A DNA stretch of 46,794 bases from a virus, in the IMG/VR virus record IMGVR_UViG_3300032401_000019, positions 1-46,794 of that record; one strand, given 5' to 3'. This document shows positions 1-46,794 of this stretch, in pieces. The notes beneath the pieces were generated by a model, which was not told where the DNA came from, searched no databases, and was given only the letters and a program-made list of their open reading frames with translations. Numbering within the stretch: the first letter of the stretch is position 1; each line of letters starts with the position of its first letter. A program made the position numbers and the translations under genes.

Positions 1-11
1 AAAAAACCTTA

Positions 12-56
12 GAAAAAACAATTCAGGATATATAATTTGTTTACTTTCAGTATATT
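12..56 (-). promoter_or_regulatory. Conserved upstream element, copy A
   Basis: This AT-rich block lies just past the end of the SbcD-like gene and points at the gene beyond the left edge. Aligned by eye without gaps to positions 3577-3621, 35 of 45 bases match. The shared core on the minus strand reads ATATATCCT followed by AAT and a T-tract. Both copies begin with AATATACT and contain GTAAA. The presence of the same block ahead of two transcription units suggests a phage promoter or regulator site. The assignment is inferred from sequence and position only. Confidence 0.45.
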
Positions 57-73
57 ATTCGTTTAAAATATAA

Positions 74-1135
74 TTAATTACTAGTTAATATTTCTAATAA
101 TTTAGCTCGCCCGTAGTCGACATTATCTAAACCACCATCGCAACAATATTTGTCAAATTTATCCAATATGTTAGATTTATTATATGAAATAAATTCGTTT
201 TGACTGGCTAATAATATCGATTCAGATATGTCTTTTCTCTTTTTTTTCACATCTATACCTAAAGAGCTATAAAAGTTATCATCTAATAATTTCAATTCAC
301 CAGAATCACCTATAAATTGAAATCTAATGTCGTCCTTATGATTACTGTATTGTTTAATTAATTTATTTAATTCTTTTTTATCAACTTTATCTAAATCTAT
401 ATCTATAATATGAAATTCTTTCGATATTGGTTTAAATAACTCAAAAGAAAGGTCATCGTATAATATAGTAAAACCCTTTTCATTATCTTCAGAGAAGTCT
501 TTTGGATTTATAGAACCTATATAGTGTATTTTTTTAGATATGTTTGATTTATTGTGAAAGTGACCTATGAAAACCTTGTCAAATTTATCAAAAAGTTCTT
601 CTTTTAATTCATTTTCAATTCTTATACAATCATTATTATTTACATTATTTATACTACAATGGGTTAATAAAATATTAGGTTCATTATTTGTTTTTCTAAT
701 ATTATTAATCTCATTTAATTTTTTTAAATATATTGTGTTTTCTTTATAATAAGGCAATAATATTATATCAATAGTTGAGATTGTGTTTGATAATACTATA
801 TAATCATTATATAATATAAAGTATTCTGAATAATTTTTAAATATATCTAAATAAGAATCATCACTTTCATAATCTACTTTGTCATGGTTACCCGGAATAC
901 AGTGCAAATATATTCTAGCTTTATTAAACATATCAATGATTTCTACAAACCCCTTTAAATTAATCAATGGTTGGGCTTTTCTATCTTGAAAAACATCACC
1001 CATGCAAAAAACATGTTTTATATTTAATTCATTAGCTAATGATATTTTTTGAGCTATGATTTGTTTTTTCGATTCTATATTATTCTTATCTATATGCCAA
1101 TCTGTAGATAATATTGTTATTGGTTTTTTATTCAT
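74..1135 (-). CDS. SbcD/Mre11-like (T4 gp47-like) recombination nuclease subunit
   Basis: Calcineurin-like metallophosphoesterase of 353 residues, close in length to T4 gp47 and short SbcD proteins. The metal-binding motifs appear in order: TDWH (D12, H14), GDVFQDR (D47), PGNHD (N83-D85), LLTHCS near 155-160 and GHFHNKS near 192-198. The GDVFQDR/PGNHD pairing is typical of the Mre11/SbcD branch. Members pair with an SMC-like ATPase (SbcC/gp46) and trim DNA ends for recombination-dependent replication. No such partner is inside the window; it would be expected just beyond the left edge. The gene follows a terminator, so it is read either by read-through or from a weak promoter in the short gap. 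It could in principle be another phosphoesterase, but the neighbours are replication genes. Confidence 0.8.
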   Translation of the reverse strand: MNKKPITILSTDWHIDKNNIESKKQIIAQKISLANELNIKHVFCMGDVFQDRKAQPLINLKGFVEIIDMFNKARIYLHCIPGNHDKVDYESDDSYLDIFKNYSEYFILYNDYIVLSNTISTIDIILLPYYKENTIYLKKLNEINNIRKTNNEPNILLTHCSINNVNNNDCIRIENELKEELFDKFDKVFIGHFHNKSNISKKIHYIGSINPKDFSEDNEKGFTILYDDLSFELFKPISKEFHIIDIDLDKVDKKELNKLIKQYSNHKDDIRFQFIGDSGELKLLDDNFYSSLGIDVKKKRKDISESILLASQNEFISYNKSNILDKFDKYCCDGGLDNVDYGRAKLLEILTSN

Positions 1136-1151
1136 TGTTTAAAATATTTTT

Positions 1152-1182
1152 AAAAACCCCCAGTTATTAATTTAACTGAGGG
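1152..1182 (-). terminator. Intrinsic terminator after the ssDNA-binding-like gene
   Basis: On the minus strand a ten-pair stem starting CCCTCAGTTA pairs with TAACTGGGGG around a six-base A/T loop. One pair is a G-U wobble. Five T residues follow directly. It begins 30 bases after the stop codon of the 445-residue gene. It is one of the very few GC-containing hairpins in the intergenic DNA of this window, so it stands out clearly as a rho-independent terminator. Confidence 0.85.
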
Positions 1183-1211
1183 TAAACTTAAAACTATGGA
1201 AACTAATAAAT

Positions 1212-2549
1212 TTATTTATTTTTATTCGCTTTTAATGCAGCTATTCTATCTTTAGCGTTACTTAATCTACTTTTAGTATTTATATCTTCATCGCTTTTAA
1301 ATGGACTTTCTTCTTCGTTAGAATATTTATTTAAAGGGTCTTCTACTTGTTCTACTTGTTTTTTTCTTTCTTCTACAGTTGTTGGTATGACTGGTTTTAT
1401 TGTAGTTAAAGCATCTTCAATCATATCTCTTATTTCATCATCATTATATTCTGGTTTAATTATAATACCTAATTTATTTCTACGTATATATCCCTTTAAC
1501 TCATCTCTATCCATATCATCAATAGATTTATCCAATATATTTAAATCAGATGTATTATTAATTACTGGTTTAGTAACTTCAGTTGCTACTCTTGCCGCAT
1601 CTTTTTTATAATTTTCTTCTTCTGTAGGTTTTTCATAATATGCTTCAATTTCATCTACAACCTTATGCCATTCATCGGTAGAAAATACATTTAATTTATT
1701 CACATCATCAAAATATCTTAATCCTTTAATCGCTTTTTCAAAATCATTATATTTGTATGATTTTACAAATAGAGATTCTAATGAATTAACTTGCAGCCAT
1801 TGTTCTAAATCTTCATCAGTTAATGGAGTAGGAATAAGCTCTTTTCTAAATTTATCAATAGCTTTTTCTTCTAATGATAAAGTATAATAATCTGTATTTT
1901 TAGTCGCTTTTGAATTATAATCTACGATAAGACATATACCATCATCTAAATCTGTAAACGGGTCTGTGATTATTGCTTGATGAGCGTTTTCAATAGCACT
2001 TATTTTATTCATTTGATTCTTACAACCCGGTGTAATTTCTAATAAACCAAATTGCTTACTATTTCCATCATATTTATCCGCATAGCATGCCCATCCCATT
2101 TTAGCGGTAATACCGTTGTGAAATTTGCCACTTAAATCACGATACCCCTTTATTATACCTAATGATTTTTCTAATTCTCTATCATTAGTACTTTTACTTG
2201 TAATTAGATTAGTTGCTAAATTAATATATTCTTCAATAATGTCTTTTTTAGTACCACCATGTATTTTAGAATTAAATACTGGTTTATTTTTAATTTCCCT
2301 CTTCTCATTACCATCTTTATCTTTATATTCCACTTCTAGCTGTAAAAAATGTACGGATTTAGCATAAATAAAAGAGCGCTCATTTTCACGTGCTGGGTAG
2401 ATACGGAATTTGTTTCTCCCATCTGTAATTTTATGATATTGGGTCCTTGGACCATCGTTTGAAAATCTAATATCATTAGCTTCTTTTTCAATTTGTTCTA
2501 ATGTTTGAACGTTTGTAGCTTTGAATTTACTTCTGTCAATAGTTGTCAT
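1212..2549 (-). CDS. Putative gp32-like single-stranded DNA-binding protein
   Basis: A 445-residue soluble protein. Its N-terminal third contains 'GRNKFRIYPA' followed by a beta-rich stretch, which resembles the start of the OB-fold core of T4 gp32-type proteins (G-x-x-x-hydrophobic-R-hydrophobic-hydrophobic-P). The C-terminal 100 residues are charged and low in complexity, with an acidic patch (NEEESPFKSDED), as in many single-strand binding proteins whose tails recruit partners. I see no Cys-His zinc cluster of the T4 type. The gene is the last of a unit that starts at about 3513 and ends in a strong terminator, and it sits between the replicase and the SbcD-like nuclease. Function is inferred from this context and the core motif. 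Confidence 0.5.
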   Translation of the reverse strand: MTTIDRSKFKATNVQTLEQIEKEANDIRFSNDGPRTQYHKITDGRNKFRIYPARENERSFIYAKSVHFLQLEVEYKDKDGNEKREIKNKPVFNSKIHGGTKKDIIEEYINLATNLITSKSTNDRELEKSLGIIKGYRDLSGKFHNGITAKMGWACYADKYDGNSKQFGLLEITPGCKNQMNKISAIENAHQAIITDPFTDLDDGICLIVDYNSKATKNTDYYTLSLEEKAIDKFRKELIPTPLTDEDLEQWLQVNSLESLFVKSYKYNDFEKAIKGLRYFDDVNKLNVFSTDEWHKVVDEIEAYYEKPTEEENYKKDAARVATEVTKPVINNTSDLNILDKSIDDMDRDELKGYIRRNKLGIIIKPEYNDDEIRDMIEDALTTIKPVIPTTVEERKKQVEQVEDPLNKYSNEEESPFKSDEDINTKSRLSNAKDRIAALKANKNK

Positions 2550-2561
2550 AATTTATAATTT

Positions 2562-2744
2562 TTATTTAGTTAGTAATATGAAATTTAATATAGATATTTT
2601 GTCGTATTTGCAATCTTTAATAAGTTTTTCTTGAATATAAATTAAACTATCCTGGTTAATATAATCATCTAACGTAATAATAGTGTTATTATACCCCCAC
2701 CCTACTTTAATTTTATAAGCATATGATATGTAATACTCTTTCAT
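2562..2744 (-). CDS. Small hypothetical protein
   Basis: A 60-residue protein with many Tyr, Ile and Lys residues (starts MKEYYISYAYKIKVGWGYNN). There is no signal peptide, membrane segment or metal motif. It lies 12 bases upstream of the ssDNA-binding-like gene and 4 bases after the 184-residue gene, so it is part of the same transcription unit. I do not recognise the family. The tight spacing and in-phase neighbours support it as a real gene. Confidence 0.5.
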   Translation of the reverse strand: MKEYYISYAYKIKVGWGYNNTIITLDDYINQDSLIYIQEKLIKDCKYDKISILNFILLTK

Positions 2745-2748
2745 CTTT

Positions 2749-3303
2749 TTATTGTATTAAGTTTTTATTTATTTTAATTAATATACCATTTATATTGTCT
2801 TCTAGAAGTTCACGCTCGAATTCTTCCGGTCTTAATTTTTCAGTTAATTTGGATAGTTTAGTATCTTTACTTTGAGCTGACCAATATAATGAATCTATAA
2901 TTTGTTTGTTTTTTTGTAATGTTATTACCGCTTTTTTTAATATTTGAAAATCTTTGTCTAATGTTATAGAGCTTTTTATTTCGTTTTCTGTAGGGTCTTT
3001 TATTTTATCATTACCCTTACTATCAGTTGTAAGAGTTTGGAGTGATTGCCTGTAAAATTTATCTAATTCTGCAGTTTTAATTTCTAAAGCGAATTTTTTT
3101 TCACTTAACAATTCATCTATTTCAGCTTGAAGATTACCTATACGATTTATTAAAACAGGAAAAGTTAATATTTCCCCCATGATATTATTATATTGGATTT
3201 TAACAATATCATCAGTATCTATATCTGTATCAAAATTTTCTATTTTTAAAGTTACGACTTTATTTTTAAGCGGGATTGCGATAATATCTTGTTGTATGGT
3301 CAT
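2749..3303 (-). CDS. Hypothetical protein, helical/coiled-coil
   Basis: A 184-residue protein. The first 50 residues look beta-rich (IIAIPLKNKVVTLKIEN), and the rest is charged and helical with heptad-like spacing, probably a coiled coil. No catalytic motif is visible. It is second in a four-gene unit that ends with the ssDNA-binding-like protein, which suggests a replication or DNA-binding accessory role. That role is inference from position only. Confidence 0.55.
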   Translation of the reverse strand: MTIQQDIIAIPLKNKVVTLKIENFDTDIDTDDIVKIQYNNIMGEILTFPVLINRIGNLQAEIDELLSEKKFALEIKTAELDKFYRQSLQTLTTDSKGNDKIKDPTENEIKSSITLDKDFQILKKAVITLQKNKQIIDSLYWSAQSKDTKLSKLTEKLRPEEFERELLEDNINGILIKINKNLIQ

Positions 3304-3312
3304 AATTATGTT

Positions 3313-3513
3313 TTAATTAGATTTTAAATTTTTAACTGTTTCTACATATCTTAAATTAAGTTGTTCATACAATACTATATCAACTTCTTTTATTTTAGAT
3401 AAAAGAAAATTTAAATTAACTTCACCAACAGTTAATTCTTTACGATTGATAGCAGATAAAGAGCCAATTACTCTTTTTTCAAGTTTGTCTAAGTAAGATA
3501 ATTGTTTTTGCAT
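3313..3513 (-). CDS. Small hypothetical protein
   Basis: A 66-residue charged, helical protein (begins MQKQLSYLDKLEKRVIGSL). It is the first gene after the 141-base intergenic region that carries the conserved upstream element at 3577-3621. The start codon follows an A/T-rich leader with no Shine-Dalgarno site, as is usual for Bacteroidota. Function unknown. Confidence 0.5.
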   Translation of the reverse strand: MQKQLSYLDKLEKRVIGSLSAINRKELTVGEVNLNFLLSKIKEVDIVLYEQLNLRYVETVKNLKSN

Positions 3514-3576
3514 AGTTTTAAGTTTTAATGTTTAGTGTTTAAATTTACAGGTATAAAATTATAAATAAACACAACA

Positions 3577-3621
3577 CAAAAAAATATTTAGGATATATTA
3601 TTTATTTACAAAGAGTATATT
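3577..3621 (-). promoter_or_regulatory. Conserved upstream element, copy B
   Basis: Lies in the 141-base gap upstream of the unit that ends with the ssDNA-binding-like gene. It matches the element at 12-56 over 45 bases with about ten differences and no gaps. On the minus strand it contains TTTG followed 18 bases later by TAAATATTT, a loose match to the Bacteroidota TTTG/TAnnTTTG promoter pattern. With the terminator at 1152-1182 it would bound a four-gene transcription unit. Confidence 0.5.
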
Positions 3622-3654
3622 TTTTGTTTAATATATTGTTTAAGTTATTATAGA

Positions 3655-6600
3655 TTAACTCAATATATCATAAACGTAGTCATCTTCAATTTGAATAACG
3701 TTTGTTTTCTTAAATGAATCATAATCTAATCTACCATATACTAATAATATTTTACCTATAGAGTTATCAAAGTATTTACGTTGCTCTTGCCAATATTTAC
3801 TCCAAAAATTTACATGTAATTCATCACCATTTGAATCTAACACTATATTAGCAAATTTACCCTTTTTACTATTTCTTTCTATTACATCTTTAATTATACC
3901 ACCTACAATTACTCTTTTATTATTGCTTTGTTTATAAGTATTATAACCATTATTTGAATAAGTTGTTTGAACATCGGAATCCCAATCAAAATATTCCTCG
4001 TTAGTACAATATAATGATACTGGGTTTTTAATTTTTTTATCTAAATTTGATTCTTTTATTACGTTGCTAAAATTAAATATAGCGAAATTAGATACTTCTA
4101 TTTGTCTTAATTTCCACCAATATTCTTTGTCTATATTGTCAGATAATAATAACTCATTATAATCCACTTCCTTAACATTTTGTGTATCATAATATTTAAA
4201 AAATAAATTTATTCTATCTCTTATGTCTATTACGTTTTCTATAATATCAAAAGCACCTGCAAAAATAAGATTTTCAATTACTCTTTTATTTACTTTACTT
4301 TTATTTATTCTTTTAATAAATTCATCTAAAGAAAAGAAATTTCCATTTTTATTTCTTTCATCAATAATGGCTTTAGCGGCACTTTCCCCTAATTGTTTTA
4401 TTTTAATTAATGACCAATATATGATTTTTTTATCAAAGTCAGTATAAAAATGCTCATAAGAATTATTTACATCAACACTGTTAATAATTATATCTTTATT
4501 TATTTTACTTATTTCAGAAATAAATCGATTGGCTTTGGAATCATTAGAATCATCAAATTGGAAAGCTGTGGTCCAAAATTCTAAAGAATAATGATATTTT
4601 AAATATTGACATATATATCCAGTTATTGCATATGCAGTAGCATGACTTAAATTAAATCCATAACCAGCAAATGCTTCTAATTTATACCATATTTTTTCTG
4701 CTTCAAAAAAATCACAATTATTATTTACAGCTCCAGTTATAAATTGTTGTTTATATGGTTCTAATATTGATATTTTTTTCTTACCCATAGCTGCTCTTAT
4801 ATCATCTGCTTCATGTAGCGACATATTACCTAATATTCTGCATGCTTGCATTACTTGTTCTTGATATATATATAAACCATAAGTGCTTTTTGTTATATCT
4901 TCTAGCATATAATCATATTCTGGATTTTTACGTCCAAATTTTAAATTTATATAATCTATATGCGCATTAGATTGCATTGCACCAGGTCTATATAATGAAA
5001 CCATGGCTATTAATTCTTTTATATTTTCAGGTTTAACATCTTTTGAATATTTAGTTAAACCTGGAGTACCAAATTGAAATACGTCAGCCGTATATCCTTT
5101 TTTAAATAATTCATAAATATTAATATCTTCTAAATTTAAATTATATATATCTATATCAATATTATAATTTTTTTTAATAATATTAATAATATTCTTAAAT
5201 TTATCTAACTGTTTAACACCTAATATATCTTCTTTTAAATATCCTGCTTTAGCTAAATGTTCACCTTCCCATTCAGATACTAATATATTATCAATAATCC
5301 TAACTGGAATAGAATTATATATATTTTTATTATCTGGCAATATTAGCATAGCACATGCATGAATAGATTGATTGCGAGGTTGCTTTAACACTAAATTAAT
5401 ATCATTAAATAAATCAACATTGTCTTTTATAAATTTTTTTAATGCTGGTTTATTTTTTAAATCTTTAAATATATTACACCAATCTTTATTTGATGAATCA
5501 ATCATTTTACTATAAAAATTAATTGTACTATGACTAATTCCACGTTGTTTACCTAAATCAACCATAGCAGCTTTAGATTGCAATCTACCATAAGTTCCAA
5601 TTGAACATACATGATTTATACCATATTTTTCTTCTATATATTTTTTTATTATATCTCTTTTATTGCCTTCAAAATCCATATCTATATCTGGAAGCTTTTT
5701 TCTTCCTTCATTCATAAATCGCTCAAATAATAAATCATATTTTATTGGGTCTATTTCTATTATGTTTAATAAATAACTAATTAAAGCTCCAGCAGCTGAA
5801 CCTCTACCTATCCCAACTAATATATCATTTATTTTACAAAATAAAACAATATCCCATAATATAAGAAAATAATCTATAAAACCTTGTTTTTTTATTACAT
5901 TAAATTCTTTTTCTATTCTATCTATATATAATTGTTCATTATCTACTTTATTTTTTATTTTTTTATTAAATCCTTCTTTTATTAAATTTAAAAACAATGT
6001 TTCATTATTAATAAATGATGGTTTATATAATGAATCATCTGCTAATTTAAAATTAGGCAAAAATAAAGTATTAGTATTTATTTTAAAATTACATATATTA
6101 GATAGTTCATTAGCATTATCGCATATTTTAATAAATAAATTTAACATTTCATCTTCATTATCAAATAATTTTGATAAAATATTAAAATTATCATCAGCGT
6201 TTTTCATATATTGATTATTAGAAATAGCTTGATGTGATAGCCCAGCAATTTTATTTAAAATATATTTTATATGATTATCTTCATAATCTAAATAATATGT
6301 ATCATTTATAAGAATAGCTGGTATTTCATTAATAAAATTATCAATATAATTTTTTTGATTTAATAAATAATCTCTATCACGTGAATCACTTTCCCAAATA
6401 ACTGTATCAATTTGATAATATAAAAATTTAAAATATTTTTTATATTCATTTATTAATTCTTTATTCAAAATAGTTTTAGAATCAAAAATGCAAATCAATC
6501 CTTTAGAATATTTAAATAAATCATCTTGACTTATATATCTAAATTGTTTATTATCAATATTTATAATTTTATTTATAAATAATAAATTTTCCCAACCAAT

Positions 6601-7173
6601 TTCATCTATTACATAAAGTTTTATTTCAATTTTATTATCATTATTATTTATAACTATCTCTTCACCTAATATTGATTTAATATTATATTCTTCACAAATG
6701 AATTGGAATGATATAGTACCAGCAAGTGTATTTCTTTCACATATAGCTAAAGTATCATATTTTAAAAATTTAGCTTTTTCACACCAATCATCATATTTTG
6801 TAGAACCATTTAATATTTCATAACTACCATGAACACCTAAATAAGTTTGTAATGCAATTAATTCTTGATTAGCTTTACCAATATATTTAAATAAATTTAA
6901 TTTAGGATTATCAATATCTTTTAATAAATCATAATAATATTTACCACCAAATTCATATAATACATATTTAATATTTAAATCAGTATTTAATAAAAATGAT
7001 TTATCATTTTTATCTAAAATTATATGAAAATTATCATCAAATATACATTCTCTTTCATCTTCTAAAAATAAAAAAGCACCATCATATTCTTCAACATATA
7101 ATATTCTATCATATTGTATAGTAACTGATAATTTATTATCAAATATCCATTTATTTATATTCTTTTTATTCAT
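3655..7173 (-). CDS. dnaE: C-family (DnaE-type) DNA polymerase III alpha subunit
   Basis: A replicative polymerase of about 1172 residues, full length for DnaE. The palm has GIGRGSAAGA and then PDIDMDF at about 495-501, whose Asp residues bind the catalytic metals. An N-terminal PHP-like region is recognisable (LGVHGSYEILNG ... LAICERNTLAG), but the HxHS and DHG metal ligands are lost, so the PHP site is probably inactive. A C-terminal OB-fold region (VIVGGIIKDVIERNSKKGKF) follows. The ATG at 7173 is preferred over an in-frame GTG at 7197, because the ATG overlaps the end of the small zinc-finger gene by only 8 bases. Proofreading would come in trans from the DnaQ-like protein at 18956-19591. 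Confidence 0.93.
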   Translation of the reverse strand: MNKKNINKWIFDNKLSVTIQYDRILYVEEYDGAFLFLEDERECIFDDNFHIILDKNDKSFLLNTDLNIKYVLYEFGGKYYYDLLKDIDNPKLNLFKYIGKANQELIALQTYLGVHGSYEILNGSTKYDDWCEKAKFLKYDTLAICERNTLAGTISFQFICEEYNIKSILGEEIVINNNDNKIEIKLYVIDEIGWENLLFINKIINIDNKQFRYISQDDLFKYSKGLICIFDSKTILNKELINEYKKYFKFLYYQIDTVIWESDSRDRDYLLNQKNYIDNFINEIPAILINDTYYLDYEDNHIKYILNKIAGLSHQAISNNQYMKNADDNFNILSKLFDNEDEMLNLFIKICDNANELSNICNFKINTNTLFLPNFKLADDSLYKPSFINNETLFLNLIKEGFNKKIKNKVDNEQLYIDRIEKEFNVIKKQGFIDYFLILWDIVLFCKINDILVGIGRGSAAGALISYLLNIIEIDPIKYDLLFERFMNEGRKKLPDIDMDFEGNKRDIIKKYIEEKYGINHVCSIGTYGRLQSKAAMVDLGKQRGISHSTINFYSKMIDSSNKDWCNIFKDLKNKPALKKFIKDNVDLFNDINLVLKQPRNQSIHACAMLILPDNKNIYNSIPVRIIDNILVSEWEGEHLAKAGYLKEDILGVKQLDKFKNIINIIKKNYNIDIDIYNLNLEDINIYELFKKGYTADVFQFGTPGLTKYSKDVKPENIKELIAMVSLYRPGAMQSNAHIDYINLKFGRKNPEYDYMLEDITKSTYGLYIYQEQVMQACRILGNMSLHEADDIRAAMGKKKISILEPYKQQFITGAVNNNCDFFEAEKIWYKLEAFAGYGFNLSHATAYAITGYICQYLKYHYSLEFWTTAFQFDDSNDSKANRFISEISKINKDIIINSVDVNNSYEHFYTDFDKKIIYWSLIKIKQLGESAAKAIIDERNKNGNFFSLDEFIKRINKSKVNKRVIENLIFAGAFDIIENVIDIRDRINLFFKYYDTQNVKEVDYNELLLSDNIDKEYWWKLRQIEVSNFAIFNFSNVIKESNLDKKIKNPVSLYCTNEEYFDWDSDVQTTYSNNGYNTYKQSNNKRVIVGGIIKDVIERNSKKGKFANIVLDSNGDELHVNFWSKYWQEQRKYFDNSIGKILLVYGRLDYDSFKKTNVIQIEDDYVYDILS

Positions 7174-7342
7174 TATTAACTTGTTTAATTGGCACACTAC
7201 CTATACCACTACAAGTATTGCATTTAACATAATCTTGTGTTTGATAAAAATATTTTTTACCTAAACCTTTACAAGTATTACACAATTCAAGTTTTTTTAT
7301 AAAAACTATATTTTGCTTTTTATTAATTTCCTGTGCTTCCAA
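7166..7342 (-). CDS. Small DnaJ-type zinc-finger protein
   Basis: A short reading frame of about 58 residues, found by translating the gap between the replicase and dUTPase genes. It holds two CxxCxGxG motifs (CNTCKGLG and CNTCSGIG), the pattern of the DnaJ cysteine-rich zinc domain. There is no ATG in frame; a TTG at 7342, inside the end of the dUTPase gene, is the most plausible start. The stop overlaps the ATG of the replicase by 8 bases, so translation of the three genes is probably coupled. Such mini zinc fingers often bind protein or nucleic acid. No specific partner can be named from the sequence. Confidence 0.6.
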   Translation of the reverse strand: MEAQEINKKQNIVFIKKLELCNTCKGLGKKYFYQTQDYVKCNTCSGIGSVPIKQVNNE

Positions 7343-7808
7343 AACCAGCTTCTCCTCTATTAGTTAATTTATTTATATCATCTACTAATTCTATATTACA
7401 ATAAAATATAGGCATTAAAAGAAATTGTATTATTTTTTGTTCTTCGCATATAGTTATAGTGTAATTTGAAGTATTAACTAAGTTTATATGTATTTCTCCA
7501 GTATAATCTTCATCTATTACACAAGCTAATACATCTAATCCATATTTAGACGATATACCAGATTTATTAAAAGCAATTAAAACATAATTATTAGGAATAT
7601 CTACTTTAATCCCGGACGGTATTAATACACGTTCACCAGAAGATAATTCAAATGTTTTTTCATTTAAATTTATAAATAATTTTGGATTTTTATCTAATAA
7701 AATTTCTATAAAATCTTTATCAAATTTTGGTATAAAAAAGTCTATACCTGCACTTTTTGTAGTACCCCTATTTGGAGTCTTTACATTTCTAATTTTTTGT
7801 ATCTTCAT
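7323..7808 (-). CDS. dut: dUTPase (trimeric type)
   Basis: A 161-residue protein that hydrolyses dUTP to dUMP and pyrophosphate, keeping uracil out of DNA and supplying dUMP. All the trimeric dUTPase motifs are visible: AGIDFF (20-25), FNKSGISSKYGLDVLA (80-95), CVIDEDYTGE (96-105, with the catalytic Asp and Tyr) and the C-terminal P-loop-like RGEAGFGSTG (151-160). Its start overlaps the kinase gene upstream by 20 bases, and its end overlaps the small zinc-finger gene. In this operon it could also feed the modified-pyrimidine pathway by limiting dUTP. Activity on dCTP cannot be judged by eye. Confidence 0.93.
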   Translation of the reverse strand: MKIQKIRNVKTPNRGTTKSAGIDFFIPKFDKDFIEILLDKNPKLFINLNEKTFELSSGERVLIPSGIKVDIPNNYVLIAFNKSGISSKYGLDVLACVIDEDYTGEIHINLVNTSNYTITICEEQKIIQFLLMPIFYCNIELVDDINKLTNRGEAGFGSTGN

Positions 7809-8322
7809 TTTTTATAAATTTTATGATTTGTATTAAATTTTCTTCTATACTATTTTTAGATATATCTAAAATAAAATTTTTCATATTTGTTTCATATTGT
7901 AGATAATATAAATAATGATTATTTATGCTATCTACATCATTAACATTAACACATTCATCTGTAAAATTAAATTTATAATTAGAATTATAACAAAATATAA
8001 TTTTTGCATTAAGTTTATAGAATTGCTCATCTAATTCTTTTATTTTAATAAAATTTGTATGTCTATTATATGTTTTAGAATAACTATATTCGCAAATGAA
8101 TGAACGGTCTAAAATAATACCAGTCTTTTTTTGCTTTATAATATCTAATAATATATCATTATCATACATTAATGAATGATATGAAGCAATATTATCGTGG
8201 AATAACCCACATTGTTTATTTTTTTTATAATAATCTATATTTAATTTTTCAGCTAACATTTTAGCTAACGTTGTTTTACCAGACTTATCAGCACCAGCAA
8301 ATATTATTATCTCTTTATCCAT
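7789..8322 (-). CDS. P-loop deoxynucleoside monophosphate kinase-like protein
   Basis: A 177-residue P-loop kinase. Walker A is GADKSGKTT (10-18), and a DRS motif occurs at 72-74 within ILDRSFICEYSYS, a feature of thymidylate kinases and deoxynucleoside kinases. The lid region is short. It lies between the dUTPase (20-base overlap) and the glucosyltransferase-like gene (8-base overlap). In T4 the equivalent step is done by gp1, which phosphorylates hydroxymethyl-dCMP, so this protein is the obvious candidate for that job here. The substrate is inference from the neighbours; dTMP is the main alternative. Confidence 0.7.
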   Translation of the reverse strand: MDKEIIIFAGADKSGKTTLAKMLAEKLNIDYYKKNKQCGLFHDNIASYHSLMYDNDILLDIIKQKKTGIILDRSFICEYSYSKTYNRHTNFIKIKELDEQFYKLNAKIIFCYNSNYKFNFTDECVNVNDVDSINNHYLYYLQYETNMKNFILDISKNSIEENLIQIIKFIKNEDTKN

Positions 8323-9403
8323 TTATTAATATATTATAAAATTCTATAAAAAATTTATTTTTATTAAAAATTAAATTATTTATTATAGATTGCTGTTCTT
8401 TTAATATGTCTTTATATAAATTAACATTTTCTTTTAATAATTTTATTTTTTTATATAAATCATTTTTATCTTTTATTATAAGAAATTCTTTAATTTTTAA
8501 ATTTAATTTTATTAAATTTTTAATATCAAAAGTATCATCCATAAATGTTATTGTATCTGTTAGATAGCATTGATATAATCTTGATGATATAGTGTATATA
8601 TCTTTTTTAAAATTAAATGATTCATAATCAGTCAATATTATAGTAGCAAATGAATTATATAACTCATAAAACACTTGCTCAAATGATATTTTATTATTAT
8701 AAATAGTTGGATGTATATTTTTAAACATATTATTGTTAAATGAACCGCGTATGACATTACTACAATCATCAATTAATAAATTATCTAATTTTTTTATTCG
8801 CATTTTTTTACTTCCGCTACCAGCATAATATACATCATATTTAATGTTTTTATCTTTTTTATTTATTAAAAAATTATAATAATCTCTTGAAAATGGCACA
8901 AATTTCTCTATTGGAAAATAATATACTTTACTTATTATAATATTATTATCTTTTTCTATTACATTCTTAACTAAATCTATATTATAAAATTGTGATATAA
9001 GTTTAATATTTTTATTATTTAATTCAATATTAAAAAATCTAGATAAAAAAATATCTTCAAAAAATAAAAAAATATCAACATTATTATTGTTAATAAAACT
9101 TATTAATTTATCATAACAATTTTTTCTATTAGATAATTCTAATATTAAAGAACCATTATTTAATATTATTTTATTTAAATTTAATTTAGATAAATCTATA
9201 TTATTTATGTTTATTTCATAAATATTTTTAGATATTTGTTTTGTTGTAAAAGAAGAATCAATATCATTTAATATATAATAATTTACATCTACATCTATAG
9301 ATACTAAATGTCGTATTAGTGTCATTATTTCAGAACTACCACTATTTGTCATATCAATACCAATATCAGTATTGGCTCCTATTTTATATATGCCTATGTT
9401 CAT
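8315..9403 (-). CDS. T4 beta-glucosyltransferase-like DNA glucosyltransferase
   Basis: A 362-residue protein (T4 BGT has 351) that aligns with T4 BGT from memory across its length. The start MNIGIYKIG matches MKIAIINMG. S-S-E at 23-25 matches the T4 PSSE glucose-site Glu. FFEDIF (D117) matches the T4 segment with catalytic Asp100. YYFPIE (161-166) matches EYFPIE. DVYYAGS with R202 matches DVIYGGS with its downstream Arg. R275 in SSRLYQ matches the LRVWE Arg, although the T4 Glu is Gln here. FMDDTFD matches LIDEEFD. The predicted role is transfer of glucose from UDP-glucose to hydroxymethylcytosine in finished DNA. It is encoded directly after the dCMP hydroxymethylase-like gene with a 20-base overlap. 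Confidence 0.78.
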   Translation of the reverse strand: MNIGIYKIGANTDIGIDMTNSGSSEIMTLIRHLVSIDVDVNYYILNDIDSSFTTKQISKNIYEININNIDLSKLNLNKIILNNGSLILELSNRKNCYDKLISFINNNNVDIFLFFEDIFLSRFFNIELNNKNIKLISQFYNIDLVKNVIEKDNNIIISKVYYFPIEKFVPFSRDYYNFLINKKDKNIKYDVYYAGSGSKKMRIKKLDNLLIDDCSNVIRGSFNNNMFKNIHPTIYNNKISFEQVFYELYNSFATIILTDYESFNFKKDIYTISSRLYQCYLTDTITFMDDTFDIKNLIKLNLKIKEFLIIKDKNDLYKKIKLLKENVNLYKDILKEQQSIINNLIFNKNKFFIEFYNILING

Positions 9404-10196
9404 ATTCTATGCATTTTTCTATATTTTTATTTAAATATTCTCCATTTATATTAATTATATTTTCTTTTAATATCATTTGTTTATTTAAAAAATCATTTTC
9501 TAATATTTCATTTAATAATTTAAAATGTTTTTCATATATATGAAGTGAATAACTTGAATGATTATAAACACCTAATTGTAAATCTTTATAAGTTTCTTTT
9601 AAATGTAAAAAAACTTGTTGTTGTAATAAACAAAAAAATGGAACATCTGTTGGCAATCCTAATATTATATCAGAACTCCGCATACAAATATTCATATTCA
9701 ATTTATTATCTCTTATATAAAACCAAGCGTGTAGTGTACAAATAAAATCTTTATTATCATCATATTGATATGCTGGTTGATTAAAAAACATTATAGCTTG
9801 TCTAGTATTTTTATCTTTAATTAAAGAATTAATTGCCCATTTATATTGAGTATAATTATATTCATTTTTTTTATTAAATAATAAAAATCCATACGCAGAA
9901 TTAATAGTATTATCTTTATTAGTTATTTGTTCCCAAAATTTAGCATATTTTTTTATAAAATCTAAATCATTTCTTCCGCTAAAATACCATTGTAATTCTG
10001 CAATTATATAATCTAATTGAGAAGATCGTCTTTTATTATAATAAAGACAATTTATAGGATTTTTTAATAAAAAATTGATATTCAATAATTCATATGTTTT
10101 CAAATCTCTACAATCAATATCGTATTGATAATTATTTTTTAATTTATTTAAAAAATATTTATATATATTAGAAAATTTATATGAACTATAAAACAT
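9384..10196 (-). CDS. dCMP hydroxymethylase-like enzyme (thymidylate synthase fold)
   Basis: A 270-residue thymidylate-synthase-fold protein. Conserved residues: E67 in AELQWYF, the folate-side Trp in FWEQ, Y102 in AYGF, R132 in TRQAIMFF, nucleophile C153 in FICTLHAW, R173 and D176 in MRSSDIILG, and H219/Y221 in LHIYEKH. The Asn that reads uracil in thymidylate synthase lies 31 residues after the nucleophile. Here that place is D184 (GLPTDVPF), as in T4 gp42, where C148 and D179 are also 31 apart. This Asp selects cytosine. The enzyme should therefore make 5-hydroxymethyl-dCMP from dCMP and methylene-tetrahydrofolate. A dCMP methylase is the alternative, but the adjoining glucosyltransferase favours hydroxymethylation. 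Confidence 0.85.
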   Translation of the reverse strand: MFYSSYKFSNIYKYFLNKLKNNYQYDIDCRDLKTYELLNINFLLKNPINCLYYNKRRSSQLDYIIAELQWYFSGRNDLDFIKKYAKFWEQITNKDNTINSAYGFLLFNKKNEYNYTQYKWAINSLIKDKNTRQAIMFFNQPAYQYDDNKDFICTLHAWFYIRDNKLNMNICMRSSDIILGLPTDVPFFCLLQQQVFLHLKETYKDLQLGVYNHSSYSLHIYEKHFKLLNEILENDFLNKQMILKENIININGEYLNKNIEKCIEYEHRHI

Positions 10197-10597
10197 TAAT
10201 TTACTCTTTTAAAATAATTTTTATTATTTGCTTTTATTTTATAATAATCATGACCACGTTTTTTATCTTTAGCATAAGCTATTATTTTACCAGTTAATTC
10301 TACTTTTTCTTTTTTACAAAAGAAAGTTATTTCTGTATTAATTGGTTTTAATTCAATAGATTGCTCTATTTCATTTTGCTCAATATTTTTTTCTGTTTTT
10401 TTCATATTTTCTTTTTTTATTTGATTAATGTTATTAATTGGTTTTAATTCAACTTTTTTTATAAACTTTAATATACCGCGCTGTGCAAGTATTTCTATCA
10501 TTGCCTCTTTTTCTATATCATTAAATAAAGTACTATTTAAATAGTTTTTTAATTGTTCATTTGAATATTTTTCCCATTTAAAATGAAGTTCATCCAT
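10196..10597 (-). CDS. Hypothetical protein with repeated ELKPIN segment
   Basis: A 133-residue protein. Its N-terminus is helical and acidic (MDELHFKWEKYSNEQLKNYL), the middle is a Lys/Glu/Asn-rich linker, and the C-terminal basic domain of about 40 residues ends YYKIKANNKNYFKRVN. The motif ELKPIN occurs twice, encoded by a perfect 21-base direct repeat 96 bases apart. Its stop codon shares one base with the start of the hydroxymethylase gene, so the two are translationally coupled. Not recognised; a DNA-binding or accessory role in the modification operon would be speculation. Confidence 0.6.
   Translation of the reverse strand: MDELHFKWEKYSNEQLKNYLNSTLFNDIEKEAMIEILAQRGILKFIKKVELKPINNINQIKKENMKKTEKNIEQNEIEQSIELKPINTEITFFCKKEKVELTGKIIAYAKDKKRGHDYYKIKANNKNYFKRVN
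10336..10452 (-). repeat. Pair of perfect 21-base direct repeats
   Basis: The 21-base sequence at 10336-10356 recurs exactly at 10432-10452, 96 bases away and in the same reading frame. Both copies encode ELKPIN. The middle of the gene between them is low in complexity, so this looks like an internal duplication within the linker of the 133-residue protein. Confidence 0.8.
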
Positions 10598-10607
10598 ATT
10601 TTTATTT

Positions 10608-10862
10608 TTAATTAATAAAATTTTTAATAAATGAATTATTGTCTATTAATAATATATTATTATCTTTTATATTATATTTAATATTAAAATTATCAAATAA
10701 TTCTATACATTTAATAAAAATATCTTCATCAATTAATTCTAAATTGCTGCTTTTATTATCTTCACTAATATCGCCACTTAGATATATTTGCTTATTAAAT
10801 GTTTTACTTAGAATATCTTGTAATTTACAAAATATTTCTCCTAATAAATCACGTTGTGTCAT
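10608..10862 (-). CDS. Small hypothetical protein
   Basis: An 84-residue, mainly helical protein (starts MTQRDLLGEIFCKLQDIL) with an acidic middle. It is the first gene of the nucleotide-modification operon and follows an 84-base intergenic region with promoter-like features. I do not recognise a family, and no catalytic or membrane motif is visible. Its stop lies about 10 bases before the next start. Confidence 0.5.
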   Translation of the reverse strand: MTQRDLLGEIFCKLQDILSKTFNKQIYLSGDISEDNKSSNLELIDEDIFIKCIELFDNFNIKYNIKDNNILLIDNNSFIKNFIN

Positions 10863-10946
10863 AATTTTATAACAAAATTAATATAAAAAAAATTTAAGAT
10901 AACAATATACTATACATTAAAAATATATTGTTTACACATTTTTAAT
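10863..10946 (-). promoter_or_regulatory. Probable promoter region of the modification operon
   Basis: An 84-base gene-free gap. On the minus strand it holds GTGTAAACAATATATT, close to TAAACAATATATT seen upstream of the 66-residue gene near 3640. It also has TTATCTTAAATTTTTTTT, a weaker match to the core of the elements at 12-56 and 3577-3621. Positions 10880-10873 read TAATTTTG, a full match to the Bacteroidota TAnnTTTG promoter box, though very close to the ATG. The evidence is suggestive only. Confidence 0.35.
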
Positions 10947-11660
10947 TTACTTTTCTTTATCAAGATAACTATCTTCTTCGAATATAGATAACGCGTCAGA
11001 GGTATTTTCAGCATCACACTTAACTTTATCAAGGTCTTGTGATATGTCTTTATCTTTTAAGGATTTATATTTTAAATTAACAGCCTTTGTATAATTAAAT
11101 GCTTTTATTTCACATTCGACTTCAACCATAGGTGCTTTTTCTATTCTAATTACGTCTGCCAATGTACATATATCTTTTTGAATTAATGATGCTTTATTTA
11201 ATAATAATTGTAATATATCTTTTCCACTATCAGACATATCATCTGTACTATTAAATACATCTATCCATAATTCTTTTATTTTTCTTCCTTTTTTAGTTTC
11301 TAAATTTAAATCTATTTCATTAAACCAACTTCCTTTAGATGATTGAAAATCGACATTAATACCTTTATTTTGTAAATGTGCTTTGAAATCGTTTTCTAAA
11401 TTAGCAAATTCTATTAATGTAAATACATTAGCAACCATTTCAGCGAGCATATACGCTTTAGATGGCGTATTTGGTTTTGGCCAACCACCTTTGTAATAAT
11501 TTATATCATGTGCTTGTTTAAACTCTTTGGACCTTCTTTTAAAAATTAACCGATATAATTTAGCTAATTTATTCAACTTACTATAATAATTTTCATTAAT
11601 ATCGTAGCGTATTTGACTACCATCATCTACTTCTTGTTTGTACAGTTCTTTATTTTTCAT
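10947..11660 (-). CDS. Hypothetical protein
   Basis: A 237-residue soluble protein, basic in its first 60 residues (YRLIFKRRSKEFKQ) and acidic at the end (SIFEEDSYLDKEK). It contains KGGWPKPNTPSKAYMLAEMV, which looks like a structured loop and helix. No known catalytic motif is evident. It has its own upstream gap on the right (11661-11751) and precedes the modification operon on the left. Function unknown; the position among replication genes suggests a DNA-metabolism or regulatory role. Confidence 0.6.
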   Translation of the reverse strand: MKNKELYKQEVDDGSQIRYDINENYYSKLNKLAKLYRLIFKRRSKEFKQAHDINYYKGGWPKPNTPSKAYMLAEMVANVFTLIEFANLENDFKAHLQNKGINVDFQSSKGSWFNEIDLNLETKKGRKIKELWIDVFNSTDDMSDSGKDILQLLLNKASLIQKDICTLADVIRIEKAPMVEVECEIKAFNYTKAVNLKYKSLKDKDISQDLDKVKCDAENTSDALSIFEEDSYLDKEK

Positions 11661-11751
11661 ATTTATTATTTTTTGATAAAATTAAATTATTTATATTATA
11701 TATTACACACTTATATATATATTTAAAATTTAACAATAATAAATATTTTGT

Positions 11752-12225
11752 TTACAAAATACGGGTTAAAATATCTAAACCATATACCCCTTCACTATTA
11801 TCATCGAATAAAATAGTAGCTGAATAAGCTATAAATGATATTGAAACTAGTTTTCCGACTCTATCTTCTGAATTTATAGATACTTTGAAATCGGTATCTT
11901 TCATATAATAGTATGCCTTATCTTTTTGTTCAAATTTTAATTGTTCTTCTTTATCTCTATATAAAAAATTTGGATAACTTATTATGTTGTATATTTTAGA
12001 ATATTTTTCTTTTTTTATTTTTTTATCTGAAAATATATTTTGAAGTGAGTTTCTTTCACATATATCTTCAATTGTATTTTTTTTACTCTCCATCAATTTT
12101 AAATAGTATTTTTTATCTTTTAATGATGGATATATTTTCTTTCTGAGTTCTGCTACTATATACTCTAATTGTAATTTTTGCAGATACTCGTAATAACTAA
12201 GATGCCTAGATTTAAAATCGACCAT
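11752..12225 (-). CDS. Hypothetical protein
   Basis: A 157-residue protein, helical and Lys/Tyr-rich at the N-terminus (ELRKKIYPSLKDKKYYLK). The C-terminal 50 residues look like a small beta domain (VGKLVSISFIAYSATILFDDN). Its start overlaps the end of the primase gene by 14 bases, so it is probably translated together with primase. Not recognised. The stop codon lies inside a GTAAACAAAATATTT stretch that resembles the upstream elements elsewhere in the window. Confidence 0.55.
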   Translation of the reverse strand: MVDFKSRHLSYYEYLQKLQLEYIVAELRKKIYPSLKDKKYYLKLMESKKNTIEDICERNSLQNIFSDKKIKKEKYSKIYNIISYPNFLYRDKEEQLKFEQKDKAYYYMKDTDFKVSINSEDRVGKLVSISFIAYSATILFDDNSEGVYGLDILTRIL

Positions 12226-13264
12226 GGTTTATTTCTAATTTCTTTTTTTGTATCTTATTTATATTAAATTCTAAAGCGTTTTCTAAATTACTCAATACAT
12301 CATACATTTCATCTTCTGTTAAATTACCTGGGTCTTTCATTTCATCTTTTATATAACCTACAGACGTATTAAAATATTGACTTAATTCTAAAGAATGTTT
12401 TTTACTTCTATCGATTGCATCTGGGTCAAATAATAATATAATATTTTTAATATCTTTATTTTGTAATTTAGCAATTTGATATTTGCTTATTTTTTTACCA
12501 AAAGTAGCACAACATTTTATAAAATCGGTATGAAATAAATTTAATAATCTATCTACATTTGATTTACTTGTTATACTTTCAACTAATATTACCGTTTCTG
12601 TTTTATTATTAATTTCATCAATACCAAATAATAATTTTTCAAAATCAGTATTAGGAGAATTAACCCAACGCAAATATTTTTTATCTACACCGTTCTTTTT
12701 TAATTCTTCATTATAAACATCTATCCATTCTTTAGATTTACGACTTCTCCCTATATGTCCCTTACATATATTATCTTCCATAATAAGAAAAATAACATAA
12801 TCATCTTTATATAAATAATCTCTATCAGAGATACCTATATGGTATGTATTATAATGTCCGTCATTAAAACCACGATTATTTAAATAATCGTCAGAATATA
12901 TACGCTTAAACTTTATTGGTAATGGCTTTTCTATTGTATTTAAATCCAATGTCTCAGTGCTATTTAATAAAATAGTATTTAATTTATTACTTAATTTCTT
13001 TTCAATATCTATTTTACTATGAAAGGTATCGTTTATAAGGTCGAGTCTATTAATATCTTTTAATAACTTAAAGATACTACCGTGTTGCTGGCAATCACCC
13101 TTAAAACAATTGAAATTAGTTCTTTTTTGACCGTTGTAGTCACTATCAAATTTTATACCAAATTTTTCAGAATCACAATATGGACATTTACCTGAATACC
13201 AACCTTTTGAACCGGATTGAATTAAATTCAATATTTGTATTACCTGTTGTTTATTTACGTTCAC
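12212..13264 (-). CDS. DnaG-like DNA primase
   Basis: A 350-residue protein. An N-terminal zinc-binding domain has CPYC at 27-30 and CFKGDCQQHGS at 53-63, similar to the CHC2 zinc finger of DnaG. The TOPRIM core shows ILVES (metal-binding Glu), then FGKKIS, and ILLFDPDAIDRS with the paired Asp residues. It would make RNA primers for the phage replisome, acting with the DnaB-like helicase at 15773-17116. The helicase-interaction domain of long DnaG proteins is absent, as in many phage primases. The only start in the right place is GTG at 13264. Confidence 0.85.
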   Translation of the reverse strand: MNVNKQQVIQILNLIQSGSKGWYSGKCPYCDSEKFGIKFDSDYNGQKRTNFNCFKGDCQQHGSIFKLLKDINRLDLINDTFHSKIDIEKKLSNKLNTILLNSTETLDLNTIEKPLPIKFKRIYSDDYLNNRGFNDGHYNTYHIGISDRDYLYKDDYVIFLIMEDNICKGHIGRSRKSKEWIDVYNEELKKNGVDKKYLRWVNSPNTDFEKLLFGIDEINNKTETVILVESITSKSNVDRLLNLFHTDFIKCCATFGKKISKYQIAKLQNKDIKNIILLFDPDAIDRSKKHSLELSQYFNTSVGYIKDEMKDPGNLTEDEMYDVLSNLENALEFNINKIQKKKLEINHGRF

Positions 13265-13315
13265 TGATGCACAATTTTTATAAAAATATAAAAAATTTTA
13301 ATGTAAAAACAATAT

Positions 13316-13603
13316 TTAATCAATTAAATCAAAAAAATCCCATTTTTCACTTATACTTAACAAAACTAAATACCCCATCAAATCAAATATATCATTTTTT
13401 CTTAATTCTTCAGAATTTTTAATTCTTGACAATTTATCATCTAAACGTTGTAATATGGCTTGTGATGCATCTTTTTTAGAAAATATTTTTAATGGTTCTA
13501 ACGCCGAATTACCATATCTTTTATTCTTTTCTATTAATACTTGTTGAATAGAATCCAATACGGTATGCACTTGGTTTAAAAATTGTTCATTTTCATCTTT
13601 CAT
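13316..13603 (-). CDS. DUF1599-like / all-alpha NTP pyrophosphatase-like protein
   Basis: A 95-residue helical protein. It shows KNKRYGNSALEPL, then RLDDKLSRIKN and NDIFDLMGYLVLL. This order of an Arg/Asp-Lys helix followed by D-x-x-D-L-x-G-Y is the pattern I associate with the DUF1599 family, which is related to MazG-type pyrophosphatases and often found in phages with modified bases. It could hydrolyse an unwanted dNTP, for example dCTP, before its replacement by the hydroxymethyl form. That role is inference. Its start overlaps the stop of the membrane protein gene by 4 bases. Confidence 0.6.
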   Translation of the reverse strand: MKDENEQFLNQVHTVLDSIQQVLIEKNKRYGNSALEPLKIFSKKDASQAILQRLDDKLSRIKNSEELRKNDIFDLMGYLVLLSISEKWDFFDLID

Positions 13604-13869
13604 GTTTTATTGTTTTTGAATTTATAATAAAATACCAAAAATAACCAAATAACGTTAATTGAAAATATAGCTAATCCGCCTATGAAGCTCGATATTTGGT
13701 TTAAACTTGGGTAATAATATAAATTCCATACACCCCATATAGTAAAAAATGCAGTTGGAACCCAACTTACACCCATTAATTTTTTATCTTTTAATAATAT
13801 ACGTATGTTTATTATTAAAAATGCACTTGCACCAAATTCGAATAAACTATTGATTAAATCATTACTCAT
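13600..13869 (-). CDS. Small integral membrane protein
   Basis: An 89-residue protein with about three hydrophobic segments, roughly at residues 10-27, 35-53 and 58-82. The loops are short and the C-terminal tail is basic (YYKFKNNKT). It overlaps the metallophosphoesterase gene upstream by 8 bases and the DUF1599-like gene downstream by 4 bases. No transporter motif is clear. It might affect the host envelope or exclude other phages, but nothing in the sequence proves this. Confidence 0.6.
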   Translation of the reverse strand: MSNDLINSLFEFGASAFLIINIRILLKDKKLMGVSWVPTAFFTIWGVWNLYYYPSLNQISSFIGGLAIFSINVIWLFLVFYYKFKNNKT

Positions 13870-14422
13870 TTTTAAATTTTATTAATTCTTCTATATTTAC
13901 TGGTTTATAATCCCAAACATCTACCCCTACATTAATTACAGGTACATTATATACTTGTATCAAATATCCATCTATGTAAGTAAATCCCAATTTATTATAT
14001 TTCCATTTTTCATGTACATGCCCACAAAAAATATAATCACATTTAGAAGCAATTTCTGTTAAATATACATTATCTATATCATATGGATTAAAAATGAATG
14101 AGGGGTCATGCAATAACAATATATCCATATTTCTATGTTGTAATGTTAGTTTTTTAGGGAGTTCTCCTAAATATCTTTTTCTATCGTGATTACCCCAAAT
14201 ATGAATAATATTTCCATTTAATTGTGAAAGATATGTTTTAGGGTTTTTATTAAAAGAAAAGTCTCCTAATTGATAAACGGTATCGTTTGATTTAACTACA
14301 CTATTCCAATTATCTATTAATACTTTATTCATTTCATCTATAGATACGAATGGTCTATTACAATATTGTATAATGTTTTTATGCCCTAGGTGTAAATCTG
14401 ATGTAAAATATATATTACTCAT
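13862..14422 (-). CDS. Calcineurin-like metallophosphoesterase
   Basis: A 186-residue phosphoesterase of the compact YfcE/MJ0936-like size. Motifs in order: TSDLHLGHKN, LGDFSF, WGNHDRKRY, LLHDPSF and CGHVHEKW, followed by INVGVDVWDYKPV. All metal ligands are present. The gene overlaps the RNA ligase gene by 8 bases, which suggests joint expression. Small phosphoesterases of this kind in phages may act on 2',3'-cyclic phosphates or other nucleotides, so a healing step before RNA ligation is possible. The substrate cannot be told from the sequence. Confidence 0.85.
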   Translation of the reverse strand: MSNIYFTSDLHLGHKNIIQYCNRPFVSIDEMNKVLIDNWNSVVKSNDTVYQLGDFSFNKNPKTYLSQLNGNIIHIWGNHDRKRYLGELPKKLTLQHRNMDILLLHDPSFIFNPYDIDNVYLTEIASKCDYIFCGHVHEKWKYNKLGFTYIDGYLIQVYNVPVINVGVDVWDYKPVNIEELIKFKNE

Positions 14423-15524
14423 GTTTTAATAAGAAATCTGGATTTATAACCTTAAAACTTAATTTTCCCATCTTACTTCTTACAACTACACCTTCTCTTA
14501 ATACATTACAATTCAAAATCGATATGCCTTTAGAATATTGTACTATCTCTGAAATAGTATCTTTTAATATAAATTGGTCATCTATCAAAGGAACGGTTTT
14601 GATATTTAACGGAAATAGTATAGTTTTCATTTCTGCGTTTGTATAATTAAATTTTTTAGAGCCTACGTTTAATTTTAAATTAAAAGCATAAAAATCACAC
14701 CTATCTATATTATATTTATTGTTTTGTATTTTAGGTCCGATAATTTCACCCTGTATAACTATTAAATTTACATTTAAGTATGAACGATGTAATGTTTTTA
14801 ATTTATTTTCAATATCTAATTGTTGAGCTATAGACCAATATGAGCTGTTATCTTTTTTAATTAAATGAAGATTTCTACTACATACTCCGAATATATATTT
14901 TTTCCAAAACTGCCATTTTTTAGGATTTTTTAATAAAAAGAAAGTCGCAGATTGCCCATCTAACTTCTCTGTAACTTCAAATATAGTGTTTTTCTCGCTT
15001 TGGCATATGTTTGGTAAATTTTGTATACGCTCTTCATCTGTTTTAGATATAAATGATGGAAATGGTAGTTTAGATGGTTTTATTAACAATTTTCTATACC
15101 AATTATATCTTTTAAAAAATTTATCTAATCTATTTTTATAAATTTTAGATTGTTCTTCTATTAATTTATTTTCAGCAATTACTTGTGGGTCGTATTTTTT
15201 TACTCCTATTGTATCTGTTAAATCATCCCCTTCTTTTAAATCACGATAAGGATATACAATACTTAATGGAAAACAAATACCTTGACTTATTTGCCCTTTT
15301 AGTTTTATTGTTTTCACACGAAATTTTCTTTCTCGCATAAATTCAAATTCTGATGTTTGTGGTAATATACTATCTATTTCAATATAAATACATAAATCAT
15401 TTATATTAAATTCACCTTTTTTAACAACTAATTCCCAACCCAATATAGTTGCTTTTTCTATTTTATCGGCTCCAATAATTGGTTCTAATTTTATTATTCT
15501 TTGTACTGTTGCTAATTTTCTCAT
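14415..15524 (-). CDS. RNA ligase, DRB0094 (Deinococcus Rnl5) type
   Basis: A 369-residue nucleotidyltransferase. The N-terminal domain of about 110 residues (MRKLATVQRI ... GADKIEKATILGWELVV) is the OB-like module typical of the DRB0094 family. The ligase core has motif I EKLDG, with K187 as the predicted AMP-accepting Lys. It continues with FGVCSRN (motif III-like), IQGEIIGPKIQ, motif IV EGVVVRS (344-350) and motif V SFKVIN (356-361). The characterised relative seals nicks with an RNA 3'-OH end. Here it may repair tRNA or other RNA cut by host defences, with the adjoining phosphoesterase possibly preparing ends. Confidence 0.85.
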   Translation of the reverse strand: MRKLATVQRIIKLEPIIGADKIEKATILGWELVVKKGEFNINDLCIYIEIDSILPQTSEFEFMRERKFRVKTIKLKGQISQGICFPLSIVYPYRDLKEGDDLTDTIGVKKYDPQVIAENKLIEEQSKIYKNRLDKFFKRYNWYRKLLIKPSKLPFPSFISKTDEERIQNLPNICQSEKNTIFEVTEKLDGQSATFFLLKNPKKWQFWKKYIFGVCSRNLHLIKKDNSSYWSIAQQLDIENKLKTLHRSYLNVNLIVIQGEIIGPKIQNNKYNIDRCDFYAFNLKLNVGSKKFNYTNAEMKTILFPLNIKTVPLIDDQFILKDTISEIVQYSKGISILNCNVLREGVVVRSKMGKLSFKVINPDFLLKHE

Positions 15525-15531
15525 AAATAAA

Positions 15532-15765
15532 TTAATTATAATTAATAGTTTTTAATTTGTTTTCTAATTCGTCTAATCGGTCTATTAATTTTTGCCCGCT
15601 TTCAAATTTAAGCCAATATGATATATTATCGTCAAAATCCATTTCACATGCACCATATGTGTTTTTAAGTATTTCGTTACATATGTTTTTGAGTATTTCA
15701 TTAAACTCCGGTAAAAACAGTTTATTATTATTTATGATTATTTGTTCAGCTCCTATAAAATCCAT
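15532..15765 (-). CDS. Small hypothetical protein
   Basis: A 77-residue acidic protein (MDFIGAEQIIINNNKLFLPE...), helical in its second half with DRLDELENKLKTIN. It sits 8 bases from both the helicase and the RNA ligase genes and so belongs to the same operon. No family recognised. Confidence 0.5.
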   Translation of the reverse strand: MDFIGAEQIIINNNKLFLPEFNEILKNICNEILKNTYGACEMDFDDNISYWLKFESGQKLIDRLDELENKLKTINYN

Positions 15766-15772
15766 AATAATT

Positions 15773-17116
15773 TTATTTATCGTTAAACAATTCTATCGTC
15801 TTTTTTCTATCATAAAATTTTTCATATTCATATGCTTGAGCGATATGTATTAACTTTCTACCTTTATATTTTCTTATTTTTTCCCAGTATAATCTCATAT
15901 AACCCTTATTGTACTCATCTTCTGTCTGATTCATAGTAAAGAAATATGAGAAAGGTTTTATCAATGTTCTATCACCTGAAGTATGATGTCTGGTGAGTAC
16001 GAATTTAGGGTCGTTTAATTTATCTGGCATTATATCTCCTGCTTGAACACAACTACCGAAAACCACATCTTTTTCAACAGCTAAATTTTTCATTCCTTTA
16101 GCTATTGCTGCTTTTCTTTGTTTTTCTTCTGCAACATGATATGTTTTTCCATCACCTGGTTCTATTTCATCTAAATAATCTAATAATATACAATCTAATG
16201 GTCCGAAATTTCGTTCAACATCAGTTGCAATATTTCTTATATCCATCATCGAAATAGAATCGAATTTTTCAGCAGCATAAACATATATCTCACCATCATT
16301 AACTATAATATCATTAACTATTTTTTTTAATTTTGGTTGTAATTCTGTACTAATATTTCCAGTTTCTAATTCATATATAGCTTGGCTTGTCCAAGTAGCA
16401 TCATATAAATTCATACATTCTCTTTTAGACCCTTCTGCTTGTATATGCAATACTCTATTACCTAATCTTGCAGCATTTACTCCGTTCCATTTAATATATT
16501 TAGATTTACCAACCCCTGATTGTGCTAACCCTAACCAAGTATCACCTTTATCACAACCACCATATGTTATATTATCTATTTCATCAATAAAAAATGGAAT
16601 TTTTGTTTTAGAAGCTATGTGGCTTGTTTTTTGTATTATTCTACTTTGAGTTCTTTCATTATATCCTTCAAAAACTCTTTCATAATAACTACCGCTCTTT
16701 TTTAATGAAAAATTATTTAAATAATCACCGGCTTCTTTAATTAAATTAAATGTTTTATTTTTATTACCTGAATTATAGCTATTAGCTAATTTATCATACA
16801 CATCGTTAAAATAATTATCTTTTATATATTCTTCAAATTTAATTATAGCACTATCTAAATCAGGTATATTTGTTTGATTTATATTATTTAAATCCTCTAT
16901 TATTTCTTTATTAGTCGAATATTGTTGTGATATTAAACCAATAGTTGGTATTTTATTACTAGTTTGATAATAGTTTTTTATCGCTTTCCATATATATTTG
17001 TAAGATTCTTTAGGAATATATTCGTATTTTAAATGTTGACAACAAATATCTAACATTTCTCGCTTATGAAAGCATAAATTGAATAGTTCTAATAAAAAAC
17101 TTTCCGCAAAATCCAT
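15773..17116 (-). CDS. DnaB-like replicative helicase
   Basis: A 447-residue RecA-fold helicase of DnaB length. The N-terminal 150 residues are helical, as in the primase-binding domain of DnaB. Walker A is GLAQSGVGKS (196-205). Walker B is CILLDYLDEI near residue 295, then VFGSCVQAG (motif H3-like) and TSGDRTLIKPFSYFFTMNQ, with an Arg-finger-like C-terminus (YWEKIRKYKGR). It would unwind the fork 5' to 3' in front of the DnaE-type polymerase. It lies in one operon with terminase, exonuclease, ligase and primase genes. Confidence 0.85.
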   Translation of the reverse strand: MDFAESFLLELFNLCFHKREMLDICCQHLKYEYIPKESYKYIWKAIKNYYQTSNKIPTIGLISQQYSTNKEIIEDLNNINQTNIPDLDSAIIKFEEYIKDNYFNDVYDKLANSYNSGNKNKTFNLIKEAGDYLNNFSLKKSGSYYERVFEGYNERTQSRIIQKTSHIASKTKIPFFIDEIDNITYGGCDKGDTWLGLAQSGVGKSKYIKWNGVNAARLGNRVLHIQAEGSKRECMNLYDATWTSQAIYELETGNISTELQPKLKKIVNDIIVNDGEIYVYAAEKFDSISMMDIRNIATDVERNFGPLDCILLDYLDEIEPGDGKTYHVAEEKQRKAAIAKGMKNLAVEKDVVFGSCVQAGDIMPDKLNDPKFVLTRHHTSGDRTLIKPFSYFFTMNQTEDEYNKGYMRLYWEKIRKYKGRKLIHIAQAYEYEKFYDRKKTIELFNDK

Positions 17117-17128
17117 ATTTATTTTAAT

Positions 17129-17278
17129 TTAAAATATCTTTAAATATTTTCTTTTCTTATAATTATTATACCATAATAATAAATTATTATTATCTGTATA
17201 ATCTAATCTTGGTTGGAATAAATACTCTATAAAAATTAAAATTAATAAAATTACTACATATAATACGCATTTAATCAT
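17129..17278 (-). CDS. Small single-pass membrane protein
   Basis: A 49-residue frame in the 169-base gap between terminase and helicase genes, with an ATG 8 bases after the terminase stop and its own TAA 12 bases before the helicase start. Residues 4-20 form a hydrophobic segment (CVLYVVILLILIFI), followed by an acidic Asn-rich stretch and a basic tail (NNYKKRKYLKIF). That is a normal inside-positive topology. It is too short to assign. The fit into the gap and the membrane design support a real gene. Confidence 0.5.
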   Translation of the reverse strand: MIKCVLYVVILLILIFIEYLFQPRLDYTDNNNLLLWYNNYKKRKYLKIF

Positions 17279-17285
17279 ATATTTT

Positions 17286-18956
17286 TTAAATAAAAGTAAA
17301 ATCGAATGAATTATTACTATGATTGGCTCCTAATATCGCTTTCCACAACGCGAATGCAATATCATCATGTCCAGATACTGATTTTAATCCTTTACTAGTA
17401 AACGCTATTGATATTAATTCATTTATTAACATATCTGTCATATCTTTAGAATATTGGTCACCACGTGGTATTTTTATTCTTCCTTGCTCAAATAACAATG
17501 CTAATCCTGGCAATCCTTTAACTAAATCATATTTATTAGTTGTTGTTGTGTGTCCTATAACTGGTAAACCAGCTTCTTTTGCCATATCCACTATTATTTT
17601 TTGGAAATTATTATCTTCGCACATCATACACTTTGGCTCAAAATTCATTTTCAATTCTTTCAATTTTGTTAATTGCTGATTATATCCAACACCTTTCTCT
17701 CTCCATATGTTCATTATATAATAATTACAATTATTTAATTGTCCATCTATACCTAATGTAACATATACAGTATAGTCAGCTCCAACTTCACCACTAATTG
17801 CAAAATCACAACCAACTGTTATCTGGTCAAATTTCTTTGGAAAAGAATAATGATTTTGCACTAAAGAAAATTGTGATGCGAAACATTTTTCTAACATATA
17901 ATAAGGAAATATAGTAGATTCACTTGATATAGGTTTACATAATAACTCTCTAGAAAATGATATAGTTGATAAAGTGTCTATTTTTTCTTGTAAATATTCT
18001 AATCCATGCCTAGATTCCCATAAAAACGTACCATCTGGGAATATAGTTGGGTATTCGAATACTTTCCATTTTTTCTTAGCTTTTAATTTACCATAAAGGT
18101 CTAGTTCGTGGAAAGGAGTACCGACTACAATTACTTGTCCTTCTGGTAATATCATGTTCATAATTACAGAATCAAACAGCTCATTCATTTTATCTCTTTG
18201 TTCCGATGATTCTAATTGATTATCTTGCAATATATCATCACACACTATCCACCCAGGGTGAGCTCCTCTTAATCGAGAATCTATAGATTTTATTTCTAAT
18301 TCAGCTCCATTTTTGCATTTTATATTTAATGCACCCCAACTACCTTCGTCTCTACCTTTTGGAAATAATTTATCATTTAATACTGGATTAATTTCTATTT
18401 CAGTCTTTATTTCACTCATAAAGCGCTTACCTAAATCATAAATCCCAGTAATTATTTGCCCATTCTTAGAAAATGTAAATTCTTTATTTACTGATTTGGA
18501 ATTACTACCTTTTTCATATCTATATAATTTCCATAATGGATAATTTTTAGAAAAGAAATAAGATTTACCGTGACCTCTAGCTGCTTCTATACATAAGTAT
18601 TGATATATTTGTACCATTGAACCCCATTCTACGTGATGCCAGTTCATTTCAAAATCAGGCATTGATGTAATTGTAAAATAATTCAATACGTATTTTTTTA
18701 ACAAATCATCTAAACTATTTACCAATTTATCTAAATAACCAAATGAAGAGTTTTTGATTTGCCCTTGTGTAGCATGTATAGCATTATTTGTTTCTTCAAC
18801 TAAAATATCTATTAATTTTTCAGTATCTTCATCAGAACCTTGAAACATTTGCATTAATGCTTGCCCATCTAATTCTTCTATTATTTCATCTACTATTTTA
18901 TAAGTAGTCTGCAATTGGTTTAATGTAAATTGATTATATTTAGTTATATCACTCAT
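17286..18956 (-). CDS. terL: Terminase large subunit
   Basis: A 556-residue packaging motor. Walker A is AARGHGKS (125-132), Walker B WIVCDD (236-241) and the coupling motif GTP in VVGTPFHE (278-284). The RNase H-like nuclease domain has VGCDFAISGE (D384), D394, MCEDNN (E447) and the C-terminal SGHDDIAFALW acidic site. All catalytic positions seem intact. It packages DNA into the prohead using ATP and cuts the concatemer. It shares one base with the exonuclease gene downstream. No small terminase subunit is recognisable next to it, and portal and capsid genes are outside the window. Confidence 0.93.
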   Translation of the reverse strand: MSDITKYNQFTLNQLQTTYKIVDEIIEELDGQALMQMFQGSDEDTEKLIDILVEETNNAIHATQGQIKNSSFGYLDKLVNSLDDLLKKYVLNYFTITSMPDFEMNWHHVEWGSMVQIYQYLCIEAARGHGKSYFFSKNYPLWKLYRYEKGSNSKSVNKEFTFSKNGQIITGIYDLGKRFMSEIKTEIEINPVLNDKLFPKGRDEGSWGALNIKCKNGAELEIKSIDSRLRGAHPGWIVCDDILQDNQLESSEQRDKMNELFDSVIMNMILPEGQVIVVGTPFHELDLYGKLKAKKKWKVFEYPTIFPDGTFLWESRHGLEYLQEKIDTLSTISFSRELLCKPISSESTIFPYYMLEKCFASQFSLVQNHYSFPKKFDQITVGCDFAISGEVGADYTVYVTLGIDGQLNNCNYYIMNIWREKGVGYNQQLTKLKELKMNFEPKCMMCEDNNFQKIIVDMAKEAGLPVIGHTTTTNKYDLVKGLPGLALLFEQGRIKIPRGDQYSKDMTDMLINELISIAFTSKGLKSVSGHDDIAFALWKAILGANHSNNSFDFTFI

Positions 18957-19591
18957 TAAAATCTAAATGTTTTTCTAAATGTATTTTTTTCTGCCTTAGC
19001 AACCTCATTACTTCTCATATTCTCTATAAATTTTATAAATAAATCTCTAGTTGCCTGAGTATCGTTCATCGCTCTATGCGCATCTATTAATTCTACTCCC
19101 ATATCTCTACATACTGTTCCTAATTTATAATTTTCTACATCTATATGACCTGTTTTTTGTCTAGCGTGAAATATAGTATCGAAACAATATTTTTCAACAT
19201 AATTATATAAATTACTATCCGATTTCCTTTTTTCGAATAAATCAAATACATACTCAACAAACCCATTATCAAAATTATATATATTATGCCCTACTAATAT
19301 TGGTTTTGCCCTACCTACTTTATATTGCTTAAATAATTTTTTTAAATCTTCATATAATTGTCTTACTTCTATTCCATTATTATAAACCGAATCCATATTT
19401 ATACCGTTAGCTTTAAGTGCGCCTGGTTCAACTATTAAATAATTATATGGTTTTACATAATTTTCATATTTAAATACTTCTTCTAGTTTTTCATTTATAC
19501 CTATAATAGCTATTTCTATTATTGGGTGTTTAGTATAATCTAAACCACCTGTTTCGATATCATATATAAAATAATTGCATTGGTATAGCAT
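18956..19591 (-). CDS. DnaQ-like 3'-5' exonuclease
   Basis: A 211-residue DEDDh exonuclease. ExoI is YDIETGG (D11, E13), ExoII GHNIYNFDNGF, and ExoIII DAHRAMNDTQAT with the catalytic His and Asp. It is the size of the epsilon subunit of DNA polymerase III. Because the DnaE-type polymerase here has a degraded PHP site, this protein is the likely proofreading subunit. No clear clamp-binding peptide stands out. It overlaps the terminase gene by one base and lies 3 bases after the HNH gene. Confidence 0.9.
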   Translation of the reverse strand: MLYQCNYFIYDIETGGLDYTKHPIIEIAIIGINEKLEEVFKYENYVKPYNYLIVEPGALKANGINMDSVYNNGIEVRQLYEDLKKLFKQYKVGRAKPILVGHNIYNFDNGFVEYVFDLFEKRKSDSNLYNYVEKYCFDTIFHARQKTGHIDVENYKLGTVCRDMGVELIDAHRAMNDTQATRDLFIKFIENMRSNEVAKAEKNTFRKTFRF

Positions 19592-19594
19592 GTT

Positions 19595-20047
19595 TTATTG
19601 TCTTAAATTTATAATTTTATTATAATGTTGAATATCTATTTCTTTTATATACTTCATATTTTCTTCAAAATCCATTAATGTCATTTTTTCTTCTAAAGTA
19701 CCTTCCCATCTTTGATGACAACCTTTTGAACCATCCGCTCTTTGTAAACAATGTAATTTTATATTATTTTTATCCGCTTCTAAATCCTTTCTGTGTTTTC
19801 TAGATATTATATGCGACCTTGATAAATGATTTTGTTGCCCACAACCACTACACATTTGTTCTCTCTCAATATCTATTTCATTATATGTTTTATTTATTTT
19901 ATTATATAATTTATTAGTTTTGTCAACTTTATCTTTTTTATTGTCTTTTAACCTTTTATTATTGCAATATAAACATAATTTCTTAGTATTATTGACTATT
20001 ATTTTCTCTTTAGCACAATTAGCGCATATACCTGTTTTATACTGCAT
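19595..20047 (-). CDS. Zinc-ribbon HNH-type nuclease-like protein
   Basis: A 150-residue protein with two metal-binding parts. The N-terminus has CANCAKE and CLYCNNK, a zinc ribbon. The middle has MCSGCGQQNHLSRSHIISRKH, then IKLHC and GCHQRWEG. The second part resembles HNH nucleases of the NinG/Rap or zinc-HNH kind, in which SHII supplies the catalytic His and the last His binds metal. A basic Lys/Asn-rich linker joins them. It may resolve recombination or packaging intermediates, given the terminase and exonuclease next to it. A homing-type nuclease is another option. Confidence 0.65.
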   Translation of the reverse strand: MQYKTGICANCAKEKIIVNNTKKLCLYCNNKRLKDNKKDKVDKTNKLYNKINKTYNEIDIEREQMCSGCGQQNHLSRSHIISRKHRKDLEADKNNIKLHCLQRADGSKGCHQRWEGTLEEKMTLMDFEENMKYIKEIDIQHYNKIINLRQ

Positions 20048-20261
20048 AATTTTTTATATGTATTAATTTAATTTTAGTGTTTTTATGTGTAACTATTGTA
20101 ATATAATCGTTAAGTTGGTCGTTTACTTCTACCTTATCTAATTCTATATAATAATTTGGATTAGAATTTGCTATAGGGTTAAATAGTATTTGTTTTACCA
20201 CTAATGACTCATCTTTAGTGGTTATTTGTTGCCCTATAGAAATATTAATTAGATTTACCAT
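20037..20261 (-). CDS. Small hypothetical protein
   Basis: A 74-residue protein, probably all beta (MVNLINISIGQQITTKDESL ... VVKQILF). It overlaps the HNH gene by 11 bases and the upstream 201-residue gene by 17 bases, so all three are probably co-translated. No motif recognised. Confidence 0.5.
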   Translation of the reverse strand: MVNLINISIGQQITTKDESLVVKQILFNPIANSNPNYYIELDKVEVNDQLNDYITIVTHKNTKIKLIHIKNYAV

Positions 20262-20850
20262 GTGATTCTTTTATAGCGTTTCTTTGTTTATATATTTTAA
20301 AATATTTTACTTTTAATAGTAATTCACAATCTTGTTTAAAATTACACTTTAAACAGTATTCACTTTTTGAATTAAAAAGAGTAGTCATCAATAAACAATT
20401 AGCTAAAACATCATTAGGTGATGTGTGGAACATTTTTTTTAGTTGTTCTTCATTATATACTAATTCACAATAATTTGTCGTTGTACGTTGTTCTAACAAT
20501 TCTTGTTTATTAATATTAAATTTGTTTATAAACCCTCTTTCACAAAAATATTTCCAATTATCATTACGCGCTAACCAACGTTTATAAGCTTCTTTACCTA
20601 CAACCCAATTAAATGATACTTTATTTTTACCAAGTCGTGTATACTTATCTTTCCAATAATCGAATTGAAAGCAGAAATAATCAAACCAAAAATAATCACC
20701 TAAAGTATTAACCTTAACACCATCTTTTTCAATAATTTTTAAAAAATTATTCATCATTACAATTTCTCTTTCTGATGGAATGAAATCATATTCTGAATAA
20801 CCGGTTAATTTAGAAAAAAAGTATGAATAATGTTTTATTATCAACTCCAT
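20245..20850 (-). CDS. Hypothetical protein with C-terminal Cys cluster
   Basis: A 201-residue protein rich in aromatic residues (GDYFWFDYFCFQFDYW). Near its end is CLKCNFKQDC, a possible metal-binding knuckle with an earlier Cys pair around residue 150. It carries RGFINKF, which recurs in the next gene. It overlaps the following gene by 17 bases. I do not recognise the family. Its Cys cluster and position suggest a DNA-associated protein. Confidence 0.55.
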   Translation of the reverse strand: MELIIKHYSYFFSKLTGYSEYDFIPSEREIVMMNNFLKIIEKDGVKVNTLGDYFWFDYFCFQFDYWKDKYTRLGKNKVSFNWVVGKEAYKRWLARNDNWKYFCERGFINKFNINKQELLEQRTTTNYCELVYNEEQLKKMFHTSPNDVLANCLLMTTLFNSKSEYCLKCNFKQDCELLLKVKYFKIYKQRNAIKESHGKSN

Positions 20851-20959
20851 TATTTTATCTACTCCACTTAAATCCGTATGCGTTTAGATTATATTTAGCC
20901 GCTTTGGAAATATATTTTTTAACTGTATTAATATCAGTAAATTTATTTATAAACCCTCT
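20517..20959 (-). repeat. 22-base near-identical direct repeats in adjacent genes
   Basis: Positions 20517-20538 and 20938-20959 match at 21 of 22 bases. Both are read in the same frame and encode RGFINKF, one in the 201-residue protein and one in the NUMOD4-type protein. The remainder of the two proteins does not match by eye. The pair could reflect a partial duplication or gene conversion around the insertion of the nuclease-like gene. Confidence 0.7.
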
Positions 20960-21424
20960 ATTAGTAAGCCATAATGCAGCTTCTGTACATGATTCGAATA
21001 CTTTGGTTCGCTTTAATGTTTTATTTACATCATAAGTGAATTTACATGGTATTGTTCGTCTTTTATTTTTTTTAACAGAAAGAGGTAAATAAAATAAATT
21101 TGATGCCCTATTATCTCGTACTTGTTCATTTTTCCACCCTATTTTATTTACATCATAATTTTTAGTAATAGTTAAAAACGTAGTAGCGACTAATTTATGT
21201 ACATAGTGTGATTTTTGTTTTCCTTTAAAAAGCAATGATACTCTTAATTTACCACCGGGTGTAGAAAATTGCGATATAAATTTACCCTTAATGAGTCTAT
21301 CATTATTGTTATTAGTTTTAATTAAACGAAAAGTAGACCTAATATTACCAATATCAGATACTAAATAGTGGCCACCGTAACCTTTTATCGGTTTCCATAC
21401 TTCTTTTAATGCACGTTTTGTCAT
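20855..21424 (-). CDS. NUMOD4-type HNH homing-endonuclease-like protein
   Basis: A 189-residue protein. The start EVWKPIKGYGGHYLVSDIGN is a clear NUMOD4 DNA-binding motif. The next part, HYVHKLVATTF ... NYDVNKIGWKN ... ASNLFYL, follows the HNH layout. However, the usual NHIDG segment reads NKIGW, so the catalytic His of that segment is missing. The C-terminus (FESCTEAALWLTNRGF ... AYGFKWSR) looks like the NUMOD1-type helix-turn-helix seen in these enzymes. It may be a degenerate homing nuclease kept for DNA binding. It is the first gene left of a 162-base gap that separates the structural and DNA-metabolism halves. Confidence 0.75.
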   Translation of the reverse strand: MTKRALKEVWKPIKGYGGHYLVSDIGNIRSTFRLIKTNNNNDRLIKGKFISQFSTPGGKLRVSLLFKGKQKSHYVHKLVATTFLTITKNYDVNKIGWKNEQVRDNRASNLFYLPLSVKKNKRRTIPCKFTYDVNKTLKRTKVFESCTEAALWLTNRGFINKFTDINTVKKYISKAAKYNLNAYGFKWSR

Positions 21425-21514
21425 GTTTTTAAATTTTAGTTAGAAATACTTAATTAATTATTTAATTTAAAATTTTAATAAAATTAATATAAAAATTTAT
21501 ATAAAACATATTTT

Positions 21515-21537
21515 AAAGTATATTTTTTATATACTTT
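21515..21537. promoter_or_regulatory. AT-only inverted repeat in the 162-base gap
   Basis: Perfect nine-base arms AAAGTATAT and ATATACTTT surround five T residues. It lies in the largest gene-free gap of the window (21425-21586), between the last tail gene and the HNH-like gene. It could be an operator or a weak terminator. The rest of the gap is plain A/T-rich DNA; the minus strand nearer the gene shares TTTTTATATTAATTTT with the gap at 10863-10946. Confidence 0.4.
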
Positions 21538-21586
21538 TGATATATTATAAGTTTAATTCACTGTTATTATACTCACTTATAATTAA

Positions 21587-22129
21587 TTAAGAAAAATCTA
21601 TTTTTAAAGATATTTCTTCTTTTGTTGTGGTTGCGGTATTACTTAAATAATTACTATATAATTGAGCATCTGTTAATGCTGCTGTAGACGGATTTAATTG
21701 TCTTTTTAACCATATACCAAACATAGCACCATTATTCATATTCCCTAAATCTAATGCATTTGTTTCTGTTTCTATATCATAGAATGTAGCTTCATATGGT
21801 AATGAGTTTCTATTTGGTATGTTTTCCATGAAATACCCATTATTGTCTTGGGTTAATTCTACAATAGCTGCTTCAATATTTACAACGCTATCTATCGGTA
21901 ATTCTACCCATATTTTAACATTATTTTTAATAACCCCAGATGTATTTTTTAATATAATACCTATTATTTCATAAGTATCATTATTAACAGTTAATTGAGA
22001 TATAGATGAGAACATGTTTTCTAAGCTACCTGATGGTATTTTAGAAGATGACAAATATCCACCTAAACTTTTAGATGGGTCGCTCTGTTTGGTATTATAT
22101 ATTGTTGCATCAGTATAGAATAATTCCAT
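21587..22129 (-). CDS. Putative tail-associated structural protein
   Basis: A 180-residue beta-rich, neutral protein without a signal peptide (MELFYTDATIYNTKQSDPSK). It includes the segment GIILKNTSGVIKNNVKIWVE, which looks like an immunoglobulin-like or jelly-roll strand pattern. It is the last gene of the tail block, 11 bases after the preceding gene. No family recognised by name. A fibre tip or fibre-associated role fits its place behind the 818-residue fibre-like gene. Confidence 0.5.
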   Translation of the reverse strand: MELFYTDATIYNTKQSDPSKSLGGYLSSSKIPSGSLENMFSSISQLTVNNDTYEIIGIILKNTSGVIKNNVKIWVELPIDSVVNIEAAIVELTQDNNGYFMENIPNRNSLPYEATFYDIETETNALDLGNMNNGAMFGIWLKRQLNPSTAALTDAQLYSNYLSNTATTTKEEISLKIDFS

Positions 22130-22140
22130 GTTGTTTTAAT

Positions 22141-22569
22141 TTATTTTGTTCCTACTATTATATTTAATATAGCTGTTTTATCAAATACTCTTATATCCGA
22201 TATTATCACATCTTCACTTAATTCACTTACATTTAATAATGTAATTTGTGATAAATTTAATATAGATGAACCGATACCTAAATCAAAAGTAACATTATTA
22301 TCATTTATCTCATCTATATCTAGGTTTCTAATTTGTATATGAATAAAACTACAATCTGTTTTATCTATATTAAAAAGTGTAAATATATTCAACGGAGTCC
22401 ACACTGTTGATTCCTCAGTATCTAAATAATAATCTGCTTGATATACTTTATGTGTAATGAAATCGTTGTTAGATAAAGTATTGCTTAATACTTCATTTAT
22501 AGTTTCTTGCTGATTAACTACTAAATCAGATTCTTTTTTTACTATTTTTGTATAGAAATTTACTTGCAT
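22141..22569 (-). CDS. Putative tail-associated protein
   Basis: A 142-residue beta-rich protein (VWTPLNIFTLFNIDKTDC ... NVTFDLGIGS) without signal or membrane segments. It lies 14 bases from the 818-residue fibre-like gene and 11 bases from the 180-residue gene, clearly one operon. Family unknown; inferred to be a virion component from its neighbours. Confidence 0.45.
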   Translation of the reverse strand: MQVNFYTKIVKKESDLVVNQQETINEVLSNTLSNNDFITHKVYQADYYLDTEESTVWTPLNIFTLFNIDKTDCSFIHIQIRNLDIDEINDNNVTFDLGIGSSILNLSQITLLNVSELSEDVIISDIRVFDKTAILNIIVGTK

Positions 22570-22583
22570 GTTTTTTTATTTTT

Positions 22584-25040
22584 TTATATTATTTGTAAAA
22601 CCATTTGACCAAATAATCTTATAACTAAACCACCGTTACCAAAATTCCCACCACCATTAAATTCTGTATCTAAATACGCTTTCGGTGGATTTCCGTGATA
22701 CGTGTAATTGAAAGCGGCGTTACCACCGGTTAGATTCAATCCTGTAGCACCGTTTAACGTTGCACAATTGAAAACTAATCTACCCCCGTTTTGTTCAACG
22801 AGCATTGGCATCGCACCGGATGGATAATATGTGGGTGCGGTGTTAGATAAATTATATGTACCATATTGTACTCGCTTGAACAGATACGGTAGTGACAATT
22901 CTATAGCTGCTATTTGCCCTGCAGGGGGTGCACTACTAGTACTAGTAATCGATAATCTCATATCGAAATCTATTAAAACTTCTTTCTGTCTTCTCTTAGT
23001 AGTATAACCACCTGTAACACTACTTAATGAAGATGTTGTAGCTATCGTACCCGCAGTGTTCTGCCATAAAGTAATATCTGAATTAGAAATTGTTACCGGT
23101 GTCTCTTCTTCATCTACTTCATTCATTGAAGCATATACCCAATCACTACCATCATAAGTAAATTTCATAAACAAACCAGCATCAGAATTATCTATAAAAT
23201 CTATATCATTTTGAGTTAATTCTTTAACTAATACATAATTTGTCGGATTTACATAATCTGTTACGATCATTAATTGTTTACTATTTAAATCAATAGTAGG
23301 AATAGGATCCCCTAAACTATCACTTAAATCAGAGGGTGTAAAATGTAAATAAAAATTATTACCGTTCTTTCCTGCTATTTTACTTAAATTAATAAATAAA
23401 TTTGCCCCCAAAACTATCCCATCACCAATTAATTTTTGATATTGTTTTGCTGTTCCTATTTGTAAATTTACGATAGGAGAAGCATTACTCAATGTTCTTT
23501 CTTCTATTCCAAAAGCGTCACCTGTTACTAAATTTTGAATAACGTTATAATAATGATTAATATTTGTTTTTAAAAAAATATAAGCGTATACAGCGTCATT
23601 AGTGTAAGCTGTTCTTGTAGGTGATGCCACTACCACACCCCAATCATCAAATTGGTCTTCAGTGTAATAACCATGTGTGCTATCAGTGGTTGGTAATAAA
23701 GTAAATATAGTATAATTGTTTATTGTTTTATATCTATAATCAACTATATACCCAGTATTATTATTTGTTTGATATACTGGTACCCAACATTTACCTATTC
23801 TTTCGTTAATCTTAAATGTATATATTTTATCACATGTTTCAGTAATATCATATACTGTTGCTGGAAATATTGGTTGAGCTGCTTTAAATCTTATTTGTAT
23901 CTCTTCTGTATCGGGTGTAATTAGTAATTCTTGTGTTAAATCATCTGTAAAATCTTTATAATTTAATGTATCTAACACTAAATTTATAGCACTACCACTT
24001 TTAGATGACGCTTTGATTTTATAATAATTCCCGTTAGATACGTAAATTCTCCAATTATCAAAATCACCATCTGTGAAATCTGCTATTGATTTATATGTAC
24101 CGCCTTCTCCGACATTAAGAGTAACTTTATTAGAATTAGTATCTATTGTCCAATTAGAACTTCTAAAATTCCAACTAATATAAACAACATTATGCTCTTT
24201 AGTAGATATATAATTATCATACTTTATAGCTTCAATTCCTATTAACCCAGCTCCGTTTGTGATATTTATATTTGAAAGTTGGTATTCTGTTCTAGTTTTA
24301 TATATATTATAATTTCTTTTGTCTTCTATATATAAATTAGTACCGTTTCTTTTAACCCTTGCTAAATAAAATATAAAATCAGAATAAACTGGTGGGGTAA
24401 CAGATGAGCTTGACGTTAATGAAAATGTACATGAATCATATTGAAATGGATATTTATCTACTGTATTTATAACTACACCTGGTGTGAATGTTCCTATAAC
24501 TGAAAAATTAAGATCAGTTTCACTTGTGAATACTCCTTGTAATATCGCATTATTATCATCTATAACACTTAATACTTCATATTCTAGTATATTATAAGTA
24601 GCATTTGAGAATTTTATTTTAGTTGGGAAATTAGGTTGCCCTCTGAATATTTTTAAAAACTCACAACTTCCATCGCCTACTAAATTACCACTTATATCTA
24701 TACTAACAACACCTGTTTCTAAAGTAGAATATGCTTGTGTTATTTGAACCCAATACCACGTGTTATCATTAGGTACGCTTATTAAATCTGTAGCTGGTTT
24801 ATATATTAAATTACCATTAGCATCGATAGCCTTTATTTCACTGTGTTTAATAGTACCTACATTAGTTCCTTGTTCGGTTAAACCATTACTCCAATTATCA
24901 TCTAATGTATTCTTAACTAAACCAAACTTTAAACTATTATCTTTTAAAAACGCCCTGAATCCATTATCATCTAATGATTCTTTTAATCGTGTTAGTTCTA
25001 TTTTACCTAAGAATAAATCTTGTGCATATTTTAAATACAT
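22584..25040 (-). CDS. Large tail fibre or baseplate-distal protein
   Basis: An 818-residue protein, strongly beta-rich with many Thr, Ser, Asn and Gly. The N-terminus (MYLKYAQDLFLGKIELTRLKE) lacks a signal peptide and looks like an attachment region. Multiple beta segments follow, and a Gly/Asn-rich end (FNGGGNFGNGGLVIRLFGQM) resembles trimeric fibre tips. Base composition is richer in G and C at the 3' end than in neighbouring genes, as is common for receptor-binding tips that are exchanged between phages. Receptor binding is inferred. Confidence 0.6.
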   Translation of the reverse strand: MYLKYAQDLFLGKIELTRLKESLDDNGFRAFLKDNSLKFGLVKNTLDDNWSNGLTEQGTNVGTIKHSEIKAIDANGNLIYKPATDLISVPNDNTWYWVQITQAYSTLETGVVSIDISGNLVGDGSCEFLKIFRGQPNFPTKIKFSNATYNILEYEVLSVIDDNNAILQGVFTSETDLNFSVIGTFTPGVVINTVDKYPFQYDSCTFSLTSSSSVTPPVYSDFIFYLARVKRNGTNLYIEDKRNYNIYKTRTEYQLSNINITNGAGLIGIEAIKYDNYISTKEHNVVYISWNFRSSNWTIDTNSNKVTLNVGEGGTYKSIADFTDGDFDNWRIYVSNGNYYKIKASSKSGSAINLVLDTLNYKDFTDDLTQELLITPDTEEIQIRFKAAQPIFPATVYDITETCDKIYTFKINERIGKCWVPVYQTNNNTGYIVDYRYKTINNYTIFTLLPTTDSTHGYYTEDQFDDWGVVVASPTRTAYTNDAVYAYIFLKTNINHYYNVIQNLVTGDAFGIEERTLSNASPIVNLQIGTAKQYQKLIGDGIVLGANLFINLSKIAGKNGNNFYLHFTPSDLSDSLGDPIPTIDLNSKQLMIVTDYVNPTNYVLVKELTQNDIDFIDNSDAGLFMKFTYDGSDWVYASMNEVDEEETPVTISNSDITLWQNTAGTIATTSSLSSVTGGYTTKRRQKEVLIDFDMRLSITSTSSAPPAGQIAAIELSLPYLFKRVQYGTYNLSNTAPTYYPSGAMPMLVEQNGGRLVFNCATLNGATGLNLTGGNAAFNYTYHGNPPKAYLDTEFNGGGNFGNGGLVIRLFGQMVLQII

Positions 25041-25052
25041 ATCTTATAGTTT

Positions 25053-26783
25053 TTATATATAAATATTTTTAAATATTGTATTATATGGTAATAGAAAACG
25101 TCTTAATGTATCTTCTATTGTTTCTAATGAATCGTATTTATTATTATTTTTTACCCATATTTCAATAAAGTTTGACAATTGTATAAATCCAGTTTCAAAC
25201 GGAGTTGCTAATGGTTTAACTTTCAAATCCTTTATTAATAAACAATTTGTATTAAGTGGTTGTCCTTCTATTACTATATATGGGATTATTTTTGATATAT
25301 CTGATGCTAATTTCAAATTACACCCGAATCCTATATTTAATAAGGCATCTGTTGTTGATAAAGCTGGAGCAGTTGTCGCATACATTATACCTCTAACAAA
25401 ATACCACGTATCTCTTTTATTTAACGTTACATTAGAAAAAAATGTATTTTGAGTCAATGAGGTTACTGAGCTTAATAAATTTTTATGATTATTTGAAATA
25501 TCAAATCCGTATACGCCGAACGTAAATGGTGTATCTACTAAAGACCAGCTATTACTGCAACTATCACTTATACTATCACTTATACTCTCACTTATATCAT
25601 CATCGAAAGAAGGTTGTTTTACCCAGAACGAAATCTCATAATTTAAACTAGAATCTACTTTTATAGTCTTAGAAAAATCTGTATCAATTAATGAATCTAA
25701 ATCTGGAGCTATTCCAGCTATTTCACCTACAGGAACATTTACTATTTCCATTACCCATTCTCCATTGTTTTTCTCTCTAGATACATGACCTCTATTATAA
25801 ATAGGATATAGGCTTAAATCGAATACTTGTTCACTATCTTCATATGCTTTATTAATTGAATTTTGAATAGTTAATCCTTTAAATAAAGGACTGCTATTGT
25901 CTACATTCCAACCACAATGTTCTCTTTTTACTTTATTAAATATAAATTCATCACCTGGGTTATATGATATTAGTCTCAATAACTCCCCATCTACTTGTTT
26001 ATCTATATTAGATTTACTACTATATATATTTGTAGTATTTTCTTGTGTATTTATATTTTCTTTTGTTATTTGAATAGTTCCTCTTTGTCTAATCTCATCA
26101 TTATATTTCCATTTTAAATACAATAAATCTTGTATGTTTTGATTATCTCTAACGAATAAATTTCTTTCTTTTAAAAAATCTTGTAATAAAGCAGCATTAG
26201 AATCTATTTTTTCTAATAAATCACGACCATATATTATTATGGTTGCGAAAAAGAAAGCGATGGATTTAAAAAAATCTATATAATCTCTATCCTCTGAACT
26301 ATCTTGATTAGCTCTTCTAATTATATAATTAGGAACTATTCCGTTTTTATATAATTTATCTAAAACATTTACACACCAAGCTATAACATCTAAATCTGGA
26401 TAATTTATAAATTGATGAAAAATACTTTTATTGAACGCGCTATTTGAATTTATCGATTGAAATGTGCTATTTAATGAGATACTAGTGAATTCTAACACTC
26501 CTGTGTCATCATTTCCAGTACGAGTATATTTATATTGAATATAAAAATAATCACCCGGATTAACACTTATTGCTTGTAAATTAGCATTATTTAATGGTAT
26601 ATAATCTGAATAATTTAAACCGTCAGTCGAATATTTAAATTCTTTAATGAAGTATCTATTAGCTGTTTCTCCGACAAGCACATCTGTATAACTATTAATA
26701 GAGGTTAATCCAACTAATGGTATATCTGCTACGATAAGAAATATATCCCCTATTTCAGTACAACTATTATTTATTATAGCCAT
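25053..26783 (-). CDS. Tail/baseplate-attached structural protein
   Basis: A 576-residue protein. Residues about 110-230 form a helical region (FHQFINYPDLDVIAWCVNVLDKLY ... LLQDFLKERN) like the fibre-attachment domains of baseplate proteins. The second half is beta-rich, with a carbohydrate-binding-like segment (YEISFWVKQPSF ... DTWYFVRGIMYA). A short SISD tandem repeat lies near residue 400. It directly precedes the 818-residue fibre-like gene by 12 bases. A role linking fibres to the baseplate is plausible but not shown. Confidence 0.55.
   Translation of the reverse strand: MAIINNSCTEIGDIFLIVADIPLVGLTSINSYTDVLVGETANRYFIKEFKYSTDGLNYSDYIPLNNANLQAISVNPGDYFYIQYKYTRTGNDDTGVLEFTSISLNSTFQSINSNSAFNKSIFHQFINYPDLDVIAWCVNVLDKLYKNGIVPNYIIRRANQDSSEDRDYIDFFKSIAFFFATIIIYGRDLLEKIDSNAALLQDFLKERNLFVRDNQNIQDLLYLKWKYNDEIRQRGTIQITKENINTQENTTNIYSSKSNIDKQVDGELLRLISYNPGDEFIFNKVKREHCGWNVDNSSPLFKGLTIQNSINKAYEDSEQVFDLSLYPIYNRGHVSREKNNGEWVMEIVNVPVGEIAGIAPDLDSLIDTDFSKTIKVDSSLNYEISFWVKQPSFDDDISESISDSISDSCSNSWSLVDTPFTFGVYGFDISNNHKNLLSSVTSLTQNTFFSNVTLNKRDTWYFVRGIMYATTAPALSTTDALLNIGFGCNLKLASDISKIIPYIVIEGQPLNTNCLLIKDLKVKPLATPFETGFIQLSNFIEIWVKNNNKYDSLETIEDTLRRFLLPYNTIFKNIYI
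25561..25596 (-). repeat. Three 12-base tandem repeats encoding Ser-Ile-Ser-Asp
   Basis: The unit CTATCACTTATA on the plus strand is present twice exactly and a third time with one change. It encodes SISD/SISE repeats in a loop of the 576-residue tail protein. The unit length is a multiple of three, so copy number changes keep the frame. Confidence 0.75.
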
Positions 26784-26837
26784 TAAAGTGAATTATAATT
26801 AATGTTTATAAATATAACAAAAATTTTAATACGTTAG

Positions 26838-27527
26838 TTATTGTATATCAATTTTTCTTATAGTTATATTAGTATTTGGGTCTGTCGATTTTACTTGTAT
26901 ATAACTTTGTTTTTTACCTAATTTTATCCCCAAGAATCTAAATATAAAAAACTTACTAACTGGTCTTTCCGATGTAGTAACTCCGTATATTTCTTCTTTT
27001 TTAGAATATGTCATTTTTGGTACGGAATCTAATATTACCGTTGCGTTTATAAACGGATAATCAAATTTTATAATTTTTGATAATTTTCTTTCTAAAAAAA
27101 TAGTATCTTTTTTATTTTTTAATAATAATAATGAATCTTTATATATACCTTTTATCGTATTTTTAGATTCTAAATAACCATACATTAATGATGTTATTTG
27201 TTTGTTTTTTATATCACTTCTTTTTAATTCAGTATATATTCGTTTTTCTATACTATCTTTTGAAAACTTTAATTGTTCTATGGTTTTCGAATATTCTAGT
27301 GTTTTAGTAATTGTTCTACCTATTTCATCTTTATATTGTATTATCTCAGTTGTTTTAATAGAAATTTCAGCTTCAGCTTTTTCTTTTTGTTCTTTTAATT
27401 TTTGATTACGTATAGCTAAATATATGGTCGATATTATTAATAACATACTTAAAATTATTTTTATTTGCTTTAAATCTATGTGTTTTATTATTTTAAATAT
27501 GTTTATTATGAATTGTAATTTTTTCAT
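26838..27527 (-). CDS. Membrane-anchored coiled-coil protein, possible spanin (Rz-like)
   Basis: A 229-residue protein. A hydrophobic segment at about 24-39 (IILSMLLIISTIYLAI) is followed by a long charged coiled coil (NQKLKEQKEKAEAEISI ... IEKRIY). A C-terminal domain of about 70 residues is predicted outside the cytoplasm. This inside-anchor plus periplasmic coiled coil design matches inner-membrane spanins. It sits next to the candidate peptidoglycan-active gene, in a region with other lysis candidates. No outer-membrane lipoprotein partner overlaps it, so the assignment is tentative. Confidence 0.45.
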   Translation of the reverse strand: MKKLQFIINIFKIIKHIDLKQIKIILSMLLIISTIYLAIRNQKLKEQKEKAEAEISIKTTEIIQYKDEIGRTITKTLEYSKTIEQLKFSKDSIEKRIYTELKRSDIKNKQITSLMYGYLESKNTIKGIYKDSLLLLKNKKDTIFLERKLSKIIKFDYPFINATVILDSVPKMTYSKKEEIYGVTTSERPVSKFFIFRFLGIKLGKKQSYIQVKSTDPNTNITIRKIDIQ

Positions 27528-27530
27528 ATT

Positions 27531-28103
27531 TTAAAATTTTTCTATTATAGTACCAGTAAAAACACTTCCATATATTGGAAGCGCTTTGTTAGTTAATTCT
27601 ATTATTTTATTAAAAAAAGGACTTTCAGCTCCCATACATTCTTCAGACCAATTATTTACATTATATCCACTACGACCGGGATTGCTCATAGCGTGCCAAT
27701 GTGTATGGTTTTGATTATCTATTATAATATTACTTTTATCTATATTTCCGCCTGGAAATACTTTCCAACATTTTAAGTTTTTAATTTGTCTAAAGTGCGG
27801 GAAAGTGAACGGATAACGGGATAATGATATTCCATTACTAAATCGCCACGCTTGACTATATTGTCCTGGTAATAACATATATGTAATAATATTATTTTTA
27901 CCCGGCTTTGTAGTACATGGTATAGATAATATTTGTGGTTCGTTATTTATATAATATAAACAATAGTATACATCATCGAATTTATTAGTTATTTCTTCAG
28001 ATGTTCTTACCCATATATGATTTAAATTGTAATCACCGTTATCGAAAAATTTATACCCTAAATCTAATACACGTTGTCTTATTGAATCGAAATCACTATT
28101 CAT
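27531..28103 (-). CDS. Putative peptidoglycan-active protein
   Basis: A 190-residue protein without a signal peptide. It contains HTHWHAMSNPGRSGYNVNNW followed by SEECMGA, an arrangement of His residues and then N-W-S-x-x-C. This resembles phage proteins with the pattern His-Gly-x(n)-N-W-S-x-G-C, related to L,D-transpeptidase or carboxypeptidase-like lysis enzymes. The Gly before the Cys is Glu here. It overlaps the nuclease gene by 8 bases and is followed by the spanin-like gene. An endolysin role is possible; the exact bond cleaved cannot be stated. Confidence 0.4.
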   Translation of the reverse strand: MNSDFDSIRQRVLDLGYKFFDNGDYNLNHIWVRTSEEITNKFDDVYYCLYYINNEPQILSIPCTTKPGKNNIITYMLLPGQYSQAWRFSNGISLSRYPFTFPHFRQIKNLKCWKVFPGGNIDKSNIIIDNQNHTHWHAMSNPGRSGYNVNNWSEECMGAESPFFNKIIELTNKALPIYGSVFTGTIIEKF

Positions 28104-28728
28104 ACTTTATCATTTTTTTTAATTTTTCTTCCACCATTCCTATTATTTTAAAATTATATATTTGATATATTTTATAATCTACTATTGATTTATTAGGTAT
28201 TAGATATGCTTCACATTCTTTAGACTTATATATATAACACACTTTGAAAAAATATGTGGGTATTTTAAATTTTTCATTATTTAATGTATCATATATTAAC
28301 CCCGTTATAACTAATACGCTGTCATACCCCTTACTTAAATCTCTTACATGTTCTTCTAGTAACTTCCATTGCCCTCTATTTAATTGTGGATTCTGTGGTA
28401 CTATATTAGTCATATAAAAGCATTTCTTTTCAACCACAGCATTATATCTAAAATCTTCTGCAGGACTTAAATGCCCTTTATCATAATTGCTATGGCTATA
28501 ATCTTTGTTAGTTAATTGATATTGCGCGTATCTTTCATCTATTTTAAAACCACTAGCTCTATTACAACTTTTATTAGCTATTTTAGCTTGTGTTAAAATA
28601 TAATATGAATATTTAGTAGTTTTATATATAGTGTCTAAATATACTTTAAAACCCGAATAATCAACTATTATTTGTGAGAAGGACGTTTTTATTATAAATA
28701 ACAATAATATTAAAATTATTTTTCTCAT
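28096..28728 (-). CDS. Secreted DNA/RNA non-specific endonuclease (NUC family)
   Basis: The ATG at 28728 gives 210 residues beginning with a clean signal peptide, MRKIILILLLFIIKTSFS, followed by QIIVD at the predicted cleavage site. It also gives a four-base ATGA overlap with the upstream gene, so it is preferred over a longer frame from 28788. The beta-beta-alpha-metal nuclease motif is YDKGHLSPAEDF (DKGH at 83-86, with H86 as general base), then MTNIVPQNPQLNRGQW, whose Asn binds the metal. It would act outside the cytoplasm, for example on DNA in the periplasm or medium. A lysis-linked or superinfection-related role is inferred. Confidence 0.85.
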   Translation of the reverse strand: MRKIILILLLFIIKTSFSQIIVDYSGFKVYLDTIYKTTKYSYYILTQAKIANKSCNRASGFKIDERYAQYQLTNKDYSHSNYDKGHLSPAEDFRYNAVVEKKCFYMTNIVPQNPQLNRGQWKLLEEHVRDLSKGYDSVLVITGLIYDTLNNEKFKIPTYFFKVCYIYKSKECEAYLIPNKSIVDYKIYQIYNFKIIGMVEEKLKKMIKYE

Positions 28729-28952
28729 GTTAAATTTTTTAAATTTATACCATGTTCCGAAACCCCTATACCTGCACAAAATACACATTTACTTTCTAAT
28801 CCGTATTGTTCTACTTTTTGTAAACCGCAACATACAGGACATATTTTATATATATGTGATTTGTTTATATAATCTTTTAATTTACAATCATCACACACTT
28901 GTGTTATATCTTTACATATTTTATTAATATTTTTTTTATAACACTGTACCAT
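28725..28952 (-). CDS. Small DnaJ-type zinc-finger protein
   Basis: A 75-residue Cys-rich protein with ICKDITQVCDDCK near the start, then CPVCCGLQK and CVFCAGIG. The last two match the CxxCxG pairs of the DnaJ zinc domain, so at least one zinc site is likely. The C-terminus is short and polar. It overlaps the secreted nuclease gene by four bases (ATGA) and follows the phosphoesterase gene by 7 bases. It is the second mini zinc finger of this type in the window, after 7166-7342. Function unknown. Confidence 0.6.
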   Translation of the reverse strand: MVQCYKKNINKICKDITQVCDDCKLKDYINKSHIYKICPVCCGLQKVEQYGLESKCVFCAGIGVSEHGINLKNLT

Positions 28953-28959
28953 TGTGATA

Positions 28960-30186
28960 TTATCTTAAATATTTATCTTTGCCTATATAAAATTTCTTAT
29001 CAAACGCAGTTATAAATTCAACTTTACAGCGATTTATAGTGCCGTCTTTTGCTCTATTTAATTCAATTATTCCACCACCTAAATGTGCGGCTATTCGTTT
29101 TTTTCTCATAAAAGTACTTTGGTCCATTGTGCATCCGGTTTGTACTACATGTACTTCTCGTGGATAAGCATAATCTAATTTATGAAAATGTCCTAATAAT
29201 AAAACGGCTGGTTTTTCACCACCTTGATAACTCTCAACTATTTTTTGGCTAGTATAACTAGTTGCATATGCTGAACCACCTCCAGGGTGTGCTATTCTTA
29301 ACCACGAATTATTATCGAAACCGCCTTCTGTTAACTCTATATCAGCTTCCATATATCCTAAATATTCTAAATCACTTAACCCTGCAAGCTCTCTTTTCAT
29401 TTGGAAATATTCACCGATATTTACCCCCTCTCGAATAGTGTACCAACCTTCATGGTCATCACCGGCAATAAACTTAGTTTTTATTCCTTTTCTATATGGA
29501 TATTCTCTTACGGCGTATTCTATTTGCTTTGTAAGTCCCTTTGTATGTATTTCGTTTTTATTAAATCTTGCTTCACCATCAATCCAATTACCTGCATTAA
29601 ATACTGTAGATATTCCTTCACCTTCAAATATATCATATAATAAATTTAAAACATCTAGTCTTTCGTGATGACTGCATAAATGATTATCTGAAGTGAAGCC
29701 TATTTTTAATTTATCTCCTTTCCACATACTCATATTGAGCGTTGATATACCACCTTCTTTTAATGTTTTATCTATATAATAGATATTATCTTTTTCTATT
29801 ACATTATAATTTTCTTTTTTTAATAAATCTATTTTAGATAATACTATTTCGGGTATCGTATTGTGTTTTTTTACTAGGTTTGTTAATGATTGTGGTTTTT
29901 TAAGAAGTTCTGATTTAATATCAAAATCATAATTCAATGACTGTTTTATTTTATCTGGTTCACTATTAATAATATTAATGTTTTTTTCTATTTTTGATTT
30001 AAAATAATTACTCCGTTTTTCCCTACTCCAAAAACTTTTATAAATATGTTTTTTATCCGCCCAGTGATCTATACTATCAAGTAATAATCCGGCTTGTGTA
30101 ATCGATGTAATATCCATACTGCATTGATAATTACCTGTTATCATATCATATCTATGATATAAGTGTGTTCTCCTAGGTCTACCCAT
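28960..30186 (-). CDS. Metallophosphoesterase with altered metal-site motifs
   Basis: A 408-residue protein. The first 150 residues are basic and helical with a winged-helix-like stretch (SLTNLVKKHNTIPEIVLSKI). The phosphoesterase domain follows: FTSDNHLCSH, NAGNWIDG (GN in place of GD), IAGDDHEGW (GDDHE in place of GNHDE), RIAHPGG and LLGHFHKLD. The changes keep acidic or amide ligands, so activity is possible. A DNA-binding-like N-terminus before a phosphoesterase domain suggests a nucleic-acid substrate. It sits oddly among tail and lysis genes. Confidence 0.8.
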   Translation of the reverse strand: MGRPRRTHLYHRYDMITGNYQCSMDITSITQAGLLLDSIDHWADKKHIYKSFWSREKRSNYFKSKIEKNINIINSEPDKIKQSLNYDFDIKSELLKKPQSLTNLVKKHNTIPEIVLSKIDLLKKENYNVIEKDNIYYIDKTLKEGGISTLNMSMWKGDKLKIGFTSDNHLCSHHERLDVLNLLYDIFEGEGISTVFNAGNWIDGEARFNKNEIHTKGLTKQIEYAVREYPYRKGIKTKFIAGDDHEGWYTIREGVNIGEYFQMKRELAGLSDLEYLGYMEADIELTEGGFDNNSWLRIAHPGGGSAYATSYTSQKIVESYQGGEKPAVLLLGHFHKLDYAYPREVHVVQTGCTMDQSTFMRKKRIAAHLGGGIIELNRAKDGTINRCKVEFITAFDKKFYIGKDKYLR

Positions 30187-30196
30187 AATTTAAAAA

Positions 30197-30484
30197 TTAA
30201 TGTTTACTTTTTATTTTAGTTTGAAAACCTATTTTATTCCTTTTTTGTTTTTTATCTTTTATAGATTGGTAAGAACCGTGGCATATTTGATACTCATTAC
30301 GGTCTTTACGATATATAATGCATTTAGTTTTAGATATTTTTAATGTACGTGGTGATACGTATTCTTGGACATCAAAATCGTCTTTATTAATCAATATTTT
30401 AGACTTTAATGCCTTTATCACATTTCCTTCACCATCTGTGATATTTGTATAAACAAATAATTCTATTTCATTTATACCGTACAT
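30197..30484 (-). CDS. Small hypothetical protein
   Basis: A 95-residue protein, beta-rich in the first 70 residues (MYGINEIELFVYTNITDGEG) and very basic at the end (DKKQKRNKIGFQTKIKSKH). The tail might bind nucleic acid or be disordered. It lies 10 bases from the phosphoesterase gene. No family recognised. Confidence 0.5.
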   Translation of the reverse strand: MYGINEIELFVYTNITDGEGNVIKALKSKILINKDDFDVQEYVSPRTLKISKTKCIIYRKDRNEYQICHGSYQSIKDKKQKRNKIGFQTKIKSKH

Positions 30485-30506
30485 TTTTAATAAATTAAAT
30501 TTTACA

Positions 30507-30599
30507 TTATTTTACAATAACAGTATTACAATAAGGGCAAATATATTTACCATATTCTAATATGGTTTGACATACTGGGCATATATTTATATCTAACAC
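30507..30599 (-). CDS. Mini zinc-ribbon protein
   Basis: A 30-residue frame in the gap between the papain-fold gene and the 95-residue gene. It carries CPVCQTILEYGKYICPYCN, a textbook rubredoxin/zinc-ribbon pair (CPxC ... CPxC). The likely start is GTG at 30599, three bases after the upstream stop; there is no ATG. The ribbon is complete in spite of the small size, which argues for selection. Confidence 0.5.
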   Translation of the reverse strand: MLDINICPVCQTILEYGKYICPYCNTVIVK

Positions 30600-30601
30600 A
30601 C

Positions 30602-31168
30602 TTAATTTCTTTTTATTACTTCTAAATCAAAACTACCACTTTCAATAAATTCAACTACTGTAAAATTAGTATATTCTTCAAAAGATAAATCGTCTAATAT
30701 TTCGTAATAATTAAAAGCACTCCAACTAACACATTTAAATCTTTTTTTCTTATTCTTAATATTTATATTTGCTTTTTTATCGAGTAGTTTTATTAATAAT
30801 TTAACTCCTTGCAAAGGCAAACCGATAATATCATATCTTGACCTGCCAGAATAGTAGTCTGCAAGTTCTTTAAATTCAACTGCATAATCTTCTGTATTTG
30901 CTCCTTTATAACGCAACCTCATTAGTTGCTTACCACTATCTAAATAAGTTTGAAAGTCTGTTTTTACAATTCCTTTTTCAATGGCTTCGCTTACATATAT
31001 CTTATTCATATATTTTTCGCAAACAGTCATCGTGTGTGTCCATTTACACAATTCTTTACTTTCGATGCTTTGTGCTAATTCGATAGCGTCTGCTAAATAT
31101 GATGTTCCATGAACAGCAATTGTGTCGCCTACTCTTAGTTCTCTGCAAATATCTATATCTAATACCAT
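30602..31168 (-). CDS. Permuted papain-fold (YiiX/NlpC-P60-like) protein
   Basis: A 188-residue protein. LRVGDTIAVHGTSYLADAI opens the domain, WTHTMTV supplies a candidate catalytic His, and FKCVSWSAFNYY near residue 145 supplies a candidate catalytic Cys. RSRYDIIGLPLQG lies between them. This His-before-Cys order is the permuted NlpC/P60 (YiiX-like) arrangement. Such proteins cut peptidoglycan peptides or lipids. No signal peptide is seen, so access to the wall would need a holin. It lies in the candidate lysis region. Moderate certainty on the fold, low on the substrate. Confidence 0.6.
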   Translation of the reverse strand: MVLDIDICRELRVGDTIAVHGTSYLADAIELAQSIESKELCKWTHTMTVCEKYMNKIYVSEAIEKGIVKTDFQTYLDSGKQLMRLRYKGANTEDYAVEFKELADYYSGRSRYDIIGLPLQGVKLLIKLLDKKANINIKNKKKRFKCVSWSAFNYYEILDDLSFEEYTNFTVVEFIESGSFDLEVIKRN

Positions 31169-31170
31169 AA

Positions 31171-31275
31171 CTAATAAATTTTAAATAATTTAAATATTGC
31201 TATCGGTAAAACTATAATAACAGCCATTACTATAATACCTATCATTTCTAATATTACTAATATTTTACTTACCAA
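31171..31275 (-). CDS. Tiny membrane peptide
   Basis: A 34-residue frame that overlaps the end of the 153-residue gene by 11 bases if started at TTG 31275, or 24 residues from ATG 31245. Most of it is one hydrophobic stretch (IGIIVMAVIIVLPIAIF) with a Lys near the end. It fills the 96-base gap before the papain-fold gene. It could be a small holin or a holin-associated peptide; equally it may be chance, since AT-rich DNA readily codes for Ile, Val and Leu. Confidence 0.35.
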   Translation of the reverse strand: MVSKILVILEMIGIIVMAVIIVLPIAIFKLFKIY

Positions 31276-31726
31276 TTAATCCTGTGTCATTAGGTTGTTC
31301 CAATTTTGCCAACTCATCGTGATTTCCACCGCCCTTTTTCTTATTAGGAAATAAATTACCAACCTTACTAATTAATCCTGCTATTTTTACTAATAATTTT
31401 GCTAAAAGTTCTATGAGTTGTAATAATTTCCAATTAGATGCGGTAGGAACTATTCTTATAAACCATTGTAATAATAAAGGTACTAACACGCTGCTAATAT
31501 AAATTAGCCAAGTCATTTTATCTGAATCTGCTTCTGGAATATCTTTTTGTGATATTTCTGTCACTAATTTATCAGTTGCAACTACAACCTTTTCAGCTTT
31601 TGATGTATCTCTTTTTAATGAATCTACTTTTACTATTGATACTTTTACATTGCTCTTGTTTGTTGTATTCTCTGCATATATATTAATAGAAAATACTATC
31701 AATATAATAATAATTAATTTATTCAT
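31265..31726 (-). CDS. Secreted/membrane protein, possible holin
   Basis: A 153-residue protein starting with a signal-like segment MNKLIIIILIVFSINIYA. A polar linker follows, then a strong hydrophobic segment at about 74-94 (LIYISSVLVPLLLQWFI), and an amphipathic helix with a basic, Gly-rich tail (LFPNKKKGGGN). Two membrane segments with a charged tail fit a holin. It sits upstream of the papain-fold gene in the lysis region. The function is inferred only from topology and place. Confidence 0.5.
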   Translation of the reverse strand: MNKLIIIILIVFSINIYAENTTNKSNVKVSIVKVDSLKRDTSKAEKVVVATDKLVTEISQKDIPEADSDKMTWLIYISSVLVPLLLQWFIRIVPTASNWKLLQLIELLAKLLVKIAGLISKVGNLFPNKKKGGGNHDELAKLEQPNDTGLIGK

Positions 31727-31730
31727 AGCT

Positions 31731-31949
31731 TTAAATTTTAATGTTTAATTCTGTTTTTAATATTTCAATTTTTTGCTCTATTGAATTTATTTGAATATCC
31801 GTTGTTGTTACTGCTGTATTTATATTACCCGAAAGACTTGCCATTAATCGACTATCTAATTTATCTTTTTTTAATAGCTTAATTAATTCACTTAAAAGTC
31901 TTATTAACACGATAACTTTTTCTTTATTTAATAATAATTTCCAAAACAT
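31731..31949 (-). CDS. Small hypothetical protein
   Basis: A 72-residue protein with an amphipathic basic N-terminal helix (MFWKLLLNKEKVIVLIRLLS) and a C-terminal helical part (NSIEQKIEILKTELNIKI). It may sit on a membrane surface. It is 4 bases upstream of the candidate holin gene. No family recognised. Confidence 0.45.
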   Translation of the reverse strand: MFWKLLLNKEKVIVLIRLLSELIKLLKKDKLDSRLMASLSGNINTAVTTTDIQINSIEQKIEILKTELNIKI

Positions 31950-31956
31950 AATTTTT

Positions 31957-32310
31957 CTATTTTAAGGTTAAACTGTTTGAAATACTTGGATAACTCGGAT
32001 AGTATGTTGTTTCATTATTTTTATTTCTTTTAAAAACATAGCGTTGCCTCAACTCATCAATTTGTTTTTGTTGTTGTAATAACTGCATATTTATTAAATC
32101 ATTAGAACCTTTCTTATCTGCTCGAATTTCAATTACCATTTCCTTTACTAACATTACAGCCGTCTTTATCTCCTTGTGGTCGCAATCATTATTCTGTATA
32201 TATCTTGTTATAAAAAATATACAAACTCCTCCTAACACACTTATTCCTGTTAGCATTAGCTTTCTTATTAAATGGTCATATTCTGCTAAAAATCCGTTAA
32301 TCTTTTTCAT
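31957..32310 (-). CDS. Single-pass membrane protein with coiled coil
   Basis: A 117-residue protein. A membrane segment lies at about 19-38 (LTGISVLGGVCIFFITRYI), and a helical stretch follows (LQQQKQIDELRQRYVFKR). The last 20 residues are Tyr/Pro/Ser-rich. It resembles small phage membrane proteins of the holin or inner-membrane spanin type. It lies in a row of exported or membrane proteins between fibre and lysis genes. Role unproven. Confidence 0.45.
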   Translation of the reverse strand: MKKINGFLAEYDHLIRKLMLTGISVLGGVCIFFITRYIQNNDCDHKEIKTAVMLVKEMVIEIRADKKGSNDLINMQLLQQQKQIDELRQRYVFKRNKNNETTYYPSYPSISNSLTLK

Positions 32311-32319
32311 GCTTTTTAT

Positions 32320-32787
32320 TTATTTATTAAAAAACAAAATTCTAATATATCTCTTTAATCTGTTAATCGTTTCTCTACCTTGTGTTTGGTCTTTCAAAAT
32401 TCCTGCACCAATAAAATACCAAAAATCTTTTTTCGTTGTATAAATCACGTTATCTTGCCCAATGAATATAATTTCTTTATTATTTTCATCTAATATCTTT
32501 GTTTCAAATTGCAGCATACATTGCTTTTTGTCATATAAAGGTCTTGGATAACCATTACTTAATTTTATATTCCACGAATTGCCATTAACAATCGTGTCCA
32601 TAATAGTCATATCAGCACAAACAAAATTTACAAAATTCGTATCTACATAATTTACAAAATTCGTATCTATTTTAGTTACAATATTTGTATCAGGTATGAT
32701 GTCGCCAGTTGTAGATGAATCTATATCCTGTGCGTTTGATAGTAAGCTACTTATTAAAATTCCTGTTATTAAAATTAATTTTTTCAT
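32320..32787 (-). CDS. Secreted hypothetical protein
   Basis: A 155-residue protein with a signal peptide MKKLILITGILISSLLSNAQ and likely cleavage at or before the Gln, as in Bacteroidota. After it comes a Thr/Asp-rich stretch with DTNFVN twice in a row, then a beta-rich domain (WNIKLSNGYPRPLYDK) and a basic end (RLKRYIRILFFNK). Not recognised. It directly follows the four fibre-like exported proteins. Confidence 0.5.
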   Translation of the reverse strand: MKKLILITGILISSLLSNAQDIDSSTTGDIIPDTNIVTKIDTNFVNYVDTNFVNFVCADMTIMDTIVNGNSWNIKLSNGYPRPLYDKKQCMLQFETKILDENNKEIIFIGQDNVIYTTKKDFWYFIGAGILKDQTQGRETINRLKRYIRILFFNK

Positions 32788-32810
32788 ATAATTTATTTTT
32801 ATATTTATAT

Positions 32811-33992
32811 TTATCTAAAAAATGTAAATCCGCTTCCTGCCGATACAGGTCTGACGCAAGTTCCTAAACTCCACCCTGTATTGCACCCAGAACAAGCATC
32901 GGTATAATTCACTCCTGTTTGAAATGTCGCTCCACCTGTTGCTGTTATATGATTTAATGTGATATAATCTTCACATACCATTCCTGATGCTATTGATATT
33001 GTTGCATTTGTTGTTGTGCTTGAAGCTATTGATACATTGTTTCCGTTAGTACCTATGGCTTGAAGCCAATTCATTGTTAGTGTTTTCCCTGTCGTTATTG
33101 TATAAGTTTTCGCAGGAGATAGTATTAATTGATTAAACGTATAAGTGTTCAGTATAGTTGATGAACCAGCTAATGTAACATTATTAAAAGTTGTTCCACT
33201 TGCACAATTAACAGCTAATGTAGTTGTACCACCATCAGAAAACCATATATCATAGAAAGTTGCTGCTGCACCTGTATTTATAAAACTCAATGTCCCTGAT
33301 GTTGCCGAAAACTTAATTGTTGATGTTCCTGCATTTATCGTACAAGCAGTTGTCATATTCCATTGATAATCCGTTGTTGAATTAGACAAGGTTATTAAAG
33401 ATGAACCTAAATTTAAAGTTCCACCTGTTCCCAAGCAATTAAAACCCAACCCAGATGTTATATTGTAATTATTAGTAGTTAGCGTTCCACCTTCAAAATA
33501 TAAACCTTGCATACTTACATTACTACCTAAACTTAAAGTACACCCTGTACTTAAATGATGATAACTTATGTAGTTTAGATTTTTACCACCTGTTATTAGC
33601 GTTGCCGTTCCTGTGGCTTTCCAATACCAATCGCTAATAGCTGGAAAACTACCACCCCAAGTAAAACCTGTTGTAAATGTTACATTTCCATAAGCGTTGG
33701 CAGTAACGCCATTTCCTTCTATTGTAGGATTGTTTGCTATCCCTGTGAAATCAAGTGTAAGAAAATTCATTGTAGCGTTCAAGGTTATCGTCTGTGAACC
33801 TGATGTAACTGAATTTGCATCAAAGTAAACATTGTCCGATGATGTTGGTACTGCTGCACCAGTTGAACCACCAGAAGTTGTACTCCAATGTGCAGTACTG
33901 TTCCAATTTCCTGTACCAGCAACCCAATAACGTGAAGCACTATAAGATTGCTGAACAACTAAAATTAATATAATTATAAATATATTCTTCAT
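32811..33992 (-). CDS. Secreted beta-helix-like surface/fibre protein
   Basis: Starting at the ATG at 33992 gives 393 residues with the signal peptide MKNIFIIILILVVQQSYS. The start lies 5 bases after the stop of the previous gene, which is better than the longer frame from 34031. Next comes RYWVAGTGNWNSTAHWSTTS, a motif common at the start of exported Bacteroidota surface proteins. About 330 residues of Thr/Gly/Asn-rich short beta repeats (LTLDFTGIANNPTIEG...) suggest a right-handed beta helix. No C-terminal type IX sorting domain is obvious. Its base composition is less AT-rich than the replication genes. Confidence 0.55.
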   Translation of the reverse strand: MKNIFIIILILVVQQSYSASRYWVAGTGNWNSTAHWSTTSGGSTGAAVPTSSDNVYFDANSVTSGSQTITLNATMNFLTLDFTGIANNPTIEGNGVTANAYGNVTFTTGFTWGGSFPAISDWYWKATGTATLITGGKNLNYISYHHLSTGCTLSLGSNVSMQGLYFEGGTLTTNNYNITSGLGFNCLGTGGTLNLGSSLITLSNSTTDYQWNMTTACTINAGTSTIKFSATSGTLSFINTGAAATFYDIWFSDGGTTTLAVNCASGTTFNNVTLAGSSTILNTYTFNQLILSPAKTYTITTGKTLTMNWLQAIGTNGNNVSIASSTTTNATISIASGMVCEDYITLNHITATGGATFQTGVNYTDACSGCNTGWSLGTCVRPVSAGSGFTFFR

Positions 33993-33997
33993 AGTAG

Positions 33998-36310
<2,313 letters not shown>

Positions 36311-36312
36311 GC

Positions 36313-37425
36313 TTATTTAGTTATTTTAATCATTGTAAATGCTCTACCATTAAAACACTCTTGGTCAAAAATGTTGTTATTATTTCCACTTTCTTTTATA
36401 GAAACTATTCTATTTCTTTTTTCATTATCTCTACCTGTAAATAATCCGATAGCTATTAATGAATTATTATCAAATAATAAATTATCTATCGATAATCTTC
36501 CAGAATCTAGATTAAATTTCTTTTCAATAAATGTAGTGTCAATACTTCCGTTATATTTTATAGCAAAAAGATTATTTTCAATTTCTCCATTATATCCTAA
36601 ATAAATATTATTGTCACTATTAGCTATAGAATAACATGGAAAATTAAAATTTATTGGTAAATTAAAGGTAGTATCTATATTTCCTGTTGTTGAATTTAAA
36701 CATACTACACTATTAGGAATATTTCCAACTACATATAATTTATTGTTATTTAATAATGCTTTGTGAATAAAATTTCCATTTTTTATTTTACATTTAAATG
36801 TTGTATCTAACTTTCCATTTTCATCAATTTTACATATCATATTATTTTCTACATCGTTATATTTTTTAAACCAACCCATAATATAATATGAATTTCCATC
36901 TTTTAATATACTCAATACGTCATCATTTGTTCCTTTATTTCCTTTATTAAATTCAGTATCAACTTTTCCACTTTGAGTAATTTTAAATAAACGATTTTGC
37001 CCATTAAATACGTCCCATTGTAATCCAATTAATATTTTACCACTATTTAATGGCATAATAGAATGAACAAAAGCGTTTGAATCTATTGGTAATATTGCTT
37101 TAAATGTATTATCTATTGTTCCATCTAGATTTAACATAAATATTCTATCTGATTTATAATCATTATATTTTGTTAAACGACCTCCAACTAATATTTTATT
37201 ATCCTTATATAATGATATTACTGATATTGTTTTATTTGCACCGATACCTCCTTTATTAAATGTAGCATCAATATTTCCTAATGTATCTATTAAAGTTAAA
37301 TAATTTGTGTTAATATTATTATAACTAGTAAAATCCCCTGCAATTACATAATAAGACTTTTTAGAATTGCATGTTGCACTTACAAATAATATTACTATAA
37401 ATAAAAAATAAATATACTTTTTCAT
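36313..37425 (-). CDS. Lipoprotein with delta-60 (DUF5122) repeats
   Basis: A 370-residue protein with a lipoprotein signal [19 protein letters not shown]; the Cys would be lipidated by signal peptidase II. About six delta-60 repeats follow, each with a G-x-hydrophobic-D-x-x-F core: GNIDATF, GTIDNTF, GKVDTEF, GKLDTTF, GNIDTTF and GSIDTTF. They alternate with blade-like [12 protein letters not shown] segments, so the protein should form a beta-propeller. It lies between two fibre-like genes with 2-base gaps. Such repeats are common in exported Bacteroidota proteins. A surface-bound or virion role cannot be decided here. Confidence 0.7.
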
Positions 37426-37427
37426 AA

Positions 37428-40274
37428 TTAATATTTAAATATTTTAGTTAATCTACTTCGATTAGTTATAGTAAATGATGATGTTTCTATTGGTGTCGTT
37501 AAATCAGAATCCCCATTCATTAATAGATATACTCTTTTTGTTGTATTATTATAAATTAAAGATAGTGTTGTAGTTAATGTCCCTGTGGTTTTTGTTTGCC
37601 TTGTAGAACCACCAGTTACATAATTATCAACAATAATTCCATTTCTTACGCAACAACCAAAAATTAAACCACCACCTACATCATTTTGACTTTGTAATAA
37701 TGTCCATGCTGAAAATGAATAATCTAAATTTCCCTTTACTGCACTGTCTGCTCCTAATATAAAATATGCTAGAGTATCATTACTTGCATTTGTCATTGCT
37801 TTATTATACTCTGTAACTATATTTGAATCTAATGAAATTGAACCATTATCGCCTGCTTGTGCTAAATAATCCCAATAATTTGTCCATGTTTGACCTATCT
37901 CTGGTTTATTGTTATTATTTAATATTTCATAATTAGTCCATAAATTTAATAAATAACCATTTTTAACATTTACTGATAACCCACCAATATGAACACCGCC
38001 TTCACCATCAAGAATTTCATCTACAAATTTAATATTATTTATATCAGTAAAATCAAATATCATAAAAGCATTTGGTGGTGAAGGATAATTATCTGTTCTT
38101 ATATATGCATAGTTACCTCTCATAATTATTTTATATGGTCTGTGGAAATTTGAATTAACATCACTTTCTGTAATTTTACTTATAAATTTTGGTTTTAATG
38201 GATTAGTTACATCTATTGCCATCAAACTATGCAAGACGTAATCTATAACTAATAAATTATTTCCTAAAGAATTTATATTTGCAGTATTTAAACGTATTTG
38301 TCCACCATCAGCATAATCATCAATTGTACATTTATGAACAGGTGCAGAAGGATTAGTTACATCTATGACTTCAATATTTGAAACGAATTGATTACTGATG
38401 TATAAATAATTACCTATTTTTTGAATAAAAGTATTCGAACATGGGCCATTAAGAACAACCCCACCTACTCCATTTATTAAAGTCGTTACATGAGCCATTG
38501 TTGTTTTATTTAATACTTCGATTGAATTGCCTGAATAATTAACAACATATAAATAATTACCTACTACTATAATAGAATTTGGTGCTGATAATACAACCCC
38601 ACCTACTCCATCAACAGCTTTTGAAACAAAAGTCATAGCATTTGCGTGGGTTATATCTATTTTATTAATAGCATTATCATTACGTCCACATACATAAGCA
38701 TATCCAGTATCTATAGCAAATCCTCTTGCTGCTGATAATAAACTTCCACCATCACCATTATTTACTGTACTTAATACTACTGGAATTAATGGATTGCTTA
38801 CTAATAATGCTTGAAACGAACCATATGATGATGAAGTAAAATAAAGTGTATCTCCAACTATAATATTATCTCTACTATCTCCTATTTGCAATCCACCTAC
38901 TCCATCAGCTACAAAACTATTCATTGCTAAACTATCTGATGTATGTGCAGTAGTACAAATGTAACTTGATTTTGGACTTCCATTATTTACTGCATCATTA
39001 ACCGAATAAGTTGTTCCATATGCCCATGCACCTCTCCAATTAATCCCTAGTCCAGTACTACCAGTTGCACCCGTTGCACCTGTCGCTCCGGTTGCTCCGT
39101 TAGTACCATTGCTACCTGTTGCACCTGTGCTTCCAGTAACTCCATTATTAACCCAACTTATTGCAAAATCCGTAGCAGATAAACTTCCTGTGCAACTTAC
39201 ACAAGTTACTCCAATATCGTAATAATTTCCAGTTAATCCTACGCTAGTTACTCTATAAATACCAAATACATTAGGAGTTGAAATATTTGTTACTTGTAAA
39301 ATGCTATTAGTACCTAAAGATGAAAACCAATTTGTTACTGTTGTTCCATTTTTTTCTTTTTCGTTAATAGAAAAAATATCTATTGCAGATAAATTAGCAT
39401 AATTTCCACCAAACTCGCCTGTGTTAGTATATGTTCCTTGTGTCCATACTAAACTATTGCTACCATTAATACCAGTAACACCTGTTGCACCAGTAACTCC
39501 AACAACACTCGACAATCCTAATGTCCCATTTGCATCGACTGTTTGTAGAACCTGACCTGTAACTCCTGTAACTCCTGTTGGATATAATAAACTACCTATT
39601 TTTGCCGTTCCACTTACTTTTAAATTTCCTGTTACATCAACTTTTTCCTGTGGGTTAGTTGTTCCTATTCCTAATCTGTTTGTCGCGTTGTTATAACAAA
39701 ATCTTTCAGTCCAACTTATTTCGGCATCATGACCATTGCCAGTTGCATTTGAATAAAAAAATCTCGTATCTCCAAAAACTAGTTTAGATGTGTAACTTGT
39801 GTTATTTACGACACAAGTATCAGCAGTTCCGGAAAAATAACCAAATCCGATTGCAATACCCAAATTTTCAGTAAATCCTAATGTTCCAAGTCCAGTACTT
39901 AATATTGCTTTATTTGCACCCATATATTTAGGATAGAAATTTAAATAATCCCAATTGTTACGTTTAATGCTAAAATTGTAATTATTTTTAGTTCCTAAAT
40001 AACTATTATTATCTATAAGTGTATTCCCATTTAAATTCCAACCACTACTACTTAAATTATTATGTGGGGTGGTTGAGAGACTTGCTGTTGATAATGCGGC
40101 TGTAGTTAAATAATAAAATTTAGAACTATCTACACAAAATATAACATCATTTATAACACAAGTAGTTCCAAAGGCAGTAGTTCTAGATTTTACAGTAACA
40201 ATATTCCTTCTATTTATTTGTGAATGACTTATTATTGTTGTTATTAATAATATAAATAAAATTATTTTTTTCAT
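37428..40274 (-). CDS. Fibre-like protein with collagen repeats and LVIVD-type propeller
   Basis: A 948-residue protein starting with the signal peptide MKKIILFILLITTIISHSQ. It has GIGTTNPQEKVDVTG as in fibre proteins, then collagen-like stretches (GVTGATGVTG and [13 protein letters not shown]). Residues about 440-800 form repeats with EVIDVTNPSAP and AIDVTNPLKP, the LVIVD beta-propeller signature, each around a GGVVLSAPN-like loop. The end resembles a lectin-like sandwich (FSAWTLLQSQNDVGGGLIFG). It combines phage-fibre and exported-surface-protein features. Receptor binding is the likeliest role. The signal peptide is unusual for a fibre. Confidence 0.65.
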   Translation of the reverse strand: MKKIILFILLITTIISHSQINRRNIVTVKSRTTAFGTTCVINDVIFCVDSSKFYYLTTAALSTASLSTTPHNNLSSSGWNLNGNTLIDNNSYLGTKNNYNFSIKRNNWDYLNFYPKYMGANKAILSTGLGTLGFTENLGIAIGFGYFSGTADTCVVNNTSYTSKLVFGDTRFFYSNATGNGHDAEISWTERFCYNNATNRLGIGTTNPQEKVDVTGNLKVSGTAKIGSLLYPTGVTGVTGQVLQTVDANGTLGLSSVVGVTGATGVTGINGSNSLVWTQGTYTNTGEFGGNYANLSAIDIFSINEKEKNGTTVTNWFSSLGTNSILQVTNISTPNVFGIYRVTSVGLTGNYYDIGVTCVSCTGSLSATDFAISWVNNGVTGSTGATGSNGTNGATGATGATGATGSTGLGINWRGAWAYGTTYSVNDAVNNGSPKSSYICTTAHTSDSLAMNSFVADGVGGLQIGDSRDNIIVGDTLYFTSSSYGSFQALLVSNPLIPVVLSTVNNGDGGSLLSAARGFAIDTGYAYVCGRNDNAINKIDITHANAMTFVSKAVDGVGGVVLSAPNSIIVVGNYLYVVNYSGNSIEVLNKTTMAHVTTLINGVGGVVLNGPCSNTFIQKIGNYLYISNQFVSNIEVIDVTNPSAPVHKCTIDDYADGGQIRLNTANINSLGNNLLVIDYVLHSLMAIDVTNPLKPKFISKITESDVNSNFHRPYKIIMRGNYAYIRTDNYPSPPNAFMIFDFTDINNIKFVDEILDGEGGVHIGGLSVNVKNGYLLNLWTNYEILNNNNKPEIGQTWTNYWDYLAQAGDNGSISLDSNIVTEYNKAMTNASNDTLAYFILGADSAVKGNLDYSFSAWTLLQSQNDVGGGLIFGCCVRNGIIVDNYVTGGSTRQTKTTGTLTTTLSLIYNNTTKRVYLLMNGDSDLTTPIETSSFTITNRSRLTKIFKY

Positions 40275-40275
40275 A

Positions 40276-40659
40276 TTAATTCCAAATTAAAACTATTGCA
40301 CCTTCTAATATTGTTTCGTTGTGGGTTACTTGTTTTTGACCTGTTTTAGTGTATAGTAAAGTATCTTGAATTATACCCTGTATTGACATTTTACAATTAT
40401 CGTTAACGTCTAAAGTTGTATTAAACACTGATTGTCCACCTGCGCCTACAACGAATCTTTCAATAGGGTTTAATAAATTTAAGAACGTTGTATTAGCACA
40501 TATAATTGATACCCACGTACTGGTTATAGTATCGTAATATTTTATAATTTTTACACCTGGGTTATCATCGTACCATAATATCTTTTTATTTAAAGGTGCA
40601 GTTAATCCTATATGCAGTGCTTGTATTTGTCCTAAATCTATTATAGTTAATGGTGGCAT
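40276..40659 (-). CDS. Small tail-fibre-associated protein
   Basis: A 127-residue beta-rich protein (MPPLTIIDLGQIQALHIG) that includes KILWYDDNPGVKIIKYYDTI. This is similar to the phrases found in phage fibre-attachment domains that describe strand-turn-strand repeats. The end (TILEGAIVLIWN) is hydrophobic. No signal peptide. It lies one base upstream of the 948-residue gene and follows a 65-base A/T-rich gap. Virion assignment is by neighbourhood. Confidence 0.5.
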   Translation of the reverse strand: MPPLTIIDLGQIQALHIGLTAPLNKKILWYDDNPGVKIIKYYDTITSTWVSIICANTTFLNLLNPIERFVVGAGGQSVFNTTLDVNDNCKMSIQGIIQDTLLYTKTGQKQVTHNETILEGAIVLIWN

Positions 40660-40724
40660 TTATATTTCTTATATTTGTTTAAAAATAATAAATTTTTTCT
40701 TTATATAAAATATTTTTTTATTAA

Positions 40725-41021
40725 TTAATAGCTATATGTTAAATGCCCATTAGTATTAATATCATAAATATTTGTATCTCTTGTTTTTATTATTAATTTT
40801 CCATAATTATCAACATAACAATTAGTGCCGTATGGAAAATTTCTTAACGCAACTAACCCCTCACCTTCTAAATAATTAATATAATTATTATCTCCATTGT
40901 CTTCAGTTATAATAGCTTTAGTTATTTCATTACTAGTATTAAAATAATAAATTATAGTATTAGCGAATGAAGAAACATCAAAATTATCTGTTACTATGGG
41001 CAATAATCTTGTTTGTGACAT
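40725..41021 (-). CDS. Small hypothetical tail protein
   Basis: A 98-residue beta-rich protein (LLPIVTDNFDVSSFANTIIY), with GKLIIKTRDTNIYDINTN near its end. It starts one base after the Baseplate_J stop. No family recognised; it probably belongs to the baseplate or proximal fibre. Confidence 0.5.
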   Translation of the reverse strand: MSQTRLLPIVTDNFDVSSFANTIIYYFNTSNEITKAIITEDNGDNNYINYLEGEGLVALRNFPYGTNCYVDNYGKLIIKTRDTNIYDINTNGHLTYSY

Positions 41022-41022
41022 T

Positions 41023-42222
41023 TTATAAACTATTTAAAATTGTTTGTTGATAACTAAAGTCAGCTATACTTGGATAATATATTGGATTAATTGTTCCGCT
41101 ATAATTAGTTAAAACACCCCCACTTAAATTCAACATCAAAAACCCTCTAAATCTAGGTATTTTATTTTTATCTATTACTACATCATTATTCGGATAAAAA
41201 TAAGTATCTGGTATATATTTAACTCCCTCTACGCTTCTTGCTATATTTAATAAATCAGCCCAATCTATTATAGTATTAATATCCCAAAATCTAAAATCAT
41301 ATTTTTTAGCAAATGCTATTTGAATCTCTTTTCTTATATCATCTGGGTCATAGCCATTGTATAAATCACATCTAAAACTAATATCTATAGATTGATATGA
41401 TATGTTTTGTAATATTATACCGTATGATTGTGTATTATACGGATTCAATTCTGATAAACTAAAATACTCATTTCCTTTAATTAATAAATCTGTTAGTTCT
41501 ACAGATGTTAAATCTATTCCATTTTGTGTTAAAATAGATAATATTAAATTGCCATCATTATCATAACCATGATAAAATACTCTTAAAACGTTACTATTTA
41601 TTTTCATAAATACTTGTTCTAACATAGATAAAGTACCTCTAGCTATAATATTAGCACCTTGTTTTATTCTTACTCTAAATACATCATCTTGCTCTAAGTC
41701 TCTACCACCTAACGCGGCATATTCATTTATTATATATGTATGTCCTGTTGGTATTGGAGTTACTTGATTTAATGTATTTGGATTTACATTTGTTTTTACA
41801 CCGGTTTGTTGGCTTCTTATTTTGGCATATGTATATCCTACTGAAGGAATAGTAACGTTTTGTTCAAAATCAAATATTATTCCATCTTTACCACTTACAG
41901 TGTTTACTCCTTGTGTATATACTGTACCTACAGTGCCAACCAATCTAACAAACGTAGAACTTTGAGACGCTGTAAATCTAGGCGCTATGCCGTAATTAGC
42001 CGCAATATCATCTAAATAATCACCATATGCTGAATCTGGAAATATGTGTGATTCTAAAATAGCTATATCCTTTATTGTCTTTTGGCCTATCTTAGAATCC
42101 GCGAAAGCTATCCCATTCAATACTGACTCAGGGTCTATTTTAGTTACTTTATTAGTATTATTTAATAAAATCTCTATCCATATTTGCTTTAATTCTTCTA
42201 TACTTGTTATTTGTGTGTACAT
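41023..42222 (-). CDS. Baseplate wedge protein, Baseplate_J family
   Basis: A 399-residue protein of the Baseplate_J family (T4 gp6, P2 gpJ, Mu gp47 relatives). It shows the family order: N-terminal helices with SAYGDYLDDIAANYGI, then IFDFEQNVTIPSVGYTYAKI and TGVKTNVNPNTLNQV. The turn IINEYAALGGRDLEQDDVFR follows, and a C-terminal domain ends with the SVEGVKYIPDTYFYP strand. The family forms the ring that changes shape when a contractile tail fires, so the phage is predicted to be a myovirus. Confidence 0.88.
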   Translation of the reverse strand: MYTQITSIEELKQIWIEILLNNTNKVTKIDPESVLNGIAFADSKIGQKTIKDIAILESHIFPDSAYGDYLDDIAANYGIAPRFTASQSSTFVRLVGTVGTVYTQGVNTVSGKDGIIFDFEQNVTIPSVGYTYAKIRSQQTGVKTNVNPNTLNQVTPIPTGHTYIINEYAALGGRDLEQDDVFRVRIKQGANIIARGTLSMLEQVFMKINSNVLRVFYHGYDNDGNLILSILTQNGIDLTSVELTDLLIKGNEYFSLSELNPYNTQSYGIILQNISYQSIDISFRCDLYNGYDPDDIRKEIQIAFAKKYDFRFWDINTIIDWADLLNIARSVEGVKYIPDTYFYPNNDVVIDKNKIPRFRGFLMLNLSGGVLTNYSGTINPIYYPSIADFSYQQTILNSL

Positions 42223-42224
42223 CT

Positions 42225-43145
42225 TTATATCTTTAATTGAGCTGGAAAAATTTGATTATATCTAGTATTTACTTCAAAATCTAATAAAACTGTATCTTTA
42301 TTTATATTCACATTTTTTAAAGTAAATCCTGTTAAACTATCGTCTTTAGCGAAAACATCTGCTAGTTGTCTAAATAATACTGGAAATTGTATAGCACCTA
42401 TGTCAGAACCAACTATATTAGAATAACCATCATCTGGAAATTCGGGAACATCACCTTTTTTTAAATTTATTTTTGTATCGATAGCTTGTTTAACTGTATC
42501 TATATATGATAATACTTTTAAATCATCATTTTCAAAACCTATATTTTTATAAATATCTTTTCCATACATTTTTTCCCCAACTATATTATCTATTACGCTA
42601 TCCATAGATAATAAATTAGGGTTTCTATCAAATGTAATAGATAACATATTTCCACCATTTGTATTATAGCTTTCCTCTTTTAAATCATTGTTTAATGCTA
42701 TATTTACCCAATCATTTTGAGGAGATTCAGAACCTAATACGGTTGATACGTTCTCGAGTGTTTGGTTGTAGTTTAATGTTTGTTCATATACAACCCCCGT
42801 ATTATAATTGCCTTTTGCAATAGATGAGCGTAAATATTTAGATATATTTGTTATTGTAGATAATTTTATTTTAATATCTTCTAAATTATCTAATAAATCC
42901 CAATAGTCTATAGTTTTAAACCTTCTTTTATTTATATCAAAAATTAATATAGTATTATCAAAATCTATGGTTAATTTGTTTAATAAATTAAACGAATCTT
43001 GGTCTGGTTGTGATAATCTACCAGCATAATAATCTACTATATTAGGGTATGAATTATTTACAAAATATACAAAATTAGATAATAAATTATTTACATTTAT
43101 ACCTGTTATTTTTTTAAAATTATCTAATGTGTCTTGAGTAAACAT
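42225..43145 (-). CDS. Putative baseplate protein with gp25-like C-terminus
   Basis: A 306-residue protein. The N-terminal two thirds are helical and not recognised. The last 80 residues, KGDVPEFPDDGYSNIVGSDI ... FPVLFRQLADVF ... VLLDFEVNTRYNQ, follow the plan of gp25/gpW wedge proteins: K-G-x-x-P-x-x-P-x-x-G, a helix, then paired strands. If so it is a gp25 domain with an extra N-terminal domain of over 200 residues. It lies 2 bases upstream of the Baseplate_J gene, the usual neighbour of gp25. Confidence 0.45.
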   Translation of the reverse strand: MFTQDTLDNFKKITGINVNNLLSNFVYFVNNSYPNIVDYYAGRLSQPDQDSFNLLNKLTIDFDNTILIFDINKRRFKTIDYWDLLDNLEDIKIKLSTITNISKYLRSSIAKGNYNTGVVYEQTLNYNQTLENVSTVLGSESPQNDWVNIALNNDLKEESYNTNGGNMLSITFDRNPNLLSMDSVIDNIVGEKMYGKDIYKNIGFENDDLKVLSYIDTVKQAIDTKINLKKGDVPEFPDDGYSNIVGSDIGAIQFPVLFRQLADVFAKDDSLTGFTLKNVNINKDTVLLDFEVNTRYNQIFPAQLKI

Positions 43146-43147
43146 TC

Positions 43148-43897
43148 TTATACTTTTAAAATATTTTTACCTGCTTGAACACCTATTATATTTGTTATAT
43201 TTTTGGTAAATGTTTTTATTGTTTTATCTATTACAGATGTATTGGTTATATTGGCTAATGCACCCCTTATTTCTTTAACACTTAAAATACTTTTAATTGG
43301 AGCTATAGCTTTTAATTTTAAATTATAATTCCACATCATATTTTGTTCTTTAGTTTGTGGTAACGTTAGATTTTCTACTTCTACTAAATAACTATTACCT
43401 AATGCTGGATTATAGAAAAATAATTTAAATGGTTTATTAGAATCATCTAATTGTCTTGATTTTTCACAAATAGATTCTAATATTTTTAAACAACCGTACC
43501 CTGTTTTTAATTTTGTATTAAATTCTGAAAAATGAACCGCATCTAAATCTATAACATTACCCCTATTAGTTAAAAACTTTAAAGTCCTTCCGAATGTACC
43601 ATTCAATGAAATATTTTTAGGAATAAATGTGTTATTTTTTAATGTTGTTACCCCACCTATTGTTTTTTTTATATTAACTAAATTAACTTTTTCTTCAGTT
43701 ATTCTATCTGGCATTATTGGAAATACAAATAATTCTGATGTTGATTTATTATTTCCATTTTTATTTATATACCCTACTAATTCTAATGCTACAACATAAT
43801 ATTCAAAATCATTAGGAAACATTGCATTAGCCGTAGCCCTACCAACGTTTTTTAATAAATCGAAATACTTAATACTATCAGCATTATTAACGGCCAT
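43148..43897 (-). CDS. Tail/baseplate protein
   Basis: A 249-residue protein. LFVFPIMPDRITEEKV, then VTTLKNNTFIPKNISLNGTF and KPFKLFFYNPALGNSYLVEV, resembles the phage proteins that sit at the tail tube/baseplate junction next to hub genes (strand-rich, often ending in a LysM-like or helical tail). No name can be given firmly. It is preceded by a 63-base A/T-rich gap and overlaps nothing. A structural role is likely from its neighbours. Confidence 0.5.
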   Translation of the reverse strand: MAVNNADSIKYFDLLKNVGRATANAMFPNDFEYYVVALELVGYINKNGNNKSTSELFVFPIMPDRITEEKVNLVNIKKTIGGVTTLKNNTFIPKNISLNGTFGRTLKFLTNRGNVIDLDAVHFSEFNTKLKTGYGCLKILESICEKSRQLDDSNKPFKLFFYNPALGNSYLVEVENLTLPQTKEQNMMWNYNLKLKAIAPIKSILSVKEIRGALANITNTSVIDKTIKTFTKNITNIIGVQAGKNILKV

Positions 43898-43960
43898 TTT
43901 TTACATTTTTCTTTTTATAAAAATAACAAAAAATTACTTCTTTAAAAACTTTAATTTGTA

Positions 43961-44185
43961 TTAATTGATTGTACTCACTAAAGGTGAACTCATTATTACA
44001 GGATAACCACCCGCGTTCATTTTTATACTTTCAGTAGTTGGGACTAAAATAGTTGCTGAAACTATTGCATCGTATATTATTTTAGCCATACCGTTTGCGA
44101 AGTATCTTTTACCTTCCTCACCTTCTTTATCATTACTTTCTATTAAGCTCAATATTTTATTTTCTATATCTGATTGTATTACCAT
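43961..44185 (-). CDS. Small hypothetical baseplate-region protein
   Basis: A 74-residue protein: an acidic helical start (MVIQSDIENKILSLIESNDK), then IIYDAIVSATILVPTTESI and VIMSSPLVSTIN. It lies 5 bases from the spike-like gene. It may be a small hub or spike accessory protein. No family recognised. Confidence 0.45.
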   Translation of the reverse strand: MVIQSDIENKILSLIESNDKEGEEGKRYFANGMAKIIYDAIVSATILVPTTESIKMNAGGYPVIMSSPLVSTIN

Positions 44186-44190
44186 GTTAT

Positions 44191-45033
44191 TTATTTTAAT
44201 ATTTGACTTACTTTATTTTTTAATTCTTCTATTTGTACTTTATTCATAATTGGTTGGACTCCTAATGCAGTAATAGTTGTAATAGCTGAAATTTCAGAAA
44301 TTATGTCATTAAATAAATCTTTTAATGAGTAATTTTCATTTTTTATAGTAAATTTTCCATCGGCATCTATTATAATCTCATTTTTAAATTCATCTTGATA
44401 AATAAACCCTACACCATTTTCATAAGATATTTCGGTATTATTTTCATTATTTTCTAAATCTTGTATTTTAAACTTTATTTTTTTAAATGCTTGTGTATTG
44501 ATGGAATCACTAACTATAGTATTTATATTACCATCTACATTAGTATTAATAGAAGCTTGATTCGCACTACTTTGTACTCTTATATTTAATTCAGGTGTTG
44601 TTACTTTATTAGAATTTATATTAATATTTAATGTAGAATCCTCTATACTACCTCTTATTTCTACAGTTGTATCATCATTTTTTTTCGAAAATGTAAATTG
44701 GTTTTCAAATACATCAAACATTTCTGTACTCTTATTAATACAAGCTATTGCTATCGGTTGTTCATATTTAGGTATATTAACCCACACTAAACAACTGCCT
44801 AATTGCTTATACTCTATAGGAAATTCTAAATCTTTTATAATATGTTTACTTATTCTAATATTATCTATACGTCCGAATTCATCTATTAATGATAATTGAC
44901 CTGTATTATAACAATTTTGTACGTATGTTGTCCTATCTGCATAATCTTCTGGAATAAATATATAACCAACACCTGCGGATGAGCGTTGCCCTGGTAATCC
45001 CTTTATACTATTATCATCGATGTTTATTATCAT
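44191..45033 (-). CDS. Putative baseplate spike / gpV-like protein
   Basis: A 280-residue protein with an N-terminal OB-like part (LSLIDEFGRIDNIRISKHII ... LVWVNIPKYEQPIAIAC). A central Asn/Ser/Thr-rich run of short beta repeats follows (STLNININSNKV ... INTNVDGNINTI), which suits an intertwined beta-spike, and a helical C-terminus closes the protein. Its start overlaps the hub-like gene by four bases. The OB plus beta-repeat build and its place next to the hub support a membrane-piercing spike. Sequence similarity alone is weak. Confidence 0.45.
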   Translation of the reverse strand: MIINIDDNSIKGLPGQRSSAGVGYIFIPEDYADRTTYVQNCYNTGQLSLIDEFGRIDNIRISKHIIKDLEFPIEYKQLGSCLVWVNIPKYEQPIAIACINKSTEMFDVFENQFTFSKKNDDTTVEIRGSIEDSTLNININSNKVTTPELNIRVQSSANQASINTNVDGNINTIVSDSINTQAFKKIKFKIQDLENNENNTEISYENGVGFIYQDEFKNEIIIDADGKFTIKNENYSLKDLFNDIISEISAITTITALGVQPIMNKVQIEELKNKVSQILK

Positions 45034-46319
45034 AGTTTTGTAACTAATTTTATAGTATCTATTTGTCCTGGTTCAAATTGTTGTTTTGTTAGGAAGAAAT
45101 TAAAAACAAATTTATTTGTTTGCCATTCTTTATATAAATTTCTTACCTGGTCTATATAACTACCTTGCTGTATATCTTCTACAGGTGTATTTACTATTTT
45201 GAAATATAATGGAAAATATTCCTTAACCATCCCCCTACTAACATTTATTGTTGTTGTTCTATCTGTAACCCCATTATTTATAGAATAGCTATGTGATACT
45301 GAGTCTACGTAAAATACCTCATCTGTTGATTTTTTATACACAACCATTCCTCTTTTTATTCGCCTATCGCCATTTAACAACATAGTACCCGTTCGTGTGA
45401 ATGGTAAATATGCGTTTGTATCAACCATAAATTTTAAATCATTTATAGATTGTTTTACTAAATCAAATACTAATAAATCTTTTTTATTTCCTATAATAGA
45501 ATTAAATTCTAAATAATTAGATACTTGTTCTAATGGTCTTTCACCCCATACATCTGCGTATTCTTTAAAATGTACTGCTTTTAAATAAGCAAACACTGAA
45601 GCATCACCTAAATATGATATTAAGTTTTGTGGTCTTAATCTATACCAAGAATAAGCTTTCCCAGTATCAAAACCTAAGCTTTCATTTAATATATCTTTTT
45701 CTTCTATTTCAATATTAAAATCTATCAAATCTTGATATGGTTGTTGTGTAAATGGTGGTTGTCTAGTGATAAAGAAATATTTATCATAATAAGTATCCCC
45801 ATAAAATTCAACAAATGGGTCTTGACATACTTTATCTATAAAACCCATTAATGTTCCATTTTCATTACCTATACTCTGGTCAACGACTCTTCTATTAGCT
45901 ACTCCGTATTCACTATCTTCATCAAATACAAATTTTATTATTTGCCATATACCTTTCATATTATCATTTGTATATGTCTCTTTTAAGTTCTTTGCTTCTC
46001 TTTCAGATAATATATACTGCCATATTAATTCAACTGCTTTTTGCGCATATTCATTAACATTCAAAATAGAAGGAGATTCATAAAATTTTTTATATCCTTT
46101 TAATAAGTTAAGTTGATTGATATATATATCATATTGAGATATTCCACTTGCTATTTTTTCTTTTATTAAAATTGCTTGAGGGTTATTTGGATTTTGAGCT
46201 AATATTTGGTCGCACTCGTTGTTCATTTTATCCAAATAAGACTTCATAATGTTATTAACATCACCGAGCCCCTCTTGAACATTTATATTTATATCACTAT
46301 TATTTATATCTACGGCCAT
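45030..46319 (-). CDS. Putative baseplate hub protein
   Basis: A 429-residue protein. The first 130 residues are helical. Later segments YFFITRQPPFT, YSWYRLRP and RIKRGMVVYKKSTDEVFYVD are followed by SVSHSYSINNG and TTTINVSRGM. The last part is the strand-turn pattern of gpD/gp27-type hub proteins, where a Ser-His-Ser strand leads into an R-G end. It joins the tail tube to the spike. It overlaps the spike-like gene by four bases and follows the truncated gene at the edge by 11 bases. Confidence 0.55.
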   Translation of the reverse strand: MAVDINNSDININVQEGLGDVNNIMKSYLDKMNNECDQILAQNPNNPQAILIKEKIASGISQYDIYINQLNLLKGYKKFYESPSILNVNEYAQKAVELIWQYILSEREAKNLKETYTNDNMKGIWQIIKFVFDEDSEYGVANRRVVDQSIGNENGTLMGFIDKVCQDPFVEFYGDTYYDKYFFITRQPPFTQQPYQDLIDFNIEIEEKDILNESLGFDTGKAYSWYRLRPQNLISYLGDASVFAYLKAVHFKEYADVWGERPLEQVSNYLEFNSIIGNKKDLLVFDLVKQSINDLKFMVDTNAYLPFTRTGTMLLNGDRRIKRGMVVYKKSTDEVFYVDSVSHSYSINNGVTDRTTTINVSRGMVKEYFPLYFKIVNTPVEDIQQGSYIDQVRNLYKEWQTNKFVFNFFLTKQQFEPGQIDTIKLVTKL

Positions 46320-46330
46320 TTTTAATTAAA

Positions 46331-46794
46331 TTATTGAATACCTCTACTTAAACCACCACTAGTATAAGCATTCACTTGAATAGTAGCTTGTTTTTCTAAT
46401 TCTTTTTCAGCTGTATCAGCTGCATCTTGTACTGCCCTTGATTCATTAGCAACTTTTTGTAATGGGTCTAAACTACCATCTGTAACTGATTTCATTTGTT
46501 GTTGTACAAATTTATCTATTTGTTTTAAATTTTTCATACAATTTGCATATGCTGTTTCATATTCTAATTGTGATATTTTAGTATGTGGTTTGAGTGGGTT
46601 TATATAATATGTAATCGGTCTAAATAATTTAAAAAACAGTTTACTTGTAAATAAATTATTTTTTATATTTTCATTTAAATATTTAAATGATTTCCATTGT
46701 ATTGGGCTTAAATCTGGTAATAATGCTTTATAAACATCTGCGATACCGATGAATTTTTTTAATTCACTAAATGCATTCCCGATTTCTAAATTAC
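46331..46794 (-). CDS. Partial hypothetical protein, 5' end beyond the window
   Basis: The frame is open up to the right edge, so at least 153 C-terminal residues are present and the start is missing. An internal Met at 46537 is not the start, because the frame continues upstream with readable sequence such as KALLPDLSPIQWKSFKYL and LFRPITYYINPLKPHTKI. The end is acidic, helical and Gln/Ala-rich (ESRAVQDAADTAEKELEKQ). In many contractile phages the gene before the hub is the tape measure or a tail-hub chaperone. No domain here proves either. Confidence 0.6.
   Translation of the reverse strand, partial: NLEIGNAFSELKKFIGIADVYKALLPDLSPIQWKSFKYLNENIKNNLFTSKLFFKLFRPITYYINPLKPHTKISQLEYETAYANCMKNLKQIDKFVQQQMKSVTDGSLDPLQKVANESRAVQDAADTAEKELEKQATIQVNAYTSGGLSRGIQ

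Follow-up and report, generated by a model that had tools for sequence, protein, structure and literature searches.

Does a phage that replicates its DNA with a DnaE-type polymerase also carry the T4 strategy for cytosine modification? The window analysed here, a 46,794-nt stretch of viral DNA (IMG/VR record IMGVR_UViG_3300032401_000019), raises the question because a tight run of genes lies just upstream of its replicase gene. Four of them very probably form a cassette for DNA containing glycosylated 5-hydroxymethylcytosine, the product being a predicted one. In order of transcription, the region reads as follows.

10608..10862, minus strand: 84-aa open reading frame that opens the run; no confident family in Pfam and PHROG searches
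10196..10597, minus strand: 133-aa open reading frame directly upstream of the hydroxymethylase gene; no family below E 0.03 in Pfam and PHROG searches
9384..10196, minus strand: predicted dCMP 5-hydroxymethylase, T4 gp42-like, thymidylate synthase superfamily, 270 aa
8315..9403, minus strand: predicted DNA beta-glucosyltransferase, divergent GT72 member, 362 aa
7789..8322, minus strand: P-loop nucleoside monophosphate kinase, thymidylate-kinase-like phrog_761 family, 177 aa
7323..7808, minus strand: trimeric-type dUTPase, 161 aa
7166..7342, minus strand: CxxCxGxG zinc-ribbon open reading frame with a TTG start, 58 aa, DnaJ central-domain-like under the Pfam cut-off
3655..7197, minus strand: DnaE-type DNA polymerase III alpha, 1180 aa, the next gene downstream (PF07733, E 8.6e-67)

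The four central frames are all open on the minus strand at the positions predicted for them, and their overlaps are those of the preliminary description: 20 nt between hydroxymethylase and glycosyltransferase, 8 nt between glycosyltransferase and kinase, 20 nt between kinase and dUTPase. The dUTPase in turn overlaps by 20 nt the zinc-ribbon frame, downstream in the same operon, and the start of the hydroxymethylase gene has 1 base in common with the stop of the 133-aa frame upstream.

Neither Pfam nor PHROG searches assign the 362-aa protein to a family with a meaningful E-value. PF09198 and phrog_7922 are absent at E <= 1, these single-family models being detection tools rather than defining features, and the protein too divergent for them. 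Against PDB sequences the best match (E 0.014) falls on non-glycosyltransferases, apparently through low complexity. Identification consequently required profile and structure work, and surveys of DNA glucosylation that use the Pfam and PHROG models must undercount such enzymes. In hhalign the protein matched the beta-glucosyltransferase (BGT) profile at 99.0% (E 7.9e-18, 326 columns), the controls reaching 0.9% (alpha-glucosyltransferase) and 0.2% (RNA ligase). BLASTP aligned it with T4 BGT at 25% identity over 225 aa, and identity to any relative is 20-26%. A tblastn search of 50,697 phage records gave as its sole weak matches annotated BGTs (or copies of the same gene) and a homologue in LR756500. 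A peptide-pattern scan of viral contigs returned a single match, a terminase in contig L002, which is false; the same scan of genome contigs found nothing.

The AF2 model of the protein (pLDDT 70.7, pTM 0.72) gave as its top six Foldseek matches T4 BGT alone (E 7.8e-14; next match 5.5e-5), and VIA aligned it with T4 BGT at Z 24.8 and rmsd 3.8 over 325 residues (alpha-glucosyltransferase, Z 21.0). Structure comparison, set beforehand as the check on the T4 BGT-like claim, thus places the 362-residue protein inside the BGT fold, and profile, Foldseek and VIA together place it in the family. Residues E25, D117, R202, K205, D259 and R275 correspond to T4 E22, D100, R195, K198, D258 and R269: the catalytic base D100 is kept, as are the invariant E22, R195 and R269, and an equivalent of K237 is kept too. 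From profile and model, the protein is a predicted, divergent T4-type beta-glucosyltransferase (CAZy GT72).

Its active site is not a copy of that of T4. The T4 loop W109-Y121 (104-121 region; about 17 residues) is absent, N70/G73/G74 are replaced by I, L and S, and R191, E272 and Y261 by Ser, Gln and Ser; the loop, N70/G73/G74 and E272 are conserved or nearly so in the comparison set, which does not make them known requirements for membership. With these changes the donor or acceptor could differ. Because the loop and some donor-site residues differ, the identity of the sugar is a prediction. It is conceivable, if rather improbable, that hydroxymethylcytosine is made and that the divergent enzyme adds another sugar, or draws on another nucleotide-sugar donor, for a non-glucose modification. 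RB69 carries an arabinose modification, made by other enzymes. The substitutions and the missing loop speak for such a departure, as does the failure of PF09198 to recognise the protein, but the equivalents of R195, K198, D258, R269, K237 and the catalytic D100 are kept, Gln at position 272 is also present in the LR756500/L061 BGT, and the window showed no gene for sugar-nucleotide synthesis. Glucose, with UDP-glucose as donor, would most likely be the sugar. With a loop structure unlike that of T4 BGT, the enzyme is also a candidate tool for labelling hydroxymethylcytosine.

The 270-aa protein belongs to the thymidylate synthase superfamily (PF00303, E 1.1e-20). The T4 dCMP hydroxymethylase is its best PDB match with a single sequence (E 5.5e-23), and profile searches rank T4 gp42 (1.9e-59) and MilA (6.7e-51) ahead of the best thymidylate synthase (2.8e-34). 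The nucleophile C153 aligns with T4 C148 and E. coli C146, and is followed by Thr, as in gp42. D184, invariant in 13 relatives, occupies E. coli thymidylate synthase position 177, or T4 D179, a specificity column where the SPO1 dUMP hydroxymethylase and E. coli ThyA have Asn; Asp there marks the cytosine-modifying enzymes of modified metagenomic phages (PMC8670742). The AF2 model (pLDDT 92) has CMP/dCMP hydroxymethylases among its top folds and aligns with thymidylate synthase superfamily structures at Z 24-28. The protein is, on these alignments, a predicted dCMP-type pyrimidine hydroxymethylase, closer in sequence to hydroxymethylases than to thymidylate synthases; the gp42 match and the dCMP-specific Asp uphold the earlier assignment as T4 gp42-like.

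Two other identities for this enzyme have to be weighed, both very improbable. It might be a flavin-dependent dCMP hydroxylase, the base then being 5-hydroxycytosine bearing a sugar: AfhB of phage HY126 (9iqu/9iqc) is a close fold match (Z about 25, 209-219 residues), but the profile match to AfhB (1.6e-27) is far behind those to gp42 and MilA, and the enzyme is paired with a BGT, for which hydroxymethylcytosine is the known acceptor. It might also be an ordinary thymidylate synthase, as PHROGs and GenBank label its family, serving with the kinase and dUTPase merely for dTTP supply, with which both are compatible, while the glycosyltransferase acts on another target, such as a surface glycan. 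Against this stand the Asp in the specificity column, the Thr that follows the catalytic Cys, the top rank of T4 gp42 among the matches, and a partner from GT72, which is known from phages alone (PMC13216743). It is scarcely credible that the genes have degenerated or lost their activity: the GC content of the two enzyme frames is extremely low (16-18%) and the glycosyltransferase strongly divergent, but the overlapping frames are intact, open across 270 and 362 codons, both enzymes keep their invariant catalytic residues, and the hydroxymethylase model is of high confidence.

The two remaining genes of the predicted hydroxymethylcytosine cassette would serve nucleotide supply. The 177-aa protein, described earlier as dNMP-kinase-like, is indeed a P-loop NMP kinase, but a thymidylate-kinase-like one (phrog_761, E 9.5e-12), its match to the T4 gene 1-type dNMP kinases of phrog_139 being marginal (E 0.008). 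In VPE25/nattely, LR756500/G001 and contigs G002-G005, a kinase of phrog_761 is encoded beside the hydroxymethylase or BGT gene or in its vicinity, and we propose that the one in the window is a 5-hydroxymethyl-dCMP kinase. The 161-aa protein is a dUTPase, as expected (PF00692, E 3.5e-20; phrog_135, E 9.2e-36; PDB dUTPases, E 8e-19), with the conserved motifs up to GFGSTG; it belongs to the trimeric family, not to that of T4 gp56 (phrog_173). Neither phrog_173 nor PF01503 was found in the 46.8-kb window, itself a fragment, T4 being detected as positive control for phrog_173; both are also absent from VPE25, whose DNA is nonetheless modified. Given the lack of a gp56-like dCTPase in the window, cytosine may not be fully replaced, with the reservation that the window covers only part of a genome. 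How gp56-less phages exclude plain dCTP from their DNA is the question raised here. It is unlikely, but worth entertaining, that a trimeric dUTPase-fold enzyme replaces gp56 in removing dCTP and supplying dCMP, with the loop-less, donor-altered GT72 enzyme adding a non-glucose sugar or reading hydroxymethylcytosine without the T4 loop. A dUTPase-fold protein is in the cassette of both the window and VPE25, with no gp56 homologue in either, which fits such a replacement.

By homology, the hydroxymethylase would hydroxymethylate dCMP at C5, the phrog_761 kinase would phosphorylate hmdCMP, a host kinase would complete hmdCTP, and the DnaE replicase of the phage would incorporate it into DNA. The GT72-type enzyme, judging from family, fold and the kept catalytic Asp, would then flip the base out and move the sugar to the hydroxyl. 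The dUTPase would exclude uracil from DNA and supply dUMP for thymidylate synthesis; it may additionally act on dCTP, giving dCMP. Modified in this way, the DNA would be protected against restriction enzymes and against those Cas nucleases that target DNA. The glucosyl-5-hydroxymethylcytosine pathway first suggested for this operon is thus supported, as a predicted product, by the BGT fold and family and by the dCMP-specific Asp.

The best matches of DnaE are in Chryseobacterium, Cellulophaga, Tenacibaculum and Bacteroides phages, and they bear out the earlier attribution to a Bacteroidota-type phage: the source is probably a virus of Bacteroidota. They also take away one reason for calling the setting unusual, a DnaE replicase being ordinary among Bacteroidota phages. 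DnaE and terminase scans, and megablast of positions 1-25000, found no sibling contigs, so that the closest lineage is unsampled in the data searched. Searches of open-licence papers turned up no report of glucosyl-hydroxymethylcytosine in Bacteroidota phages. The cassette is a highly divergent new example of the known hydroxymethylase plus BGT strategy, which it extends to a DnaE-replicating, Bacteroidota-type lineage.

In T4 both enzyme families recur in identical gene order, b-gt lying directly downstream of gene 42, with the same catalytic residues and the same predicted product. The window phage differs in its lineage, its DnaE replicase, a glycosyltransferase about 25% identical with a loop missing, the lack of a gp56 dCTPase, and a phrog_761 kinase in place of a clear T4 gene 1-type one; no alpha-glucosyltransferase was seen in the window. 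Nor is T4-type modification outside T4-like phages without precedent. The Enterococcus phages VPE25, VFW and nattely (Vipetofemvirus) have the same four families adjacent (phrog_761 kinase, hydroxymethylase, phrog_135 dUTPase, BGT), and experiment has shown that VPE25 virion DNA behaves as glucosyl-hydroxymethyl-cytosine DNA, resisting bisulfite, EcoRI and MspI and being cut by PvuRts1I (PMC4999554). Their host, however, is Gram-positive, their gene order is different, the dUTPase of VPE25 sitting between hydroxymethylase and BGT, and their proteins are only 21-38% identical to those of the window. This recurrence in unrelated phages suggests that the set is a transferable module.

The uncultured huge phage LR756500 (IMG/VR contig G001) is the closest relative with a named record for both hydroxymethylase (51.5%) and dUTPase (49%). 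Its kinase gene is immediately upstream of the hydroxymethylase gene, and its BGT gene about 1.4 kb downstream; however, its genome is of 462 kb, its dUTPase gene is far from the cassette, and its BGT is longer and nearer to that of T4 (PF09198, E 6.7e-23). Contigs G007-G013 have 50%-identical hydroxymethylases; a carbamoyltransferase or other second enzyme beside them was considered and set aside, the scanned neighbours being genes for SbcC-like ATPase, GT-A family 2 glycosyltransferase and gyrase, with no BGT among them. In Chryseobacterium phage MA9V-1, from Bacteroidota, a thymidylate kinase gene overlaps a thymidylate synthase-family gene with the dCMP-type Asp, but the only BGT-profile match is marginal (E 7e-4) and elsewhere in the genome. 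A hydroxymethylase homologue was present in each of the six IMG/VR contigs picked out by their BGT.

The record under study is viral, 46,794 bases long with a GC content of about 26%, and its minus strand carries nearly all genes. The four genes named in the preliminary description, with their overlaps of 20, 8 and 20 bases, are all present as claimed:

10196-9384, minus strand: hydroxymethylase, 270 aa
9403-8315, minus strand: glycosyltransferase, 362 aa
8322-7789, minus strand: kinase
7808-7323, minus strand: dUTPase
7166-7342, downstream of these four: 58-aa CxxCxGxG zinc-ribbon ORF, TTG start

Upstream of the cassette lies a 133-aa hypothetical ORF; downstream are the zinc-ribbon ORF, which shares 20 nt with the dUTPase gene and 32 nt with the first possible DnaE start, and a DnaE-type polymerase gene.

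The 270-aa protein is a member of the thymidylate synthase superfamily. Its best solved sequence relative is T4 dCMP hydroxymethylase (E 5.5e-23), which also ranks first in profile comparison (1.9e-59), ahead of the CMP hydroxymethylase MilA, thymidylate synthases and a flavin-dependent phage dCMP hydroxylase. In the fold list of its confident AlphaFold2 model (pLDDT 92), MilA comes top, followed closely by T4 gp42 and thymidylate synthases. The position setting pyrimidine specificity (E. coli 177, T4 179) is an Asp, D184, kept in all 13 relatives, where SPO1 dUMP hydroxymethylase and ThyA have Asn. As a rule, metagenomic phages selected on the basis of cytosine modification carry Asp here (PMC8670742). 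Sequence, profile and specificity residue support the proposed gp42-like enzyme.

The glycosyltransferase is more divergent. It has no match in Pfam or PHROG, and a lenient search of 50,697 phage records returned just seven weak matches: six are beta-glucosyltransferases annotated in Acinetobacter phages, or copies of that gene lacking annotation, and the seventh, in the uncultured huge phage LR756500, lies near the best relative of the window hydroxymethylase and is itself a PF09198 member. A profile of ten T4-type beta-glucosyltransferases (BGT, GT72) nevertheless matched it with 99.0% probability over 326 columns, against 0.9% for T4 alpha-glucosyltransferase and 0.2% for an unrelated window protein. 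Its AlphaFold2 model (pLDDT 70.7, pTM 0.72) places it inside the BGT fold, as had been proposed: the six top Foldseek matches are all T4 BGT, and VIA gave Z 24.8 over 325 residues. Fold and sequence evidence partly overlap and are not fully independent, because the model's alignment contains BGT relatives. T4 residues E22, D100, R195, K198, D258, R269, D283 and D287 have identical counterparts; the stretch about T4 104-121 is missing, N70, G73 and G74 are lost, and R191S, Y261S and E272Q are substituted. Several altered positions map to the DNA-facing loops and donor site of T4 BGT structures, so T4 is no safe guide to exactly which sugar is attached or how the DNA is contacted.

GT72 enzymes are known solely from phages (PMC13216743). 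All six IMG/VR contigs found via BGT carry a hydroxymethylase homologue, and in five a phrog_761 kinase gene adjoins one of these two genes or lies close to it. The clearest parallel is the group of Enterococcus phage VPE25, where phrog_761 kinase, hydroxymethylase, phrog_135 dUTPase and BGT are neighbours. DNA of VPE25 is resistant to bisulfite conversion and to EcoRI and MspI, and PvuRts1I cuts it; the authors of that work read this as glycosylated hydroxymethylcytosine (PMC4999554). This likeness of gene content supports the predicted function of the window's set, at protein identities of only 21-38%.

Contigs G007-G010 and G013 (loci L004, L006, L017, L018 and L016) encode hydroxymethylases with about 50% identity to that of the window and have no BGT. 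In some BGT-less contigs (L004, L010) a family-2 (GT-A) glycosyltransferase gene lies a few kb from the hydroxymethylase, and may encode a different second-step enzyme. Huge-phage contigs encode a protein of about 610-640 aa near BGT or hydroxymethylase (L001:553-2391, L070:7247-9157, L072:5744-7657), which may supply a sugar nucleotide or other adduct. In L001 a CofD-like domain is fused to a phosphomannomutase-like domain; the L070 and L072 proteins resemble each other by eye, and in L072 a nucleotidyltransferase-like gene follows.

T4 destroys dCTP by gp56. Genes of gp56 type (phrog_173, detected in the T4 positive control) and PRA-PH/MazG type were sought, and none was found in the window or the complete genomes of VPE25 and its relative nattely. 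The trimeric dUTPase of the window and VPE25 cassettes is a candidate gp56 replacement, purely hypothetical because its motifs resemble those of an ordinary dUTPase and such genes are widespread among phages.

The host is likely a member of the Bacteroidota, judging from protein relatives. The nearest relatives of DnaE are in Chryseobacterium phage MA9V-3, Cellulophaga phage phiST and its relatives, Tenacibaculum phage Larrie and Bacteroides phages. Of two large proteins without family matches (818 and 576 aa; 22584-26783), the first (22584-25040) matches solely MA9V-3 and one faecal phage contig. The replicase is present as described, but the setting called unusual is only mildly so, DnaE being normal in Bacteroidota phages. 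Among named phages with BGT in the collections searched, hosts are mainly enterobacteria, Acinetobacter and Enterococcus, and no Bacteroidota phage appears among the host genera listed. Cytosine may also be modified in a cultured Bacteroidota phage, Chryseobacterium phage MA9V-1, because its thymidylate kinase gene overlaps a thymidylate synthase-family gene with the dCMP-specific Asp (OR050627.1, 76225-78161); a 383-aa ORF near 52.4 kb matches the BGT profile only marginally. Given that host list and this marginal match, the window represents a known type of system, as a divergent example from a new lineage, rather than a new type.

Elsewhere in the window, the genes for a metallophosphoesterase (phrog_547) and an RNA ligase (phrog_968) overlap (13862-15524) and are possibly an RNA repair pair, and a DNA/RNA non-specific endonuclease (28096-28788; PF01223, E 8e-39) could have a part in host DNA breakdown. 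A tail-fibre-like protein with collagen repeats (33998-36310) coincides with a local rise in GC from the approximately 26% found elsewhere to 38%.
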